Assembly: GCF_000337835.1 (NCBI RefSeq)
Contig: NZ_AOLM01000003.1
Span: forward strand, 124,001 to 188,000
DNA length: 64,000 nt
Direction of reading: 5' to 3'
DNA from: Haloferax sulfurifontis ATCC BAA-897
GTDB lineage: Archaea > Halobacteriota > Halobacteria > Halobacteriales > Haloferacaceae
Made by a program: the position numbers and the translations under genes. Below are positions 1 to 64,000 of this stretch, piece after piece. The number at the start of each line of letters is the position of its first letter. The stretch's first letter is position 1. Below the pieces are notes generated by a model. It was given only the letters and a program-made list of their open reading frames with translations. It searched no databases and had not been told where the DNA came from.

Positions 1-293
1 CGGACCCGGTCGAAGCCCCACATCTCGCGAACGACGGCGACGACGAGCAGGGCCGGGGCGACGCCGAAAGAGGCCACGTCCGCGAGCGAGTCGAGGTACG
101 GCCCGGCGTCGGTCCCGCCGTAGCGTCGGGCGACGACGCCGTCGAGACCGTCGGCCATCGCGGCGAGGAGGATGACCTTGGCGGCGAGGTGCACGTCGAC
201 CGCGGTTAACACCGCCGCGACGAATCCCAGCGCCGCGTTCCCGGCGGTGACCACGTCGGCGGGGCCCAACCGGCCGACGAATCGGGGTCTCAT
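1..293 (-). CDS. pssA: Archaetidylserine synthase (CDP-alcohol phosphatidyltransferase), partial
   Basis: Partial gene: the start codon is at 293 and the 3' end runs off the left edge; about 97 residues are visible. The CDP-alcohol phosphotransferase signature is clear: DG-x2-AR, then a Gly, then D-x3-D (DGVVAR...GPYLDSLAD), between hydrophobic membrane helices. Enzymes of this family transfer serine onto CDP-archaeol at the membrane. In Haloferax a PssA of this type supplies archaetidylserine for phosphatidylethanolamine-type lipids and for lipid anchoring of archaeosortase substrates (family knowledge). The substrate assignment rests on similarity to that protein and on the neighbourhood, because the fold alone would also fit other CDP-alcohol transferases. 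Confidence 0.75.
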   Translation of the reverse strand, partial: MRPRFVGRLGPADVVTAGNAALGFVAAVLTAVDVHLAAKVILLAAMADGLDGVVARRYGGTDAGPYLDSLADVASFGVAPALLVVAVVREMWGFDRV

Positions 294-459
294 ACCGATG
301 CGATTGCGTACCTTCCCTTTCCCTCTTACGTTCCGTCCGTCGGCGGCCGACGCCGCGTCGCCGCCGCCCGAACCGGACAGAGACGGCGTGTTTCGCTTCG
401 TTCGGCGGTTCGGCGGGCGAACCATGCGACCTTTATCGGTCGCGTCCCGAGGGACGGAC

Positions 460-906
460 ATGCGAGACCACGGGTCTTCGGACGGCGGTCGGACGCGGCG
501 TCGATTCCTCGCGGCGGCCGGTGCGGCGGCGACCGCCGGCCTCGCGGGCTGTGCGACCTTGATGGCTTCGGGCGACGACTTCGATATCGGGATGACCGCC
601 GTCGCGTTCGACCCGCCGACGCTGACCGTCGAGGTCGGCGACGAGGTCGTCTGGCGCAACACGAGCTCGCGCGGGCACACCGTCACCGCCTATGAGGGCG
701 TCCTCCCCGAGGACGCCGCGTTCTTCGCGAGCGGGGGCTACGAGAGCGAGCAGGCCGCCCGCGACGCCTACTCCAACTCCCTCGGCGGCCTCATCGGGAG
801 CGGCGAGACGTACGCCCACACCTTCGACGTGCCGGGCGAGTACGAGTACCTCTGTATCCCCCACGAACAGGCCGGCATGGTCGGCACCATCGTCGTCGAG
901 GAGTAA
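460..906 (+). CDS. Halocyanin-like blue copper lipoprotein, Tat-exported
   Basis: 148 residues. A twin-arginine signal (RRRFL at residues 13-17) leads to a lipobox LAGC with the lipidated Cys at residue 31, so the protein should be Tat-exported and lipid-anchored outside the cell. The mature part is a single plastocyanin domain. The copper ligands are visible as His in GHTV, then Cys, His and Met in the C-terminal YLCIPHEQAGM segment. Halocyanins carry electrons at the outer membrane face, probably to a terminal oxidase. An upstream in-frame extension exists, but a TATA-like CTTTAT at 431 lies about 28 nt before the ATG at 460, which fits leaderless transcription from 460. The partner in electron transfer is unknown. 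Confidence 0.85.
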   Translation: MRDHGSSDGGRTRRRFLAAAGAAATAGLAGCATLMASGDDFDIGMTAVAFDPPTLTVEVGDEVVWRNTSSRGHTVTAYEGVLPEDAAFFASGGYESEQAARDAYSNSLGGLIGSGETYAHTFDVPGEYEYLCIPHEQAGMVGTIVVEE

Positions 907-1034
907 GCTCGGCGCACGGCGTCGAATTCTGAGGGTTAGTTTTTCGCATCCGACCCGAGAGCGACGTGACTCTCGCTCAGCGCGCAGTCGGCGAAAAAGT
1001 CGGGATTCGAAGTCGAGCCGTCGGCGAGACGGGC

Positions 1035-1700
1035 TTACGCTTCGGTCGCTTCGTCCTCGTCGACGTCGACCGCGACGTCGCCTTCGTCGACGCTGACGGC
1101 GGCTTCCTCTTCGGCCTCGACCTCTTCGGGGTGGGCTTCGAGGGAGAACTTCTTGACCTCGACGCGGCGCAGGGGGTAGATGACCTTCGCGTCGCCGTAG
1201 ATGGCCGACGAGAGGCGACCCTCGACGACGCTCTCGGTGAGCGCGTCGTAGGTGTGGCCCGTGATGGCCTCGCGGGTGAGCTCCGTCATGATGCGACGGA
1301 TCTCGTGTTCCTGGCTCCGGTCCGCCTTCTTCGTGGTGAAGGCGACGGGCTGGAGCTGGACGCGGTAGTCGTCCTTGGTGATGGCCGTGACGTTGGCCTC
1401 GATTTTGGACGCGCCGCGGCGGACGAGACTACGGAGGTAGTCTCGGGTGAGCTCCTGCTGGATGAACTCGGTGTAGGCGGCGTCGCTACCGACGTCGGTG
1501 ATCTTGAAGGTGAGCTTGACGTTGTTCGCGCCCTGGTCGTCGTTGAGGTCGCCGAGGGTGGACTCGACGGTGCGACCGTTGATCTTCTCGGGTTCGTCCG
1601 CGAAGGTCGAACCGAGTTCCTTACGGTCGAAATTCTCGGGAGCGATGACGGTGTACCATCGCTTTCCGCGCTTCTGCTTGGAGACGGATCGTTCACTCAT
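1035..1700 (-). CDS. rps3ae: 30S ribosomal protein S3Ae (eS1)
   Basis: 221 residues with the archaeal/eukaryotic S3Ae (eS1) pattern: a basic N-terminus (SVSKQKRGKRWYTVIAP), the conserved central LTRDYLRSLVRRG segment and an acidic tail typical of haloarchaeal ribosomal proteins. eS1 sits on the small-subunit platform near the mRNA exit. Its start overlaps the last 8 nt of pcc1, and it is the last gene of the S15 - RecJ-like - Pcc1 - S3Ae operon read leftward. A T-rich stretch lies just beyond the stop, toward 940. Confidence 0.95.
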   Translation of the reverse strand: MSERSVSKQKRGKRWYTVIAPENFDRKELGSTFADEPEKINGRTVESTLGDLNDDQGANNVKLTFKITDVGSDAAYTEFIQQELTRDYLRSLVRRGASKIEANVTAITKDDYRVQLQPVAFTTKKADRSQEHEIRRIMTELTREAITGHTYDALTESVVEGRLSSAIYGDAKVIYPLRRVEVKKFSLEAHPEEVEAEEEAAVSVDEGDVAVDVDEDEATEA

Positions 1701-1935
1701 GGTTAGTGTCTATGTGCGTTCGTGTGGCTTCGATGACGGTCTCGGCGACCGTCACGTTGACGACGTAGTCATCGACCGTGGCGTGCAGGCCGCCGGTCGA
1801 ATCGCGTTCGATTGTGGTGACGAGTTCGTCCCCCTCGAGTCGGCTGTGCATCGACTCCGTGTTGTCCGGTTCGAGCGCGCCGGCGACGATGCCGGGGTCG
1901 TCGTGGGTCGTCCGCAGGGTCGCACGCCGGGTCAT
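1693..1935 (-). CDS. pcc1: KEOPS complex subunit Pcc1
   Basis: 80 residues, the usual size of the small dimerising KEOPS subunit Pcc1. KEOPS (Kae1, Bud32, Cgi121, Pcc1) makes the universal N6-threonylcarbamoyl-adenosine at tRNA position 37. The sequence shows the expected pattern of two strands and two helices (RATLRT...ARIVAGAL-like start, then a central TTIERDS strand and a VNVTVAETVIEAT region). It is translationally coupled: its ATG overlaps the upstream RecJ-like stop as ATGA, and its own end overlaps the S3Ae start. Coupling of pcc1 to ribosomal protein genes is common in haloarchaea. Confidence 0.85.
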   Translation of the reverse strand: MTRRATLRTTHDDPGIVAGALEPDNTESMHSRLEGDELVTTIERDSTGGLHATVDDYVVNVTVAETVIEATRTHIDTNHE

Positions 1936-3053
1936 CGGCGCACCTCCCTGACGGCCGCGACGACGTCGCTCGGCTCCGCCGCGGAGTCGAACGTCATCGT
2001 CGCTTCCGACGGCGACCCGGTCGCGGACGCGTCCGGCAGGTCGCTCGCGGCCGCGGCGAGGTCCTCGTCGAGTCCGGCAGGGCCGGTCGAGACGAGGGCC
2101 GCGGCACCGACGCCGACCGCGAGAACGGTCGGCTCGGGCGAGCGGAAGTCGCGGGCGAGCCTCGCCACCGTGGCGAGTCGCCCCGGCGACGACAGGTCAC
2201 AGGAGAGCGCGTAGAGGCGCTCGTAGCGGCCCGTCGTCGCCTCGCGGAGCGCGGCGTGGGTCGCCTGCGCGTGGTCGCGCCACGCGTCGAGCGCGGCGTC
2301 CCGAACGTCGTGTCCGAGCGCCAGCGCGACGGCGGTCCCGGGCGACTCCCGGACGGTCGCGTCGAGCACGTCGGCGAAGCCGCCGACGGTTTCGAACGGT
2401 CCGTTCGGGGTCGTCTCCGGCCCTAACGCGCGTTCGACGGCGGTCGCCGCGCGAGCGGTCGCCTCGCCGCCCGTCGCGTCGATGGCGACGAGGGACGCGA
2501 CGCGCCTGCGAGCGTCCGCGTCGAGTTCGGCCGGGAGCGACAGTTCGGCGAGCGTCGCCTGCGCGCGCTCCCTGTCGGCCGAAAACGGCGCGTGGACGAG
2601 CGTCGAGTGCGCCAGCCCGTCTGCGAGGTCACCCGTGGGGACGGCCACGCCGGGTCCGGCTTCGACGCCCGCGTCGGCCGCGGCGCCCGCGAGTTCGGTG
2701 TCGTCGTCCGGCGTCTCGCCGGCGGCGTGGAAGCCGGCCAGCGCGACCACCGGGTCGGGGTCGACGCCGAGTTCGCGGACGACCGAAACGGCGTCGGTCG
2801 GGTCGAGTTCGAGGTCCGCATCGGCGTCCGACAGCCCGATGACCGCCACAACGTCGTCGTTTGCGACAGTGTCCGGGTCGTCGGTCGCGCGGATGCGGAA
2901 GGGGACGTCGAGTGTCCTGAGCGCCCGTCCGACGACACCGGCGGCCGCGACGGCGGCGCCGCTCCCGTGGACGCGGAGACGAACGAACGTCGCCTCGCGT
3001 AGGGTCGCGGCGGCGTCGGCGGCGGGTGTCTGTTCGGCGGGGCTCACGGACAT
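1932..3053 (-). CDS. RecJ/GAN/Cdc45-like DHH-fold protein, probably nuclease-inactive
   Basis: 373 residues. Position between S15 and Pcc1/S3Ae is the conserved place for the archaeal RecJ/Cdc45 family, which acts in replication with GINS and MCM or as a single-strand exonuclease. The N-terminal fold resembles DHH proteins (VRLRVHGSGAAVAAAGVVG at the usual DxDG position, then VVAVIGLSDAD), but the metal-binding Asp residues of motif I and the DHH triad itself are not visible. A non-catalytic, Cdc45-like structural role in the replisome is therefore more likely than nuclease activity (inference). Haloarchaeal genomes annotate such genes as recJ paralogues. ATGA overlap couples it to pcc1. Confidence 0.7.
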   Translation of the reverse strand: MSVSPAEQTPAADAAATLREATFVRLRVHGSGAAVAAAGVVGRALRTLDVPFRIRATDDPDTVANDDVVAVIGLSDADADLELDPTDAVSVVRELGVDPDPVVALAGFHAAGETPDDDTELAGAAADAGVEAGPGVAVPTGDLADGLAHSTLVHAPFSADRERAQATLAELSLPAELDADARRRVASLVAIDATGGEATARAATAVERALGPETTPNGPFETVGGFADVLDATVRESPGTAVALALGHDVRDAALDAWRDHAQATHAALREATTGRYERLYALSCDLSSPGRLATVARLARDFRSPEPTVLAVGVGAAALVSTGPAGLDEDLAAAASDLPDASATGSPSEATMTFDSAAEPSDVVAAVREVRR

Positions 3054-3057
3054 TCAG

Positions 3058-3525
3058 TTACTCTTCGAGGAGTTCGACAGCGACGTCGTAGCTGTAGGTG
3101 AAGTCGTCGTCGAGCTTGTCGCCGCGGTAGTACGAGACGAGGCGGCGAATCTTCGACTCCGTGTTCTGGAGCGCGCGACGGTTGGACTTGTCCTGCTGGT
3201 TCTCCTCCATGTGCTCGCGGAGGCGGACGGCGCGCTCCATGAGGTTGCGGAGGTCCTCGGGGAGGTCGCCTGCGGCGTCGTTCTCCTCGAGGATGGTGGT
3301 GACCTTCTTGCCCGTGGCGAGCTTGACGTCGGGGACGGGAACGCCCTTGACGCCTTCGTCGCGCAGGGACAGGCCGATCTGGCTCGGGTCCTTGCCCTGT
3401 TCTGCAAGTTCGACGACGCGGGCTTCGATGTCAGCCGCGTCGACGTCGCTCCACTCCGGTGCTTCGTCTGCCACCGGCTTGTCCGAGCTGGACGAGCCAC
3501 GGCGGCGGGTGTGCATTCGTGCCAT
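3058..3525 (-). CDS. rps15: 30S ribosomal protein S15 (uS15)
   Basis: 155 residues, the long archaeal form of S15. It starts MARMHTRRRG and carries the N-terminal S13/S15 extension (QIGLSLRDEGVKGVPVPDVK), then the S15 core with HMEENQQDKSNRRALQNTESKIRRLVSYYR, the helix that contacts 16S rRNA helix 22. The start at 3525 is chosen over a longer frame because the MARMHTRR start is characteristic of archaeal S15. It is the first gene of the leftward operon with RecJ-like, Pcc1 and S3Ae. The intergenic region up to the tRNA at 3759 holds its promoter. Confidence 0.95.
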   Translation of the reverse strand: MARMHTRRRGSSSSDKPVADEAPEWSDVDAADIEARVVELAEQGKDPSQIGLSLRDEGVKGVPVPDVKLATGKKVTTILEENDAAGDLPEDLRNLMERAVRLREHMEENQQDKSNRRALQNTESKIRRLVSYYRGDKLDDDFTYSYDVAVELLEE

Positions 3526-3758
3526 TGTTGCGGGTTGGAACCGCACTGACCGCAGAAACGAGTACCCCGCAGTCGTATCACCGACTACCGGGGCACTACC
3601 GCAATCCCAAGCCCAAACTGGGCGAGTCAGATTTGCGGCCGTGCTGGATTCCCATCGGGTTGTCCACGCGCGCCGGGTTAAACCGTTTCGACTCGGTCCC
3701 GACTCGACCCGGTCGGAATCGAAGGGCTTCTAAACGGGCGACGGCTATCGGAAGTTGC

Positions 3759-3830
3759 GGGCTCGTAGATCAGGGGTAGATCACTCCCTTGGCATGGGAG
3801 AGGCCCCGGGTTCAAATCCCGGCGAGTCCA
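3759..3830 (+). tRNA. tRNA-Ala (anticodon GGC)
   Basis: 72 nt cloverleaf. The acceptor stem GGGCTCG pairs with CGAGTCC and contains the alanine identity pair G3:U70, with discriminator A73. The anticodon stem CTCCC/GGGAG holds the loop TTGGCAT, so the anticodon is GGC. The T-arm is GGGTTCAAATCCC. CCA is not encoded. A TATA-like CTTCTAAACG lies about 30 nt upstream. The gene is duplicated at 4609, and fragments of its 3' end recur downstream. Confidence 0.97.
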
Positions 3831-4243
3831 CTAATCTCTCTCTGGACTTCCGACGAGCGGAGCGAGTCGCGAGGCCAGAGTAAATTAGTCCTGTTCGAGA
3901 CGGGATTTGAGCAGCGAGCAAATCTTCGATTTGCGAGTGAGTTCAAATCCCGGCGAGTCCACTCACTTCCTTCCGTCGCTTCGCTCAGTCAGTCGTTCGT
4001 GGACTCGCCGACGTCCCACTCGCTTCGTCTGCGGGCGACCCGCGAGTCGCCCGCATGGCATACGAGACGGCAACGCCGTCTCGCTCTGCTCGCGGGACTC
4101 CCGGCGAGTCCATTTCTGAACGAAGTGAAGAACTGAGAATGAGCGCTCGGTTCGTCTACAGGCAACTCATTCGTCCGGCAACCGCGTTCGAGCAGTCGCG
4201 ACAAACACGCCGATTCGACACGCTGTCGAGCGCGTCTGCGACC
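3831..4243. other. Gene-free interval filled with tRNA-derived fragments and short palindromes
   Basis: No convincing coding frame. It holds the 3' trailer of the first tRNA-Ala, the fragment unit at 3941-4015, a 13-nt acceptor-end fragment at 4100-4112 followed by CTGAACGAAGTGAAGAA, and several short palindromes such as GCAAATCTTCGATTTGC near 3918. No integrase or transposase gene is nearby. Confidence 0.7.
3941..4015 (+). repeat. tRNA-Ala 3'-end fragment followed by an inverted acceptor-end copy (unit 1)
   Basis: 3941-3961 repeats the last 21 nt of tRNA-Ala without the rest of the gene. From 3951 the acceptor end CGGCGAGTCCAC is repeated inverted at 3999-4010, giving 12-bp perfect inverted ends around a 36-nt spacer. 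The whole stretch recurs at 4796-4870 with only two visible substitutions. It could be a strong terminator-like hairpin, a relic of site-specific integration, or a small non-autonomous element. Confidence 0.8.
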
Positions 4244-4456
4244 TCACCCCTCGTCTTCGAACACGCTCATGTCTTTCGCCGCGAGGTCGGTCACGTGCTT
4301 GACGATTTCGGGGTCGACCTGCGCGACGTCGTCGCCGTCGTGGACCTGTTCGTTGTGGCGCTCGATGGCGTCCGCGACCTCGGAAAGCGGAACGCGAGTG
4401 GTCGTGTCGCAGGTCTCGCACACCACTGGGACTTCGGGGGCGTCGTCGTCAGTCAT
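4244..4456 (-). CDS. Small C2H2-type zinc-finger-like protein
   Basis: 70 residues, acidic. A zinc-finger pattern C-x2-C-x17-H-x4-H is visible (CETC, then H and H in RHNEQVH), which would suit a single zinc site. It lies alone between the two tRNA-Ala copies, on the opposite strand. Haloarchaea encode many such small CxxC proteins; some affect biofilm and motility, but no function can be assigned here. The start at 4456 (ATG, MTDDDAP) is preferred because the upstream extension is basic and of low complexity, unlike the acidic body. Confidence 0.65.
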   Translation of the reverse strand: MTDDDAPEVPVVCETCDTTTRVPLSEVADAIERHNEQVHDGDDVAQVDPEIVKHVTDLAAKDMSVFEDEG

Positions 4457-4608
4457 ACCGAGTCGTTCCGTCAGCGACGGAAAAAACGAGTCGGTTCGTC
4501 GCCAGGAGCGCCGAGTTCGGGTGTGTGGGACGCACGCGATCACTCCACAGCCGTCGAACGATTCGAAGCCCTTATTTATCCGACCGGGGAATGGATGATT
4601 GCGTTTGA

Positions 4609-4680
4609 GGGCTCGTAGATCAGGGGTAGATCACTCCCTTGGCATGGGAGAGGCCCCGGGTTCAAATCCCGGCGAGTCCA
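4609..4680 (+). tRNA. tRNA-Ala (anticodon GGC), second copy
   Basis: Identical over its 72 nt to the copy at 3759-3830, including the G3:U70 pair, anticodon GGC and T-arm. A good TATA-like box (CTTATTTATC at 4571-4580) sits about 30 nt upstream. Upstream sequences differ between the two copies, so each has its own promoter. Downstream the acceptor end recurs several times. Confidence 0.97.
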
Positions 4681-4806
4681 TTTCTGAACGAAGTGAAGAA
4701 ATGACGAGCCGAGCGCTCGCCGTAGCGAGCGCGTGGATTTGAAGCCCTGGAAGTCGCGTGGAGCGAACAGCGTGAGCGAGCACGTCTTCCTCCGGGTTCA
4801 AATCCC
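4668..4806 (+). repeat. Imperfect direct repeat of about 140 bp, copy A
   Basis: Begins inside the tRNA-Ala 3' end (CCCGGCGAGTCCA) and ends in another tRNA-Ala T-arm fragment (25 nt of tRNA 3' end at 4792-4816). Copy B is at 4894-5033. Between the tRNA-like ends lie conserved blocks such as GAGCGCTCGCCGTAGCGAGCG and GGAGCGAACAGCGTGAGCG, which are short palindromes. No coding frame is evident. Confidence 0.8.
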
Positions 4807-4870
4807 GGCGAGTCCACTCATTTCCTTCCGTCGCTTCGCTCCGTCAGTCGTTCGTGGACTCGCCGACGTC
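4796..4870 (+). repeat. tRNA-Ala 3'-end fragment followed by an inverted acceptor-end copy (unit 2)
   Basis: Second copy of the unit at 3941-4015. Inverted ends are at 4806-4817 and 4854-4865 (12 bp, perfect). The 36-nt spacer differs from unit 1 at two positions only, so the two units were copied together or kept alike by conversion. Confidence 0.8.
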
Positions 4871-4893
4871 ACGTTCGTTTTACTCACGTGACT

Positions 4894-5033
4894 CCCGGCG
4901 AGTCCATCTCTGAACGAAGTGAAAAGATGTCAAGCCGAGCGCTCGCCGTAGCGAGCGCGTGGATTTGAAGCCCTGGAAGTCGCGCGGAGCGAACAGCGTG
5001 AGCGAGCACGTCTTCCTCCGGGTTCAAATCCCG
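4894..5033 (+). repeat. Imperfect direct repeat of about 140 bp, copy B
   Basis: Starts with a 13-nt tRNA-Ala acceptor-end fragment (4894-4906) and ends with a T-arm fragment (5018-5033), matching copy A at 4668-4806 with a few substitutions and one indel. A further degenerate acceptor end, with one mismatch, follows at 5077-5089. Confidence 0.8.
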
Positions 5034-5194
5034 TGAACTCCGTTCACGACCGTCGCAAACCTCCGGTTTGCTCAGTCCCGTCGAGTCCACTGTTCTGCTT
5101 GACGGTCGCGTGAACACGCCTCTCGAACGATTCTACTTACCAGATTGTCAGGTACCCCGCGACGTTTTGTCCCCGCATCGCCTTCAGTCAGGTA

Positions 5195-6709
5195 ATGAGC
5201 GGTCGCCCCCGAGTCCCACTACTCTATCGCGTCGTCAGAGACCGGACGGCGCAGACCTCGCCGATTGCGGTGGTGCTTCTGTTAGCGGTCACGGTCGCCG
5301 GAACGACCGCCGTCGTCGCCCTCGGCGGCGTCGCCCTCGACGAGACGAAACAGGCGTCCCAACTGACGCGCGCCGAGCACTCGATGACGCTTTTCGACTC
5401 GCGGGTCGCCATCTCCGCGCTCGGCGAGGGCGAAACGCAGTACGTCGACCTCAGCGGCACCGGCGGCGGTGCCTACGTCGTCGACGACGACAGCGGCTGG
5501 CTGAGCATCACGCACAAGAACTACACCGACGACGGCGACGACCAAGAGCTCTACAACGAGTCGCTCGGGACCGTCGAGTACCGCAACGGCGACGCCCGCA
5601 TCGCCTACGAGGGCGGCGGCGTCTGGCGCACGCAGGACGGGGGGACGACGATGGTCTCGCCGCCGGAGTTCCACTACCGCGGTGCGACGCTGACGCTTCC
5701 GGTCGTCCGCGTCGCCGGCGACGGGTCGTCGTCGGGCGACGTGTCCGCGAGGGTCGCGGCGACCGAGCGCGCCCATCGCATCTATCCGAACCAGACGGCG
5801 CGTTACGACGACCTACCGACGGCCAGCTACGACAACCCGGTCAGTAACGGGACGATCGTTGTGACGGTCCACAGCGACCACTACCGAGGGTGGGCAGGGT
5901 TCTTCGAGTCGCGGAGCGAGGGCACCGTCACGGTCGACGACGCCAACCAGACCGCGAGCGTGGAACTGGAGACGCTCGGTCTCGTCGGCGAGTTCCAGAT
6001 GCCGAACGAGGGAACCTCGGTCGACGTGCGCGGGATGGCCGGGAACCACAACGTCTCGACGTTCACCCTCACGCTCTCGAACGACCAGCACCTCCAGAAC
6101 ATGGAGTGGGGGATGTACTACGACGGCGACCAGCGCGACCTCGAACTCCACGTGCAGGCCGACGACAAGTGTAGCGGCGATAGCTACGACGGCACGTTCG
6201 ACCTGACGCTCTACTACGCCACCGAGGACGGCAAGTACCACGGCTGGCAGGCGACCGACCTCGACCCCGACACGAGCGACGCGGTGAGCATCGACTGCTC
6301 GTCGAGCAACCCCGAAATCAGCGTCGACTTCACCAGTTCGCAGACGATGACCTACGGCGACATCCAGTCGGACAAGGGCTTCGGCAACCAGAACAAATGG
6401 CAGTTCGCCCCCGAAATCACGGACGGCGAGGCCTACGACAGCGTCACCTTCGACGAGCACGCCGCCGACAGCGGCCAGACGTTCTCGAAGGCCGCTGGGG
6501 ACACCGCCCAGATGGAGTTCGTCGTCAACCACTACTTCTCGCTCGCCGCGCCGCAGTTCGAACTGACCGTCACGGACGGGCCGGGCAACAGCCAGAGCGT
6601 CGACGAGTCGGGGTCGCGCGGCGAACTCGACTACGACCAGGCCGAAGGCGGCCAGTTCATCACCTTCCTACACGTCACGGAAAACGAGGTCGAAGTCGAG
6701 GTCGAGTGA
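5195..6709 (+). CDS. Large pilin-like secreted protein (DUF7289-like N-terminus)
   Basis: 504 residues. A short basic N-terminus (VVRDRTAQTSPIAVV) precedes one hydrophobic segment at about residues 18-45, the usual type IV pilin-like class III signal of haloarchaea. The remaining 450 residues are acidic, Thr/Ser/Asn-rich and carry several N-x-S/T sites, consistent with an extracellular domain. It is far longer than a typical pilin. It runs convergent to the pilus-assembly operon at 6770-15491, whose small subunits have similar N-termini, so it may be a substrate or tip subunit of that machine. The DUF label is from memory and unverified. Confidence 0.6.
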   Translation: MSGRPRVPLLYRVVRDRTAQTSPIAVVLLLAVTVAGTTAVVALGGVALDETKQASQLTRAEHSMTLFDSRVAISALGEGETQYVDLSGTGGGAYVVDDDSGWLSITHKNYTDDGDDQELYNESLGTVEYRNGDARIAYEGGGVWRTQDGGTTMVSPPEFHYRGATLTLPVVRVAGDGSSSGDVSARVAATERAHRIYPNQTARYDDLPTASYDNPVSNGTIVVTVHSDHYRGWAGFFESRSEGTVTVDDANQTASVELETLGLVGEFQMPNEGTSVDVRGMAGNHNVSTFTLTLSNDQHLQNMEWGMYYDGDQRDLELHVQADDKCSGDSYDGTFDLTLYYATEDGKYHGWQATDLDPDTSDAVSIDCSSSNPEISVDFTSSQTMTYGDIQSDKGFGNQNKWQFAPEITDGEAYDSVTFDEHAADSGQTFSKAAGDTAQMEFVVNHYFSLAAPQFELTVTDGPGNSQSVDESGSRGELDYDQAEGGQFITFLHVTENEVEVEVE

Positions 6710-6769
6710 GCGAGTCCGCCCGCCCACTCCCGACCAGACAGTCACGGTCGGAGCCGGTTTTGGTTCGGC

Positions 6770-7540
6770 TCAGTCGGCGAACGTCATATCGACCGATGTC
6801 GAGACGACGTGGACGCGCGCCGTCCCGTTGACGTGACACGAGACGCTCGGGTAGGCGTCCGGCGGCTCAACCACATCGCCGCAGGTCACGTCGGGGCGGC
6901 TCGATAGCTCTCGCTCCCAGAGCGCCGCACGGGGGGAGCGAACGGTCAGGTTCACGTCGTACGGCCCATCGGTCCGCGCGGCCAACACGTCGCTCGCGGC
7001 CTTGTCGGCGCGGATGAGGAACGTCCCCGACCCGCCGACGGAGGTCGTCGCCCCCTCGTCGGGCCGCGTCACGAACGCCGGAATCAACACCCGCTCGTCG
7101 GTGAGCACCAGCGACGGTCGCCGGACGAACGTCCCGCTGTCGCCCCGCGTTCTGAACAGCGCGTCGAACGCGTAGACGACTCGCTCGTCGCTGGAATCCG
7201 CCTCGTAGACGATTGGCGACACCTCGTAGGTGTTGGTGAAGACGACCGACGAACCCCCCGACCGCTCTCCGGAGACGACGAACTCGACGGGTCGGTCGAG
7301 CGTCAGGCTGGCGTCCTGAAGCTTCACCTCGGTCGCCCGACTCGGCGCGCCGCGGTCGGCGATGTCCTCCATGTTGTCGCCGAGGATGTCCAGCGCGCGC
7401 TCGGCGTTGTTGACGCGCTCGACGTCGCGGGCGTCTTGGAGGCCGGTCATCCCGACGGCGGTGACGAGACCGACCATCGAGAGGACGATGGCGAAGACGA
7501 AGACGAACCCGAGCGTGTCGCTCACGGCGCGGTCGCTCAC
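6770..7540 (-). CDS. Pilin-like protein of pilus operon (DUF7289-like)
   Basis: 256 residues from a GTG start at 7540 that overlaps the upstream stop as GTGA. The N-terminus DRAVSDTLGFVFVFAIVL is a class III signal-like stretch with one hydrophobic helix, followed by LQDARDVERVNNAERALDIL, a helix seen in many haloarchaeal pilin-like proteins. The rest is a beta-rich extracellular domain with two Cys near the end that could form a disulfide. It is the last gene of the seven-gene pilB-pilC operon. Its role is probably as a minor pilin. The DUF number is from memory. Confidence 0.6.
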   Translation of the reverse strand: MSDRAVSDTLGFVFVFAIVLSMVGLVTAVGMTGLQDARDVERVNNAERALDILGDNMEDIADRGAPSRATEVKLQDASLTLDRPVEFVVSGERSGGSSVVFTNTYEVSPIVYEADSSDERVVYAFDALFRTRGDSGTFVRRPSLVLTDERVLIPAFVTRPDEGATTSVGGSGTFLIRADKAASDVLAARTDGPYDVNLTVRSPRAALWERELSSRPDVTCGDVVEPPDAYPSVSCHVNGTARVHVVSTSVDMTFAD

Positions 7541-8052
7541 GACACCACCTCCAGCGTCCCCGACGACGAGTCGTAGGTGATGGTCACGTCGCCGCCGTCG
7601 AGGCGGCTCGCCGCCAGCGACGTTTCGTTCTTGACCGGCACGCGGACCGTCACCTCGGGGTAGGTCGAAGTGAGTGCGAGTTCGGTCGGCGGACCGGGTT
7701 CGACCTCGATGGTGTAGGTCGTGCCGGCGACCCTCGGCGGCAGTCGGATCGTCGCCTCGACCCGCGACTCGCCGGGGGCGGCCCCGATTCGGTCGACCGA
7801 CTCGATGCCGGCCGCGAGCCGGTTGCCGACGACGTCGAGCTCCGTCTCTGTCACCCGCTCGCGCTCGTCGGAGACGAACCCGCCGGCGGCGACCATCAGC
7901 CCCGAGATGAGGACGACCGTGATGGAGAGCGTGAGGACGTAGCCGAGCGCCGTCGAGACGCCGCGGTCGGTCGAGCGACCCCGAGCGCGAAGCGCGCGCT
8001 TCCCGCGCCGAGCGCGGTCTCCTGGGTCGTCCGGGAGCGTCGGCGGCGTCAC
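7537..8052 (-). CDS. Pilin-like protein of pilus operon (DUF7266-like)
   Basis: 171 residues. A basic N-terminal tract (RARRGKRALRARGRSTDRG) is followed by a single hydrophobic helix at about residues 32-58 (VSTALGYVLTLSITVVLISG) and a short beta-rich ectodomain. The probable GTG start at 8052 overlaps the preceding gene's stop, so translation is coupled on both sides. Likely a minor pilin-like subunit processed by the prepilin peptidase after the DRG motif. The DUF number is from memory and unverified. Confidence 0.6.
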   Translation of the reverse strand: MTPPTLPDDPGDRARRGKRALRARGRSTDRGVSTALGYVLTLSITVVLISGLMVAAGGFVSDERERVTETELDVVGNRLAAGIESVDRIGAAPGESRVEATIRLPPRVAGTTYTIEVEPGPPTELALTSTYPEVTVRVPVKNETSLAASRLDGGDVTITYDSSSGTLEVVS

Positions 8053-9083
8053 GCAATCTCACCCGGGGCGACCCGGACCTCGCGGGAGACGTACGTCTCG
8101 CCCGACTCGTAGACGTACGAGACGGTGACGGCGTACAGCGCCTCCTGTGCGACCGGCGACGACCCGCTTCCGGCGGGTTCGTACTTCGTCGCGTCGAAGA
8201 CCGTGGCGTTCGTCTCGTCCACGTACAGTTCGTAGGACCCCTCGGCCGCCGCCGCGTTCCGATACGAGACCGTGACCGGGGCGTCGAGGTCGGTGTGGAC
8301 CGCGTCGAGCGGGTCGCAGGCGGTCCCGTTGAGTCGGCCGTCGGCGACGTCGACGGTGACGTAGTCGCCCGCGTCGGCCGCGACGCTACAGGTCGTCCGG
8401 GTCCCGCCGGCGTCCACGACGGTCACGAAGACACGCCCCTGCGTCGTATTTTGGTAGAGCTCGGCCTCGACGACGTCGGACCCGTCGTCGACGACGAGTT
8501 CGAACGCCGACCCGCTACTCGTTGCGAGCGAGTCGCGCGAGACGTTGAACCGGACGCCGCGGACGCCGACGTCGCTCGCGAGGGTCCAGTCGGCCGTCTC
8601 GTTCCTGTCGGTGAAGTTCCGCGCCGCGTCGGTCTGAGAGATGCGCGTGCCCCGGACGTGGCTGACGCGCTCGGCGTCCGTCGCGGCCCCCCTGACCGCG
8701 GCGAGCGTCGCGGCCGCGTCGCTCCAGTTGCCGAACGTCTCGTCGAACTCGTCGGCGAGTTCGACGTACGTGCCGCCCTCGCGGTTGGCCTCGTCGAGGA
8801 CCGCCCCCGCACCCGCCTCCACCGCGCCGCCGTGGGTGACCGCGCCGTCGAGGTTCGTGTCGGTCGTCCGGGTTGCGAGGTTCTCCGTGTAAATCGCGGT
8901 GTTGAGCGTCAGCGCGAGACCGACGAGGAGCACCGCGATTGCGAGCGCGGCGACGAGCATCAGCTGGCCGCGGTCGTCGCCGCCGAGAGCCCTCGCCCCG
9001 AGCGACTCTCTCACCTCACCCGACTCCCTCGCCTCGCCAACCGCGTCGCTCGCGCGGTCGAACGCGTCGGTCACATCCGCCAT
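8049..9083 (-). CDS. Pilin-like protein of pilus operon (DUF7261-like)
   Basis: 344 residues, the largest of the five small subunits in the operon. About 35 hydrophilic residues precede DDRGQLMLVAALAIAVLLVG, a class III signal-like segment with a DRG|Q cleavage-type motif identical in layout to archaellins. The ectodomain has several N-x-S/T sites and two Cys residues. ATG at 9083 overlaps the preceding gene by 13 nt. Probable structural or minor pilin; the DUF number is from memory. Confidence 0.6.
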   Translation of the reverse strand: MADVTDAFDRASDAVGEARESGEVRESLGARALGGDDRGQLMLVAALAIAVLLVGLALTLNTAIYTENLATRTTDTNLDGAVTHGGAVEAGAGAVLDEANREGGTYVELADEFDETFGNWSDAAATLAAVRGAATDAERVSHVRGTRISQTDAARNFTDRNETADWTLASDVGVRGVRFNVSRDSLATSSGSAFELVVDDGSDVVEAELYQNTTQGRVFVTVVDAGGTRTTCSVAADAGDYVTVDVADGRLNGTACDPLDAVHTDLDAPVTVSYRNAAAAEGSYELYVDETNATVFDATKYEPAGSGSSPVAQEALYAVTVSYVYESGETYVSREVRVAPGEIA

Positions 9084-9703
9084 ACGACCACCTCCACGTC
9101 GACGACGCCGTAGAGCGGCCCCGCGCTCCCGTCCTGCACGAAGTACTCCTCGTCGGCCGCGGCGTCGACCGAACCGAGCGTCTTCGGCGTCTCGACCGCG
9201 CGGGGGTCGCCGCCCGGCGAGGTGCCCGGTTCGGTCAGCGCGTCGTCGTCCGTGAGCGTCACGAGCCGGGTCCGCGAGACGGCGTGGTCGCTCGGCTCGC
9301 CCATGTACACGAGGCGGGTCGTCCGTCGGACCTCCCGGTCGCGCAGGTAGTGCAGGTAGACGTTGAACGCGATGCCGCGGTCCAAGAAGGACTCGTCGAG
9401 CATCCCCCCGAAGGCGGTCGGCGGCCCGCCGTCGACGTAGTAGCCCCGCTCGTCGATGCCGTAGAAACTCCCGTTTTCGGGGTGCGTGAACAGGAGCGTC
9501 CGCTTCAGCGCGTCGGTCTCGGCGGCCGCCGTCAGGACGCCGTCGGCGACGGCGGCCTGCTGGTTTTCGATGTGTTGGCTCGACGTGCTCGCGGTCAGGG
9601 GCGTCACCGCGGTCACCTGCAACGCGAACGTGACGCTGGCGAGAAGCACCATCGCGGCGACGAGCGCTTCGAGCGCATGGGCCTGTGCGCGAGCCACGGT
9701 CAC
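9071..9703 (-). CDS. Pilin-like protein of pilus operon (DUF7288-like)
   Basis: 210 residues from the GTG at 9703, which forms a GTGA overlap with the upstream stop; another GTG at 9706 is possible. The N-terminus ARAQAHALEALVAAMVLLAS is hydrophobic and begins almost at residue 5. A Glu a few residues after the A|Q junction resembles the Glu-5 of pilins. The ectodomain contains HIENQQAAVADGVLTAAAE, a helix often seen after the pilin spine. Likely minor pilin of the PilB/PilC machine. The DUF number is from memory. Confidence 0.6.
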   Translation of the reverse strand: MTVARAQAHALEALVAAMVLLASVTFALQVTAVTPLTASTSSQHIENQQAAVADGVLTAAAETDALKRTLLFTHPENGSFYGIDERGYYVDGGPPTAFGGMLDESFLDRGIAFNVYLHYLRDREVRRTTRLVYMGEPSDHAVSRTRLVTLTDDDALTEPGTSPGGDPRAVETPKTLGSVDAAADEEYFVQDGSAGPLYGVVDVEVVVWRM

Positions 9704-10203
9704 CACACCCTCACCGAGAGTTCGTGGAGGTCGCCGTCGAGGAGGATGGCCCGCCGCGCGGTGACGACGCTCCGGGTGGTCGGAACCGGCTCGCCGGTCG
9801 TCTCGACGACGCTCCCGTCCCGCGAGAGCGTGACGTTGAGCCCGTAGGACGCGTCGATGCCGGTCGCGGTGTTGGGGTCGGCACTGCCGTAGTCACAGCC
9901 ACCGGGGGGCTCGTCGGGGGAGTCCGCGTCGAAGAACGCCTCGGTACAGACCGAGTCGAGCACGTCGGGGTTCTCGTCGTCGACGAGCAGGCGCTGGGTG
10001 AGCGAGTCGGCGGCGCGGTTGGCGACGAGCGGGCGGTCCTGTTCGGCCTCGAAGGGGTCGAGAATCTGCGGGATGGTGCCGACGACCCACGCGACCGCGA
10101 GGAGGAAGATGCCGACGCCGACGGCGAAGTCGATGGTCGTCTGGGCGCGGGCGCTCCGGCCGCTCGTCTCGCGGCGACCGTCACCGCGGCCGCGCCGCGT
10201 CAT
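9700..10203 (-). CDS. Pilin-like protein of pilus operon (DUF7287-like)
   Basis: 167 residues. The N-terminus SARAQTTIDFAVGVGIFLLA has the A|Q cleavage-type motif with an acidic residue at mature position 5, as in type IV pilins, followed by one membrane helix. Two Cys in the ectodomain (VCTEAFF, GGCDYG) could form a disulfide. The ATG at 10203 overlaps the pilC stop (ATGA), so it is translated right after the membrane platform protein. It is the best candidate of the set for a true pilin spine, but its abundance cannot be judged from sequence. Confidence 0.6.
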   Translation of the reverse strand: MTRRGRGDGRRETSGRSARAQTTIDFAVGVGIFLLAVAWVVGTIPQILDPFEAEQDRPLVANRAADSLTQRLLVDDENPDVLDSVCTEAFFDADSPDEPPGGCDYGSADPNTATGIDASYGLNVTLSRDGSVVETTGEPVPTTRSVVTARRAILLDGDLHELSVRVW

Positions 10204-12242
10204 CCGACCACCATCCACACCGCGAGCGAGAGCGTCTGGAGGATGACGACGAACTTGACCCCCGACAGGAGGTCCGCGTTGCGGATGTAGCCGCTGATGA
10301 ATCCCGACAGCATCGCCTGGATGGTGACGCCGTGGAAGAACAGAAGCGACAGCAGGTCGGGGTCGATGCCGCCGCCGAAGCTCGGCCCGCCGGTCGTCGC
10401 GCCGCCGGAGCTCGACGCCTGCGACGAGAGCCCGGCCATCACGTCGAGGAACTGCGTCTTCAGGATGGCCATCACCGCGAGTAGCGTCACGTAGGTCATG
10501 AGGATGATGGCGACCTGCATCCGGGTCCGCGAGATGCGCTCGCGCTCGATGTCGTCTTGATTCTCGGAGGCCTGCGCGGCCGTCGTCAGGACCTCGGTAA
10601 TCTGGCTCGACGCCTCCTGGGCCTTCGTGATGAGCTTGACCGTCCGGGCGAGCCGCGGGATGTGGTACTTGTTGTTGAACTCGACGAGCGCCTCTTTGAG
10701 GCTCATCCCGTAGTGGACCTTCGCGTACATCACCTCGAACTCGTCTGCGAGCTTCCCCGACGAGGTGTCGGAGACGGTCTTGACGGATTCGAGGAGCGTC
10801 TGGCCGGTGTCGTTCGCGCTCGACAGCTTGCGGAGGTTGTCGGAGAGCTTCCCCGTGATGGCCGCCCGCGAGTGGACGTTCCACTCGTGGAAGACGGTCA
10901 GGGGCACCGCGACGAGATAGACCGGGACGTAAAACCAGATGAACGTCCCCCAGACGGGGCTGGCTATCATCCCGTCCCACGTCGTCGGGGCGGCCCCGCC
11001 GACGACGGAGACGGCGAGGAGCGCGAGCGCCGCCGGAACCGTCAGCGCGAGGGTGAAAAGCGGATGCTGTTTGAAAAACAGGTGCGGCCGGCGCAGGAGC
11101 TCTTTCGTCTTGAACGTCCCCTCGCGGGACTTGATGCGCGAAAAGAGGCTGAACTCGCCGACGTAGCTCTCGACGAGCCCCATGTGGATGAGCCCCTCGC
11201 GCTGTTGGCCCTGCAGGCGGTCGCTCTCGTCTTCGGGGCTGAGGAAGCCGTCGCCGATTTCGTCCTGTTTGACCGTCGAGACGAGCACGAGGAAACCGAC
11301 GCCGGTCAGCGGGATGAGCCCGTAGACGGTCGCGTACAGCAGGCTCGACTGGGCCTCCCCGAGCATGCTCATGATGACGAGGATGATGATGAGAAGTAGC
11401 GGGAACAGCGACAGCGTCATGTACATCTCGCCGAACAGCTCCATCGTCTCCAGCGTCTGTTCTTGCTGTTGTTTCGCGGTCCGGAGGTGCTTGTCCTTCT
11501 TGTCGTCGAGGAAGCCCTGCATGTCGCCGCCGGAGTTGACGATAGAGAGCATGTCCGTCAGGAACTGCGAGAGCTCGTCGGAGGGGGTCAAAATCGCCTG
11601 GTGGCGGATGGCGTTGCGGTAGTCGGTGCCGAAGTACTCCGTCTCCTGGACGATGCTCTGGAACTCCCGGGAGACTTCGCCGTAGGTGTCTTCGGCGCGG
11701 GCCATCGCCTCCAGAATCTCCAGTTGGTTCAGCCCGCCCACGGAGAGGGCGTACATGAACGAGACGGCGTCGGACAGGAGCATGTTTATCTCGCGTTTCC
11801 GCGCGGACGCCGTCGAGTACGGGATGGCGACGAGCGTCCCGAACCCGCCGGCGAAGCCGAGCGACCCGAAGACGACCCCCGAGACGACGACCGCCGCGGG
11901 CATCGCGAGCGACCGGAGCGTGTCCGCCGTGGCCTCGCTCCCGACCGGAATCCCGAGACTCAGCGAGTCGGACGAGACGAGGCCGAGCGCGAAGACGCCG
12001 TAGCCGACGACCATGCCGACGAGCCACAGTACGAGACCGACGAGCACGCCGACCGCGAGCGCCCGCGAGAGGTAGAGCTCGACCGTGTCGGGCATCCGGG
12101 CCTGCTGGAGCTTCTCTTCGACGTCGGCGACGAACTCGCCGTCCGTGTCGAACAGAAGCTGAAACAGCGGGTAGAAGGCGTCGCCGAGGGTGTCGGTACT
12201 GCGGTCGAGCCCGCCCGAGGTGTTCGAATCGAGGTTGCTCAT
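10200..12242 (-). CDS. pilC: Type IV pilus membrane platform protein PilC (GspF/TadC family)
   Basis: 680 residues with roughly nine or ten membrane helices and two T2SSF-type cytoplasmic domains, the first around residues 100-240 (helical, GGLNQLEILEAMARAEDTYGEVSREF) and the second around 460-580 (KLADEFEVMYAKVHYGMSLKEALVEF). This duplicated architecture is normal for haloarchaeal PilC. It anchors the PilB ATPase and forms the inner platform through which pilins are extracted. It abuts pilB with no gap and overlaps the following pilin-like gene. Haloarchaea carry several pilB-pilC pairs, and which paralogue this is cannot be told here. Confidence 0.85.
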   Translation of the reverse strand: MSNLDSNTSGGLDRSTDTLGDAFYPLFQLLFDTDGEFVADVEEKLQQARMPDTVELYLSRALAVGVLVGLVLWLVGMVVGYGVFALGLVSSDSLSLGIPVGSEATADTLRSLAMPAAVVVSGVVFGSLGFAGGFGTLVAIPYSTASARKREINMLLSDAVSFMYALSVGGLNQLEILEAMARAEDTYGEVSREFQSIVQETEYFGTDYRNAIRHQAILTPSDELSQFLTDMLSIVNSGGDMQGFLDDKKDKHLRTAKQQQEQTLETMELFGEMYMTLSLFPLLLIIILVIMSMLGEAQSSLLYATVYGLIPLTGVGFLVLVSTVKQDEIGDGFLSPEDESDRLQGQQREGLIHMGLVESYVGEFSLFSRIKSREGTFKTKELLRRPHLFFKQHPLFTLALTVPAALALLAVSVVGGAAPTTWDGMIASPVWGTFIWFYVPVYLVAVPLTVFHEWNVHSRAAITGKLSDNLRKLSSANDTGQTLLESVKTVSDTSSGKLADEFEVMYAKVHYGMSLKEALVEFNNKYHIPRLARTVKLITKAQEASSQITEVLTTAAQASENQDDIERERISRTRMQVAIILMTYVTLLAVMAILKTQFLDVMAGLSSQASSSGGATTGGPSFGGGIDPDLLSLLFFHGVTIQAMLSGFISGYIRNADLLSGVKFVVILQTLSLAVWMVVG

Positions 12243-15200
12243 CTACTCCCCCTCACCGGAGTCCGGACCGCGCGCGTCCGCGTCGTCGTCCGGTGGGTCG
12301 TCGGCCTCTGCCGCCTCGAAGCCCCCCCACGTCTCGTCTTCGGGGCCGCTCTCGTCGTCCGGCTTCGACCCGTCGTCTGCGTTCGCGGCCCGCCCCGACT
12401 CTGACCCCGACCCCCCGTCGATGCCGAACGCGCCGAAGAAGTCGTCGAGGTCGGCGTCGTCGTTGGGGTCGGATAGCGAGGGGGCGTCGTCGCGGAAGCT
12501 GAACGGCCCGTCGGCGTCGTCCCGGTCTGCCGGCTCGCGGTCCGCGTCCGTCTCGTCGCGACCCGCCTCCAGCGCGGGCGTCTCGTCCTCGCCATCGAGC
12601 GACGAGGGGCCGCTCTCGCCCTCGATTTCGGGCGTGTCGTCGCCGGGTCCGAGTTCTGACCGGTCGCGCCCCTCGCCGAGTTCGGGGTCGCTGGTCGACG
12701 CTTCGAGCGAGTCGAGTTCGCCCCGCTCGCCGGGGGTCGCCTCCACGTCCGGCTCGTCGCGCATGTGGTTGAGCGCCTCTGCGACCTCGCCGACGTCGCG
12801 GCCGCGGTAGTCGGGAAACAGCTCGTCTTCGGCTCGACGGAGGATGTCCTGCGCCAGCTTCCGGACGTGTTCGGGCGGGTCGGGTCGGGGGACCATCGCC
12901 TCGCTTTCGGGGTCGATGTTGATGTGGACCGACTCCATCTCCCGGAGGTCTTCGAGGCTCCGTTCGAGGTCGTCGGTCGCCATCAGCCCGAGGATGGTGT
13001 CCTGGTCGTTGATGAACGCCTGGAACGTCGCCGCGACCTGCGTGTAGGTGTTGAGCCCGCGGTCGATGAGGTACGCGAGGACGACCTGCCGCTTGAAAAT
13101 CTCCAGTTCGAGCGTCTCGTGGTTCCAGCCGCGGTCGAACTTTATCTCTTCGAGCGTGTTCGACGAGCCCATCTGGAGGAACTCGTCGGTCTCGGCCTGC
13201 CACTGGTAGACGTCTTGGACGTTAATCTCGTCGTTCTCGGGGTCGTAGTGGTTGATTTCGGTGAGCGACTTGTTCCGGCGCACCTTGTTGCCGCCGACCC
13301 GCGTCGACGTCTGGATGGACACGAGGTCGAGGGCGCTGAACATCGTCTTCGAGACGTTGATGGGCGCGGTCGTAAACCGCTTGAGCACCTCGCCGACCGA
13401 GTCGGCGTGGAACGTCGTGTAGGTGGTGTGGCCCGTGGACATGACCTGAAACAGCGTCCGGCCCTCCTCGCCGCGGATCTCGCCCATGACGATGTAGTCG
13501 GGGCGCTGACGGAGCGCGGCTTCGAGCAGGTCGAACTCGTCCACGTCGCCTTTGTCGTCGTCCGCGAACGACGGACGGGTGACCGAGGCGATCCAGTTCC
13601 GCTGGGGCAGTTCGACCTCGCGGGTGTCCTCGATGGAGACGATTTTCGTGTTCGACGGGATGAAAAGCGAGACGGCGTTGAGCGAGGTGGTCTTGCCCGA
13701 CGCCGTGCCGCCCGCGAAGATGAGGCTCTTGTCGTTTTCGATGCAGAGCCAGAGGAACGCCATCTCCTCCAGCGAGAACGTCGACCAGTTGATGAGGTCG
13801 ATGGGCGTGAACGGGACGTCCTTGAACTGGCGGATGGTGTAGTTCGTCCCGTGGTCCGACACCTCGCGGCCGAGGGTGAGCTGTGCGCGCGACCCGTCGG
13901 GAAGCGTCGCGTCTACCTGCGGGCGGCGCTTCGAGATGCCCTTCCCGGAGCGCTGGGCGAGTTTCACGACGAAGTCGTCGAGTTCGCCCTCGCCGTGGTA
14001 GACGTTCGAGATGATCTGCTCGTAGTCGGAGTGGTAGACGAACACCGGCGAGTTGTAGCCGTCGCAGGAGATGTCCTCGACGTTGATGTCGTGTTTGATG
14101 CCGTCGATGCGCTCGTAGCCGATGAAGTCCCGTCGGAGGTAGTACTGGAGCTTCCGCACCTGGTAGTCGTTCAGGTCGTCGGCGTCGTCGGCGAGGACCG
14201 CGGACTCGGGCCGGGCGGCGATGCCGTCGATTCCACCGAGCGGGGCGTCCCCGCCGGTGTCTCGGGAGCGACCGCCGAAGACCGAGCCCAGCCCGAGACG
14301 GCTCCCGAGGCCGCCGAACCGCCCGGTGGTCGCGTCGGCCGCCGACGCGTCGGCCGCCGAGCCGTTTCCGCCGCCGAAAAGACCGCCCAGTCCGAGTCGA
14401 GACGCGAGCCCGGAGGACTCCGCCGCGGATTCCGCCGTCGCCCCGTCGGCGGCCGATTCGTCGTCGCTTTCGCCGCCCGCCGCCGACGCCGGCGGGTCGT
14501 AGAGGTCGTACCGCGAGAGCAGTTCGTAGGTCTCGGCCTCGATGACTCGCCCGCGGTTGTCGCGGCCGCCCTCGACGACGCTGTCGTCGCCGTACTTGAT
14601 GGCGGTCCGGAGCTTGTTCGTGAGAAACTCCGTCAGGTCGTCTTCGATGCGGTTCAGGTACGGTTCGACGACGTAGTACTTCTTCTCGTTTTCCTTGACG
14701 GAGTGGAAGATGATGACGAACGCGTAGGGCTTGTTCACCCAGTAGCGCTCGACCTCGCGGAAGTGCGTCTTCTTCTCCATCGGGACGGCCTTTTCGAGGT
14801 CGTAGCGGTTCGCTAGCGTGGTCGTGCCGTCGACGCTGGAGAAAAACGCGTCCTCGTCGAACTCGGGGTCGACGTCGACCGTGCGCTCGTCGACGACCGC
14901 GCCGAGTTCCTTGCCGCGCTGTCCGGCCCGCGCCAGCGCGTTCTCGATGTGGTCGGGGTCGAAGCCCAGCGCCGCCTCGCCGTCGAAGGGGACGATTTCG
15001 CCCGCCGAATCCCGCGGGCGAGAGCCGTCGTCCTCGTAGTAGTACTCGCGTTTGTAGTGTTCCCACAGCCACACGTCCTTGATGACGGGCGTCGTCTCGG
15101 GGTCGCAGAAGGCCTCGAACTGCTCGGAGATGTCTTTCGCGTGCGCGCCGCGTTCGCCGACGACGGCCGACACGTCGACCGGGTGACAGTCGAGGAACTC

Positions 15201-15491
15201 CTCGGGGTCGAGGTCGACGCGGTCCCAGTCGGCCCGAGTCAGCGCCGCGACCGCCCGGTCGTCGTCTTCCCACCGGGACGTTCCGGGCGCGTCGCGTCCC
15301 GTCCGCGGGTCGGTCCCGTAGAGCGCTTCTACGTCGCCGTCACTGCCGTATTCGTCGAGAAAATCCGCCCACGTGTACGACCCCACGCGAGCGTTCGACG
15401 CCTGCTCCGGAGCGGTGTCGCTCTCCTCGGGTGACGTCACATCACCCGTTAACGCCTTTTGGTCCCCTCCGTCGGCGTCGTCGGTTGCCAT
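12243..15491 (-). CDS. pilB: Type IV pilus assembly ATPase PilB (GspE/VirB11 family), extended
   Basis: 1082 residues. The ATPase core lies in the middle: Walker A GGTASGKTT near residue 595, an Asp box around EDTREVELPQ, and a Walker B-type MGEIRGEEG near residue 665. It should power pilin polymerisation from the cytoplasm. Two additions are unusual: an insertion near residues 370-430 holding two copies of SRLGLG(G/S)(L/V)FGG in a Gly/Ala/Ser-rich linker, and an acidic low-complexity tail of about 180 residues. The ATG at 15491 (MATDDADGG) is preferred over an upstream in-frame start because the added residues are basic and uncharacteristic. It heads the seven-gene operon. Confidence 0.85.
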   Translation of the reverse strand: MATDDADGGDQKALTGDVTSPEESDTAPEQASNARVGSYTWADFLDEYGSDGDVEALYGTDPRTGRDAPGTSRWEDDDRAVAALTRADWDRVDLDPEEFLDCHPVDVSAVVGERGAHAKDISEQFEAFCDPETTPVIKDVWLWEHYKREYYYEDDGSRPRDSAGEIVPFDGEAALGFDPDHIENALARAGQRGKELGAVVDERTVDVDPEFDEDAFFSSVDGTTTLANRYDLEKAVPMEKKTHFREVERYWVNKPYAFVIIFHSVKENEKKYYVVEPYLNRIEDDLTEFLTNKLRTAIKYGDDSVVEGGRDNRGRVIEAETYELLSRYDLYDPPASAAGGESDDESAADGATAESAAESSGLASRLGLGGLFGGGNGSAADASAADATTGRFGGLGSRLGLGSVFGGRSRDTGGDAPLGGIDGIAARPESAVLADDADDLNDYQVRKLQYYLRRDFIGYERIDGIKHDINVEDISCDGYNSPVFVYHSDYEQIISNVYHGEGELDDFVVKLAQRSGKGISKRRPQVDATLPDGSRAQLTLGREVSDHGTNYTIRQFKDVPFTPIDLINWSTFSLEEMAFLWLCIENDKSLIFAGGTASGKTTSLNAVSLFIPSNTKIVSIEDTREVELPQRNWIASVTRPSFADDDKGDVDEFDLLEAALRQRPDYIVMGEIRGEEGRTLFQVMSTGHTTYTTFHADSVGEVLKRFTTAPINVSKTMFSALDLVSIQTSTRVGGNKVRRNKSLTEINHYDPENDEINVQDVYQWQAETDEFLQMGSSNTLEEIKFDRGWNHETLELEIFKRQVVLAYLIDRGLNTYTQVAATFQAFINDQDTILGLMATDDLERSLEDLREMESVHINIDPESEAMVPRPDPPEHVRKLAQDILRRAEDELFPDYRGRDVGEVAEALNHMRDEPDVEATPGERGELDSLEASTSDPELGEGRDRSELGPGDDTPEIEGESGPSSLDGEDETPALEAGRDETDADREPADRDDADGPFSFRDDAPSLSDPNDDADLDDFFGAFGIDGGSGSESGRAANADDGSKPDDESGPEDETWGGFEAAEADDPPDDDADARGPDSGEGE

Positions 15492-15946
15492 TGTGACGGG
15501 GTATTCGGGCCGATGGAAAAGTCTTTTTCTCAATTAACTCACAATTTAAGTCCTTTTTAAGTTCCATTTTTATACCCCTTTATAAGAGATGGCCGCTCCG
15601 CACGCGGAGCGACGGGCCGGTAAATCAGGGCTTAATGATCGCGTGAGTCACCCGCCGGGGTGACGGACCACCGTCTGAAGCCAGCGCCTCGTCTGCCGGG
15701 GGTAGGTCGGCGGGGCGGTCGACGAACTGGTCAAAACAAAGCGAGACGGCGGGGGAATTTCGGACGGGATGCGGGCGTGACGGGAGTCCCGCGAGCGGAG
15801 CGAGTGGGACTCAGGAACGCCCGCGGAACGAACGAAGTGAGTGAAGGGCTGGCGGGATTCGAACCGGACCGAGACTCGCTTCGCTCGTCTCGTAGGATTA
15901 CGAATCCCGTCACGCCGGTTCGCTCGTCGCTACGCTCCTCACTGCA
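15492..15946. other. Intergenic region: pilB promoter, hairpins and tRNA-Arg 3'-end fragments
   Basis: No gene seen. 15520-15590 is strikingly AT-rich for this genome and holds TATA-like boxes on both strands (for example CTTTATAAG near 15578), presumably driving pilB leftward. CGCTCCGC/GCGGAGCG at 15594-15611 and GTCACCC/GGGTGAC at 15646-15663 are perfect hairpins. From 15773 on there are fragments of the tRNA-Arg 3' end (13 nt at 15773-15785, 13 nt at 15853-15865, and 16 nt inverted at 15901-15916) among short palindromes. Confidence 0.65.
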
Positions 15947-16019
15947 CGGGCGTGACGGGATTCGAACCCGCGATCGAGAGGTTAGGAACCTCTCGCCCTG
16001 TCCACTAGGCCACACGCCC
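15947..16019 (-). tRNA. tRNA-Arg (anticodon CCT)
   Basis: 73 nt on the minus strand. The acceptor GGGCGTG pairs with CACGCCC, with discriminator G. The anticodon stem AGAGG/CCTCT encloses TTCCTAA, so the anticodon is CCT, decoding AGG. The T-arm is CGGGTTCGAATCCCG. CCA is not encoded. Copies of its last 13-16 nt recur on its 3' side in both orientations. Confidence 0.95.
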
Positions 16020-16100
16020 CACGGCGCTATCTCTCAGGACCGGTCAAAAATCGCGTGGTTCACACTGGGGCGGGCAGAAGAGAGAGAAAGTGGGCCGCGT

Positions 16101-16376
16101 TTACTTCGAGGATTCGGTCGAAGCGGACTCGGTCGAAACCGAGTCAGCCGAGCTCTCGTCGGTCGCGTCGTCTTCGTCGTCGTCGCCCGCCACGTCCTGC
16201 AGTTCGTCTTCAATCTCTTCGCGGCCGCGCTGGAACTCGCCGATGGCCTGCCCGGAGGACCGTGCGAGCTTCGGAATCTTGTTGGCGCCGAACAGCAAGA
16301 CGACGATGAGCAGGACGACGAGCAGCTCGGGCCCGCCCGGGAGTCCCGGGAACAGTGGGGTGATGGTATCGAACAT
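16101..16376 (-). CDS. tatA: Sec-independent protein translocase subunit TatA
   Basis: 91 residues with classic TatA architecture: a short N-terminus, one membrane helix at about residues 15-32 (ELLVVLLIVVLLF), the FG hinge (FGANKIP), an amphipathic helix (KLARSSGQAIGEFQRGREEI) and an acidic, Ser-rich tail. TatA forms the pore for folded proteins, the dominant export route in haloarchaea; two Tat lipoproteins are encoded in this window. A TATA-like CCTATAATT on the minus strand near 16405 gives a leaderless start at 16376. No tatC is nearby. Confidence 0.9.
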   Translation of the reverse strand: MFDTITPLFPGLPGGPELLVVLLIVVLLFGANKIPKLARSSGQAIGEFQRGREEIEDELQDVAGDDDEDDATDESSADSVSTESASTESSK

Positions 16377-16637
16377 CGCTATCTCTGCGTTACCTAGTGG
16401 CAATTATAGGCTTTTTGCCTTCTACGGGTTCTGGAAAGACGGAATATCGTCGCCTCGGAACTCTCGAATCGGCCGAATCGACGCGTCTCGGCGCGTCACT
16501 CCTACGAAAAGCTTGTGGCCGGTCGTCGGACGCCCTCGCTCGTCCCGCTGTTGGCGACCGTGTCGGGCCGCCGTCGGCGGTCCCCCTGAATTTCCGCCGA
16601 CGGTGAAATAATGTGGGCGGAGTCGAATGGCACCCGT

Positions 16638-17138
16638 ATGGTATCAGTCGGCGACGCCGCCCCGGACTTCACCGCACCGCTCACCGACATCGACGGCGAC
16701 ATCGAGTCGTTCACGCTCTCGGAGAACCTCGACGACGCGCCGCTCGTCCTCGCGTTCTTCCCCGCGGCCTTCACCGGCACGTGCACCACCGAGATGTGCA
16801 CCTTCCGCGACCAGATGGCCAACTTCGAGGACGTCGGCGCGACGGTGTACGGCATCAGCATCGACACGCCGTTCACGCTGACGGAGTTCGCCGAGCAGAA
16901 CGGCCTCAACTTCGGCCTCATCAGCGACACGAACCGCGAACTCGTCGACGCCTACGACGTGGCGATGGACTTCGCGGAGCTCGGCGTCAACCGCGTGGCG
17001 AAGCGCGCGGTGTTCGTCGTGGACGGCGACGGCGAAGTTACCTACGCGTGGGTCAGCGACGACCCCGGCGTCGAACCCGACTACGAGGCGGTCGAGGCCG
17101 CCGCCGGGAAACTCGAAGAGCCGAGCGAGGCCGCGTAG
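16638..17138 (+). CDS. Peroxiredoxin (AhpC/TSA, Bcp-like)
   Basis: 166 residues. The active-site motif P-x3-T-x2-C is present (PAAFTGTC), giving the peroxidatic Cys near residue 49, and a second Cys five residues later (TTEMC) is the Bcp-type resolving Cys. It reduces hydroperoxides in the cytoplasm using a thioredoxin-like donor. The start at 16638 (MVSVGDAAPDF) matches the family and lies about 28 nt after a TATA-like GAAATAAT. Monocistronic, with flanking genes apparently unrelated. Confidence 0.9.
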   Translation: MVSVGDAAPDFTAPLTDIDGDIESFTLSENLDDAPLVLAFFPAAFTGTCTTEMCTFRDQMANFEDVGATVYGISIDTPFTLTEFAEQNGLNFGLISDTNRELVDAYDVAMDFAELGVNRVAKRAVFVVDGDGEVTYAWVSDDPGVEPDYEAVEAAAGKLEEPSEAA

Positions 17139-17219
17139 AGCCGAGACACCGCGTGACGCGGTAGCGCACCTGATTCGGAGCCCAAGTCCTTTTCTCTCCG
17201 TGCGACTACCTTGCGGGTC

Positions 17220-18032
17220 ATGAGCGATACTGAAGACGCCCTCAACGGCGGCCGCGTCTACGACCCCGAGGCGGACCACGCCTTCCCCGACGAGAAGCTC
17301 AACGAGGTGCTTCCCGCGCTCCTCGACGACGAAGAGGTGACGACGCTCCTCGAAGCGCAGAACGTGAACGCGGTGACGCGCAAGGGCTACAACGACCACG
17401 GCCCGAAGCACATCGAAATCGTCCGCAACCGCGCGCTCCGGCTGTACGACCTGCTCAAGGCCGGCGGCTGTGAGTTCAACGGCGCGGCCGAACAGGGGCT
17501 CGACGAGGCCGACGAGGCGGTCATCGTCGCCCTCGCGGCGCAACTGCACGACATCGGCCACATCGTCCACCGCGACAACCACGCCTACTACTCGATTCCG
17601 CTCGCGTCGGACGTGCTCGACCGCTTCCTCCCCGAGTTCTACGGCGTCGCCGACGCGGTCCGCGTCAAAGCCGAAGTCCTCCACGCCATCCTCTGTCACC
17701 ACCGCGAGGAGGACCCGCTGACGCTCGAAGCCGGCGTCATCCGCGTCGCCGACGCGCTCGACATGGAGCGCGGCCGGTCGCGCATCCCCTACGAGAAGGG
17801 CGGCCGCGGCATCAACACGCTCTCCAGCCGCGCCATCAACAACGTCGTCCTGAAGCCCGGCGAAGAGTCGCCCGTCCTCGTCGAAATCGAGATGGTCAAC
17901 GCCGCCGGCGTCTATCAGGTCGACAACCTCCTGAAGGCGAAACTCGACGGCTCCGGCCTCGAAGACCACGTCCGCATCGTCGCGGTCAACACGAAGTCCG
18001 ACGACAGGCTCGTCGAGCGCATCGAGCTCTAA
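17220..18032 (+). CDS. HD-domain metal-dependent phosphohydrolase
   Basis: 270 residues. HD-superfamily residues are visible in order: His in YNDHGPKHIEIV, the HD doublet in AAQLHDIGHIVH, a further His pair in HAILCHH and the terminal Asp in RVADALDM. This full metal-binding set suggests an active phosphohydrolase, possibly on a nucleotide or cyclic nucleotide, but the substrate cannot be inferred. The C-terminal 70 residues look like a small alpha/beta domain. Start at 17220 (MSDTEDALNGG) fits a leaderless transcript. Confidence 0.8.
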   Translation: MSDTEDALNGGRVYDPEADHAFPDEKLNEVLPALLDDEEVTTLLEAQNVNAVTRKGYNDHGPKHIEIVRNRALRLYDLLKAGGCEFNGAAEQGLDEADEAVIVALAAQLHDIGHIVHRDNHAYYSIPLASDVLDRFLPEFYGVADAVRVKAEVLHAILCHHREEDPLTLEAGVIRVADALDMERGRSRIPYEKGGRGINTLSSRAINNVVLKPGEESPVLVEIEMVNAAGVYQVDNLLKAKLDGSGLEDHVRIVAVNTKSDDRLVERIEL

Positions 18033-18107
18033 GCGGCGCGTCGGGCGTCGAAAAATAGTCGCGGACGACGTCCGCGGGTCGGTCCCGCGGTCGGCGCTGT
18101 GTCTCTC

Positions 18108-19016
18108 TCAGTCGTTGGACTGCGCGAGGCGGTCCATCCCGCCGACCGAGAGCTCGCCGCTGAGGGTGCGGTTCGGGTAGGGGATGTCGATTCCCTCCTC
18201 GTCGAACCGCTGTTTGACGGCGGTGACGTACTCGCCGCGGGTCTTGACGAAGTCGGCGCGGCTGGGCTGGGAAATCCAGATGCGCGACTTGAGCGTGACC
18301 GACGAGTCGCCGAGCTCGGTCAGTCTGACCGACGGTTCGGGCGTCGTCATGATGCCGTCGTGCTTTTCGGCCTCGTCGAGGATGATGTCGGTCGCCTGCT
18401 GGATGTCGTCGTCGTAGCCGATGCCGAACGGCACCTGCAGGCGGAGTTTGTCCTTCGCGACGGGGTTTTTGATGACGCCGTCAGTGAGCTGTGAGTTCGG
18501 CACGGTGAGCAGTTCGTTGTCGAACGTGCGAACCCGCGTCACGCGGAAGGAGATGTCTTCGACGACACCGGAGTTACCGTCCCATTCAATCCAGTCGTTG
18601 ATGCGGAACGGCTTGTCGGTGAAGATGAAGATGCCGGCGACGAAGTTGGCGATGACGTCCTGCATCGCGAAGCCGATTGCGAGCGTCGCGGCCGCGCCGA
18701 TGGTGGCGAGCGACTGCAGGATGTTGCCGAGGCCGGCGAACGCGAACCCCGCGCCGAGCGCGACGAACGCCACGACGAGGGTCGCGATTTTCATCAGGGG
18801 CTTTTTCGCGTGTTCGTCCGCGCCGCGGCGGTCGAGGACGCGGTTGAGCGCGGACGAGACGACGGCCTTGCCGACGACGTAGACGACGGCGAAGCCGAGA
18901 ACGAGGCCCAAGAGCGTCCCGAGCGTCTCGGCGTACGGGACGTTCTGCTGGGTGAGGAGACGGCCGATAGCACCGCCGTCGCCCTGCAGTTGAAGCGGGA
19001 GTGCAAGTGCGTTCAT
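18108..19016 (-). CDS. mscS: Small-conductance mechanosensitive channel MscS
   Basis: 302 residues: about three membrane helices (residues about 30-60, 75-100 and 100-135) with the pore-lining Gly/Ala-rich TM3 (AAATLAIGFAMQDVIANFVAGIFI), then the MscS beta domain (FRINDWIEWDGNSGVVEDISFRVT is its hallmark start) and a C-terminal alpha/beta domain. It releases solutes on hypo-osmotic shock, which matters to a halophile. ATGA overlap couples it to the yhbY gene upstream. Confidence 0.92.
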   Translation of the reverse strand: MNALALPLQLQGDGGAIGRLLTQQNVPYAETLGTLLGLVLGFAVVYVVGKAVVSSALNRVLDRRGADEHAKKPLMKIATLVVAFVALGAGFAFAGLGNILQSLATIGAAATLAIGFAMQDVIANFVAGIFIFTDKPFRINDWIEWDGNSGVVEDISFRVTRVRTFDNELLTVPNSQLTDGVIKNPVAKDKLRLQVPFGIGYDDDIQQATDIILDEAEKHDGIMTTPEPSVRLTELGDSSVTLKSRIWISQPSRADFVKTRGEYVTAVKQRFDEEGIDIPYPNRTLSGELSVGGMDRLAQSND

Positions 19017-19261
19017 CGATGGAAAACCGCTGTCTTCCCCCTCGTCTCTATCAGCTCGGCGTTCACCCGCTCGGCGAGGTCATCGGCCGCCTCGTCGACC
19101 GTCGTCCCCCCGAGCGCCGCTCGGAGGAACTTCGCTTTCACGAGGTTCCGGTCGGCCAGCTGGTCGTTGAGTTCGCCGACCACCGATTCGATTCCGCTCT
19201 TACCTACCCAGACGGTCACGTCGAGGTCGTGGGCCTCCTTTCGAAGCTCCTGCGTGTTCAT
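19013..19261 (-). CDS. YhbY/CRM-domain RNA-binding protein
   Basis: 82 residues forming a single CRM (YhbY) domain: an N-terminal helix, the conserved V-WVGKSGIE loop (GKSG replaces the usual GKNG), and the VKAKFL strand. Family members bind pre-ribosomal or other structured RNA. It precedes mscS with an ATGA overlap and follows the RNase P subunit gene on the same strand, so the three probably form one operon with an RNA theme. Confidence 0.85.
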   Translation of the reverse strand: MNTQELRKEAHDLDVTVWVGKSGIESVVGELNDQLADRNLVKAKFLRAALGGTTVDEAADDLAERVNAELIETRGKTAVFHR

Positions 19262-19372
19262 GCGTGGCCTCCACTATGTGCCGGAGGGCTTCAATAGTAA
19301 GGCTTTGACGGCCGTTTGGTTGTCGTGCACACGCGAGAACGAGCCGGTTCTGCCGGAATCGCCGCAGGGCGG

Positions 19373-19648
19373 TCAGTACGGGTAGCGTTTCGTCGCCCCG
19401 CAGTCGCATCTGACGACGACGTGACCGCCGGCGCGGGTCCGGACGCGGGCGTTGACGCCCGGGCGGAGGTAGGCGTCGCAGTCGTCGCAGGTGAACCGGC
19501 GGAACGCCTTCGGGAGGCCACAGCGGTTCCGCTCCGCGACGCGACGGGCGAGGCGGACGTACTCGCGGGCGCGCTCGTGGTCGCGGTCGCTCGCCGCCTC
19601 GCGGGCGAGGGCGTGGAGTCGGTCGATGCGCTCCTCCGCGATGTTCAT
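19373..19648 (-). CDS. rnp4: Ribonuclease P protein component 4 (Rpp21 family)
   Basis: 91 residues. The N-terminal helices (MNIAEERIDRLHALAREAASDRDHERAREYV) and the zinc-binding C-terminus with C-x2-C (FTCDDC) and C-x-C (VRCDCG) match the archaeal Rpp21/Rnp4 subunit, which binds Rpp29 and the RNase P RNA to process tRNA 5' ends. Start at 19648 is chosen because the family begins with this helix. yhbY follows 111 nt downstream. Confidence 0.9.
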   Translation of the reverse strand: MNIAEERIDRLHALAREAASDRDHERAREYVRLARRVAERNRCGLPKAFRRFTCDDCDAYLRPGVNARVRTRAGGHVVVRCDCGATKRYPY

Positions 19649-19757
19649 ACACGTTCGGGCGAGCGGCCCGGACAAAGACGTTCCGAACCGCGACGCGGGA
19701 CCGACACCGGAGGACCGAAGCCGGTACTGTGATACCCCGGCCCGAAAAACGACGACC

Positions 19758-20819
19758 GTGCGCGTCCTGAACTACCTCGAGTTCGCCTCGCAACTCGACC
19801 GTAGCGGCATCGGCACCGCCACCGACCAACAGCGGGCGGCGCTCGCCACGACCGACGTGGAGGTCGTCACCTCCCCGTGGCCCGAGTCGGTCGCCGCGGG
19901 TGCCGCGGGCCTCCTGCGGGGCGACGGGGTCGTCCGCGACTACGACGTGGCCCACTGCAACCTCATCGGCCCCGGCTCGCTCGCCGTGGCCAGACACGCC
20001 AAGCGGAACGACATCCCGCTCGTCCTCCACTCGCACGTCACCCGCGAGGACTTCGCCGAGAGCTTCCGCGGGTCGACCGCGGTCGCCCCCGCCCTCGGGA
20101 AGTACCTCAAGTGGTTCTACTCGCAGGCCGACGTGGTGCTCTGTCCGTCCGAGTACACGAAGCGAACCCTCGAATCCTACCCGGTCGACGCGCCGATTCG
20201 CGCCGTCTCCAACGGCGTCGACACCGAGGCGCTGGCGGGGTTCGAGGACCTCCGCGACGAGTACCGAGCCGAGTACGACCTCGACGGGATGACCGTCTTC
20301 ACCGTCGGCAACGTCTTCGAGCGCAAGGGCCTGACGACGTTCTGCACGCTGGCGCAGGAGACCGACTACGACTTCGCGTGGTTCGGCCCCTACGACACCG
20401 GCCCGCACGCCTCGAAGAAGGTGCGGTACTGGGTCGAACACGCCCCGGAGAACGTCACGTTCTCCGGCTGGATAGACGACATCCGCGGCGCGTTCGGCGC
20501 GGGCGACGTCTACCTCTTTGCGACGAAAAACGAGAATCAGGGCATCGCGGTCCTCGAAGCGATGGCCTGCGGGAAGGCGGTCGTCCTCCGCGACATCCCG
20601 GTGTTCGAGGAGTTCTACACCCACGGCCACGACTGCCTGAAGTGCTCGACCGACGCGGAGTTCCGCCGGGCGCTCGACCTGCTGGCCCGCGACCCCGACC
20701 TCCGGCGGCGACTCGGCGAGAACGCCCGCGAGACGGCGGCCGAACACAGCCTCGACCGCGTCGGCGACAGGCTCGTCGAGACGTACGAGGACGCGCTGTC
20801 CGGGCGACTCGAAGGCTGA
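19758..20819 (+). CDS. GT4-family glycosyltransferase
   Basis: 353 residues, GT-B fold. The N-domain begins VRVLNYLEFASQLDRSGIGTATDQQ; the C-domain has the nucleotide-sugar region EGTxx-type segment replaced by NQGIAVLEAMACGKAVVLRD, with the conserved Glu of the E-x7-E motif visible. The start is inferred as GTG at 19758 because homologous frames begin right at this strand and a promoter-like GTGATACC lies about 25 nt upstream. Together with the GT gene at 20954 it may glycosylate lipids or surface polymers. The acceptor cannot be inferred. Confidence 0.75.
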   Translation: MRVLNYLEFASQLDRSGIGTATDQQRAALATTDVEVVTSPWPESVAAGAAGLLRGDGVVRDYDVAHCNLIGPGSLAVARHAKRNDIPLVLHSHVTREDFAESFRGSTAVAPALGKYLKWFYSQADVVLCPSEYTKRTLESYPVDAPIRAVSNGVDTEALAGFEDLRDEYRAEYDLDGMTVFTVGNVFERKGLTTFCTLAQETDYDFAWFGPYDTGPHASKKVRYWVEHAPENVTFSGWIDDIRGAFGAGDVYLFATKNENQGIAVLEAMACGKAVVLRDIPVFEEFYTHGHDCLKCSTDAEFRRALDLLARDPDLRRRLGENARETAAEHSLDRVGDRLVETYEDALSGRLEG

Positions 20820-20953
20820 GCGACCGGGCCGACGCGGGCGACCCCCGCTCCATATCCGACGTTGCCGACGCCGGCGACCGACAGGTTCGGTAACACACGA
20901 CAGTCCAGCGAGAAGTCACAACGGTTTATCCCGTCGGGGTCACAGGAACGGCC

Positions 20954-22069
20954 ATGCAGTCGGTCGCCGCGTTCACCGACACGTACTTGCCGACCGTCAA
21001 CGGCGTCACCTACACGATTCAGACGTGGCGCGAGCGGTGGCACCGCCGCGGCGGCCGCATGGACGTGGTGTTCCCGGCGGACGACGACTACGACCCCGAA
21101 CCGGGTGAGTACGGCGTTCGAAGCCTTCCCTTCCCGTTCTACGAGGGGATTCGAATCGGCGCGCCGCGGATTCCGGGGGCCGTCGACGACGTCGACGTCG
21201 TCCACGCCCACACCCCGTTCGGCCTCGGGCTGGCCGGGCTCCGACTCGCCCGCCGGCGCGACCTCCCGCTCGTGGCGACCTACCACACCCCGACCGGCGA
21301 GTACGCCGAGTACCTCAGCTCCGTCGGCGCTATCGAGCGCGGCGTCGAGCGCACCGCCGAGCGCTACGAGCGGTGGTTCTTCGACCGCGCCGACGCGGTC
21401 ATCGTCCCGAGCGAGGACGCCGAGCGCCGCCTCGTCGACGAGGTCGGCGTCGAGGCCGAAATCGTCGTCCTCTCGAACGGCATCGACGTCGAGCGGTTCG
21501 AACCGGTCGCGGGCGACGACTTCCGCCGCCGGTACGACCTCGGCGACGGGACGCTCATCGGCTACACGGGCCGACACGGCTACGAGAAGCGGCTCGGCGA
21601 ACTCGTCCGCGCCGCGGCCGACCTCGACGACCTCGACGCGACGCTCGTCTTCGGCGGCGACGGCCCCGCCCGCGACGAGCTGACCGCCCTCGCCGACGAC
21701 CTCGGCGTGGACGCTCGCTTCCTCGGCTTCCTCGACCGCGAGGAACTGCCGGCGTTTTACTCCGCGCTCGACGTGTTCTGTTTCCCGAGCCCCGTCGAGA
21801 CTCAGGGGCTCGTCGCGCTGGAGGCCAACGCCTGCGGGACGCCCGTCGTCGGCGTCAACGAGGGCGCGCTGGAAGACACAGTCCTCGACGGCGTGACCGG
21901 CTACCACTACGAGTCCGGCGACTTAGACGGCTTCCGCCGCGGGATTCGGCGGGCGCTGGCCGAGCGCGAGGGGCTCAGCGCGCGGTGTCTCGACCGCCGC
22001 GACGAGGTGAGCGTCGACCGCTCTGTCGACCGGCTCGCGGCGCTCTACGAGCGAGTGGCGTCGAAATAA
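20954..22069 (+). CDS. GT4-family glycosyltransferase
   Basis: 371 residues, GT-B fold. The N-terminus FTDTYLPTVNGVTYTIQTW is the characteristic start of the lipid-linked and alpha-mannosyl/glucosyl GT4 subfamily; HAHTPFGL follows, and the C-domain carries GGDGPARDELTAL and the E-x7-E region SPVETQGLVALEANACGTPVV. A GGTTTATCC box about 28 nt upstream supports a leaderless ATG at 20954. Candidate products include glycolipids, but this is inference. It follows the GT gene at 19758 in the same direction, with its own promoter. Confidence 0.8.
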   Translation: MQSVAAFTDTYLPTVNGVTYTIQTWRERWHRRGGRMDVVFPADDDYDPEPGEYGVRSLPFPFYEGIRIGAPRIPGAVDDVDVVHAHTPFGLGLAGLRLARRRDLPLVATYHTPTGEYAEYLSSVGAIERGVERTAERYERWFFDRADAVIVPSEDAERRLVDEVGVEAEIVVLSNGIDVERFEPVAGDDFRRRYDLGDGTLIGYTGRHGYEKRLGELVRAAADLDDLDATLVFGGDGPARDELTALADDLGVDARFLGFLDREELPAFYSALDVFCFPSPVETQGLVALEANACGTPVVGVNEGALEDTVLDGVTGYHYESGDLDGFRRGIRRALAEREGLSARCLDRRDEVSVDRSVDRLAALYERVASK

Positions 22070-22095
22070 AAAGCGAGACCGACTGCGAAACCGCG

Positions 22096-22533
22096 TTAGT
22101 CGCGGCCTTCGAGCGCGTCGGCGATGCGGCGCAGTTCGCGATTCACGTCGCGGACCTCGTCGCGGAGCTGTCGGACCTCGCGGACGAGCTGTTCGTCGCT
22201 GCCGCTTCCCTGCTCGGGGTCGCGCGGGCCGCCGCCCATACTTCCGGGGCCGCCACCCATGCCGCCGGGACCGCCGCCGCCGCCCATACCGCCGGGGCCG
22301 CCGCCGCCCATCATGCCGCTCATCATCTGCGCGAAGGGGTTGCCGCCGCCGCCCATGCCGCCGGGGCCGCCGCCGCCCATCATCTCCTCGGGCTCGGGGC
22401 GTTCGCCTTCCTCGCGCTCTTTCTCGCGGCGCTGTCGAATCTCTTCGACCCGCTCGCGGAACGACTTCTCCTCTTCGCCGTCGTCGCCCTCGTCGGGCGT
22501 CTGCGTCTCGTCTGCGGGTTCGTCGTCAGCCAT
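22096..22533 (-). CDS. Acidic coiled-coil protein with Gly-Met repeat region
   Basis: 145 residues in three parts. Residues 1-48 are highly charged (FRERVEEIRQRREKEREEGE, a likely helix). Residues about 50-103 are almost only Gly, Met and Pro (repeats of MGGGGPGG and GMGGG). The C-terminal 40 residues form a heptad-like helix (VREVRQLRDEVRDVNRELRRIADAL) that should oligomerise. No signal peptide or membrane segment. I do not recognise a function; such low-complexity tracts suggest a scaffold or condensate-type protein. Converges with the glycosyltransferase gene. Confidence 0.6.
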   Translation of the reverse strand: MADDEPADETQTPDEGDDGEEEKSFRERVEEIRQRREKEREEGERPEPEEMMGGGGPGGMGGGGNPFAQMMSGMMGGGGPGGMGGGGGPGGMGGGPGSMGGGPRDPEQGSGSDEQLVREVRQLRDEVRDVNRELRRIADALEGRD

Positions 22534-22591
22534 GAGAGCGAATTGGCCGTCCTCCCGGAAAGTGCTGACGGTCTCTGAAATTCGTGACCGC

Positions 22592-23413
22592 TCACCCGAA
22601 CGTGCCGAGGCTCGACTGGAGGTCGCGGTCGGTCCCGCCGTCTCCGAGTTCGTGGCCGACGAGGTCGCGCAGGTCCACCGCGTAGGTCGTCCCGCGGTGG
22701 TCGAGGACGAGCACGCGCCCCTTCACGCCGCGGACGGTCCCCGTGGCGACGGTTTCTGCGACCGGCGAGCCGTCGAGGTCGAGGCCGTAGTCGAACGCGA
22801 ACGTCTCGATGGGGTCGAACTGGGCGAGGAGGTCGTCCCACGCCGCGGCGTCGACCGACCGGCCGAACCCTTCGATTTTGGTCGGGACGCGGATGCGGTC
22901 GGGAATCTCGGTCGCCAGTTCGGCCTCGTACTCGCGGGCGACGCGGCCGTCCGAGAACGTCCGGACGTGGGCCGCGCGGTCCGCGCCCTGCTCGCGCAGG
23001 CGGGTGTCGAGCCGCCACTCGCGGGTGACGCCGACCTTGAACGTGTCGGGGGCGAACGCCGCGAGGTAGACCGCGTGGTCCTCGTAGCAGTCCATCTCGT
23101 CTTTCAGGCACGTCCCGGTGCACTTCGCGCAGACCCACGTGTGGCGGTGGTCCGAACAGTACGGCGCGCGGTCGTTGTCGCAGGCGACGTGGCGGTCGTC
23201 GTGGATTGTGCCCGCGCAGTGGCGGTCGCCGAGGCGGTAGTCGAGTTCGGTGCCGGGGGCGAGCGCGACCGAGTCGACGCCGCCGCTCGCGCTCACGAAC
23301 AGCGCGGGGGTTCCGGTATCGTAGCCGACGACCTGCACGCTCCGGGGTAGGGAGTCGCGGTAGAAAGGTGGCTCGCTCCGGGGGCGGGCTGTCGGGCGTC
23401 GGCCGCGGGTCAC
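22592..23413 (-). CDS. DUF2797 family protein with Cys-rich centre
   Basis: 273 residues. A Cys/His-rich block at residues about 65-110 (HCAGTIHDDRHVAC, CSDHRHTWVCAKCTGTC) looks like a zinc-binding region. It is followed by YLAAFAPDTFKVGVTREWRLDTRLREQGA, which resembles a GIY-YIG-like fold and is the hallmark of the DUF2797 family as I remember it. Function unknown; a nucleic-acid role is plausible from the zinc cluster and GIY-YIG-like segment. Transcribed leftward, away from the epimerase gene. Confidence 0.7.
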   Translation of the reverse strand: MTRGRRPTARPRSEPPFYRDSLPRSVQVVGYDTGTPALFVSASGGVDSVALAPGTELDYRLGDRHCAGTIHDDRHVACDNDRAPYCSDHRHTWVCAKCTGTCLKDEMDCYEDHAVYLAAFAPDTFKVGVTREWRLDTRLREQGADRAAHVRTFSDGRVAREYEAELATEIPDRIRVPTKIEGFGRSVDAAAWDDLLAQFDPIETFAFDYGLDLDGSPVAETVATGTVRGVKGRVLVLDHRGTTYAVDLRDLVGHELGDGGTDRDLQSSLGTFG

Positions 23414-23453
23414 GGCCGTGGTCGTGGGGTTCGGCCGCGGCTATCGGCCGCCG

Positions 23454-24401
23454 TTATTCGTACTCGGCGCGAAGCTCCTCGGCGAGCTCCTCGGCGGCGC
23501 GGCGGACGGCCTCGTCGCTCGACCCGTCTGGCTCCCAGCCGAGCGCCGAGAGCTTCTCGATGGACAGCCGCATCTTCGGCACGTCGCCGGTCCAGCCGCG
23601 GTCGCCGCCGGTGTACTCGAACTCGGGGTCGAGGTCGAGCACGTCGGCGACGATGTCGGCGATGGTCGTCACCGAGGTGGTCGTCCGCGTGCCGAGGTTG
23701 TAGACGTTGTAGTCGCGCTCGGCGTGTTCGACGACGTGGCACATCGCGTCGATGCAGTCCTCGACGTGGAGGTAGGACTTCTCCTGGCGGCCGTCGCCGA
23801 GGATTTCGAGCGTCTCGGGGTCTTCGAGGAGCTTCTCGATGAAGTCCGGGATGACGTTGCCGCGCTGGTTCGGGCCGACGATGTTGGCGAAGCGGTACAT
23901 GTAGACGGTGAAGTCGTAGGAGTGGGCGAACGTCGAAAGCAGGCCCTCGTCGGCGAGCTTGGAGGAGCCGTAGATGCTGATGGGTTCGAGGGGGGCGTAG
24001 TCCTCGGGGGTCGGCCGCGGGGCCTCGCCGTAGATGGTCGACGAGGAGGTGAAGGCGACGTTCGACACGCCGACCTCCTGCATCCGTTCGAGGACGTTGT
24101 AGGTCATCTCGGTGTTCTCCTCGAACAGCTGACGGGGGTTGCCGTAGTTCGTGTCGGTGTAGGCCGCGAAGTGGAAGACGATGTCGAGGTCCTCGGTGAC
24201 GGCCTCGGCGACGTCGTCGGCGTCGGTCATGTCGGCCTGTACGAACTCGACGCCGTCGGGGACCTGCTCGCGGACGCCCTTCGAGAGATCGTCGGCGACG
24301 ACGACGTGGTTGTCCTCGGAGAGGCGCGCGGCGAGGTGAGACCCGACGAGACCTGCGCCCCCGGTCACGAGGACGCGCTTGTCGGAGAGTTCCAGCGACA
24401 T
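23454..24401 (-). CDS. NAD-dependent sugar-nucleotide epimerase/dehydratase (SDR)
   Basis: 315 residues, extended short-chain dehydrogenase. The NAD site is TGGAGLVGSHLA at the N-terminus, the catalytic Ser/Thr region is FTSSSTIYGEAP, and the Y-x3-K pair is YGSSK near residue 148. This is the UDP-glucose 4-epimerase-like group, which interconverts or dehydrates nucleotide sugars for glycan synthesis; the exact substrate is not evident. Glycosyltransferase genes lie about 3 kb away, so a shared glycosylation pathway is possible. Confidence 0.8.
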   Translation of the reverse strand: MSLELSDKRVLVTGGAGLVGSHLAARLSEDNHVVVADDLSKGVREQVPDGVEFVQADMTDADDVAEAVTEDLDIVFHFAAYTDTNYGNPRQLFEENTEMTYNVLERMQEVGVSNVAFTSSSTIYGEAPRPTPEDYAPLEPISIYGSSKLADEGLLSTFAHSYDFTVYMYRFANIVGPNQRGNVIPDFIEKLLEDPETLEILGDGRQEKSYLHVEDCIDAMCHVVEHAERDYNVYNLGTRTTTSVTTIADIVADVLDLDPEFEYTGGDRGWTGDVPKMRLSIEKLSALGWEPDGSSDEAVRRAAEELAEELRAEYE

Positions 24402-24538
24402 GGCACAGATGATTCGGCCGAGTGATAAGTTCGTTTCCCTCCGGGCCGCCGACAGGTGGCGGTGGCGACCGCCGACGCGACCCGCGCCGCCGCCCGCGTT
24501 CCGAAAGCACCACTTTCCCCCGCCGTCTTCGGAGAGAC

Positions 24539-25081
24539 ATGCACAACGAACCCGAGGTCTGTGTCCTCCGGTACGGACACCGACCGGGGCGCGACGACCG
24601 GATGACGACGCACGTCGGCCTGACGGCCCGCGCGCTCGGCGCGGACCGGGTCATCCTCCCGGACAACGCCGGCCACTCGATGGAGACCGTCGAGGACATC
24701 ACGGGTCGGTTCGGCGGCCCCTTCGAGGTCGAACTCACCGAGGCGCTCAACGGCGTCATCCGCAACTGGGAGGGCAAGGTCGTCCACCTCACGATGTACG
24801 GCGAGCGCGTTCAGGACGTGGAAGCCGACATCCGCGAGGCGCACGCCGGGGAACCGCTTCTCGTCGTCGTCGGCGGGGAGAAGGTCCCCTTCGAGGTGTA
24901 CGAGGGGGCCGACTGGAACGTCGGCGTCACGAACCAGCCGCACTCGGAGGTCGCCGGCCTCGCGGTGTTCCTCGACCGCCTGTTCGACGGGCGCGAACTC
25001 GACCGCGAGTGGGAGGACGCCGAAAATCGGGTGGTTCCGATGGCGACGGGCAAGAAAGTCGTGCCGGCCGACGAGGAGTAA
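24539..25081 (+). CDS. trm56: tRNA (cytidine(56)-2'-O)-methyltransferase
   Basis: 180 residues, SPOUT-class knot methyltransferase specific to archaea. The family signature LRYGHRPGRDDRMTTHVGL follows the first strand, and the knot region is VVHLTMYGERVQD with VVVGGEKVPFEVYEGADWNVGV. It methylates the ribose of C56 in the tRNA T-loop using S-adenosylmethionine. The ATG at 24539 is set by the MHNEPEVCVLRYG start; upstream codons belong to intergenic DNA. Confidence 0.93.
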   Translation: MHNEPEVCVLRYGHRPGRDDRMTTHVGLTARALGADRVILPDNAGHSMETVEDITGRFGGPFEVELTEALNGVIRNWEGKVVHLTMYGERVQDVEADIREAHAGEPLLVVVGGEKVPFEVYEGADWNVGVTNQPHSEVAGLAVFLDRLFDGRELDREWEDAENRVVPMATGKKVVPADEE

Positions 25082-25165
25082 TCGGCGCGTCGGCGCGCCC
25101 GCTGGCGGTTCTCCACTGTCCGGGAGTAATAAGACTTAATGGCGTTCCTGACGCCATTTCGCACA

Positions 25166-25696
25166 ATGGCTTTTGAGGAGTTACTGAACGACCCTGTTAT
25201 CCAGAAGTACCTCCACGAGTTGGTCGGGCCAACCGGGATGCCGGTCGCGGCGGCACCCCCGGACGGCGAGGTCACCGACGAGGAACTCGCCGAGGAACTG
25301 CGGCTCGAACTCAACGACGTGCGCCGCGCGCTGTTTATCCTCTACGAGAACGACCTCGCGTCGTATCGTCGCGTCCGCGACGAGGACTCCGGCTGGCTCA
25401 CCTACCTCTGGACCTTCCACTACGAGAACATCCCCGAGAACCTCGAAGAGGAGATGTACCGCCTCCTCGACGCGCTCGAAGAGCGTCTCGACTACGAGCG
25501 AAACCACGAGTTCTACCTCTCGGAGCCCGCCGGCATCCGCTTCGAGTTCTCCGAGGCGATGGAACACGGCTTCCAGTGCCCCGAGACGGGCGCGCAACTC
25601 GAACCGATGGACAACGACGACCTCGTCGACGCGATGGAACGACGCATCGAAGAGCTTCGCGACGAGCTCAACGTCGAAGTGACGGGGACGAACTGA
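25166..25696 (+). CDS. tfe: Transcription initiation factor TFE (TFIIE-alpha)
   Basis: 176 residues. The N-terminal winged helix (residues about 1-90, FEELLNDPVIQKYLHELVG...) is followed by a helix and the region that in other archaea is a zinc ribbon. Here only one of the four expected Cys remains (FQCPETGAQ; the first pair reads SEPA), so the ribbon probably lacks zinc. TFE helps open promoter DNA with TBP and TFB. A TATA-like ACTTAAT about 28 nt upstream supports start 25166 rather than the upstream in-frame ATG. Followed with no gap by a DUF2110 gene. Confidence 0.93.
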   Translation: MAFEELLNDPVIQKYLHELVGPTGMPVAAAPPDGEVTDEELAEELRLELNDVRRALFILYENDLASYRRVRDEDSGWLTYLWTFHYENIPENLEEEMYRLLDALEERLDYERNHEFYLSEPAGIRFEFSEAMEHGFQCPETGAQLEPMDNDDLVDAMERRIEELRDELNVEVTGTN

Positions 25697-26374
25697 ATGG
25701 TCGTTCTCGCAACGAAGTGCTACATCGATGGTGACGCCCGCGAGCGGGCGCTCGACAGCCTCACGTCGCTCGTCGCCAACGACATCGGCGACCTCGACGT
25801 CGAGTACGACATCGGCGTCCGCGACGACGGCTTCATCTCCGTGACGGTCTCCGGCGACGACGAGACGGTCGCGCGGAACGTCCTCCGCGAGGAGTGGGGC
25901 GAGGTCACGCCGCACCTGTCGGCCGGCGAGACCTACGTCGGCACCCTCGAACACTGGGACGACGACGGGTTCGTCCTCGACGCGGGCATCGAGGTCCGTA
26001 TCCCGACCGAGGAACTCGGCCTCGGCCGCGGCTCCGCGACCCAGGTTCGCGACCGCTTCGGCCTCGTCCAGCACATGCCGCTGACGTTCGTCTACGGCGG
26101 CGACGAGGGGCCCTCGCGGCTGGCCGACGAGCAGATAGACCGCCTCTACGACTGGACCCGCGGGAGCGGTCGCGTCAACGTCAACAGCGCGACCCGCGGC
26201 GAGGTCCGCGCGACGGTCAACCGCGCCGGCCACGCGAAGGACATCGTAACGGTCGAGCGCCTCGGCCTCCTCGAACAGAGCATCGTCTGCCGGGACGAGA
26301 CCGACCCGCCGGGCCTCCTCGCGAGCATCGGCTCGTACCTCCCGTCGGAGCTGAAGTGCGTCATCGGCCAGTAA
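25697..26374 (+). CDS. DUF2110 family protein
   Basis: 225 residues, starting directly after the tfe stop codon and so almost certainly cotranscribed with it. The N-terminal half is a small alpha/beta domain; residues about 85-115 (TYVGTLEHWDDDGFVLDAGIEVRIPTEEL) look like a beta-barrel, S1-like segment; the C-terminal part (RGEVRATVNRAGHAKDIVTVERLG) resembles a helix-turn-helix or KOW-like RNA-binding region. Conserved linkage to tfe in euryarchaea suggests a role in transcription or RNA binding (inference). No catalytic motif seen. Confidence 0.8.
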   Translation: MVVLATKCYIDGDARERALDSLTSLVANDIGDLDVEYDIGVRDDGFISVTVSGDDETVARNVLREEWGEVTPHLSAGETYVGTLEHWDDDGFVLDAGIEVRIPTEELGLGRGSATQVRDRFGLVQHMPLTFVYGGDEGPSRLADEQIDRLYDWTRGSGRVNVNSATRGEVRATVNRAGHAKDIVTVERLGLLEQSIVCRDETDPPGLLASIGSYLPSELKCVIGQ

Positions 26375-26378
26375 GACG

Positions 26379-27134
26379 ATGAACAGGCGACTCCTCGTCG
26401 GTATCGCCGCGCTCGCCCTCCTCCTCGTGACCGCCGGCTGTCTCGGCGGCACCTCCAGCGTCTCGAACGACCGCCTCGACGCCGCGCCCGACGGCGACTA
26501 CGCGTGGTCCGCGGAGACCGACGCGCACATCACGGTACAGGACAACGGCCGGTTCCGCGCTGTCTACGAGGTGAACAGCTCGTCGGTCGAACTCTACCGG
26601 TTCGACGGCTTCGGCAGTCGGACGCCGCTTTCGGTCGAGGCGGTCCGCTACCGCTACGAGAACGGGACCGTCGTCAACGGGACCGAACTGAAGGCCCGCG
26701 GCGGCGACGTGACGCAGAACGACCGCATTACGAACGTCACGCTCCCCGCGGACGCCGAGAGCGACGGCAAAATCGCGTTTAGCTCGCCCTCGACGCCCAA
26801 GCGGTTCTCGCTTCCCGTCTTCGTCGAGGGGAGCTACGAGGTCGTCCTGCCCGCGGACCGCCGCGTCGACTTCCCGATATTCGGGTCCGTCCGGCCGTCG
26901 GGCTACGACACCGAAGTCGTCGACGACCGGCTCCACATCCGGTGGGACGAGGTGACCGATGGGAACGTCGTCGTGCAGTTCTACCTCCAACGCGACCTCG
27001 GCATCTTCGCGGCCGTCGCGGCCGTCTCGGTGCTGGTCGGCGGCGCGGGGATACTCTACTACCGCCGGCAGATTCAGGCGCTCCGCGACCGCCGACAGGA
27101 ACTCGGTCTGGACGTGGAAGACGACGACCGCTGA
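26379..27134 (+). CDS. Membrane-anchored lipoprotein (DUF5803-like)
   Basis: 251 residues. A Sec-type signal with lipobox (LLLVTAGC, Cys at about residue 21) suggests a lipoprotein, the middle is a beta-rich extracellular domain with several N-x-S/T sites, and a C-terminal membrane helix (FAAVAAVSVLVGGAGILYY) ends in a charged cytoplasmic tail. The protein would thus be anchored at both ends. It follows the DUF2110 gene by 4 nt and may be in the tfe operon. DUF5803 is from memory. Function unknown. Confidence 0.7.
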   Translation: MNRRLLVGIAALALLLVTAGCLGGTSSVSNDRLDAAPDGDYAWSAETDAHITVQDNGRFRAVYEVNSSSVELYRFDGFGSRTPLSVEAVRYRYENGTVVNGTELKARGGDVTQNDRITNVTLPADAESDGKIAFSSPSTPKRFSLPVFVEGSYEVVLPADRRVDFPIFGSVRPSGYDTEVVDDRLHIRWDEVTDGNVVVQFYLQRDLGIFAAVAAVSVLVGGAGILYYRRQIQALRDRRQELGLDVEDDDR

Positions 27135-27220
27135 CGGACGGTTTCAGTCGCGGCGTCGGTCGACCGACCCGGTTCGCCGGTGTGAACGCTTTTTTGCCTC
27201 GCAACCCGCTAGCTCGGGAT

Positions 27221-27913
27221 ATGCAAGTCGCCGTGGTCACCGTCGGGGACGAACTCCTCGCCGGCGACACCGTCAACACGAACGCCGCGTGGCTCTGTGA
27301 GGAACTGACGGCGCGGGGCGTCTCCGTCGAGCGCGTGACGACGGTCCCCGACCGCGTCGCCGACATCGCCCGCGTGGTCAACGAGTACCACGCCGAGTAC
27401 GACGCCGTCGTCGTCACCGGCGGGCTGGGACCGACCCACGACGACGTGACGATGGAGGCCGTCGCGGCCGCGTTCGGGCGCTCGCTGGAGCGCAACGCCG
27501 ACGCCGAGGAGTGGCTGGAGGCCAACGGCGGCTACTCCGCGGCCGACCTCGTGGAGGGGACGACCGACCTCCCCGCGGGGTCGCGGATGCTCCCGAACGA
27601 CGAGGGCGTCGCGCCCGGCGCGGTCGTCGGGTCGGTGTACGTGCTCCCCGGCGTCCCCGGCGAGATGAAAGCCATGTTCGCCCGCGTAGCCGACGAGTTC
27701 GCCGGCGAGCGGACTCACGTCCGGTTCGTCCACACCTCGGAGCCGGAGAGTTCGCTCATCGAGCGGTTCGAGGCCGTCCAGTCCGAGTTCGACGTGACCG
27801 TCGGGAGCTACCCCGGCGACCACGTCAGAATCAAGCTCGCCGGGGCCGACGAGGAGGCGGTCGAATCGGCGGCCGCGTGGCTCGAAGCGCGCGTGGACCT
27901 GTACGAAGAATAG
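27221..27913 (+). CDS. MoaB/Mog-CinA type molybdopterin-binding-domain protein
   Basis: 230 residues. The molybdopterin-binding fold is clear from VVTVGDELLAGDTVNTNAAWL at the N-terminus and VVVTGGLGPTHDDVT, the family's GGxGPTxDD motif, then VLPGVPGEM. CinA-type proteins of this length (without the C-terminal deamidase domain) occur in archaea; they have been linked to nicotinamide nucleotide pyrophosphatase activity and to cofactor metabolism. Start at 27221 (MQVAVVTVGDE) follows a T-rich promoter region. Whether it acts on molybdopterin or on NAD derivatives is not decidable here. Confidence 0.8.
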   Translation: MQVAVVTVGDELLAGDTVNTNAAWLCEELTARGVSVERVTTVPDRVADIARVVNEYHAEYDAVVVTGGLGPTHDDVTMEAVAAAFGRSLERNADAEEWLEANGGYSAADLVEGTTDLPAGSRMLPNDEGVAPGAVVGSVYVLPGVPGEMKAMFARVADEFAGERTHVRFVHTSEPESSLIERFEAVQSEFDVTVGSYPGDHVRIKLAGADEEAVESAAAWLEARVDLYEE

Positions 27914-27931
27914 GGTCGGTCGGCCGGCGGG

Positions 27932-28045
27932 TCAGCGCTGGAGGTACCAGAGCCACCCGGCGGTCATGAGGATACCCACGAGAAGCACGGTCGCGGCCGT
28001 CTCCGAGGTCGGCAACACCTGCTCGCTGGCTGATAGCGGAATCAT
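27932..28045 (-). CDS. 37-residue single-span membrane protein
   Basis: Short frame MIPLSASEQVLPTS followed by one hydrophobic helix (ETAATVLLVGILMTAGWLWYL) and QR. A TATA-like GTTTAAGAAC on the minus strand lies about 25 nt before the ATG, the standard layout for leaderless transcripts, so the frame is probably expressed. It lies between convergent and divergent neighbours and is far below usual gene-calling limits. Function unknown. Confidence 0.6.
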   Translation of the reverse strand: MIPLSASEQVLPTSETAATVLLVGILMTAGWLWYLQR

Positions 28046-28195
28046 AGGTGACAGTTCCCACGTCCGGTTCTTAAACGGTGAGGTTCTGGCGACAGTTGTC
28101 GCGGCGTGAGCGTCCGCGAATCCGTGGGGGCGCGACCCGGTCGCCTCTCGTCGGCTACCGCGTCGCTTTTCCCCCGGGCGCGGGTTCGTTCAGCC

Positions 28196-29260
28196 ATGCG
28201 AATCGGTGTCGTCGTCAACCCGGTCGCGGGGATGGGCGGCCGGGTCGGCCTGAAGGGAACCGACGGGAAAGTCGCGGAGGCCAGAGCGCGCGGCGCGGAG
28301 CCGCGGTCGCCCGAGCGAGCGCGGCGGGCGCTCTCCCGGCTCTTCGAGGCCGCCCCCGAGGCGGAACTGCTCGCGTGGGGCGGCGAGATGGGCGCGGCGG
28401 CCGCCCGAGACGCCGGCTTCGACCCCGACGTACTCGGCGAGCCGTCCGGCGACGAGACGACCGCGGCCGACACTATCGCCGCCGTCGAGGCGTTCGTCGC
28501 CGCCGACGCGGACCTCGTGTTGTTCGTCGGCGGCGACGGCACCGCGGCCGACGTGGCCGAGGCGCTCGACGGGACCGACGTGCCGATGCTCGGCGTCCCC
28601 GCGGGCGTGAAGGTCTACTCCTCCGTGTTCGCCGTCTCGCCGGAGGACGCCGCCCACGTCGTCACGTCGTTCGAGCGGACCGAGGCCCGCGAGGTCATGG
28701 ACATCGACGAGGACGACTACCGCGCCGGCGAGGTCAGACCGGAGCTTCGGGCGGTCGCGCACGTCCCCGTCGCCGAGGACCTCCAGTCGTCGAAACAGAC
28801 CGGCGGCGGCACCGTCGAGGCGCTCGCCGCGGGCGTCGCCGACGACATCCGCGCGACCGAGGGCGTCACCTACGTCCACGGCCCCGGAAGCACCGTCGGC
28901 GCGGTGAAAGCCGAGTTGGGCATCGACGGGTCGCCGCTCGGCGTCGACGTCTACCGCGATGGCGAAGTGCTCGCCCGCGACGCGACGGAGGCCGAAATCC
29001 TCGATAATCTCGGCGAGGAGAACGTCATCGTCGTCACGCCCATCGGCGGACAGGGGTTCGTCTTCGGCCGCGGAAATCCTCAGCTCTCGCCGGCGGTGAT
29101 TCGCCGCTGTGACGTGTCGGTCGTCGCCTCCCGGTCGAAACTCGACGCGATTCCGGTCCTCCGGGTCGACACCGACGACCCCGACCTCGACGCCGACCTC
29201 CGCGGGTGGACGAAAGTCCGCGTGGGCCGCGTCGAGCGTCGGATGATGAAAATCGAGTGA
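28196..29260 (+). CDS. ATP-NAD kinase family protein
   Basis: 354 residues. The N-terminus RIGVVVNPVAGMGG and the GGDGT motif (LFVGGDGTAADV) at about residue 105 are the diagnostic NAD-kinase/diacylglycerol-kinase signature; a third motif, PIGGQGFVFGRGNPQLSP, is typical of the archaeal AcoX-like branch. This branch differs from the canonical housekeeping NAD kinase and its substrate is not established. The ATG at 28196 is chosen because the family starts at this strand. Monocistronic. Confidence 0.8.
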   Translation: MRIGVVVNPVAGMGGRVGLKGTDGKVAEARARGAEPRSPERARRALSRLFEAAPEAELLAWGGEMGAAAARDAGFDPDVLGEPSGDETTAADTIAAVEAFVAADADLVLFVGGDGTAADVAEALDGTDVPMLGVPAGVKVYSSVFAVSPEDAAHVVTSFERTEAREVMDIDEDDYRAGEVRPELRAVAHVPVAEDLQSSKQTGGGTVEALAAGVADDIRATEGVTYVHGPGSTVGAVKAELGIDGSPLGVDVYRDGEVLARDATEAEILDNLGEENVIVVTPIGGQGFVFGRGNPQLSPAVIRRCDVSVVASRSKLDAIPVLRVDTDDPDLDADLRGWTKVRVGRVERRMMKIE

Positions 29261-29338
29261 GCGGCGCACGTCGGTCGCGGCCGACCCGCCGCGCCAACGG
29301 AAAAATCGAGCGAGAGACCGTTTCCGTCGGCCGTCTCG

Positions 29339-29740
29339 TCAGTCGTCCGCCGGTGCCTGTCGTTTCGTGATGTACTCGACGATTTCGTCCGTTTCGGCCT
29401 TGAAATCGCCGAGGTCGGTCTCGTTCCCGTGGAGCACCGTCGAGAAGTACTTCGTGTCGGCGGCGAGGTTGACGGCCTCTCTGAGTTCCTCGTCCGTGAC
29501 GCCGCTCAACCGCGCTTCCTCGGTGTGGAAGTAGGTGCAGTACGGGCAGTTAGTCGCGGCCGCGACGCCGACGCCGATGAGCGCCTTCTCTCGCCCGGAC
29601 AGTTCGGTGTCTTCCCCCAGATTGAGGTCGCGGAAGAGTCCCCAACTGTGTTCGCTCGCCGACTCTGCCACGTCCTCCATCCAACTCGGGACCTGGCCGA
29701 GCATCCCCTCCATCTCTTGTCGTGTAGCTTTCGATACCAT
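29339..29740 (-). CDS. Carboxymuconolactone decarboxylase family (AhpD-like) protein
   Basis: 133 residues, all-helical. The redox motif C-x2-C followed by His (NCPYCTYFHTEEA) at about residue 65-75 marks the AhpD-like group, which uses the Cys pair in hydroperoxide reduction or thiol exchange. A purine-rich GGAGGTGGAGAGGAGAG precedes the ATG, so unlike most genes here it seems to have a Shine-Dalgarno-led start. Divergent from the PhoU-domain gene across an AT-rich 287-nt interval. Confidence 0.82.
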   Translation of the reverse strand: MVSKATRQEMEGMLGQVPSWMEDVAESASEHSWGLFRDLNLGEDTELSGREKALIGVGVAAATNCPYCTYFHTEEARLSGVTDEELREAVNLAADTKYFSTVLHGNETDLGDFKAETDEIVEYITKRQAPADD

Positions 29741-30027
29741 CTCTCCTCTCCACCTCCGCTATCCCGTAGCTTGGAGGCTCTTATTACGACGTTCCGAAGC
29801 AGTAAAGTTATGAATCTGCTGAACGAGTATAATCTACTCGCATCGACGACGTTCCGTCGAAACGCGCGGTTAATACGTCGCTCTTCGCGACGGTTCGCCG
29901 CCCGGTCGAAGCCGAGTGACGCAACTGATTTAATATTTTGAATCGTGTACAATGACACCTACAACCCATTATTCACAGAGGGTGTAATATAGTGAGATTT
30001 AAGGTCATTGGATGGGTTCTGACTACC

Positions 30028-31059
30028 ATGGAGACCCGGAAAGTCCAGCGTCTCGGTCCCTCCACGCTGGCGATGACGCTTCCAGCGGAGTGGGCCAAGG
30101 AACACAACGTCGAGAAGGGCGACGAAGTGACCATTCGGACGAGCGGGAAGGGAACGCTGACCGTTCTTCCCGAGTCGGTCAACACGGAGGATTCGAAGGC
30201 GACGATTCGCGCCGACAGTCTGAACGCGGAGGCGCTCGAACGCGCCATCGTGGCGCAGTACGTCCTCGGACGGCGCGTCATCCACATCGAGAAAAGCGAG
30301 GGCGCGCTCGACTCGGACCACATCAACGCCGTCTACAAGGCCGAGACCCAGCTCATGGGCCTCGGCGTCATCGAGGAGACGCCCGAGCGAATCGCGATTC
30401 GCTGTTCTGTCGACGCGGAGGACTTCACCCTCGACAACCTGCTCGAACGCCTCGAAAACACGGGGAGCACGATGCGCGGCGAGGCCGTCAAGGCGCTCGC
30501 CCACGGCAACCCCGACCTCGCCCAGCGGGCGCTCAACCGCGAGCGGCAGGCGAACAAGATTTTCGTCCTCCTGCTCCGGCTCATCTTCACGTCCTACCAG
30601 AACCCCAACCTCGCGCGGGCGGTCGGCCTTGACTCCGGCTTCCCGCTCATCGGCTACCGCTCGGTGGCGAAGAACCTCGAACTGACCGCCGACAACGCCG
30701 AGGACATCGCCAACATCGTCATGGACGCCGAGGGCCACACCATCGACGTCGACCAGTCGACGATGCGGCGCATCCGCGAGTTCACGGACCACGTCGACGA
30801 GATTACGACGACCGCGGTGCGGGCCGTCGTCGAGCGCGACTACGACCTCACCATCGAGTGCCGAGAGCTGTTCCGCGAGATAAGCGACCGCGAGCGCGAC
30901 ATCCTCAACGACCTCCCGGAGATGGAAAACCAGAAGCTCCTCCAGATTCGCGAGGTGCTCGTCAGCCTCCAGCAGACCGCGCAGTACGCGATGCGGAACG
31001 CCGAAATCGCGTCGAACCTCGCGCTCAACGAGGAGTCCGACCACGTCACGATAGACTGA
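30028..31059 (+). CDS. AbrB-PhoU domain protein, phosphate-signalling type regulator
   Basis: 343 residues. Residues 1-50 form a SpoVT/AbrB-like swapped-hairpin DNA-binding domain (METRKVQRLGPSTLAMTLPAEWAKEHNV...GDEVTIR). The rest consists of two PhoU-type helical bundles with acidic metal-binding residues. In haloarchaea such proteins are thought to regulate phosphate uptake genes. A TATA-like GATTTAAGG about 27 nt upstream supports a leaderless start at 30028. No pst genes are in this window. Confidence 0.85.
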   Translation: METRKVQRLGPSTLAMTLPAEWAKEHNVEKGDEVTIRTSGKGTLTVLPESVNTEDSKATIRADSLNAEALERAIVAQYVLGRRVIHIEKSEGALDSDHINAVYKAETQLMGLGVIEETPERIAIRCSVDAEDFTLDNLLERLENTGSTMRGEAVKALAHGNPDLAQRALNRERQANKIFVLLLRLIFTSYQNPNLARAVGLDSGFPLIGYRSVAKNLELTADNAEDIANIVMDAEGHTIDVDQSTMRRIREFTDHVDEITTTAVRAVVERDYDLTIECRELFREISDRERDILNDLPEMENQKLLQIREVLVSLQQTAQYAMRNAEIASNLALNEESDHVTID

Positions 31060-31089
31060 GGAACCGAAAAGCGGCCGCGGCCGTCTCGC

Positions 31090-31533
31090 TCAGTCGGCGA
31101 CGACTTCCATCGCCTCGTTGTTCTCGGTCTCGGACGACTCTTTTTCGCCCGTCAGCGGGTTCCGACTGGCGATGCGGCAGTCGAACCCCGGATGCTCGCC
31201 GAAGTGCCGGAGTATCATGTGGCGGCGCGACCCGGTGATGCCGGTGCGACCGATGTCCTCGGCGGTAAAGCGCTCGGGCAGGCGGTCGTACAGGCGGCGC
31301 AGTTCGTCGAAACTGGTGAACACCTTCGCGTTGCCGGTGGAGTCCGCGCCGCGGCGGGAGACGACGTAACTGCCGTCCCGGCGGTACTCGCCGGCCGTGC
31401 GGAAGAACTCCCGTTTCTCGGTCAGCGCCGAACCGATGGCCTCCTGTAGGTCGGCGGCGGCGTCTCGGGACAGTTCACAGGACTGGTCGCCAAAGGAGAC
31501 GACGATGGTTTCGTCGTCGCTCTCGACGGACAC
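31090..31533 (-). CDS. Conserved haloarchaeal protein of unknown function
   Basis: 147 residues from a probable GTG at 31533. The sequence is a small mixed alpha/beta protein: an N-terminal strand-rich part (DETIVVSFGDQSCELSRDAAADLQEAI), then KVFTSFDELRRLYDRLPERFTAEDIGRTGITGSRRHMILRHFGEHP, which is helical and could be a winged-helix-like fold. No signal or membrane segment. Convergent with the PhoU gene. I do not recognise the family with confidence. Confidence 0.6.
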   Translation of the reverse strand: MSVESDDETIVVSFGDQSCELSRDAAADLQEAIGSALTEKREFFRTAGEYRRDGSYVVSRRGADSTGNAKVFTSFDELRRLYDRLPERFTAEDIGRTGITGSRRHMILRHFGEHPGFDCRIASRNPLTGEKESSETENNEAMEVVAD

Positions 31534-31716
31534 AGGGTTCTCATTACGGGAGAAGAACTCGATCAGGAGCGTGGGTACTCCGTGTCATATCACCGAGTAT
31601 CGTAGCCGAGGGTAAAGAGTTGTCGGCTGAGTCAGGAATCACCGAAGATTTCTCGGCGAATCGGGGCCGTCGAACGGCGGTTCGACGAGCGTCCCGCGGG
31701 CGGTGTGGCCCGGCCG

Positions 31717-32913
31717 CTACAGCAGGCCGTCGTCGGTCGTGGTGGTCCCGCCGTCTGACGACGTCGTCGTTGCGGTCGTCGTCGTTGCGGTCGTCGTCGT
31801 TGCGGTCGTCGTCGTGGTTGTGGGTGCGGTCGCGGTGTCTGTCGAGGTCTCGGTTGCGGTCGCGGTCGAGGTGGTGGTCGCGGTTCCCGCGGCCGTCTCG
31901 GTCGCCGTCGTCGTCTCAGTCGCCGTTGCCGTTTCGTCCGCCGTCTCGTTTCCGCCTGACGCCGCCTTGTTTCCGAAGATGTCCGTCTCGAACGTCTTCT
32001 CGTAGGTCAGCGGGTCGAGGGGGACGCGGAGCGTCGTGCCGCCGGCGTCGAGGTTCGCGTAGAAGTCGATGCGCAGGTCGGTCGTCTGGTCGCGTTCGAG
32101 GTGCGTGACCCACCACTCGTCGAGCCTGTCGTTTTCGATGTGGGTCGTCGCCTCGATGGTCTCCGTCGACTGCGGGGAGATGACGTACTCGGAGTTCGTC
32201 GTCCCCTCGCCAACGTCCACGTCGTTCATCGAGATGTCGTAGCCGAGTTCGGAGACCGCGACCGGGTACGGCTTGGGGTTGTGGACGACGAACGTGAGTT
32301 CGAGCGCCGTGCGCTCGTCCGTGGACTCGCCCCACTCGGCGCTCGTCTCGTTGATGTACAACACGGGGTCGGAGACGACCGGCGACTCCGCGTTTATCTC
32401 GCGGGTCTCCGTGGAGTTGAACGCCGACAGCAGGTCGGTATCGATGCTCCGGGTAATCTCGGGCGCTTCGAAGGTCCGGCCGAGCGTCTCCGAGGTGACG
32501 GTGGCATTCACGGCGAGGTCGGTGTGTTCGCCGTTCTGGATGTGCGAGACCCACCACTGGGGGATGCGCTCGTTTTCGAGTGTCGTCCGGAGCGGGACCG
32601 CCGAGGTCCCGCGTCCGACTGAGACGCCGTCCTTCTCGCCGGTCGCCATCCGAATCCCGTTCATCTCGACGCCGTAGTCGACTTCGAGCCCAGAGAGGTT
32701 CGCCGAAAGCGGGTTGGGGTTCGAGACGTACAGGTCGGTCTCGACGACCGTCGCGGTCTCGTTGACGCCGGCGAACCGGTTGTCGACTCGGTCGACGCTC
32801 GGCGCACCGATGACGCCGGCCGCGAACGCGCCGCCGACGCCGGCCGCGACGAGCACCAGCGCGACGAGCGCGATACGGAGTTTCCCGCCGAACAGCGCGG
32901 ATGTCAGTCCCAT
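31717..32913 (-). CDS. Secreted LEA14-like (WHy domain) protein with Thr-rich tail
   Basis: 398 residues. One N-terminal membrane helix (LRIALVALVLVAAGVGGAFAAGVIG, about residues 11-36), then two LEA14/WHy-type domains recognisable by matching strand patterns (VSNPNPLSANLSGLEVDYGVEMNG in the first, VHNPKPYPVAVSELGYDISMND in the second) and by matching WWV(S/T)H motifs. The final 75 residues are nearly all Thr, Ala and Glu and include an ATTTT repeat, a probable O-glycosylated stalk. WHy domains occur in stress-related and surface proteins; function here is unknown. TATA-like CATATGTA on the minus strand about 30 nt upstream supports start 32913. Confidence 0.75.
   Translation of the reverse strand: MGLTSALFGGKLRIALVALVLVAAGVGGAFAAGVIGAPSVDRVDNRFAGVNETATVVETDLYVSNPNPLSANLSGLEVDYGVEMNGIRMATGEKDGVSVGRGTSAVPLRTTLENERIPQWWVSHIQNGEHTDLAVNATVTSETLGRTFEAPEITRSIDTDLLSAFNSTETREINAESPVVSDPVLYINETSAEWGESTDERTALELTFVVHNPKPYPVAVSELGYDISMNDVDVGEGTTNSEYVISPQSTETIEATTHIENDRLDEWWVTHLERDQTTDLRIDFYANLDAGGTTLRVPLDPLTYEKTFETDIFGNKAASGGNETADETATATETTTATETAAGTATTTSTATATETSTDTATAPTTTTTTATTTTATTTTATTTSSDGGTTTTDDGLL
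31762..31815. repeat. 15-bp tandem repeat encoding ATTTT
   Basis: Three or so units of a 15-bp period (GTCGTCGTCGTTGCG on the plus strand) within the Thr-rich tail of the LEA14-like protein. In-frame changes in copy number would lengthen or shorten the stalk without a frameshift. Confidence 0.75.
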
Positions 32914-33065
32914 CGTTGTGGACACACGAGACTGGTGGTACATATGTCGAACGGCCGAGCGCGACGCCGGCTCGTGGGACCGTACCGCACGCCTCGCCCC
33001 CGTCACGTCGCCCCACGGCAGGCGGTGTCGAATGAACTAAGTGCGCACCCGCGAAGGTCGGAAAC

Positions 33066-33248
33066 ATGGAAACCAAGACGGTGCAATCCGACAAGTCCAT
33101 CGGCTTTGCGGCGTTGTTCGGCGCGCTCACGCTCGTCGGCGCAGGGCTGATGGTCGCCGGACCGGACCAGTTGACGAAGGCGCTCGGGTTCATGGTGGCG
33201 ATTATCGCGGCCTCGCTGGCCGTCTCCGGCGCGCATCTGTTCCAGTAA
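33066..33248 (+). CDS. 60-residue two-helix membrane protein
   Basis: 60 residues with two hydrophobic helices (about residues 12-31 and 40-58) joined by a short polar loop (VAGPDQLTKAL). Starts METKTVQSDKSIGFA. It lies between the LEA14-like gene and a small winged-helix gene, in the direction of the latter. I recall similar small proteins in many haloarchaea without known function. No cofactor motif. Confidence 0.65.
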   Translation: METKTVQSDKSIGFAALFGALTLVGAGLMVAGPDQLTKALGFMVAIIAASLAVSGAHLFQ

Positions 33249-33309
33249 TTATCGACGCTGAGGAACACGGGTAACCGTTAATAACGCCCATTCCCTAGAC
33301 GGTCCGAGG

Positions 33310-33534
33310 ATGACTGAGTACACCGACGAGGAACAACGCATTCTCGCCTATCTCCGCGACAGCGTTAGCCGCGGCGAGGGCTACTTCCGGGCGAAGAACA
33401 TCGCCGAGGCTATCGGTCTCACCGCGAAACAGGTCGGGTCCCGCCTGCCGCGGCTGGCCGAGAAGTCCGAAGACGTCGAAATCGAAAAATGGGGACGCGC
33501 CCGCTCGACGACGTGGCGCGTCACCCGAAGCTGA
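33310..33534 (+). CDS. Small winged-helix protein (DUF7123-like)
   Basis: 74 residues forming one winged-helix domain: EEQRILAYLRDSV, then the helix-turn-helix YFRAKNIAEAIGLTAKQVGSRL and a wing ending in RARSTTWRVT. A TATA-like CCGTTAATAACG about 28 nt upstream gives a leaderless start. Possibly a transcription regulator or nucleoid-associated protein; the target is unknown. The DUF name is from memory. Confidence 0.75.
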   Translation: MTEYTDEEQRILAYLRDSVSRGEGYFRAKNIAEAIGLTAKQVGSRLPRLAEKSEDVEIEKWGRARSTTWRVTRS

Positions 33535-33577
33535 AGCGATTCCACGGCTTTTTACTGTGGAGGTGTGATGGTATCCC

Positions 33578-34009
33578 ATGACCGTCCGCGTGAAACGAAC
33601 GTTCGAGTTCGACGCTCCCGGCGAGCGCGTCTGGGAGTTCATCGCCGACCCGGCCAAGCGAGCGGGGGCTATCAGCGTCGTCGACCGCTTCGACGTGGCC
33701 GACGACGGCCGCCACGCGACGTGGTATCTCGAACTCCCGATTCCGCTCGTCCGCTCGACGGTGACCGTCGAGACCGAGGACATCGAGGTCGACGAGCCGA
33801 CCCACGTCAAGTTCGTCGGCAAGTCGCGGGTGATGCGAGTGACGGGCGAACACACTATCGAAGAGCGCGACGGCGGGAGCCGACTCGTCAACGAGTTCAC
33901 CGTCGACGGCCGCCTGCCCGGCGTCGAGGCGTTCTTCGAGCGCAACCTCGACCGCGAACTCGACAACCTCGAAGCGGCGCTCCGACGCGAGTTCGAAGCG
34001 ACGGCCTGA
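33578..34009 (+). CDS. SRPBCC (START-like/CoxG-type) lipid-binding protein
   Basis: 143 residues with the START/Bet v 1 helix-grip pattern: strand VRVKRTFEFDAPGERVWEFIADPAKRAGAI, a series of strands, and a long C-terminal helix (FFERNLDRELDNLEAALRREFE). These proteins bind hydrophobic ligands, and some act as cyclases or as stress factors. The ligand is unknown. A TTTTACTG box about 27 nt upstream supports the start. A hairpin CCGGTCGCC/GGCGACCGG at 34027-34053 just after the stop may terminate transcription. Confidence 0.75.
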   Translation: MTVRVKRTFEFDAPGERVWEFIADPAKRAGAISVVDRFDVADDGRHATWYLELPIPLVRSTVTVETEDIEVDEPTHVKFVGKSRVMRVTGEHTIEERDGGSRLVNEFTVDGRLPGVEAFFERNLDRELDNLEAALRREFEATA

Positions 34010-34110
34010 GGCCGGCGACGGGTTCGCCGGTCGCCGCCCCCGTCGGCGACCGGGCGACCGATACCGCGAGAATCGTGTTCTCACGGGGTATGAGAACGGG
34101 TGTTGCGGTG

Positions 34111-34120
34111 GGTTTATACA
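34111..34120 (+). promoter_or_regulatory. TATA-like promoter of putative small RNA
   Basis: GGTTTATACA, a near-consensus archaeal box in a GC-rich context. Transcription would start about 25 nt on, near 34139, exactly where the first perfect hairpin begins. No start codon with a plausible frame lies downstream before the hairpin series. Confidence 0.6.
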
Positions 34121-34138
34121 TTGCGGCTCCTTAGCGAA

Positions 34139-34351
34139 AGTCGCCGACGCAATAGGCGCTTTTCTCGCCAGTCGTCGGCGACTCCACATCCGCCGCACCC
34201 GCCGCAACGTTTCGGGGTCCGTTGCGGCATCCGAAACGGCGTGGCCACGTCGTTTCGCGCTCCCAAGCCCGGTGGGAGCGCACTCCCCTCGTCTCACTTC
34301 GCCAACTGGTGACACGAGATTCGGCGGGAGGCGAATTCGCCTCCGCCTTTT
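34139..34351 (+). ncRNA. Putative structured small RNA, about 210 nt
   Basis: No coding frame with haloarchaeal character fits this interval. Instead there are four strong stems in series: AGTCGCCGACG (34139-34149) with CGTCGGCGACT (34173-34183), enclosing an inner GGCG/CGCC; GCCGCAACG (34201-34209) with CGTTGCGGC (34220-34228), which competes with CGTTTCGG (34208-34215)/CCGAAACG (34231-34238); GCGCTCCCA (34257-34265) with TGGGAGCGC (34273-34281); and the terminator at 34323. A TATA box lies one promoter length upstream. It does not match the conserved parts of SRP RNA or RNase P RNA that I can recall. The identity is unknown and expression is inferred. Confidence 0.55.
34323..34351 (+). terminator. 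Hairpin terminator with T4 tract
   Basis: GGCGGGAGGCGAA pairs with TTCGCCTCCGCC (one bulged G), followed at once by TTTT (34348-34351). It ends the putative small RNA before the gene at 34455. Confidence 0.6.
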
Positions 34352-34454
34352 GACGACCGCTTCGCTCCGAGCGACGGCCCCGTCGTGCCTCGGCGGCGAC
34401 CGCCCGACGGCCCGAGAGCGCACGCTTCTTTCCTCCGGACCTCGTGGAGCCACC

Positions 34455-34769
34455 ATGACCGAGACGATTCGAGGCGACGTACTACACGCCATCCCGCCGG
34501 ACGAACTCGACGACGAGGACCTGTCGCCCGAGCTCCGGGCGCTGGCCGACTCGCGCCACGTGCTCGTCATCAGGAAGGGCGGCCATCCCTCGATGCTCGA
34601 CCTCGTCTGGGCGTTCGTCCGCCGCGACCCCATCGAGGCGGTGACCGTCGTGACAGACCGCCCGGCCGAGGAGGACGAGGAAGTGACGCTGACCGTCGAG
34701 GAGACGGACATGCCCGGCGTCTACGTCGCGGCGGACGCTCGCGAGCAGACAGCGTCGGACGACGGGTGA
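34455..34769 (+). CDS. Conserved small haloarchaeal protein of unknown function
   Basis: 104 residues, acidic, with a compact pattern: IRGDVLHAIPPDELDDEDLSPELRAL, then strand RHVLVIRKGG, a helix with LVWAFVRRDPIEAV and strands ending EVTLTVEETDMPGVYVAA. No membrane or metal motif. It ends 52 nt before the convergent P5C dehydrogenase gene. I recall similar proteins in haloarchaea but no function. Confidence 0.65.
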   Translation: MTETIRGDVLHAIPPDELDDEDLSPELRALADSRHVLVIRKGGHPSMLDLVWAFVRRDPIEAVTVVTDRPAEEDEEVTLTVEETDMPGVYVAADAREQTASDDG

Positions 34770-34821
34770 GACGACGGAACGGAAAAGCGAGACAGATGCG
34801 GGGCCGTGGTGGGCGACGACC

Positions 34822-36348
34822 TTACTCGTCTTGTTTGGTCTTGATGTCCGCCGAGAGGCCCTGCGCCATGCGAATCTCCTTGGAGTTGTTGAGCGTCCAC
34901 GCGGTGCGCTCGGTGACGGCCTCGATGATTTCGCGCGCCGAGGGGTAGCCGTTGCCGGACTTCTTCACGCCGCCGAACGGGAGGTGGACCTCCGCGCCGA
35001 TACACGGGAGGTTGCCGTAGGCGAGACCGACCTCGGCGTGGTCGCGGAAGTAGTTTATCTGGCGGTAGTCCTCGGAGATGACGGCACCGGCCAGCCCGTA
35101 GTCGGTGTCGTTCTGAATCTCGACGGCGTCCTCGATGTCGCCGGAGTACTTCAGCAGGGCGACGTGGGGGCCGAAGACCTCCTCGTGGGTACAGCGGAGG
35201 TCGTCGTGGGGGTCAGCCTCGTAGACGAACGGCCCGACCCAGTGGCCCGCCTCGTGGCCCTCGGGAATCTCGTCGCCGTCGAGTTCGGTGCGGTCGACGA
35301 GGACGTTCACGCCCTCCTTTTTCGCGAGTTCGTTGTACTTCGTGACCTTCTCCCTGTGGCCCTCCTCGATGAGCGGCCCCATGAACGTGTCCTCGCGGAG
35401 CGGGTCGCCGACCGAGACGTTCTTCGCGTTCTCGACGAAGCGCTCCTTGAACTCGTCGTAGACGTCCTCGTGGACGACGATGCGCTCGGAGGAGACACAG
35501 CGCTGGCCGGTGGTCTTGAACGACGACATCGTCGCGGAGTGGACCGCGATGTCGAGGTCCGCCTTCTCGGTGATGACGATGTTGTTCTTGCCGCCCATCT
35601 CGCACGCGGCGAGCTTGCCGGGCTGTTGGGCCACCTTGCTCGCGACCTCGTGGCCGACCTCGGCGGAGCCGGTAAACAGCACGGAGTCGACGCGTTCGTC
35701 GTCGACGATGCTCGCGCCGGCGTCGCCGAAGCCCTGTACCATGTTGAACACGCCGTCGGGGATGCCGGCGTCCTCGAACATCTCGGCGATAATCTGGCCG
35801 CACCACGGCGTCTGCTCGGCGGGCTTCCAGACGACGGTGTTGCCCTCGACGAGCGCGACGGCCATGTGCCAGAAGGGGATGGCCACGGGGAAGTTCCACG
35901 GGGTGATACAGCCCACGACGCCGCGGGGCTTGCGGCGCATGTAGGCGTCCTTCGCGGGAATCTCGGAGGGAATCACGTCGCCCTTGGGGTGGCGGGCGTC
36001 GCCCGCGGCCCACTCGACCATGTGGTACGCCTCGATGACGTCGGCGCGGCCCTCGGAGATCTCCTTGCCGCACTCCTTGGTGACGACCTCCGCGAGCTCC
36101 TCCGTGCGGTCGCGCAGTTCGTGGTAGATGTCCCAGAGGTACTCCGCGCGGTCGATGTGCGAGAGTTCGCGCCACTCCTCGTACGCCTCGTCGGCCGCGG
36201 CGGCCGCCGCGTCGATGTCCTCGGGCGTGCCGCGTCGGAACGTCCCCAGCGACTCGCCCGTCGCGGGGTTCGTGCTCTCGAACGTCTCGTCGCCGGTTCC
36301 GTCCGTCCACTCGCCGTCGATATAGTGCCGATATTCGTCTTCCGCCAT
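34822..36348 (-). CDS. 1-pyrroline-5-carboxylate dehydrogenase (aldehyde dehydrogenase family)
   Basis: 508 residues, full aldehyde dehydrogenase. The NAD site is TPWNFP and FTGSAEVG, the general base Glu is in ACEMGGKN, and the nucleophile Cys is in TTGQRCVSSERI. By context it should oxidise glutamate semialdehyde/P5C to glutamate: a proline dehydrogenase gene and a Bat-type regulator are adjacent. Its promoter (GTTATTAATC on the minus strand, 36371-36380) gives a leaderless start at 36348, and a perfect 14-bp palindrome covers the start of transcription. ALDH substrate specificity cannot be read from sequence alone. Confidence 0.82.
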   Translation of the reverse strand: MAEDEYRHYIDGEWTDGTGDETFESTNPATGESLGTFRRGTPEDIDAAAAAADEAYEEWRELSHIDRAEYLWDIYHELRDRTEELAEVVTKECGKEISEGRADVIEAYHMVEWAAGDARHPKGDVIPSEIPAKDAYMRRKPRGVVGCITPWNFPVAIPFWHMAVALVEGNTVVWKPAEQTPWCGQIIAEMFEDAGIPDGVFNMVQGFGDAGASIVDDERVDSVLFTGSAEVGHEVASKVAQQPGKLAACEMGGKNNIVITEKADLDIAVHSATMSSFKTTGQRCVSSERIVVHEDVYDEFKERFVENAKNVSVGDPLREDTFMGPLIEEGHREKVTKYNELAKKEGVNVLVDRTELDGDEIPEGHEAGHWVGPFVYEADPHDDLRCTHEEVFGPHVALLKYSGDIEDAVEIQNDTDYGLAGAVISEDYRQINYFRDHAEVGLAYGNLPCIGAEVHLPFGGVKKSGNGYPSAREIIEAVTERTAWTLNNSKEIRMAQGLSADIKTKQDE

Positions 36349-36349
36349 A

Positions 36350-36363
36350 TGACTCTAGAGTCA
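36350..36363. promoter_or_regulatory. Candidate operator, perfect palindrome TGACTCTAGAGTCA
   Basis: A 14-bp perfect palindrome lying between the TATA box (36371-36380) and the start codon (36346-36348) of the P5C dehydrogenase gene, so over the expected transcription start. Protein bound here should block initiation, which would suit a substrate-responsive repressor. It was not seen at the neighbouring promoters. Confidence 0.55.
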
Positions 36364-36458
36364 CGACTAAGATTAATAACCCCGGACCCTCCCATGGAAG
36401 GGCCGCGTCCGAACCGACGCGTCACCGCGACGCCGCGTGACCACAGACAACATCTTAC

Positions 36459-36473
36459 GTAACGACGTGTTAC
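36459..36473. promoter_or_regulatory. Candidate operator, GTAAC-N5-GTTAC
   Basis: Inverted repeat GTAAC and GTTAC spaced by GACGT, 8-22 nt upstream of the regulator's ATG at 36481, over its likely start of transcription. Possible autoregulatory site. Short dyads can arise by chance, so support is modest. Confidence 0.4.
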
Positions 36474-36480
36474 CCGGTGT

Positions 36481-37200
36481 ATGAGCGAGCGCACGTCAGG
36501 TGAAGGTACGCGCCTCACGCTCGACCTGTGGCATCCGAACTGTTGGGCCATCGAATCGACCAGCGAGTACGACGGCGGCATCCTCGCACACGCCATCTAC
36601 GACGCGCCCACCGCGGGCGTCGAGCGGTCGAACGGACTGTTCACCGCCTACGGCGAGTCGCTCGACGAAGTCGAGACGCTCCTCGACGTCATCGCCGACT
36701 CGGACCTCACAGGCGAGGTGTTGGAACTCCAAGAGCGGTTCGACTCCCGCGGGAAGCACGTCGCGCCCGGCCCGGTCGCCCGCGAGTTCTTCCTTGAGTA
36801 CGACCCGAGCGACATGATGTGTCCGGAGCTACTCAAGCAGGGCTTCGTCCACAGCGCCCCCACGCAGATAGAAAACGGCCGCGAGCGGTGGGAGGTCTGG
36901 TTCGCCGGCGCGCGCGAGGAGATACAGCCGAGCATCGAGACCGTCATGGACGAGACCGGCGCGGAGATTCGCGTCGCCTCCATCTCCACGTCCGAGGGCG
37001 CGGAACCGGAGCGCAGTCGGCGGCTCGACACGCTCACCCGAAGCCAGCGGCAGGCGTTCGAACTCGCGCGCGAAGAGGGATACTACCGCTGGCCCCGCGA
37101 GGTGTCGACCCGCGAACTCGCCGCCGAGATGGACATCTCGAAGACGACGCTCCTCGAACACCTGCGCAAGGCGGAATCGAAACTGCTCGACCCGCAGTAG
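36481..37200 (+). CDS. Bat-type helix-turn-helix regulator, probable control of proline catabolism
   Basis: 239 residues. The C-terminal HTH_10 (bacterio-opsin activator) domain is at about residues 180-236: LTRSQRQAFELAREEGYYRWPREVSTRELAAEMDISKTTLLEHLRKAESKLL. The N-terminal 170 residues are a sensory region of the type found in haloarchaeal Bat-like regulators. It is divergent from the P5C dehydrogenase gene and next to proline dehydrogenase, an arrangement that suggests it senses proline or P5C and controls both. Activation or repression cannot be told from sequence. Confidence 0.82.
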   Translation: MSERTSGEGTRLTLDLWHPNCWAIESTSEYDGGILAHAIYDAPTAGVERSNGLFTAYGESLDEVETLLDVIADSDLTGEVLELQERFDSRGKHVAPGPVAREFFLEYDPSDMMCPELLKQGFVHSAPTQIENGRERWEVWFAGAREEIQPSIETVMDETGAEIRVASISTSEGAEPERSRRLDTLTRSQRQAFELAREEGYYRWPREVSTRELAAEMDISKTTLLEHLRKAESKLLDPQ

Positions 37201-37230
37201 CGCGGGGCGAATCGAGGGTTCGGCCCCGGC

Positions 37231-38070
37231 TCAGATGCCGGCGACGGCCCGGAGCGCGAACAGCGCGTTCGATTTCTGCTCGCGGACGCGCCGGTAGAAG
37301 TAGGAGAACCACTTGTCGCCGTAGGGGACGTACTGCCACATCTCGATGTCGGCGGCCGCGAGGTTGCGCTGGCCGTCCTCGCGCACGCCCATGAGCATCT
37401 GCACCTCGTAGGGCGTTCCGTACTGTTCGTGGAGGCGGCGGGCGTGCGCAATCATGTGCGGGTCGTGACTGCCGACCGCGACGCCGTCGTCGAACTCGGT
37501 GAACATCTGTTCGAGGAGGTCCCTGTACACCTCGTCCACCTTCGACTTCTCCTTGTACGCGATGGACGCGGGCTCGTTGTACGCGCCCTTGACGAGACGG
37601 ACCTTCCCGGGCACCTCCGCGAGGCGTTCGAGGTCGTCACGCGTGCGCTTGAGGTTCGCCTGCACGCAGACGCCGACGTTTCCGCCCGTCCGGTGGCCGA
37701 GGTCGTCGACGGCGTCGAGGGTCACGTCGGTCGTCTCGTGGTCCTCCATGTCGACCCAGACGAACACGCCCTCGGCGTCCGCGGCGTCGACGATGCGGTC
37801 GAGGTTCTCCCGGAACGCGCGGTCGCCGACGTCGAGACCGATTTGCGAGGGCTTCACCGAGACACAGCCGTCGAGGTCCGTCGCGCCGAGTTGGCGGACG
37901 AGGTCGACGTACGCGTCGGCGTCGGCGTCGGCGGCCGCCCGGTCGGTGTAGTGCTCGCCGAGTAAGTTCAATATCCCCGCGATGCCGTCGCGGTTCAGCG
38001 ACTCGACGTGCGAGACCGCCCCGTCGGCCGTCTCACCCGCCACGAAGTTGTTCGCGATGGGGGGTATCAT
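37231..38070 (-). CDS. Proline dehydrogenase
   Basis: 279 residues, monofunctional PRODH with the FAD-binding TIM-barrel motifs: SVKPSQIGL, the barrel strand VFVWVDMEDHETTD, VQANLKRT, VRLVKGAYNEP and the C-terminal FSYFYRRVRE that carries the substrate-binding Arg pair. It oxidises proline to P5C and passes electrons to quinone. It is smaller than bacterial PutA and belongs to the archaeal/Gram-positive monofunctional group. The product feeds the P5C dehydrogenase gene 0.9 kb away. Two direct repeats flank its TATA box. Confidence 0.9.
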   Translation of the reverse strand: MIPPIANNFVAGETADGAVSHVESLNRDGIAGILNLLGEHYTDRAAADADADAYVDLVRQLGATDLDGCVSVKPSQIGLDVGDRAFRENLDRIVDAADAEGVFVWVDMEDHETTDVTLDAVDDLGHRTGGNVGVCVQANLKRTRDDLERLAEVPGKVRLVKGAYNEPASIAYKEKSKVDEVYRDLLEQMFTEFDDGVAVGSHDPHMIAHARRLHEQYGTPYEVQMLMGVREDGQRNLAAADIEMWQYVPYGDKWFSYFYRRVREQKSNALFALRAVAGI

Positions 38071-38083
38071 GCCCCGCTATTGT

Positions 38084-38113
38084 GAGACACCTACCCTAAA
38101 GAGAGACCCTACC
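38084..38113 (-). promoter_or_regulatory. Direct repeats flanking the proline dehydrogenase TATA box
   Basis: GAGACACCTACC (38084-38095) and GAGACCCTACC (38103-38113) on the plus strand lie on either side of the minus-strand TTTAG box, about 19 nt apart, roughly two helical turns. A tandem-bound regulator could act here. Weak to moderate evidence. Confidence 0.35.
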
Positions 38114-38235
38114 AAATCATTCTGAAAAATATTGGTGAAATAATCCGTTGACGCCCGTTTCGTTCGACGGAGTCCGCGGTCCCGACCATGGACGGTTACA
38201 GGTATATTTAGGATAATTCGAGAGGAATGTTTGTT

Positions 38236-39561
38236 ATGTCACCGCACGACATGGACCGCAGAACGCTACTGAAACTGTCTGGACTCTCGCTCGTCGGAGC
38301 GACCGCCGGCTGTCTCGAAGGGGAGGAAGAAGAGACCACCGCGGCGACGACCACCGAGGAAAGCGGCGGTGGCGGCGGCGAAGAGACCACCACGACCACC
38401 GAGGAAAGCGGCGGTGGCGGGTCGTCGTACACCATCGGCATGGTCGACTCGCTCACCGGGTCGCTCGCCCCGTACGGCGAGCGCAACACCCGCGGCCGCG
38501 AACTCGCGCTCGCCGCCGTCAACGAGGTCGGCATCGGCTCCGAGGGCGCATCCCTGAACATCTCCGTCGAGGACGACGAGAGTACGAACCAAGGCGGCGT
38601 CAACGGCGCACAGAAACTCGTCAACCAAGACGGCGTCCCGCTCCTCATCGGCTCTGTCGGCTCGGGCGTCTCCATCGCCATCCACGACAGCGTCACCAAC
38701 GACGCCGGCGTCGTCCAAATCAGCCAGAACAGCACGAGTCCAGAACTCACGACGCGGCCGGAACTGCTCCGCATGAGCCCCTCGGGGGCCGCGAAGGGGC
38801 AGGCGCTCGCCAGCCTCGTCAGCGACGACGGCCACGACACCGTCGCCGTCACGTGGATCAACAACGACTACGGGACGGGGCTGTCCGACGTGTTCGCCGA
38901 GACGTTCGAGTCCGAGACCGGCGGCACGGTCGCCTACAACGAGCCCCACGACCAGGGCCAGTCGTCGTATAGCGGCATCCTCACCGAGATGGCCTCGACC
39001 GACGCCTCGGCGTGGATCTTCCTCACGTACGCGAACGAGTACACCGTCATGGTCAACGAGGGCTTCGACCAGGGTTACAACACGTCCGTGGACTACTACG
39101 GCGCGGAGTCCACCGTCGCCGACTCCATCATCGAGAACACGCCCGCGGGCAGTATGGACGGGATGAAAGGCATCACCGAGAGCGCCCCGCAGGACCAGGA
39201 GAACTACCAGAACTTCGTCTCCGCGTTCGAGGAGAACTACGACGCGACGCCGACGGTCTGGTCGGCGTACGCCTACGACGCCGTGACCGTCGCGGCGCTC
39301 GCGATCGAGGCGGCCGACGAGTTCACCGGCGAGGCGCTGTCGTCCGTCGTCCGCGACGTGACTCGCCCCGAGGGCGAGGAGGTCTTCAACTTCGAGGAGG
39401 CCGCGGCCGTCCTCCGCGACGGTGGCTCACCCAGTGACATCAACTATCAGGGCGTCAGCGGTCCGGTCGACCTCGACGAGAACGGCGACCCGCCGGGCTA
39501 CTACCAGATATACAGCGTCGAGGACCACGAGTACGTGTTCGGCGACTACATCACGAGCTAA
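38236..39561 (+). CDS. livK: Branched-chain amino acid ABC transporter, substrate-binding lipoprotein
   Basis: 441 residues. The N-terminus has a twin-arginine signal (DRRTLLKLSGL) with a lipobox ending at Cys near residue 26 (GATAGC), so it is a Tat lipoprotein on the outer face. A Thr/Glu/Gly-rich linker follows, then a periplasmic-binding-protein type I fold (YTIGMVDSLTGSLAPYGERNTRGRELALAAVNEVGG-type opening; binding-site Ser and Tyr regions visible). TATATTTAG about 28 nt upstream favours the ATG at 38236. First of five genes of the liv operon. Ligand could be leucine-type amino acids or another small acid. Confidence 0.88.
   Translation: MSPHDMDRRTLLKLSGLSLVGATAGCLEGEEEETTAATTTEESGGGGGEETTTTTEESGGGGSSYTIGMVDSLTGSLAPYGERNTRGRELALAAVNEVGIGSEGASLNISVEDDESTNQGGVNGAQKLVNQDGVPLLIGSVGSGVSIAIHDSVTNDAGVVQISQNSTSPELTTRPELLRMSPSGAAKGQALASLVSDDGHDTVAVTWINNDYGTGLSDVFAETFESETGGTVAYNEPHDQGQSSYSGILTEMASTDASAWIFLTYANEYTVMVNEGFDQGYNTSVDYYGAESTVADSIIENTPAGSMDGMKGITESAPQDQENYQNFVSAFEENYDATPTVWSAYAYDAVTVAALAIEAADEFTGEALSSVVRDVTRPEGEEVFNFEEAAAVLRDGGSPSDINYQGVSGPVDLDENGDPPGYYQIYSVEDHEYVFGDYITS
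38347..38420 (+). repeat. 45-bp-period repeat in the LivK linker
   Basis: A 29-bp perfect direct repeat (38347-38375 and 38392-38420) encodes the TTTEESGGGG linker twice. The period is 45 nt, or 15 codons, so recombination between copies would change linker length in frame. Confidence 0.8.
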
Positions 39562-39613
39562 CCATGCACGCACGGAACGGACGACGAACGACCCTCGGGA
39601 GGGTTCCGGAGCC

Positions 39614-40555
39614 GTGATACCGCTCCAGATCAGCCCCTTCCAGTACGTCGCAAACGGCGTGGTGTTTTCGAGCATCATCGTCCTCGCGGCCATCGGACTG
39701 TCGCTCGTCTACAGCATCGCGGACTTCGCGAACTTCGCCCACGGCGACCTCATGACCGTCGGGGCGTTCTCCGCGCTGTTCTCGGTCGGCTTCTTCCGAC
39801 CGATGCTGGGCGACGCGGGCGTGTTCGGCCTGCCGCTTTGGTTCTTCCTCGCCCTCGCGTTCGGCATGGGAACGGCGGCGGTCATCTCCGTCATCACCGA
39901 CCGCGTCATCTACCAACCGGTGAAGGGGTCCGACTCCATCGGCCTGCTCATCTCCAGTATCGGGGTCGCACTCGTCTATCGCGCGCTCGTCTTCCTGTCG
40001 TTCGGCACCGAGGCCGAGCGCTACGGCGTCCCCAGACAGGGACCGATTCCGTGGGTCCGCGAGTCGCTCGGCATCGCCGTCACGCCGCGCAACCTCGTCG
40101 TCGTGACGCTCACCGTCGTGCTCGTGGCGGCGCTCCACCTGACGCTGACGCGGACGACCCTCGGCCGGAAGATGCGCGCGACCGCCGACAACGCGGACCT
40201 CGCGCGTATCAGCGGGATTCGGACCAGCGAGGTCATCATCGCGATGTGGCTCATCGGCGGCGCGCTCGCCGCGGCCGGCGGCGTCTTCCTCGGACTGGAA
40301 GAACTCGTCCGCCCGCGGATGGGCTTCGACATCCTACTCATCGTCTTCGCCGCGGTCATCCTCGGCGGCATCGGCTCCGTCTACGGCGCGATGCTCGGCG
40401 GTCTCGTCATCGGGATGGTCCACGAGCTGGTCCCGCTTTTCAACCAGTGGGGCGTCATCCCGGTCGGCTCGCGGTACGCCGCGGCCGTCGCGTTCGTCAT
40501 CATGGTCGCCATCCTGCTCGTTCGCCCGAGCGGAATCGCGGGTGATAGCGGATGA
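39614..40555 (+). CDS. livH: Branched-chain amino acid ABC transporter permease LivH
   Basis: 313 residues from a GTG start at 39614; the ATG-led alternative is out of frame. About eight membrane helices, with the LivH family start FQYVANGVVFSSIIVLAAIGLSLVYSIADFANFAHGDLM. The conserved ATPase-contact loop reads GRKMRATADNADLARISGI. It pairs with LivM to form the channel; the stop overlaps livM as ATGA. Confidence 0.88.
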   Translation: MIPLQISPFQYVANGVVFSSIIVLAAIGLSLVYSIADFANFAHGDLMTVGAFSALFSVGFFRPMLGDAGVFGLPLWFFLALAFGMGTAAVISVITDRVIYQPVKGSDSIGLLISSIGVALVYRALVFLSFGTEAERYGVPRQGPIPWVRESLGIAVTPRNLVVVTLTVVLVAALHLTLTRTTLGRKMRATADNADLARISGIRTSEVIIAMWLIGGALAAAGGVFLGLEELVRPRMGFDILLIVFAAVILGGIGSVYGAMLGGLVIGMVHELVPLFNQWGVIPVGSRYAAAVAFVIMVAILLVRPSGIAGDSG

Positions 40556-41676
40556 GCGCCGTCTCCTCTTGGGTGAGCGAGACGCTCGTCCGCGACGCGA
40601 CCGAGCGGCGCATCTTCGCGGTGCTCGGACTCATCACCGTGTTGCTCGTCGCCGGCGTCTTCGCCGGCGTCATCGGGCCGCGGTTCCTCCTGTTCCAAAT
40701 CGCGCTCGTCGGGATGTACGCCCTGCTGTCGCTCGGACTCAACGTCCAGTGGGGCTACGCCGGCCTCATCAACTTCTCCGTGGCCGCGTTCTGGGGTATC
40801 GGGGCGTACTGCGCCGCGCTGTTGACCGCGCCGAACTCCCCGCTCGGACTCGGACTCCACCCGGTGTTCGGGTTCCTCGCGGCAATCGTCGTGAGCGCGT
40901 TCATCGCGGTGCTCATCGGCATCCCGACGCTCCGCCTGCGCGAGGACTACCTCGCCATCGCCAGCCTCGGGCTGGCCGAGGTCATCCGCGCCATCATCCT
41001 CAACGAGCGCCAGTGGACCGCCGGGTCGAGCGGTATCAGCGGCATCCCGAACCTCATGTCGTGGTTGCCGCTGACCGACGCCGCGACGACGGCCGCAATC
41101 GTGGTCGTCCTCATCGCTGTCGTCTACCTGTTCCTCCGGCGCGTCCACCGGTCGCCGTGGGGGCGCGTCCTCCGGACCATCCGGTCCGACGAGGACCTCG
41201 CGAAGGCGCTCGGGAAGGACACCTACCGGTTCAAGATGCAGGCGTTCGTCATCGGCTCGGTCATCATGGCCGTCGCCGGGGCGTTCTACGCCCACTTGAA
41301 CCTCTACATCGACCCCTCGGACCTCGTCCCCCTGACGACGTTCTACATCTGGATCGCCGTCATCCTCGGTGGGACCGGGTCGAACCGCGGGGCGGTCGTC
41401 GGCGCGGCCGTCGTCATCGCCATCCGCGAGGGGACCCGATTCCTCAACGACATCGGGTTCATCCAGACGCTCGGAATCGACTTGGCCCCGCTTCGACTGC
41501 TGTTCGTCGGCGGGCTCATCATCCTCATCATGCGCTTCCGGCAGGACGGACTCCTTCCCCCGAAGGACGAACTCATCTGGCCGGCGGCGCGCGACGGCAG
41601 TCGTTCCGGCGGCGCGTCACCGTCGGGTGCCGCCCCGGACGGCGGCACCGCCTCGAACGGGGGTGACGACCGATGA
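40552..41676 (+). CDS. livM: Branched-chain amino acid ABC transporter permease LivM
   Basis: 374 residues, about nine membrane helices. The signature YALLSLGLNVQWGYAGLINFSVAAFWGIGAY is typical of LivM, and the ATPase-contact loop is GRVLRTIRSDEDLAKALGKD. A long, disordered, Gly/Ser/Ala-rich cytoplasmic tail of about 35 residues ends the protein. It overlaps livH (ATGA) and livG by a few nucleotides. Confidence 0.88.
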   Translation: MSAVSSWVSETLVRDATERRIFAVLGLITVLLVAGVFAGVIGPRFLLFQIALVGMYALLSLGLNVQWGYAGLINFSVAAFWGIGAYCAALLTAPNSPLGLGLHPVFGFLAAIVVSAFIAVLIGIPTLRLREDYLAIASLGLAEVIRAIILNERQWTAGSSGISGIPNLMSWLPLTDAATTAAIVVVLIAVVYLFLRRVHRSPWGRVLRTIRSDEDLAKALGKDTYRFKMQAFVIGSVIMAVAGAFYAHLNLYIDPSDLVPLTTFYIWIAVILGGTGSNRGAVVGAAVVIAIREGTRFLNDIGFIQTLGIDLAPLRLLFVGGLIILIMRFRQDGLLPPKDELIWPAARDGSRSGGASPSGAAPDGGTASNGGDDR

Positions 41677-42479
41677 ACGACGACGCGTACGAGGGCGCGC
41701 GCCTCGACAAGGACGACGTCGTCCTGAAGACGACTGGCTTGGAGAAGGCGTTCGGCGGCCTCGTCGCCACCGACGGCGTCTCCATCGAGGTCGACCGCGG
41801 GACCATCACCGGAATGATAGGGCCGAACGGCGCGGGGAAGTCCACGCTGTTCAACCTCATCTCCGGCTTCTACGACAACGACGCCGGCCACGTCACCGTC
41901 AACGGCGAGGAGGTGACCGACCTCGAACCGCACGAGCGCGCCCGAAAGGGACTCGTTCGGACCTTCCAGACGCCCCGGCGGCTGGAGGGGATGTCCGTCC
42001 GCGAGGCGATGCTCGTCGGGCCCGGGCCGCAGAAAGGCGAGTCCATCTTCTCGCTTTTCTTCTCCGGCTCAGACGTGACCGAAGAGGAGCGGGCGAACAT
42101 CGAACAGACGCGCGAGTTGCTCGAACGGTTCGAAATCGGGCACCTCATCGACCAGCCGTCGACCGACCTCTCCGGCGGGCAGATGAAGCTCGTCGAGCTG
42201 GCGCGGGCGTTCACGACGGACCCCGACATCCTGCTCCTGGACGAGCCGGTCGCCGGCGTCAATCCGACGCTCGCAAACGACATCAAGCGGTTCATCCGCG
42301 AACTCAACGAGGAGGGCCAGACCTTCCTTATCATCGAACACGACATGCCGTTTATCATGGACCTCGCAGACCCCATCATCGTTCTCGACCAAGGGAAGGT
42401 GCTCATGGAGGGCTCGCCGGACGAAGTCCGCTCTGACGACCGCGTCATCGAGGCGTATCTCGGGGGGGCCGGCCCGTGA
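41673..42479 (+). CDS. livG: Branched-chain amino acid ABC transporter ATP-binding protein LivG
   Basis: 268 residues. Walker A GPNGAGKST (about residue 50), ABC signature LSGGQMK, Walker B ILLLDEPVAG and the H-loop His in IIEHDMPF are all present, so it should be an active ATPase. The C-terminal BCA_ABC_TP tail (VLMEGSPDEVRSD...VIEAYLGG) marks LivG. It energises transport with LivF. Overlaps both neighbours by 4 nt. Confidence 0.92.
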   Translation: MNDDAYEGARLDKDDVVLKTTGLEKAFGGLVATDGVSIEVDRGTITGMIGPNGAGKSTLFNLISGFYDNDAGHVTVNGEEVTDLEPHERARKGLVRTFQTPRRLEGMSVREAMLVGPGPQKGESIFSLFFSGSDVTEEERANIEQTRELLERFEIGHLIDQPSTDLSGGQMKLVELARAFTTDPDILLLDEPVAGVNPTLANDIKRFIRELNEEGQTFLIIEHDMPFIMDLADPIIVLDQGKVLMEGSPDEVRSDDRVIEAYLGGAGP

Positions 42480-43213
42480 CCAACCGCGCACTCGACGTCG
42501 CCGGCGTCGACAGCGGCTACGGCGAGGTGCAGGTCCTCCGCGACCTGACGCTCCACCTCGAATCTGACGAAATCGTCTGCATCATCGGGCCGAACGGCGC
42601 GGGGAAGTCGACCGTCCTCAAGACGGTGTTCGGCCTCCTCAAGCCGTGGACCGGCTCGGTCGAACTGAGTGGGCAGGACATCACCGGCGAGGAGCCAGAG
42701 GACCTCGTCCGCGTCGGGATGGGCTACGTCCCGCAGGTGGACAACGTCTTTTCGTCGCTTACCATCGACGAGAACCTCAAGATGGGCGGGGTCGCCCGCT
42801 CCGAGGGCCTGCAGGCCCGAATCGACGAGCTGTACGACCAGTTCACGATTCTCGACGAGAAGCGCTCGGCGAAGGCGCGGACGCTCTCTGGCGGCCAGCG
42901 GCAGGTGCTCGCGTTCGCCCGCGCGCTCGTGATGGAGCCCGAGGTGCTCCTCATCGACGAGCCCTCTGCGGGCCTCGCGCCCAACATCGTCCAGTCGGTG
43001 TTCGAGGACGTGAAGAAGGTGAACGAACTCGGGACGGCGGTCCTGATGGTCGAGCAGAACGCCCGCGAGGGGCTCGGAATCTCCGACCGCGGCTACGTCC
43101 TCGACCAGGGGACCGTCGCCTACGAGGGCGACGCGGCCGGCCTCCTCGACGACCCCGAAGTCTCGCGGCTCTACATGGGCGGCGCGGACTACGAGGGCGT
43201 CGAGGGCGAGTAG
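42476..43213 (+). CDS. livF: Branched-chain amino acid ABC transporter ATP-binding protein LivF
   Basis: 245 residues from a GTG start that overlaps the livG stop (GTGA). Walker A GPNGAGKST, Q-loop VPQVDNVF, signature LSGGQRQ, Walker B VLLIDEPSAG and the LivF-type VEQNAREGL are present. It forms a heterodimer with LivG. Last gene of the liv operon. Confidence 0.92.
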   Translation: MTNRALDVAGVDSGYGEVQVLRDLTLHLESDEIVCIIGPNGAGKSTVLKTVFGLLKPWTGSVELSGQDITGEEPEDLVRVGMGYVPQVDNVFSSLTIDENLKMGGVARSEGLQARIDELYDQFTILDEKRSAKARTLSGGQRQVLAFARALVMEPEVLLIDEPSAGLAPNIVQSVFEDVKKVNELGTAVLMVEQNAREGLGISDRGYVLDQGTVAYEGDAAGLLDDPEVSRLYMGGADYEGVEGE

Positions 43214-43270
43214 CGCGGTTCGCGCCCCGCATCCCGGCGTTTTTCGTTCTGTTTTCGCGGGCCCCGACGA

Positions 43271-44068
43271 CTACGCCGCGTGCTTTTCTATCTCGCCTTT
43301 GAGCGACGCGGCGTCGAAGTCGTGGTCGGGCCGGATGTTGACGAAGTCGAGGAAGTCGACGGCGTCCAACAGCGCGTCCGCGTCGTAGGCGTCGAGCGCC
43401 GCGGCGACCGCGCGCTTGGGACCGACGAGCGGTTCGAGCGCGGCCAGCCCGCAGGCGAGGTCGTACGCGCGGGCGTCGCGCATCCCCTCGTCGTTGACGT
43501 TCGTCGCGTCGATGAAGTAGATGCCGTCCTCGCGGACGAGGACGTTCTCGGCTCTGAGGTCGCCGTGAGCGAGGTGGTTGTCGTGCATCTCCGCGAGCGC
43601 CGCGAACAGCTCGGGCGCGAGCCGCGAAACCTCCTCCCGCGGGGCGGTGTCGAGGGTGTGGAAGTTCGGCAGGTATTCGAGGACGAGGACGCCGAGGCCG
43701 TCCACCTCGAACGCCTCGACCGGCGCGGGCGCTTGCAGGCCGATGTCGCGGAGTCGCTTCGTCGCGTCGAGTTCGTGTTCGGCCATCTCCAGCGGCGTTC
43801 CGAAATGTCCGAAAAAGCCCTCCGTCCCGCTGGAGAACGCGCCGAGGTTCCGCCCGGTCGTGAACACGGCGTGGACGAGCGAGTTCTGTTTGGAGATGAC
43901 TTTCACGAACCACTCGTCGTCGACGACCATCGGGGTCGAAAGCCAGTTGTCCGCCTCGAGAAATCGGATGTGGAGGGTGTCGCGGTCGTATCGCCGGGCG
44001 AGTTCGCGGGCGACCGTCTCCAGACGCGGCCACCCGAGGCGGCCGCGGACGAGCCGACGGAGGTCCAT
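43271..44068 (-). CDS. RIO1-like/lipopolysaccharide-kinase-like protein kinase
   Basis: 265 residues with a protein-kinase-like fold: nucleotide-binding Lys in VDDEWFVKVISK, catalytic loop HGDLRAENVLV and the metal-binding Asp in YFIDATNVND. The pattern is closest to RIO and bacterial LPS-type small kinases. The substrate is unknown. Convergent with livF. The catalytic residues look intact, so it is probably active. Confidence 0.7.
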   Translation of the reverse strand: MDLRRLVRGRLGWPRLETVARELARRYDRDTLHIRFLEADNWLSTPMVVDDEWFVKVISKQNSLVHAVFTTGRNLGAFSSGTEGFFGHFGTPLEMAEHELDATKRLRDIGLQAPAPVEAFEVDGLGVLVLEYLPNFHTLDTAPREEVSRLAPELFAALAEMHDNHLAHGDLRAENVLVREDGIYFIDATNVNDEGMRDARAYDLACGLAALEPLVGPKRAVAAALDAYDADALLDAVDFLDFVNIRPDHDFDAASLKGEIEKHAA

Positions 44069-44107
44069 GCACCCCCGTAAGACGAGGGGCGGCTTAACCT
44101 CGTGGGC

Positions 44108-44545
44108 CTACGACGACTCCTGTCGGACGGTCAACACGGGCGCGTCGGAGCCGCGGACGACCCGCTCGGCGACGCTCCCGATGAGGTAGCGGTCGATGCC
44201 GCTCCGGCCGTGTGTCCCCATCACCACGAGGTCGGCCTCCTGCTCGTCGGCGTGGCGGATAATCTCGCTCGCGGGCGTGCCCTCGGTGACGACTGTCTCG
44301 ACCTCGACGTCGGCCTCGCGGGCCCGCTCGGCGACGCGGCCTAACACCTGTTCGCCGCTTTCGAGGAGCGCCTCGCGGACCCGTTCGAGCGAGAGCGCGG
44401 GCGCGGCGTAGCCGACCTCGCGCACGTCCGCGACGTAGAGCGCCACGAGCGTCGCGTCGTAGGTTCGGGCGTGTTCGAGCGCGTGGTCCAAGGCGGCGTC
44501 CGCGCAGTCGCTTCCGTCGGTCGGAAAGAGGATGTGAGAGTACAT
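44108..44545 (-). CDS. Universal stress protein (UspA family)
   Basis: 145 residues, single Usp domain. The start YSHILFPTDGS and the ATP-binding loop VVMGTHGRSGIDRYLIGSVAERVVRGSDAPVLTVR with the G-x2-G-x9-G-S/T pattern mark the ATP-binding subgroup. It dimerises and responds to stress; the specific signal is unknown. The start at 44545 is chosen at the family's MYxHIL opening. Confidence 0.92.
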   Translation of the reverse strand: MYSHILFPTDGSDCADAALDHALEHARTYDATLVALYVADVREVGYAAPALSLERVREALLESGEQVLGRVAERAREADVEVETVVTEGTPASEIIRHADEQEADLVVMGTHGRSGIDRYLIGSVAERVVRGSDAPVLTVRQESS

Positions 44546-44698
44546 ACGAGCGTCTCGGAGCGCGGCGCAAAAAGACCCGGCCGGCCATTCCCACGCGGTG
44601 GGAGCGTCCCGGAGCGGGCCGCCGCTTTCGCCCCCCGCGACGCACATCCTTCATGGTCGTTCGATTGGTTTATGTTCGGCACGGCGATAGTTTGCCGC

Positions 44699-45841
44699 AT
44701 GGACTTCGACATCCCGGCCGAACACCGGATGATTCGGGACACCGTCCGCGAGTTCTGCGAGGAGGAAATCGCGCCCATCGCGCAGGACATCGAGGACGAA
44801 CACCGGTTCCCCGCGGAGATATTCGACCAGTTGGCCGAGTTGGACGTCATGGGCGTCCCCATCGACGAGGCGTACGGCGGCCTCGGCGGCGACCAGTTGA
44901 TGTACGCCCTCGTCGTGGAGGAACTCGGCCGCGTCTCGGGCGGTATCGGCCTGTCGTACGCCGCCCACGTCAGCCTCGGGTCGAAGCCGATCGAGCTGTT
45001 CGGCACCGACGAGCAGAAGGAACGCTGGCTCACGCCGCTGGCGACCGGCGAGCACCTCGGCGGGTGGGCGCTCACCGAACCCGGCTCGGGAAGCGACGCC
45101 AGCGACATGGACACGGTCGCGAGAAAGGACGGCGACGGCTACGTCATCGACGGCACGAAGCAGTTCATCACGAACGCGAGCGTCGCCGGCTCGATTCTCG
45201 TGAAGGCCGTGACGGACCCCGGCGCGGGCTACGACGGTATCTCGACGTTCATCGTCGACCCCGAGAACGACGACGGCTTCGAGGTGACGACCGAGTGGGA
45301 CAAGATGGGACTCAACTCCTCGCCGACCTGCGAGCTCTCCTTCGACGACTGCTGGGTGCCGGAAGACCGCCTGCTCGGCGAGGAAGGCGAGGGCTGGACG
45401 CAGACGATGAAGACGCTCGACGGCGGCCGCATCTCCATCGCGGCGCTCTCGGTCGGCCTCGCCGAGGGCGCGTACGGCCACGCCAAATCGTACGCCCGAG
45501 AGCGCGAGCAGTTCGACCGGCCGATTGCGAAGTTCGACGCCATCCGCGACAAGCTCGTCTCGATGCACCGCAAGACCGAGCGGGCGCGACTGCTCACCCA
45601 CAAGGCCGCGACGCGGTACGACGCCGGCGAGCGGGTCAGTCGGGAGTCCGCGCTGGCGAAACTCGACGCCTCGGAGGCCGCCCGCGAGGTCGCCGAAGAC
45701 GCGGTGCAGGTGCTCGGCGGCTACGGTTACACGACCGACTTCGCCCCACAGCGGTTCTACCGCGACGCGAAACTCATGGAAATCGGCGAGGGGACGAGCG
45801 AGATTCAACACCTCATCATCGGCCGCGAACTCGGCCTCTGA
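44699..45841 (+). CDS. Acyl-CoA dehydrogenase
   Basis: 380 residues, full-length, with the three ACAD domains. The FAD-binding signature WALTEPGSGSDAS, the substrate loop, and the catalytic Glu in KLMEIGEGTSEIQ are present, next to the GGYGYTTDF signature. It should catalyse the first step of fatty acid or branched-chain acyl-CoA oxidation, with an electron-transfer flavoprotein as acceptor. Proximity to the branched-chain transporter fits amino acid degradation, but substrate class is unclear. A GGTTTATG box about 28 nt upstream supports the ATG at 44699. Confidence 0.88.
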   Translation: MDFDIPAEHRMIRDTVREFCEEEIAPIAQDIEDEHRFPAEIFDQLAELDVMGVPIDEAYGGLGGDQLMYALVVEELGRVSGGIGLSYAAHVSLGSKPIELFGTDEQKERWLTPLATGEHLGGWALTEPGSGSDASDMDTVARKDGDGYVIDGTKQFITNASVAGSILVKAVTDPGAGYDGISTFIVDPENDDGFEVTTEWDKMGLNSSPTCELSFDDCWVPEDRLLGEEGEGWTQTMKTLDGGRISIAALSVGLAEGAYGHAKSYAREREQFDRPIAKFDAIRDKLVSMHRKTERARLLTHKAATRYDAGERVSRESALAKLDASEAAREVAEDAVQVLGGYGYTTDFAPQRFYRDAKLMEIGEGTSEIQHLIIGRELGL

Positions 45842-45865
45842 GGGGCGCTCGGAGTGGGCTGAGGC

Positions 45866-46321
45866 TCAGTCCGACTCGGCCATCGCCGACAGCCGGGCGA
45901 CGTACGAGAAACTGCGGACGTGGTCTTCTTCGGTCGGCGCGTCTTCGAAGTCCGCGGGAACCGTAAACGAGACGACGCGCTCGCGAATCGCGTCGTGGGC
46001 CCCGTCGCCGATCCAGCCGATGTCGCGGTAGTACGACACCATCTCCAGCGCGCCGCGCCCGCCGAGTCGCTCGACGAGGTGGACACACCAGTCGAGGAGC
46101 ACGCGCTCGGCCCGCGGCGTCCGCGGAACGTCGTCGAGGAACGGTTCGCCGTCCGAGGTGACCGCCGCGGTCGTCGCGAGGAGGCGCTCGTGGGCCACGT
46201 CGCGCCACGTCCGGTTCGTCGGCGGGTCCGCCCAGTCGAACGTTCGGTCGCCGGTCCCGCGGCGGGGCCTCGACCCGGTCGGGTCGTCGGCGTCGGCGGG
46301 GTGACGTGACTCGCGCGGCAT
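45866..46321 (-). CDS. ArlD/E-domain protein, archaellum accessory paralogue
   Basis: 151 residues. The last 80 residues form an ArlD/E (FlaD/E) domain: VLLDWCVHLVERLGGRGALEMVSYYRDIGWIG... ending FSYVARLSAM, parallel to the domains of the gene at 50058 and of ArlCE. The N-terminal half is Arg/Asp-rich and disordered. It lies at the left border of the motility island, before a membrane histidine kinase. A minus-strand CTTAATTC box about 26 nt before the ATG supports the start. It may offer an alternative adaptor between the archaellum motor and the chemotaxis proteins. Confidence 0.72.
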   Translation of the reverse strand: MPRESRHPADADDPTGSRPRRGTGDRTFDWADPPTNRTWRDVAHERLLATTAAVTSDGEPFLDDVPRTPRAERVLLDWCVHLVERLGGRGALEMVSYYRDIGWIGDGAHDAIRERVVSFTVPADFEDAPTEEDHVRSFSYVARLSAMAESD

Positions 46322-46642
46322 CTATCCCTGCGTGTGCGTCCAGCCGAATTAAGCGTTCGGGCGTACGTCCGACGCGTGACAGGTCCGTGGTCAGGCGAGC
46401 CGATGGAGTCGTCCGAACTGGTCGATTGATAACCGGCTGACGGGGCGAGTAGACGATGGAAATACAGCACGCGACTGGGGCGTGTAGGGCCGCATCGACG
46501 GGAATCGTGCCGGTATCATCGTTGATAGACAGAGCGAACTGCTTAAGTTCCGAACCAGCTACACGTTTGATATCGATCCGATGTGACACTCATCGGAAAG
46601 AACAGTTCCAAGAGAGTCACAGATGCGAGCCACGACCTACTC
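46322..46642. other. Divergent intergenic region at the motility island border
   Basis: Holds the leaderless promoter of the ArlD/E-domain gene (reading left) and the motility promoter element for the kinase gene (reading right). A GTG at 46583 could extend the kinase by 20 residues, but those residues are polar and unlike the family's start. No other gene seen. Confidence 0.6.
46513..46549 (+). promoter_or_regulatory. Motility promoter element, histidine kinase gene
   Basis: GTATCA-TCG-TTGATA (46513-46527), then 14 nt, then the TATA-like CTTAAGTT (46542-46549). The dyad TATCA-N4-TGATA is shared with promoters at 50731, 53014 and 54387. The transcription start would be near 46570, some 70 nt before the ATG at 46643. 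Confidence 0.75.
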
Positions 46643-48769
46643 ATGACCAGCGTCGGGCAGTCCCCGCACGCGTACGCGCTGTTCGCCGCGGGCATCCTCG
46701 CGGGTGCCGTGACGCTCGTCGTTCTCGGTCGGTTCCGGCTCTACTCCCGGCGCGTCCGTCTCCCCTTCGCGCTCTTGACGCTCTCCGGGAGCATCTGGGC
46801 GACCGCGTACGGCTTCGTCTTCCTCGCGGTGACGCCGGCCAGCGAGCTGTTCTACGCGCAGTTGGCGTGGGTCGGCGCGGCCGTGCTCCCCACGATATGG
46901 CTCGTCTTCACGCTCGTCTATGCCGGCGAGGACCAACTGCTCTCCTCGCAGATGCTCGGCTTTCTGGCCGTCGAACCCGCCGTCGCTATCGCCCTCAAGT
47001 TGACGAACGCTTCCCACGGACTGCTCGGGTCGCCGCTCGACCTCTGGCGGGCCGCGAAACCGAACCGATTCGCCGTCTCCGGCGCGGACTTCCTCGGTCC
47101 GTTCGGTCCGGACCTCGTTCTCGCCGCACACGCCGTGTACGGGTTCGGTGTCGCCATCACCGGCGTGAGTGTCATCGCGCGGACCTACCTGAAGAGTTCG
47201 AACATCCACCGGCGACAGGCCGGGTTTCTCTTCGTCGCCGGCGCGATTCCGCTCGCCGCGCTCGGCGGCGAGTTCTTCTTCCCGTTCCGAATCAACCCCG
47301 TCCCCGTCTCGATCGGCGTCAGCTCGGTCGTCGTGCTCTGGGCGCTCTTCAGACACCAGCTGTTCGACATCACGCCCATCGCCCGCGACGCGATTCTCTC
47401 GGAGATGCGCGACGCCGTCGTCGTCCTCGACGAACAGGACCGAATCGTCGAATCGAACGGTGCCGCCTCGGAACTGCTGGCTCGACCGGTCGCCGACTGC
47501 ATCGGCGAGTCCGTCCTCGAAAGCGTCCGCGTCCCGGCCGAGGTTCGGACGGTGTTGGAGGGCGACGACAGAGCCGAGGCGGTCGTCGAGGACGGCGACA
47601 GCTGTCGGTATTTCGAGGTCCGCGCCGAATCGCTCGGCGACCGGACGCGCGACCGGGCGCGCTTGCTCCTCTTCTACGACGTGACGGAGCGCCGCCGCAC
47701 CGAAGAGGAGTTCCGCGCGCTCATCGAGAACTCGCGGGACGTCATCACCGTCCTCGACGCGGACGGCGAGCGGACCTACACGAGTCCCTCGATGACGGAG
47801 GTGCTCGGCTATCGGACCGAGGCGCTCGTCGGCGAGTCGGTGCTCGACCTCGTCCACCCCAAGGACAGAGACCGGGTCGCCGACTCTCTCGACGAAGTCG
47901 TCACCGGCGACTCGCCCATGCTCGCGGAGTTCAGAATCCGCCACAAGAACGGCACGTGGCGGCGGTTCGAGACGGTGGGCGTGAACCTCCTCGACGACCC
48001 CGCCGTCGGCGGCGTCGTGTTGAACTCGCGGGACGTGACGAGTCGGCACCGCTACGAACAGCGCCTCCGGGTGTTGAACCGCGTCCTTCGGCACGACCTC
48101 AGAAACGATATGAACGTCATCCTCGGCCACGCCGACCTCCTCCTCGACGAACGCATCCCCGCCGAGTCGAAAGACCACGCCCGGACGATAAAGCGGAAGG
48201 CGTCGTCGCTGGTCGAACTCGGCGAGCAGACCCGGCACATCGACACGACGCTCACCCGCGAGTCGTCCGGCCTCGAACCCGTCGAGGTGGTCGAGCGCAT
48301 CGAGACGCAGTTGGACGACGTCGAGTCCGACTACCCCGAGGCCATCGTCCATCGGAACCTCCCCGACGAGATGTGGGTCTCCGCGGACGACCTCATCGAG
48401 TCGGCGCTCAAGCACCTCATCGACAACGCACTCGAACACAACGACCGCGTCATCCCGGAGGTCGCGGTCACCGTCGAGCGGAGTCAGACCTCGACCGACT
48501 ACGTCGAGATTCGAATCTCCGACAACGGACCGGGCGTCCCCGACGCCGAACTGTCCGTCCTCGAATCGGGGACCGAGACGCCGCTCCAGCACATAAGCGG
48601 GCTCGGCCTCTGGCTGGTCCAGTGGATAATCGACCGCTCGAACGGCCGGCTCCGGTTCGCTGAAAACGAGCCACGGGGGACCGTCGCAGTCGTCGGCCTC
48701 CGGAGCGCCGACCGAGCGGTCTCCGTCAGCGACGGCGGCACGGTGACGAGCGGGTCAGAGACGGATTGA
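46643..48769 (+). CDS. Membrane sensor histidine kinase with 7TM N-terminus and two PAS domains
   Basis: 708 residues. The N-terminal 230 residues hold about seven membrane helices (histidine kinase N-terminal 7TM type). Two PAS domains follow, at about residues 245-345 and 355-480. The kinase core has the H-box VLRHDLRNDMNVILGH, the N-box HLIDNALEHN, the G1 box DNGPGVPDAE and the GLGLWLVQW G2 box. It probably autophosphorylates in response to a ligand or membrane signal; no response regulator is adjacent. Its promoter carries the motility element, so it may tune motility or report on it. The ATG at 46643 is chosen because the helix begins soon after it. Confidence 0.82.
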   Translation: MTSVGQSPHAYALFAAGILAGAVTLVVLGRFRLYSRRVRLPFALLTLSGSIWATAYGFVFLAVTPASELFYAQLAWVGAAVLPTIWLVFTLVYAGEDQLLSSQMLGFLAVEPAVAIALKLTNASHGLLGSPLDLWRAAKPNRFAVSGADFLGPFGPDLVLAAHAVYGFGVAITGVSVIARTYLKSSNIHRRQAGFLFVAGAIPLAALGGEFFFPFRINPVPVSIGVSSVVVLWALFRHQLFDITPIARDAILSEMRDAVVVLDEQDRIVESNGAASELLARPVADCIGESVLESVRVPAEVRTVLEGDDRAEAVVEDGDSCRYFEVRAESLGDRTRDRARLLLFYDVTERRRTEEEFRALIENSRDVITVLDADGERTYTSPSMTEVLGYRTEALVGESVLDLVHPKDRDRVADSLDEVVTGDSPMLAEFRIRHKNGTWRRFETVGVNLLDDPAVGGVVLNSRDVTSRHRYEQRLRVLNRVLRHDLRNDMNVILGHADLLLDERIPAESKDHARTIKRKASSLVELGEQTRHIDTTLTRESSGLEPVEVVERIETQLDDVESDYPEAIVHRNLPDEMWVSADDLIESALKHLIDNALEHNDRVIPEVAVTVERSQTSTDYVEIRISDNGPGVPDAELSVLESGTETPLQHISGLGLWLVQWIIDRSNGRLRFAENEPRGTVAVVGLRSADRAVSVSDGGTVTSGSETD

Positions 48770-48866
48770 TTGGCAGGCGAAGTCACTCAGTAACGCGGAG
48801 CCGGCGTACGAACGGGGAAAACGGGAACCGAGGCCGAGAGAACGAGACGCCCAGAGCACCGAGCGT

Positions 48867-49955
48867 TCAGGCCGCGTCCCGGAGTCGCACCGCGAGTCTG
48901 TGTGCGCCCTCGGCCGCGGCGGTCGTCGGGTCGTCGGGAGCGACCACGTCGACGGGGCGGTCGAGTTCCGCGGCGAGACGAGATTCGAGCTCTCCGACCA
49001 GCCCGGGGATGCACGCCATCCCGCCGGAGACGACGAGCGGGCGGGCGCGAGCGAGCTGATAGGTCTTCATGTGCGAGTTCGCCAACCGCGAGAAGAAGTC
49101 GCCGAGCTCGGCGACCGCGTCGTCGAGGTAGTCGTCCAGCGGTTCCATCACACCCCGTTCGACGGTGAACTCGTGGACGCCTTCGCTCCCCTGTTCGACC
49201 GCGTCGGTGAAGGGTTCGAACCCGCCGAAGTCGGCGTGAATTTCCTTGTACTCGCGGGCGGTTGCGGGGTCGATAGTCACTCGCCCGTCGGTCTCGGCTT
49301 CGACCGCCTCGGCGATGCGCCGGTCGACGCGGTCGCCGGACACCTCTGCGGAGACGAACGGGAGTAGCCGCGTTCCGTGTCGGTACGCGCACGCTTCGAG
49401 GTTCCTCGCACCGAGGTTGACGGCGACGAAGACCTCGTCGACCGCCTCGATACCGTCGCCGAGCGGCGGAATCGACGCGCACAGCGATTCGGGGACCCCG
49501 CGCGTGAGCGCCGCACCGAGACCGCACTCGCCGACCGCGGTCCCGAAGTTCGCGAGGCCGACTCGGTCGTCGACAGTCGGCATCGCGTACACGACGGCGC
49601 TCTCCGCGGGGAGGTCGTGTCGCTCGCAGAGTTCGCGGACGAACCGCTCGAACCGCTCGGCGTCGCGGGCGGTCGCGGGCACGCCCGACCGGAGCATGAA
49701 CTCGCCTCGTTCGGGAGACCGCCCGGCCGCTCTTTCGCCGTTGGGGCCGCTCCCGTCGCCGACGAGCGCGCCGTCGCCGTCGTCGTCATCGGCCAGACAC
49801 GAGGGGAGGCAAACCGTCGTCTCCGCGTCGCAGTCGTCGAAGACGAGCGCCGTCCGGCAACTCCCGAACTTGACGCCGATGGCCCTCGGCACGTCGCGCT
49901 CGGCGGACTCGCGCGTCGCGCCGGCGCGGTTGGCCGCGGCCGCGTCGTTCGTCAT
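48867..49955 (-). CDS. Actin/Hsp70-fold protein with altered ATPase motifs
   Basis: 362 residues. The actin-fold signposts are visible but changed: phosphate-1 AIGVKFGSCRTALVF has Lys where MreB has the essential Asp; phosphate-2 VFVAVNLGARNLEACAY has Asn for Asp; the adenosine motif PLVVSGGMACIPGLVGEL is well kept. It probably binds nucleotide but hydrolyses poorly. Gly/Asp-rich insert at residues 50-85. It sits between the kinase gene and the ArlD-domain gene on the same strand as arlD, cheD, cheC and cheY. It may help place the archaellum or chemoreceptor array at the pole (inference). Confidence 0.7.
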   Translation of the reverse strand: MTNDAAAANRAGATRESAERDVPRAIGVKFGSCRTALVFDDCDAETTVCLPSCLADDDDGDGALVGDGSGPNGERAAGRSPERGEFMLRSGVPATARDAERFERFVRELCERHDLPAESAVVYAMPTVDDRVGLANFGTAVGECGLGAALTRGVPESLCASIPPLGDGIEAVDEVFVAVNLGARNLEACAYRHGTRLLPFVSAEVSGDRVDRRIAEAVEAETDGRVTIDPATAREYKEIHADFGGFEPFTDAVEQGSEGVHEFTVERGVMEPLDDYLDDAVAELGDFFSRLANSHMKTYQLARARPLVVSGGMACIPGLVGELESRLAAELDRPVDVVAPDDPTTAAAEGAHRLAVRLRDAA

Positions 49956-50057
49956 ACGGTATCAACTCGATTCGGACTCGGCGGGGTGGTTCGCGCAGTC
50001 ATGGAATTCACTCGGTTGTCGCAAGGAGAGACCGTGTTCGAGACCCGGCGGTCGGCG

Positions 50058-50600
50058 TCACACCATCGAGGAGAGACGGGCGACGTAGACCAGGCTCAGC
50101 AGGTGGTCGTCGACGTCGAGGTCGGTCGGTTCGTCGACGTCGGCGGAGAAGCCGAGGAGGTAGTCACGGAGCGTCTCCTCGACGCCTGGCGTGACCCAGT
50201 CGACCGTCTGGTAGTACCGGAGGGCGTCCATCGCCCGCTTGAACCCGCCTTTGAGGACGAGGAACTCCAGCCAGTCGAAGACGACGCGCTCCGCGCCGTA
50301 CTTGTCCGGTAGCGAGCGGAGATACGGCTTTTCGACGCCGTCTTCCTCCCCGCGGGACTGGTGGACCAGCAGGTGTTCGAGCTGGCTCGACCGGAGCGCC
50401 TCGGACGCCTCCTGTCGGCTCCGGTCGAAAAGCGGGTTGTCGAACCGGAACGGTCCCCGGTCGTCGAACCGACCGTCGTCGTACCGGCTATCGTCGAATC
50501 TATCGTCGAATCGGCCGTCGCCGTTCCGTCTGGGCCGTGGAGCGTCACGCGCGATACGTCGGAGTTCGTCTGGGTCGTATTCGTCCGGGTCCAAGTACAT
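50058..50600 (-). CDS. arlD: ArlD-type archaellum accessory protein
   Basis: 180 residues. The C-terminal ArlD/E domain (about residues 100-178: VVFDWLEFLVLKGGFKRAMDALRYYQTVDWV... LLSLVYVARLSSM) matches those of ArlCE and of the gene at 45866. The N-terminus is acidic and holds a short repeat RFDD/RYDD. ArlD/E proteins sit at the motor's cytoplasmic side and mediate contacts with chemotaxis proteins. A motility promoter element lies 130-165 nt upstream of the start (50731-50764), implying a 5' leader of about 100 nt. Confidence 0.78.
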   Translation of the reverse strand: MYLDPDEYDPDELRRIARDAPRPRRNGDGRFDDRFDDSRYDDGRFDDRGPFRFDNPLFDRSRQEASEALRSSQLEHLLVHQSRGEEDGVEKPYLRSLPDKYGAERVVFDWLEFLVLKGGFKRAMDALRYYQTVDWVTPGVEETLRDYLLGFSADVDEPTDLDVDDHLLSLVYVARLSSMV

Positions 50601-50904
50601 AGGTCACCTCGTTCAAGACGGCACGACCCCCGAGTCCCCCTGACTCCGGGCGGCGGAGAGCGCAGGGCGCTGTCCGGTGTGTCACACGCGTTGTCGTACC
50701 GTTTCGGTGAAAGCATTCGAAGGAGGCGACATAAATCTATTCGAGCCATTATCAACAGTGATACCGCACTGTCTCGGAGGTCGAAACCCGTCGTCCTCGC
50801 CCACCTCAATATCTCCGGTCACCTACGCGGATGCGAGGCGCGGTTTCGACGCGACCTGCGGGGTACGGTTTCGACACAACCGCGTCGAGAAGAGAGAAAC
50901 CCGC
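50601..50904. other. Intergenic region between cheD and arlD-type gene
   Basis: Leftward promoter for the arlD gene at 50731-50764 and an untranslated leader of about 100 nt. No gene was found. Also carries several GC-rich palindromes near 50640. Confidence 0.55.
50731..50764 (-). promoter_or_regulatory. Motility promoter element, arlD-type gene
   Basis: On the minus strand GTATCA-CTG-TTGATA (50764 down to 50750), 14 nt, then TTTATG from 50735 down. Sequence and spacing match the cheY promoter closely, including TTGATAATGG. Confidence 0.78.
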
Positions 50905-51414
50905 TCAGAGCACGTGGGTGCCGCTTTTCGCGCTCCGCACGCGGAGGTCGCCGGTCTCGCTTTCGAGCTCCAACGAGCGGCCGTGGGAGCCGCCGACGTC
51001 CTCGGCGACGACGTCGATACCGAACCCGGCGAGCGCCGTTCGCGTCGCCGCGACGTTTCGGTCGCCGATACTGCCGTCGCCGTCGGCCGAGGTGAAGTCG
51101 AACATGGTGCTTCCCCCGGCGATTTTGGCGACGATTCGGTCGGTGTCCGCGCCGACCGCCCGCATCTCTTCTAGCAGGAGTTCGACGCTGGTGTCGACGA
51201 ACTTCGCCGGCTCGCTGTCGTCGTCCCCGTTCGGGAGCATAGCGTGTGCGAGACCCGAGATGCCCGTCTCGGGGTCGTACAGCGCGACGCCGATACAGGA
51301 GCCGAGACCGCTCGTCGTCAGCGTGCTCTCGTCGCTGGAGACGGCGAAATCGGCGATTCCGACCTTGATCCGACCGGAGCGGGCCGCGGGCGTGTCCGTT
51401 GTGTAAACTTGCAT
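50905..51414 (-). CDS. cheD: Chemotaxis protein CheD (receptor glutamine deamidase)
   Basis: 169 residues. The papain-like active site is present: Cys in GLGSCIGVALYD (about residue 40), His in GLAHAMLP and the strand IVAKIAGGSTMFDF. It deamidates receptor glutamines and binds CheC, which acts with it in adaptation. It follows cheC by 21 nt with an AGAGGT stretch upstream, a possible Shine-Dalgarno site. Part of the operon cheY-cheC-cheD. Confidence 0.92.
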   Translation of the reverse strand: MQVYTTDTPAARSGRIKVGIADFAVSSDESTLTTSGLGSCIGVALYDPETGISGLAHAMLPNGDDDSEPAKFVDTSVELLLEEMRAVGADTDRIVAKIAGGSTMFDFTSADGDGSIGDRNVAATRTALAGFGIDVVAEDVGGSHGRSLELESETGDLRVRSAKSGTHVL

Positions 51415-51435
51415 TGAGATACCTCTACGGGGGGT

Positions 51436-52623
51436 TCACGCGGCGGGTGAGAGTTGCTTGAGCGCCTTGCGCAGTTCCGTCTCGTCGGGGAGCGCGTAGA
51501 TGTCGCAGGTGAACTCGTCGTCGTCCGTTCGGATGGTCGAGTCGATGAGGAACGCGTACTCTTGAGACTGCGCGAGGTCCGTCGCGAGCGGGTCGATGAT
51601 GGCCGACCCGATGTCGTGGACGTGCTTTGGCGGCGAGATGTCGATAGTCGTTTCGAGCGCGTTGGCCCAACCGTCGAGGAAGCCGGAAGTCGTGATGTTT
51701 CCGATCTCCTGAATCGCGCTCTGGCGCATCGCCTCGTCGCCCTCCATGCCCGGCAGGAGACTGCTGGCGATGTTCTCGGCCGACGGCTCGTCGAAGAGGA
51801 TGGCGATGTAGCCGCTCGGCGTTCCGCTGAACTCCAAGACGACGCCGCGACGGACCGCATCTGTCAACGACATCGGCACTCCCTCGATGGGGACGAAGCT
51901 CAGCCGACTCACCTCGACGGTCGTGTCGATGCCCGTCATCGCCGTGATGTCCTCCGAGGCCTGATTCGCGCCGTCGTTTATCATCTCGGAGAAGGCGGCG
52001 AACGACTCGACCGGGAGCGCGCCGTCGTCGCCGCTCGCCTCGACGATGGTCCCGATAGACGAGGCGGTCGGCACCATGTACAGGTCGAACTCGATGGCGT
52101 TGTCCGCGGCCTCCAGCTGGTTGCGGAAGACGAGGACGTGCTCGTCGTCGCCGCCGTTTTCGAACCCCTCGGCCTCGATGTGGTCGAGCGGCCCGTCGTT
52201 CTCGTCGTCGACGTAGGTCGGCGTCGTGATGTCGACGGTGGTGTCGAGGTAGTCGGCCCAGCCGTCGATGAAACCGCCGAGCATGATGTTCGCGACCTCC
52301 TTGAGGCTACTCTCGGCGAGTTCGCCCTCGGCGTCGGTGGCGTCGATGCCCGGCATCAACGCGTCGACCAACCGCTCTGCGGACTCGGGCGAGAACGCCA
52401 ACACGGTGTGGCCGTCCAAGCCACCCGAAAAGCCGATGTGGACGCTCACGAGGTCGCGTTCGGCGAACTCGTTTTCCACGTCCGACTTCGTCCCGAGCTC
52501 GACCTTGGTGACGTTGACGTACGTGTCGATGCCCGCGAGCGTGGTCAGCGAACCCGCGGCTTTCTCCGCGCCCGAGTGAGCGAGCCGACTGAACGTGCGT
52601 AGCGACCGGACGTCGAGATTCAT
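51436..52623 (-). CDS. cheC: CheC phosphatase, two-domain fusion
   Basis: 395 residues made of two tandem CheC domains, each with the E-x2-N-I(M/T) phosphatase motif (residues about 105-115: SLKEVANIMLGGFIDGWAD; residues about 300-310: AIQEIGNITTSGFLDGWAN). CheC dephosphorylates CheY-P and is stimulated by CheD. Single-domain CheC is common elsewhere; double domains occur in haloarchaea. The ATG overlaps the cheY stop (ATGA), so the three are cotranscribed. Confidence 0.9.
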   Translation of the reverse strand: MNLDVRSLRTFSRLAHSGAEKAAGSLTTLAGIDTYVNVTKVELGTKSDVENEFAERDLVSVHIGFSGGLDGHTVLAFSPESAERLVDALMPGIDATDAEGELAESSLKEVANIMLGGFIDGWADYLDTTVDITTPTYVDDENDGPLDHIEAEGFENGGDDEHVLVFRNQLEAADNAIEFDLYMVPTASSIGTIVEASGDDGALPVESFAAFSEMINDGANQASEDITAMTGIDTTVEVSRLSFVPIEGVPMSLTDAVRRGVVLEFSGTPSGYIAILFDEPSAENIASSLLPGMEGDEAMRQSAIQEIGNITTSGFLDGWANALETTIDISPPKHVHDIGSAIIDPLATDLAQSQEYAFLIDSTIRTDDDEFTCDIYALPDETELRKALKQLSPAA

Positions 52624-52988
52624 GCCTCTGCCTGAATCACGTCGGCGATGGCCTGGAGCACGTTCGGCTTCTGGAACGGTTTCGTGATGTAGCCGTCGGC
52701 CCCCGCCTCGACCGCTTCGCGCATCTTCTCTTCCTGTCCGACCGACGTGCACATGATGACCGATGCGCCGGCGTCGAGCGACTTGATCTCGGACGTCGCT
52801 TCGATGCCGTTGCGAATCGGCATCACGACGTCCATCGTGACGACATCGGGTTCGAGTTCGCGGTAGAGTTCCACCGCTTCGACCCCGTTTTCGGCTTCGC
52901 CGACGACTTCGTGTTCACCCTCGAGGAGCTGTTTGAGGAGATTCCGCATGAACGCGGAGTCGTCTACGACCAGTACCTTGCTTGCCAT
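52620..52988 (-). CDS. cheY: Chemotaxis response regulator CheY
   Basis: 122 residues, single receiver domain. Acidic pocket VVDDS at the N-terminus, phosphoacceptor Asp in VVTMDVVMPI (about residue 55), Thr in IMCTSVGQE and Lys in YITKPF are all in place. In archaea CheY-P talks to the motor through CheF and ArlCE/D. GGAGGT lies directly before the ATG. Promoter with motility element at 53014-53048. First gene of the cheYCD operon. Confidence 0.95.
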   Translation of the reverse strand: MASKVLVVDDSAFMRNLLKQLLEGEHEVVGEAENGVEAVELYRELEPDVVTMDVVMPIRNGIEATSEIKSLDAGASVIMCTSVGQEEKMREAVEAGADGYITKPFQKPNVLQAIADVIQAEA

Positions 52989-53013
52989 ACCTCCAGATTT
53001 CCGAAAATCACAC

Positions 53014-53048
53014 CATAAACCCTTCCTCCCCATTATCAAGGCTGATAC
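53014..53048 (-). promoter_or_regulatory. Motility promoter element, cheY operon
   Basis: On the minus strand GTATCA-GCC-TTGATA (53048 to 53034), 14 nt, then TTTATGG from 53019 down, about 30 nt before the cheY ATG. This layout places the dyad just upstream of the TFB recognition region. Confidence 0.78.
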
Positions 53049-53129
53049 GGGATATGAAGCGTCAATCGCCCACGTCACGCCGTGTCGACGCCGATTCTCG
53101 GAGAGCGCTCGCAGAGCGTGTCACCCTCG

Positions 53130-53807
53130 TCAGCGTTGACGTGGTGGGAACGAAGCCCCCGTCTCTTCGACGGCGTCGAGAAGGTCGCCGATGCTGTCGT
53201 CGCGGCCGAGTCCGTTCGCGGCCGCGAGCGCCTCGACGGCCCGACTGGGGTAGGTGACCTGAACCTCCGAGGCTAAAAGCAGGATACCGAGCACCTCGTC
53301 GGGCGGCGTGTCGGCGCTACCGACGGCCTCGGCGTACCACGTGAGAAACGAGTGGACGACGTCGGTCACGTCGTCGGAGACGGTCTCGTGTCGGGCGACC
53401 TCGCCGTCGACGAGCGCGGTCGTGACGAGCGCGTGGTCCGCGCGGACCGCCCCGACGCGCTCCGCGAGCAGGCGGCGGGCGAGCACGGCCCGTTTTTTCG
53501 GGTCTTTCGGGAGGACGAGCTCGGGTGCGCTGGTGCTCGTGTCTCTCTCGTCGTCTTCACCGGCCGCCTCCGTACCGGGGCGGGTGGCCCCGTCGGAATC
53601 GGAGTCGGAGTTGGAGTCGGAGGGTCCACTCTCGCCACCGGCCTCGTCGTCGACCGGTGTTGGCGGCCTGTTTTCCCCCGTCGAGATGACGTACCGACCC
53701 GTGTCGAGCGCCGCGACGTGCTCGTCGCGGCTGATATCGAGTTCGTCCGTCCCGACGACCCCCTGCTCCTCTGGGTGAGCGGGGGGACGTTCGTCCTCGT
53801 CGTCCAT
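53130..53807 (-). CDS. Haloarchaeal protein of motility island (DUF7500-like)
   Basis: 225 residues. The N-terminus PPAHPEEQGVVGTDELDISRDEHVAALDTGRYVIST is a conserved-looking domain; a Ser/Asp-rich linker (SDSNSDSDSDG) follows; the C-terminal 120 residues are helical (KRAVLARRLLAERVGAVRADHALVTTAL...). No enzyme motif or membrane segment. A TTATATG box about 25 nt before the ATG supports the start. It lies between cheY and the winged-helix regulator gene, so a motility role is likely. The DUF name is from memory. Confidence 0.65.
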   Translation of the reverse strand: MDDEDERPPAHPEEQGVVGTDELDISRDEHVAALDTGRYVISTGENRPPTPVDDEAGGESGPSDSNSDSDSDGATRPGTEAAGEDDERDTSTSAPELVLPKDPKKRAVLARRLLAERVGAVRADHALVTTALVDGEVARHETVSDDVTDVVHSFLTWYAEAVGSADTPPDEVLGILLLASEVQVTYPSRAVEALAAANGLGRDDSIGDLLDAVEETGASFPPRQR

Positions 53808-53939
53808 CGGCGGATGCTCGGTGCCGTGGCATATAATCCCATCGTCACCGCGCGTGGCGACCTCACTACTACGACTGAGAACGTGGCAGATAGACAACCA
53901 ACACATTGACAAGCGGCGCGTCCTGATGAATCTCTATCT

Positions 53940-54278
53940 ATGGAGTCTGACAGGACCCTCTCAGCGCTGGGGAACGAATACAACCCGGATATCCTCCGTG
54001 CCGCGGACGAGCCTCACTCGGCACAGGAGTTCAGCGAGATGTTGGATATCCCCATCGCCACCTGTTATCGCCGGATCGAGGAACTGACGGCCGCGGGCCT
54101 CCTCGAACTACACGACCGGGTTCTCTCCGACGAACACCGACGGACGAACGTCTATCGCCGCGAAGTCGACGAGATCGTCGTCCGCTTCGAGGGCGACGAT
54201 TACACCGTCAGTGTGACTGAGCGCCCGGAGGTGAAGAACAAACTCGACGACGTGTGGCGGAAGATTACGCAGGACTGA
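53940..54278 (+). CDS. Winged-helix regulator beside the archaellin genes
   Basis: 112 residues. An ArsR/TrmB-like winged helix at about residues 10-65 (EYNPDILRAADEPHSAQEFSEMLDIPIATCYRRIEELTAAGLLEL), then a wing and a short C-terminal helix that may dimerise. It lies directly upstream of the archaellins, on the same strand. This is the best candidate in the window for the factor binding the TATCA-N4-TGATA element, by position and because a dimeric winged-helix protein suits a dyad; this is inference. EarA of methanogens is a known archaellum activator that binds upstream of the TFB site. Confidence 0.75.
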   Translation: MESDRTLSALGNEYNPDILRAADEPHSAQEFSEMLDIPIATCYRRIEELTAAGLLELHDRVLSDEHRRTNVYRREVDEIVVRFEGDDYTVSVTERPEVKNKLDDVWRKITQD

Positions 54279-54386
54279 ACCTGCTCCGGCTCCGGTCTTT
54301 TCCCCTACGTTTTCTGAGACGAGCGCCGATTCAGCTTCCCGCGTGAGCGTGCGAAGAACCTTATTTATCGACGCACCCACCCACCG

Positions 54387-54422
54387 ATATCAGTCTTGAT
54401 ATTGAGGGCCGTAGCGTTATGT
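54387..54422 (+). promoter_or_regulatory. Motility promoter element, archaellin operon
   Basis: ATATCA-GTC-TTGATA (54387-54401), 14 nt, then GTTATGT (54416-54422). One base differs from the GTATCA half. The start of transcription would be near 54442, leaving a leader of about 50 nt before the archaellin ATG. Another TATA-like box (CTTATTTATC near 54360) lies upstream of it. Confidence 0.72.
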
Positions 54423-54493
54423 AGGACCTCTCCAAGTTGACGAGTGACGGTTCCCCGCTCTCCACAGAGTGTGGGACCAAACCCACGAAACCT

Positions 54494-55135
54494 ATGTTCG
54501 AAAACATCAACGAAGACCGGGGTCAGGTCGGTATCGGGACCCTCATCGTCTTCATCGCGATGGTTCTGGTCGCCGCAATCGCGGCGGGCGTCCTCGTGAA
54601 CACGGCTGGCTTCCTGCAAGCCACCGCCGAGGACGCCGGACAGCAATCTGTGAACAAGGTCACCAACCGCGTCGACGTCGTCAACGCCCACGGCTTGGTC
54701 AATCAGACCGGTGAGGAACGCACCGTCGACCAGGTTTTCCTGACGGTTCGCCTCGCGGCCGGCTCCGGGAGTGTCTCTCTCGAAGACACGACGGTCAAGT
54801 ACCTGAGTGAGACGACCGCACGGACCCTCACGTACAACGACACTAATGACGCTAACGACCAAGCGGACCCGGTCAACCTGACGACTGGGAATAACTTCAC
54901 CGCGGGCGTTCTCGAAGACGGCGACGGCTCCTTCGAAGTCCTGAACGAACAGTCCGACCGCGCGGAGATCGTCATCAACACCTCCACGGTCGAAGGCTCC
55001 ACAGCCAACGGGACGGCCACGGGTCAGACCGTCAAGCTCGACATCACTAGCCGCAACGGTGGCACGACGCAGGTCATCCTGACGATGCCCCAGCAGCTCG
55101 CCGGCAAGGACAACAACGACCCCATCGCACTCTAG
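54494..55135 (+). CDS. arlA1: Archaellin A1
   Basis: 213 residues. Class III signal [21 protein letters not shown], cut by the PibD peptidase after Gly, with the conserved hydrophobic spine helix through about residue 40. The surface part is rich in N-x-S/T sequons for N-glycosylation, needed for filament assembly in haloarchaea. Main filament protein of the archaellum. The ATG at 54494 is set by the [10 protein letters not shown] opening. The C-terminal [15 protein letters not shown] is shared with the next gene. Confidence 0.93.
54542..54606 (+). repeat. 65-bp perfect repeat between archaellin genes (copy 1)
   Basis: Identical to 55196-55260; encodes the hydrophobic spine helix of both archaellins. 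A second shared block, 45 bp perfect, is at 55064-55108 and 55670-55714. Both are in the same orientation. Confidence 0.9.
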
Positions 55136-55144
55136 GTGACTCAC

Positions 55145-55741
55145 ATGTTCGACAACATTACTGACGACGACCGCGGTCAGGTCGGTATTGGCACGCTCAT
55201 CGTCTTCATCGCGATGGTTCTGGTCGCCGCAATCGCGGCGGGCGTCCTCGTGAACACGGCCGGCTTCCTGCAGGCGACCGCCGAAGACGCCGGAGAGCAG
55301 TCCGTGAACAAGGTCACCAACCGCGTCGAAGTCCTCAACACGCACGGCACGGTCGGCGATGGAGACCACATCGACAACATGACACTTACTGTCCGTCTCG
55401 CAGCTGGTTCGGACGCGGTGGACATGAACGAAACGTCGATTAAATACCTCAGTGGCGATAACGTGGTCACCCTTACGAACAGTACGTCTGCAACGGCGAC
55501 TGCTACGGAGTTCAACCTCTCGAGGGTGACTGATAATGATGATTCCTTCGGCGTGCTTAACAGCATGAACGACCGCTACGAGGTCGAAATCAACACGGAT
55601 GCAATCGAGGGAACTGGCCTCGAAACGGGTGAGCAGGTCACCCTCGAAATCACCTCCCGCACGGGTGGTACGACGCAGGTCATCCTGACGATGCCCCAGC
55701 AGCTCGCCGGCAAGACGCAGGGCGAACCCGTCGAACTGTAA
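55145..55741 (+). CDS. arlA2: Archaellin A2
   Basis: 198 residues, 9 nt after arlA1 with GGTGA before the ATG, a likely Shine-Dalgarno site. Same class III signal ([14 protein letters not shown]). Its ends are nearly identical to ArlA1, while the middle is shorter and distinct. In Haloferax the two archaellins have different roles, with A1 the main filament component and A2 modulating motility (from memory). A T-rich tract follows the stop. Confidence 0.92.
55196..55260 (+). repeat. 65-bp perfect repeat between archaellin genes (copy 2)
   Basis: Partner of 54542-54606. Direct orientation permits deletion or hybrid formation between the genes by homologous recombination. Confidence 0.9.
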
Positions 55742-56066
55742 CCCGGTTCCGCGGCTTTCCTTCTATTTTACCGACGCCGACTCCCGAGCGGCGGCGCTGT
55801 CGTTTGTTCGGAGTACACGGCTTACGGCGCAACTCGGTCGGAGTGACGCTATCGGAGGCCGCGCTCACTCGACAGGTAACCGCCGTAGGTGAGTTGCGGG
55901 GATGAGAAGAGACGAACTGAAAGGAGACGGTAACCGGCGAGACGAACACGAACGATGTCGACGAGTGCGGCGCGTTCCCGTGTGCGGGGGAGCCGGAACG
56001 GTCTGACGGCGAAGACAGAAAAAGAGCCGCCGGGATGGAGCCACGCCGGTCTTCGAGGCCGACCCG
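55742..56066. other. Intergenic region between arlA2 and KaiC-like gene
   Basis: Convergent 3' ends of arlA2 and of the KaiC-like ATPase gene. A T-rich tract near 55760 (TTCTATTTT) may terminate the archaellin transcript. I see no coding frame or repeat here. Confidence 0.55.
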
Positions 56067-56807
56067 TTACTCGGTCTCTTCGCCGAACCACGGCGGGGAT
56101 TCGCCGACCATCGAGAACCCGGCCGCCTGCTCGTATATCTTGATGCCGCCCTGTGCGATTTCTAGCGGGAACATCGAGTTCTTGATGCTCTGCTTGCGCA
56201 TCTTCGCCACCCAGATGTAGCGGTTGCTCGTCGCGCCCGCGGGACTCTGGATGAGGTAGATGTTCCCGTCGGTCAGGAAGTTTTCGAGGCCGATGTCGGT
56301 CTCGGGGAAGATGGCCGACTGCTCGGTGGTCAGAAGCGAGGTGAGACCGCTGTCCTTCAGGATGTCGATGAACTTCAGGAGGTACTGGCGCTGTTCTTTC
56401 TCGTCGTCGAAAAACAGCTGGAACATCGTCAGCGAGTCGAGGACGAGCCGGTCGTAGTTGGTGTCCTGAAGATCGCCGAGGATGCGGTCGAGCGTCGTCG
56501 AAAAGTCACCGTCGCGGAGGAGCGTTCGCTTGTCGTAGACCTTGATCTCGCCGGACTCGACGTACTCGTGCCAGCGGTCGAACCCGATGGACTCGGCCGC
56601 CTCGCGGATGTCGTCTTCCGTCTCTTCGAAGGTGAGATACAGGCCGCCTTCGTCGAACTGGTCGACGCCGTTGTAGAGATACTGGAGTCCGAGGATACTC
56701 TTCCCCGTCCCGGGATTGCCGCTTATGAGTACCGCGGCGTTCTTGACGATACCGCCGTTCAGGATGGAATCGAGCCCTTCGACACCGGTCTTGACTAGTT
56801 CTGTCAT
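56067..56807 (-). CDS. RAD55/KaiC-like single-domain ATPase
   Basis: 246 residues, one KaiC domain. Walker A GNPGTGKS at about residue 30 and the Walker B region DRLVLDSLTMFQ are present, and EE (TFEETEDD) marks the KaiC catalytic glutamates. It is not ArlH, which lies at 59434. It reads away from arlCE, from a promoter in the 310-nt divergent interval with a GTTTAAC box near 56822. Such KaiC-like proteins accompany archaellum genes in haloarchaea; function unknown, with regulation of motility a reasonable guess. Confidence 0.78.
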   Translation of the reverse strand: MTELVKTGVEGLDSILNGGIVKNAAVLISGNPGTGKSILGLQYLYNGVDQFDEGGLYLTFEETEDDIREAAESIGFDRWHEYVESGEIKVYDKRTLLRDGDFSTTLDRILGDLQDTNYDRLVLDSLTMFQLFFDDEKEQRQYLLKFIDILKDSGLTSLLTTEQSAIFPETDIGLENFLTDGNIYLIQSPAGATSNRYIWVAKMRKQSIKNSMFPLEIAQGGIKIYEQAAGFSMVGESPPWFGEETE

Positions 56808-57117
56808 GATTGTGTTAAACCGTGTGTTGACTGTCGGACGAACGTCCGTGCCGACGCCGGATAATTCTTCTTACCGCCGCTACGGCGTCGTCTGACTTTT
56901 ATTACACGTTCGTGGGAGAGAAACCCAGAGCCGTTCGAATATCGGGACTGATAACGGGACGGGAACTTTCTTGTACCGACTTACGTACCTTTGCATCAAT
57001 GTTACCTGCTCCCCCGAGTCCGTCGGACCGCCCCGGCCGGTCCGCCGCTCGGCCGGGTGACAGGCCGTCGCTCCAACGAGCACCCCCGCAGACGGTGGGG
57101 AGGTGCTCGCTGCGAGC
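56808..57117. other. Divergent promoter region of KaiC-like gene and arlCE
   Basis: Contains the leftward promoter of the KaiC-like gene and, reading right, a weak motility element at 56939-56974. A 40-codon Pro/Arg-rich frame runs from ATG 57000 to a stop that overlaps the arlCE ATG, but its composition does not look coding. Confidence 0.5.
56939..56974 (+). promoter_or_regulatory. Weak motility promoter element before arlCE
   Basis: ATATCG-GGA-CTGATA (56939-56953), 14 nt, then TTCTTGT (56968-56974). Three of twelve half-site bases differ from GTATCA/TTGATA and the TATA box is poor. The kept TATC-N5-TGATA core and identical spacing are why it is listed. Confidence 0.4.
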
Positions 57118-58566
57118 ATGATGGAGTGGCAGAACGACGAAGACGCGGCCGACGCCGGGGACGAAACGACGGAAGGACAACACATGTCATCAGACGATGG
57201 ACTTGGATTCGAGGAGGGGATCGACGACCTCTCGGACGAGTTTGGTGACTTCGGCGACGACCTCGACGACGGATTCGACGACGACGATTTCGGCGGATTC
57301 GGCGACGACAACAGCGAGGAACTCGCAGAGCTCGAAGATCGCATCGGCGAACTCGAGAACGAAGTAAGCGCCATCTCGTCGGGGATGAACACCGTCCGCG
57401 AAGAGAACAAACAGATCGGAGAGACCGTCGAAGAGCTCGACGACACGATTCGCAAACTACTCGACATCTACGAGATGGTCACCCGCGGCATCAACCCGTT
57501 CGTCGACGACGCCCGCGAGATGGGCGGCCTCGACGGCGGCGGCGCGTTCGGGCTCTTCGAGGCGGAAGCCGAGGACGAAGAGCATCTCGACCCCGAGGTG
57601 GCGAACGCCGACGCCGAGTCGTTCTTCGACGACGACTTCGGCGAGCTCGACGCCGAGGAGGGCGCGAAAGAAGCGGAGCTCGCCGCCGAGGACGAACTCG
57701 TGGAAGCGGAGCGCGAAAGCCCCGCTGACGCCCTCGACGACGGCGACGACGAGGCCGACGAGACCGACGAGGCTGACGACTCGGGCGGCGCGGGCGGCGC
57801 GAGCTTCGACGACCTCAAAGAACAGTACGAGGAGGGCGGCGGCTGGGACGACGAGGACGACGCGGAGGCGGATGACGCGGGGACCGACCTCGACGACGAC
57901 CTCGACGCTGAGACGGACCTCGACGACGAATCGGCCGACCTCGAAGACGAGAGCGAAGACGAGGCGCTCGACGACGTCGACCCGGTCGAGGCCGAGACCG
58001 ACGACGACGAGGAAGCGGACGTCGAAGCGGTCGACGACCTCGATGACGCCTTCGACGACGAACCGCTCGACCCCGAAGCCGAGGTCGAAGACGCCGACGG
58101 CGACGTCCGCAAGACGCTCGACGAACTGGAGGCCGAGTACGCCACCGCGGCGGCCAACGACGAGCCCTCGGGCGACGACGAGGCGGCCGCCGAACCCGAG
58201 CCGTCCGCGTCGGTCGAAGCGTCGGACGCCTACCTGACGGGACTCCCGTCGAACTACGTCTCCGAGGTGCTCGTGCTCGAATGGGCCGAACACCTCGTCT
58301 CCGTCGGCGGCGCGCTCGGCGCGTCGCGCGCGCTCCGCCAGTATCGGGAGCAGGACTGGATATCGCGCGCCGTCGAGAGCGAGCTGAACGCCCACATCGG
58401 GCAGATAGCGCCGTCGGTCGAGGACGCCGACGACCACGAACTCCGCATCGACGACCACCAGACGAGCCTCGCGTACGTCTGCCGACTCGCGGAGGACGTT
58501 CCGCGGGGACAGCTGTACGAGGAGCTGGTCGCCTACGGGGGGAGATTCGATGGGATTCGGTGTTAG
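57118..58566 (+). CDS. arlCE: ArlCE, archaellum motor adaptor fusion
   Basis: 482 residues. An N-terminal ArlC-type coiled coil (about residues 60-115: LAELEDRIGELENEVSAISSGMNTVREENKQIGETVEELDDTIRKLL) and a C-terminal ArlD/E domain (VLEWAEHLVSVGGALGASRALRQYREQDWIS) are separated by a 220-residue acidic linker of Asp/Glu/Ala repeats. It is the link between the motor (ArlH/I/J) and CheF/CheY signalling. Two candidate starts exist: ATG 57118 and ATG 57184 (MSSDDG); the acidic body suits either. It overlaps arlF by 17 nt. Confidence 0.85.
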   Translation: MMEWQNDEDAADAGDETTEGQHMSSDDGLGFEEGIDDLSDEFGDFGDDLDDGFDDDDFGGFGDDNSEELAELEDRIGELENEVSAISSGMNTVREENKQIGETVEELDDTIRKLLDIYEMVTRGINPFVDDAREMGGLDGGGAFGLFEAEAEDEEHLDPEVANADAESFFDDDFGELDAEEGAKEAELAAEDELVEAERESPADALDDGDDEADETDEADDSGGAGGASFDDLKEQYEEGGGWDDEDDAEADDAGTDLDDDLDAETDLDDESADLEDESEDEALDDVDPVEAETDDDEEADVEAVDDLDDAFDDEPLDPEAEVEDADGDVRKTLDELEAEYATAAANDEPSGDDEAAAEPEPSASVEASDAYLTGLPSNYVSEVLVLEWAEHLVSVGGALGASRALRQYREQDWISRAVESELNAHIGQIAPSVEDADDHELRIDDHQTSLAYVCRLAEDVPRGQLYEELVAYGGRFDGIRC

Positions 58567-58987
58567 CGGCTCGACCGCCATCATCTTCCTCGGCGTCCTC
58601 GTCGCCACGGGGTCGCTGTACACAGCGACGTCCAACGCGTCGGAGAACGTGCTCGAAGCGCAGGACGCCGACGCGGAGCGGGCGCTCGAACGGACGAACA
58701 CGGACATCGCGGTCACGAACGCGACCTACGACGCGAACAACACGACCCTCACGGTGAACCTGACGAACGTCGGCTCGGAGACGCTGTCAGTGAGCGAGAC
58801 AACTCTGCTCGTCGACAACGCCTACGTCGACGTGCCGCCGGCCAACGCGACCGTCGACGGCGACGCCGCGACCGACCTCTGGTACGCCGGCGAGAATCTC
58901 AGCCTCGTGGTCGACGCCGATCCCACGCCCGCACGGGTGAAAGTCGTCACCGGAAGCGGCGTCGCCGCGACGGAGGTGGTGAGCTAG
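58550..58987 (+). CDS. arlF: ArlF, archaellum stator protein
   Basis: 145 residues. One N-terminal membrane helix (SGSTAIIFLGVLVATGSLYT) lacking a basic signal-cleavage site, followed by an extracellular beta-sandwich of the pilin type (DIAVTNATYDANNTTLTVNLTNVGS) with N-x-T sites. ArlF binds the S-layer and anchors the motor's stator. Follows arlCE with overlap and is contiguous with arlG. Confidence 0.88.
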   Translation: MGFGVSGSTAIIFLGVLVATGSLYTATSNASENVLEAQDADAERALERTNTDIAVTNATYDANNTTLTVNLTNVGSETLSVSETTLLVDNAYVDVPPANATVDGDAATDLWYAGENLSLVVDADPTPARVKVVTGSGVAATEVVS

Positions 58988-59437
58988 ATGGCCGACATCT
59001 CCGTTCCGAGCCTCATCCTGTTCATCGCCAGCATCGTCGTCGCCGCCGGCGTTTCGGGTGTCCTCATCGACACCGTGACCGGAATCAGCAATTCGGTCGA
59101 CGAGCGCGGCGGCGACGTGAGCACGGAGATCAGAACCGACATCGAAGTCATAAGCGACCCGGAGGCGGGCGTCTACGACGGCGCGAGCGACAACCTCTCG
59201 ATATACGTCAAGAACACCGGCCTCAGGACGCTCCCGGCGACCAGCGGCGGCTTCGACATCATCGTCGGTGGACAGTATCAGACCAACGTCACGGTGAACG
59301 TCGTCGACGGCACCGAGTGGCGGCCGAGCAACGTCATCGAACTCACGGTGACGGACATCGCGTTGACCTCGGGCGACTACCGGATGACCGTCGTCGTCGA
59401 CGGTGACGAAGAGGTGTTCGAATTCCGCGTATCATGA
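58988..59437 (+). CDS. arlG: ArlG, archaellum stator filament protein
   Basis: 149 residues. N-terminal membrane helix ([22 protein letters not shown]) and an extracellular beta-sandwich resembling ArlF ([26 protein letters not shown]). ArlG forms a filament topped by ArlF in the pseudo-periplasm. Starts right after the arlF stop. Its 3' end overlaps arlH by 4 nt. Confidence 0.88.
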
Positions 59438-60183
59438 GCAGTCAATTCTCTCTCGGGCTATCCGGGCACGACCGTCTCGAAAAGGAACTCGGCGGCGGCA
59501 TCCCAAAGGGTGCAATCGTCCTCATCGAAGGGGACTACGGCGCCGGCAAAAGCGTGCTGTCGCAGCGGTTCAGCTACGGCTTCTGCGACGAGGAAACGGT
59601 GGTGACGCTCGTCTCGACCGAGCTGGGCGTCCGCGGCTTCCTCGACCAGATGCACTCGCTTTCGTACGACATCGTCAAGCATCTGCTCGACGAGCGAATC
59701 CTGTTCCTCCAGGCCGAAATCGACAGTAGCGGCGCGCTCTCCGGGGGGAGCAGTCAGAAGGAGCGCAAACAGCTCCTCCGGCGACTGATGGACGCCGAGA
59801 CGCTCTGGGACGCCGACGTCATCATCATCGACACGTTCGACGCCATCCTGCGCAACGACCCGCAGTTCGAGGCGCTGGTCCGGCAGAACGACGAGCGGCA
59901 GGCCGCCCTCGAAATCATCTCGTTTTTCCGTGAGCTGACGACGAAGGGCAAGACCATCATCATCACCGTCGACCCGTCGTCGGTCGACGAGGGCTCCATC
60001 GGTCCGTTCCGCTCTATCGCCGACGTCTACTTCGAACTGGAGATGGTGGAGGTCGGAAACGACGTTCGCCGGAACATCTTCGTGAAGCGCTTTGCGGGGA
60101 TGGGCCAGCAGGTCGGCGACCGCGTCGGCTTTTCGGTCCGGTCGGGTATCGGACTCGTCATCGAGTCGAGGAGCGTGGCGTAG
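59434..60183 (+). CDS. arlH: ArlH, KaiC-like archaellum assembly ATPase
   Basis: 249 residues. Walker [11 protein letters not shown] at about residue 32 and Walker [11 protein letters not shown] at about residue 130. ArlH binds ATP, forms a ring and interacts with ArlI and ArlJ to regulate the switch from assembly to rotation. Unlike full KaiC, the catalytic Glu region is reduced, as in other ArlH. Overlaps arlG and abuts arlI. Confidence 0.92.
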
Positions 60184-61848
60184 ATGGCGACCGAACACGG
60201 CTCCGCCAGGCTGTCGGACGACCTCAAGCGCCTCGCAATGCAGTGGCCGCATCTCCGGGACCACCTCAAGCGGTTCCGGCAGATCACCGGGGAGTTCCCG
60301 ATGCTCGTCGACGAGCCGGGCGACTACGAGTCCCGGCGTCCGAACATCATCTACCCGCTGGGCGGTCCCGTGTTCTGCCAGATATACGGCAACTTCGGCG
60401 AGACGACGAAGTACTACACCATCGAACCCGAGATGGACGACGACGAACTCGAGGTGTTCGCTCGGGTCAAGGACAAACTGCTCGAACGGAGCGTCTCGAA
60501 GCCGGCGCCCGAAGAGAGCGCCGACTACGAGGAGCGCATCGAGGAGTTGCTCTCCGAAATCGTCCACATCGAGGGCGACGACCGCGGGCCGCTCGGCTCG
60601 GTGGCGAAACGCCTCGACGTGGCCGGCATCGAGGTCTCGCAGACGACCTACGACAAGATTCAGTACCGACTCGTCCGCGACATCGTCGGCCTCGGCCCGC
60701 TCGAACCCATCATGCGCGACCCGGAGAACGAGGACATTCACGTCATCGGTCCCAGTCAGGTCGACGTCGACCACGGGACCTTCGGGCTGTTGGAGACGAG
60801 CGTCGAGTTCGACAACACCGAGCAGTTCGACAACTGGCTCCGCAACATGGGTGAACGCATCGGTGACCCCGTCTCCGACGCCCACCCCATCGTCGACTCC
60901 ACGCTCCCCGACGGCTCGCGTATCAACATCATCTACTCCGACGACGTGTCGCTGAAGGGGTCGTCGCTCACCATCCGTCAGGGCGACGACGTGCCGCTTT
61001 CGGTGTTCCAGATCGCCAAGTGGGGGACGCTGTCGCCCGAGTTGGCCGCGTACCTCTGGATCGCGCTGGAGAACGAACGCACCATCTTCGTGGTCGGGGA
61101 GACGGCGTCGGGCAAGACGACGACGCTCAACGCCATCCTCTCGTTCATCCCGCAGGACTCGAAGATATACACGGCGGAGGACACCGCCGAGGTGCTCCCG
61201 CCGCACGACACGTGGCAACAACTGCTCACCCGCGAGGGCCGCGGCTCCGACTCCGAAGTCGACATGTTCGACCTCGTCGCGGCCGCGCTCCGCTCTCGCC
61301 CCGACTACATCATCGTCGGGGAGGTCCGTGGCGAGGAGGGACGCATGGCGTTCCAGGCGGCCCAGACCGGTCACCCGGTGATGCTCACGTTCCACGCCTC
61401 CGACATCGTCTCGATGATTCAGCGCTTCACCGGCGACCCCATCAACGTCCCCGAGACGTTCATGGACAACTGCGACATCGCGCTGTTCCAAAACCGCGTC
61501 CGGAGGGGCAACGACATCCTCCGCCGGGTGACGAGCGTGCAGGAAATCGAGGGCTACTCGAAGGAGATGGGCGGCGTCGTCACCCGCGAGGCGTTCTACT
61601 GGGACCCCGTCCAAGACGAGATCGTCTTCCAGGGGATGAACAACTCCTTCATCATGGAACAGAAGGTCGCGACGCTCCTCGGCTACGACGACACGCGGAA
61701 GATATACGACGACATCCAGTTCCGCGCCGAACTCGTCCGCCGGGCGATTCAGGAGAACGTCCTCGGCTACCACGAGGTGAACGAACTCATCGAGGACTTC
61801 CAGCGCGACGGCGTCGAGGGACTGCCGTTCGACATGGCGAGGGTGTAG
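60184..61848 (+). CDS. arlI: ArlI, archaellum motor ATPase (GspE/VirB11 type)
   Basis: 554 residues. N-terminal domain, then the hexameric ATPase core: Walker A GETASGKTTT at about residue 305, Asp box around YTAEDTAE, Walker B DYIIVGEVRGEEG and the His box QTGHPVMLTFHA. It powers both filament assembly and rotation from the cytoplasm. Directly follows arlH. Confidence 0.95.
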   Translation: MATEHGSARLSDDLKRLAMQWPHLRDHLKRFRQITGEFPMLVDEPGDYESRRPNIIYPLGGPVFCQIYGNFGETTKYYTIEPEMDDDELEVFARVKDKLLERSVSKPAPEESADYEERIEELLSEIVHIEGDDRGPLGSVAKRLDVAGIEVSQTTYDKIQYRLVRDIVGLGPLEPIMRDPENEDIHVIGPSQVDVDHGTFGLLETSVEFDNTEQFDNWLRNMGERIGDPVSDAHPIVDSTLPDGSRINIIYSDDVSLKGSSLTIRQGDDVPLSVFQIAKWGTLSPELAAYLWIALENERTIFVVGETASGKTTTLNAILSFIPQDSKIYTAEDTAEVLPPHDTWQQLLTREGRGSDSEVDMFDLVAAALRSRPDYIIVGEVRGEEGRMAFQAAQTGHPVMLTFHASDIVSMIQRFTGDPINVPETFMDNCDIALFQNRVRRGNDILRRVTSVQEIEGYSKEMGGVVTREAFYWDPVQDEIVFQGMNNSFIMEQKVATLLGYDDTRKIYDDIQFRAELVRRAIQENVLGYHEVNELIEDFQRDGVEGLPFDMARV

Positions 61849-61852
61849 CGAG

Positions 61853-63595
61853 ATGGCAGGGGAACAGAGCGCGTCGATGCAGGCGGTGCAGGTCCGGGAC
61901 TTCATCAGCGACATCATCGAGTCGTACGAGCAGATGCCGATGGAGCTTTCGCGCTACCTGCTCGCGGTGCTCGGCCCCGCCATCGTGTTTTTCGTCCTCT
62001 CCCTGGCCGGAGCTATCGCGCTTCCGTTCCCCCTCCTCGTCCGCATCCCCGTGTTCCTCCTCGGCGTGTTGCTCTTGGGCGGGGCCGTCCTCTACCCGCG
62101 GCTCCTCGTCGAGCAGACCCGCCGCAGTCTGGAGAACCAGCTCCATCTCCTCATCACGCACATGACCGTGCTCTCGACGACGAACATCGACCGCGTCGCC
62201 GTGTTCCGAACGCTCGCGCGCGAGGAGGAATACGGCGAGTTGGCGACCGAGATGAACCGCATCGTCCAACTGGTCGACGCGTGGAACCAGTCGCTCGACG
62301 ACGCCTGTCAGCGGCGCGCGCGGGAGGTGCCGTCGAAGCCCCTCGCGGACTTCCTCGACAGGCTCGCGTACTCCATCAACGCCGGCCAGAGCATCGACGA
62401 CTTCCTCCTCGGCGAGCAGAACGCGATGATTCAGAAGTACATCACCGTCTACGAGAGCGCGCTGGGGAACCTGGAGGTCATGAAGGACCTCTACCTCTCG
62501 ATGATTCTGTCGATGACGTTCGCCATCATCAACGCCATCGTGCTCCCCATCCTGACGGGGACCGACGCGACGATGACCATCGGCGCGGTCATCGTGCTTT
62601 TCGTCTTCGTGCAGTTGGGCTTTTACTTCGTCATCCGGACGATGTCGCCGTACGACCCGCTTTGGTTCCACCAGCCCGAGTACCGGACGAAGGCGAACCG
62701 GCAGATAGACATCACGCTGTACGGCGCGGTCGGCCTCTCTATCACGATGGTGCTCGTGCTCGCGTTGGGCACGTTCGACCTGACCCCCGTCGGCGCGACG
62801 GTCCGGCCAATCATGATTGAACTCCCGATTCCGCTTCTCATCTCGACGCCGCTGACGCCGCTTGCGGTTCCCGGCATCGTCGCGCGTCGCCACGAAAAGC
62901 GCATCGGCGAGCGCGACGAGGAGTACCCCGGCTTCATCCGCGCGCTCGGGGCCTCGGAGACGGCGAAACAGAGCACGACCACGGCCGTCCTGAAGACGCT
63001 CAAGACCAAGGACTTCGGCGTCCTCTCGCGTGAAATCTCCCGGCTGTACACCCGGCTTCGGATGCGGCTCGACCCCGACCGTTCGTGGTTCTTTTTCACC
63101 GCGGAGACGAACTCCTACCTCGTCCAGAAGTTCTCCGAGATGTACAACGTCGGCCGGTCGATGGGTGGCAAGCCGAAGCTCCTCGGCGAACTCATCAGCC
63201 GCAACATGAACGAGATTATCAAACTCCGCCGACAGCGAAAGCAGTCGACTGTCACCCTCATCGGCGTCCTCTACGGCATCACGGCCTCCGCGTCGTTCGC
63301 CTTCTTCATCGGGCTGGAAGTCGTCGAGATTCTCGCGTCGTTTTCGACGCAGATGAACCTCGACAGCCTCCAGTTCGGGACGCTCATCTACGCAGGCGTC
63401 TACGACGTGCCCTTCATCGAGTACATGCTGACGCTCATCATCCTGTTTAACGCCCTGCTGTCGTCGCTCATGATTCGGATGGTCGACGGCGGGCACAAGG
63501 CGAACGCCTACCTCCACTTCGTGATGCTCGTCTGGGTGGGCTCGCTGATGGCGGTCGCCACCTCGTCGCTCGCAGGAGCGCTGATTAGTGTATGA
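61853..63595 (+). CDS. arlJ: ArlJ, archaellum membrane platform
   Basis: 580 residues, about nine membrane helices, with two cytoplasmic T2SSF-type domains (first around residues 85-200, second around 370-460: TKDFGVLSREISRLYTRLRMRL). It is the rotary membrane platform through which ArlI acts. Starts 4 nt after arlI and overlaps cheF by 4 nt. Confidence 0.93.
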   Translation: MAGEQSASMQAVQVRDFISDIIESYEQMPMELSRYLLAVLGPAIVFFVLSLAGAIALPFPLLVRIPVFLLGVLLLGGAVLYPRLLVEQTRRSLENQLHLLITHMTVLSTTNIDRVAVFRTLAREEEYGELATEMNRIVQLVDAWNQSLDDACQRRAREVPSKPLADFLDRLAYSINAGQSIDDFLLGEQNAMIQKYITVYESALGNLEVMKDLYLSMILSMTFAIINAIVLPILTGTDATMTIGAVIVLFVFVQLGFYFVIRTMSPYDPLWFHQPEYRTKANRQIDITLYGAVGLSITMVLVLALGTFDLTPVGATVRPIMIELPIPLLISTPLTPLAVPGIVARRHEKRIGERDEEYPGFIRALGASETAKQSTTTAVLKTLKTKDFGVLSREISRLYTRLRMRLDPDRSWFFFTAETNSYLVQKFSEMYNVGRSMGGKPKLLGELISRNMNEIIKLRRQRKQSTVTLIGVLYGITASASFAFFIGLEVVEILASFSTQMNLDSLQFGTLIYAGVYDVPFIEYMLTLIILFNALLSSLMIRMVDGGHKANAYLHFVMLVWVGSLMAVATSSLAGALISV

Positions 63596-64000
63596 CTGAC
63601 GACGGACCACAGAGACAGACCCGAGATACGATGCCAGACACAGGAGGCGAACAGACCGCACAGGAGGCTCGTTCCCGCGCGCCCGAGGGGGGCGACGTGG
63701 CGAAAAGCGACCTCCTGCAGGCGTACCGTCGGAAGAAGTCCGAACCGTCGGACGAACGCGAGGAACAAGAGCGGGAGCGCTCGAAGAAGCAGACGGAAAA
63801 ACGGACCAGCGACGGCGAGTCCATCGTCGTCGACTTCGTCGCCAACTTCGTCGCCGGCGGCAACGCCTCGTTCGAACCCGTCAAGGGCCGCGTCCTGATG
63901 AGCCAACGGCGGCTCATCCTCGCCACGTCGAAGGCGAAGACCGTCATCCCCATCACCTCCATCTTCGACATCGCCGTCGGGCAGGTCCCTCCGGAGGTCG
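63592..64000 (+). CDS. cheF: Chemotaxis protein CheF, partial
   Basis: Start in window, right end cut by the window edge; 136 residues are visible. After a charged, disordered N-terminus comes the CheF-type core VVDFVANFVAGG...FEPVKGRVLMSQRRLILATSKAKTVIPITSIFDIAVGQVP, recognised from haloarchaeal CheF. CheF bridges CheY-P and the archaellum motor. The ATG at 63592 overlaps the arlJ stop; a later ATG at 63631 is possible. Confidence 0.82.
   Translation, partial: MTDDGPQRQTRDTMPDTGGEQTAQEARSRAPEGGDVAKSDLLQAYRRKKSEPSDEREEQERERSKKQTEKRTSDGESIVVDFVANFVAGGNASFEPVKGRVLMSQRRLILATSKAKTVIPITSIFDIAVGQVPPEV

Follow-up and report, generated by a model that had tools for sequence, protein, structure and literature searches.

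The window, i.e., the whole stretch of 64,000 nucleotides of Haloferax DNA that we analyzed, contains a structured RNA specified by an independent gene that is very probably conserved across the class Halobacteria. By position and gene order, it is almost certainly the orthologue of sRNA500 of Haloferax volcanii. Hence, the term "orphan," applied to it in a preliminary description of the locus, has to be abandoned on both counts. The transcript was previously known in one species; the family and its conservation are new relative to Rfam 15 and to the open-access literature searched.

The gene and its promoter

The RNA lies in a gap without a gene that has the 445 bp initially claimed (34010-34454) and is bounded by the end of an SRPBCC-family gene at 34009 and by a small gene starting at 34455 (Table 1). 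The claimed TATA box is present within it, upstream of a WW element. Among 101 homologues, the box, TTTA(T/A), stands 41-46 nt ahead of the loop of the first hairpin and about 30 nt ahead of GCC, the first conserved bases of the stem, and 87 of them have an A 20 nt past the first T of the box. These homologues were picked by an upstream TTTA(T/A), so that the presence of the box among them is by construction, but its spacing is not. A strict pattern (TATA-N30-58-hairpin) matched 30 genomes, all of them Halobacteria, against 0 for the reversed control, and had no match in about 240 genomes outside the class. A WW at -10 has been proposed as a haloarchaeal promoter element alongside the TATA box (PMC4983044), and the layout found here fits this arrangement, with a start at the base of P1. 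These observations support the initial proposal that the RNA is structured, independent, and transcribed from a promoter of its own, with a start near 34139.

Table 1. Features of the RNA gene and its surroundings (window coordinates)
Feature	Position	Strand	Description
SRPBCC-family gene	33578..34009	+	HVO_1187 by position; upstream syntenic marker
TATA box	34113..34118	+	TTTATA; near-constant distance to first stem across homologues
WW element	34132..34133	+	TA; about 20 nt past first T of TATA box
P1	34139..34183	+	5' stem: inner hairpin on an outer stem of 11 bp, with an asymmetric internal loop
P1 inner hairpin	34155..34169	+	GGCG-CUUUUCU-CGCC; consensus GRCG CUUUUC(U/A) CGYC, called invariant
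Linker	34190..34198	+	CCGCCGCAC; single-stranded, conserved across much of its own family
P2	34201..34228	+	9-bp hairpin, loop UUUCGGGGUC; GGGGUC in its own family (f1) only
P3	34233..34256	+	10-bp hairpin, Haloferax-specific
P4	34257..34281	+	9-bp hairpin, CCGG within loop (AGCCCGG)
P5	34288..34318	+	Imperfect hairpin (CTCGTCTCAC...GTGACACGAG), kept in most Haloferax genomes
Putative terminator	34327-34344, TTTT 34348-34351	+	Hairpin then TTTT, in part of Haloferax only

Structure and covariation

The folding energy of the 213-nt stretch 34139-34351 is -107.9 kcal/mol; 200 dinucleotide shuffles gave -80.6 +/- 4.8 (z = -5.7), and not one of them equaled it. The 11-bp stem previously proposed (34139-34149 with 34173-34183) was recovered, as were the two 9-bp stems (34201-34209 with 34220-34228 and 34257-34265 with 34273-34281), and there is an additional 10-bp stem, P3, that had not been listed. 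Two other elements of the preliminary description stand only in part. The final hairpin with T4 is indeed present, but it is not a general terminator: its sequence is largely retained at the Haloferax loci L001-L010 and replaced by other sequences at L011-L015, and the reported 155-nt sRNA500 would stop upstream of it. Similarly, CGTTTCGG (34208-34215) and CCGAAACG (34231-34238) are complementary, but we rejected a conserved pseudoknot or switch because the pairing is missing from L009-L015 of the same genus, about half of the Haloferax genomes. P5 may belong either to an extended form of the RNA or to the 3' end of the convergent gene, and the RNA may stop before it. A kissing interaction between the loops of P2 and P4 (GGG with CCC) would be possible and was also set aside, since both sides are near-invariant, without covariation, and the CCGG remains where P2 is missing.

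A DNA query of 261 bases gave one main match in each of 15 Haloferax genomes (86-100% identity) and diverged matches in other genera. Conserved in the alignment are the TATA box, GRCG-CUUUUCU-CGYC, the linker CCGCCGCA, GGGGUC in the loop of P2, and CCGG in that of P4, whereas the stems are variable; the indels among the Haloferax sequences have lengths that are not multiples of three. A covariance model (R1) widened the set of homologues beyond these matches. In 31 sequences, 95.5% of the cells of P1 and P2 taken together are paired and 18 of the 22 pairs have changed on both sides; structures slid along the alignment reached 23-54%, and no shuffle attained the observed pairing level. P2 has compensating changes at all 9 of its 9 pairs, with 98.1% paired. 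For P1, 68 sequences fitted to a second model (R2, see below) are 95.2% paired, with both-side changes in 7 of 11 pairs and slid controls at 22-66%, in an alignment that is biased toward the structure by construction. A MAFFT alignment (A5), whose rows were selected for consistent alignment, agrees on the pairing of P1. Stems lacking compensating changes had been named at the outset as evidence that would count against the RNA; the stems are instead preserved in both the 31- and the 68-sequence sets.

The hairpin with the CCGG loop was found in 63 of the 101 homologues; mononucleotide shuffles gave 6.8, and upstream sequence gave 8. Several further homologues have other self-complementary loop centers (CCUAGG, CCGCGG). 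Judging from these sequences, such a loop could possibly allow the RNA to form dimers.

Distribution across the Halobacteria

A genome-wide pattern scan was positive in Haloferax, Halorubrum, Halobellus, Haloquadratum, Halogeometricum, Halogranum, Halolamina, Haloprofundus, Halegenticoccus, and Halobium; its bacterial matches were discarded as chance, since the surrounding stem and the promoter arrangement are missing there. Of 391 genomes of Halobacteria, 195 contain the pattern of the inner hairpin, against about a dozen with the reversed control. Several families have the loop variant CUUUUCA. Among 30 genomes picked because the exact pattern was missing, 15 have a variant of the RNA near the SRPBCC gene, with a CUUUUCA loop or with CGUU or CGCU as the closing side. 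Model R2, which describes P1 alone and was built from 32 sequences, had matches at E<=0.01 in 368 of the 391 genomes and in 80 of 86 genera, nearly always in one copy; at that level, 40 genomes from other classes gave none. In the window it matched 34139-34185 (E = 9e-8). The E-values of R2 are rough and part of its seeds lie inside the searched set; independent support comes from synteny and promoter spacing. The plasmid records searched hold no copy of the RNA.

Two genomes of the genus g23 have an extra element that could be a paralogue (L147, at G036:C4:135900-136900, minus strand near 543, and L034, at 1453-1742). It consists of a GGCG-CUUUUCU-CG hairpin and a following hairpin; its flanks differ, and the TATA box is missing from its usual position.

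The SRPBCC gene was present in 30 of the 30 genomes of the class that were tested, which are those picked for lacking the exact pattern, and is upstream of the RNA at most loci. The commonest order is SRPBCC, (nitrilase), RNA, (Gfo/Idh or aldehyde dehydrogenase). Neighboring genes are common to different families, and the context varies between lineages.

Correspondence with sRNA500 of H. volcanii

sRNA500 (HVO_1187s) is a 155-nt RNA at 1,080,188-342 F of the H. volcanii chromosome that was detected by RNomics, bioinformatic prediction, and sequencing (PMC3956466). In the same species, HVO_1189 (aldH2) and HVO_1191 (proline dehydrogenase) occupy 1,080,889-1,084,135 of CP001956 (PMC6801745). 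This pair spans 3247 bp in H. volcanii and 3249 bp in the window (34822-38070), and the coordinates of sRNA500 project to approximately 34121-34275. The order HVO_1187, HVO_1187s, HVO_1189, HVO_1191 matches the window, and position, strand, and neighbors all agree with sRNA500. In Haloferax genomes with a comparable layout, P1 is 679-691 nt from the stop of the aldehyde dehydrogenase gene, whereas the start of sRNA500 is 701 nt from it. Therefore, barring small indels, the mapped 5' end of sRNA500 would lie some 10-20 nt upstream of P1.

Table 5 of the original report gives 0 other genomes for sRNA500, and the published BLAST found no relatives (PMC3956466), in conflict with the 86-98% identity that we observed among Haloferax species. 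Provided that the positional identification is right, our results would contradict the reported single-species range. Deletion of sRNA500 lowered swarming to 29% of the wild type, with a yield after paraquat of 129%. The swarming phenotype is not specific, because the deletion study recorded lowered swarming for 5 of its 17 sRNA mutants.

Assignment to a class of RNA

Searches with Rfam 15 placed no family above its gathering threshold on the RNA, either in the window or at 20 homologous loci, and permissive E-values gave chance-level matches only (E<=5 for the region, E<=2 for one distant homologue). This agrees with the initial view that it is not an SRP RNA, an RNase P RNA, or a tRNA, and extends it to the other Rfam families. 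A C/D guide had been discounted as well, and both the C box RUGAUGA and the D box CUGA are missing from 34139-34293. We also rejected an H/ACA guide RNA: the position of the ACA varies across homologues, and the upper stem has 4-7 bp and is closed by CUUUUC(U/A). The gene has its own promoter, is intergenic, and has no conserved reading frame, as in trans-acting intergenic sRNAs, with the action in trans being putative.

Elsewhere in the window, Rfam recognizes an S15-Halobacteria ribosomal protein leader at 3593-3655 (RF03143, E=2.5e-12). There are also two equally scoring tRNA-Ala(GGC) genes on one strand (3759-3831 and 4609-4680), separated by 0.8 kb.

How could the RNA act?

The pyrimidine loop is invariant in a stem that drifts, and this suggests a partner that reads the loop. 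We consider it fairly probable that the RNA acts in trans through such a partner. The single-copy gene would be expressed from the TATA/WW promoter, with a start at P1 or within a few bases of it, such that the 5' end would be tucked into the helix. P1 would display the invariant CUUUUC(U/A) loop and would be followed by the C-rich linker and by further hairpins, one of them with the self-complementary CCGG loop. The pyrimidine loop could be the docking site of a conserved RNA-binding protein, for which the best candidate would be Lsm, the Sm-like protein. The RNA might then either compete with mRNAs for Lsm or be presented by Lsm to its targets, and its net effect would be to favor motility, with a probable influence on stress as well. 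The steps that involve Lsm, namely, the docking, the identity of the partner, and the mode of action, are put forward only tentatively. Archaeal Lsm binds U-rich RNA, and deletion of the Sm1 motif of lsm in H. volcanii increased motility (PMC10779274). The opposite effects on motility of the Sm1-motif and sRNA500 deletions would be compatible with restraint of Lsm by the RNA, which we take as a lead only. A dedicated ribonucleoprotein could be built around the near-universal CUUUUC(U/A)-loop RNA, possibly sequestering Lsm, and this idea is at present speculative. To our knowledge, an Lsm-sequestering RNA acting as a global regulator has not been described in archaea.

The loops are conserved more than the stems, which is also what one would see if the CUUUUC loop, the GGGGUC loop, or the C-rich linker served as a seed for mRNAs, no dedicated protein being needed. 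Base pairing of this sort is the usual proposal for haloarchaeal intergenic sRNAs (PMC12482152; PMC7002113). Yet, complements of the loop occur in the rRNA operon and in the window at chance level only, and in some families the loop has changed from U to A with no known matching change in a target; we regard this explanation as conceivable but rather unlikely. A lone 7-mer and a 10-mer match between the loop and rRNA were discarded as chance level.

The near universality, single copy, and fixed structure of the RNA would also suit a housekeeping function in a dedicated ribonucleoprotein, for example on ribosomes or RNA polymerase. H. volcanii has abundant non-coding sRNAs that are occupied by ribosomes, which are not linked to this locus (PMC12482152); sRNA_60 and sRNA_61 are given as abundant in that report. 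However, deletion of the gene is tolerated, with mild phenotypes, and the RNA has no notable complementarity to rRNA, making such a function improbable. Finally, a cis element (a bidirectional terminator or a 3' UTR structure of the neighbors rather than an RNA gene) would suit the many lineages in which the RNA lies between a same-strand upstream gene and convergent genes, but it is hardly credible given the TATA and WW conserved at a fixed distance from P1, the different orientation relative to the neighbors in L179/L180, where the usual order is reversed, and the discrete transcript cloned from the orthologous place.

Haloarchaeal sRNAs have been described as fast evolving and mostly restricted to one species, and sRNA500 was listed as an example, yet it would be nearly universal. 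On account of its range and its covarying structure, it is a prime candidate for an archaeal core riboregulator. In a tractable laboratory species, the deletion mutant and an Lsm mutant are both available, and the many relatives permit tests across species, so that the role of conserved archaeal sRNAs can be tested directly.

Comparison with known RNAs

The closest counterpart of the window RNA is sRNA500, with which it shares the strand, a similar length, and a site between the SRPBCC gene and HVO_1189/HVO_1191. They differ in that sRNA500, as published, occurs in no other haloarchaeal genome and has no structure, whereas the window RNA is class-wide and has a covarying one. A study of halite communities reported 22 conserved intergenic haloarchaeal sRNAs of unknown function (PMC7002113). 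They resemble the window RNA in being present in several Halobacteria and in having no assigned function; the sections of that study available to us do not name it. Among better-known regulators, CsrB carries many copies of its motif, whereas the window RNA carries one, with no homology between them and with binding that is putative here. The likeness to CsrB, to 6S RNA, and to sRNAs that bind Hfq and Sm-like proteins concerns only how they may work: a compact RNA exposing an invariant motif suited to a protein.
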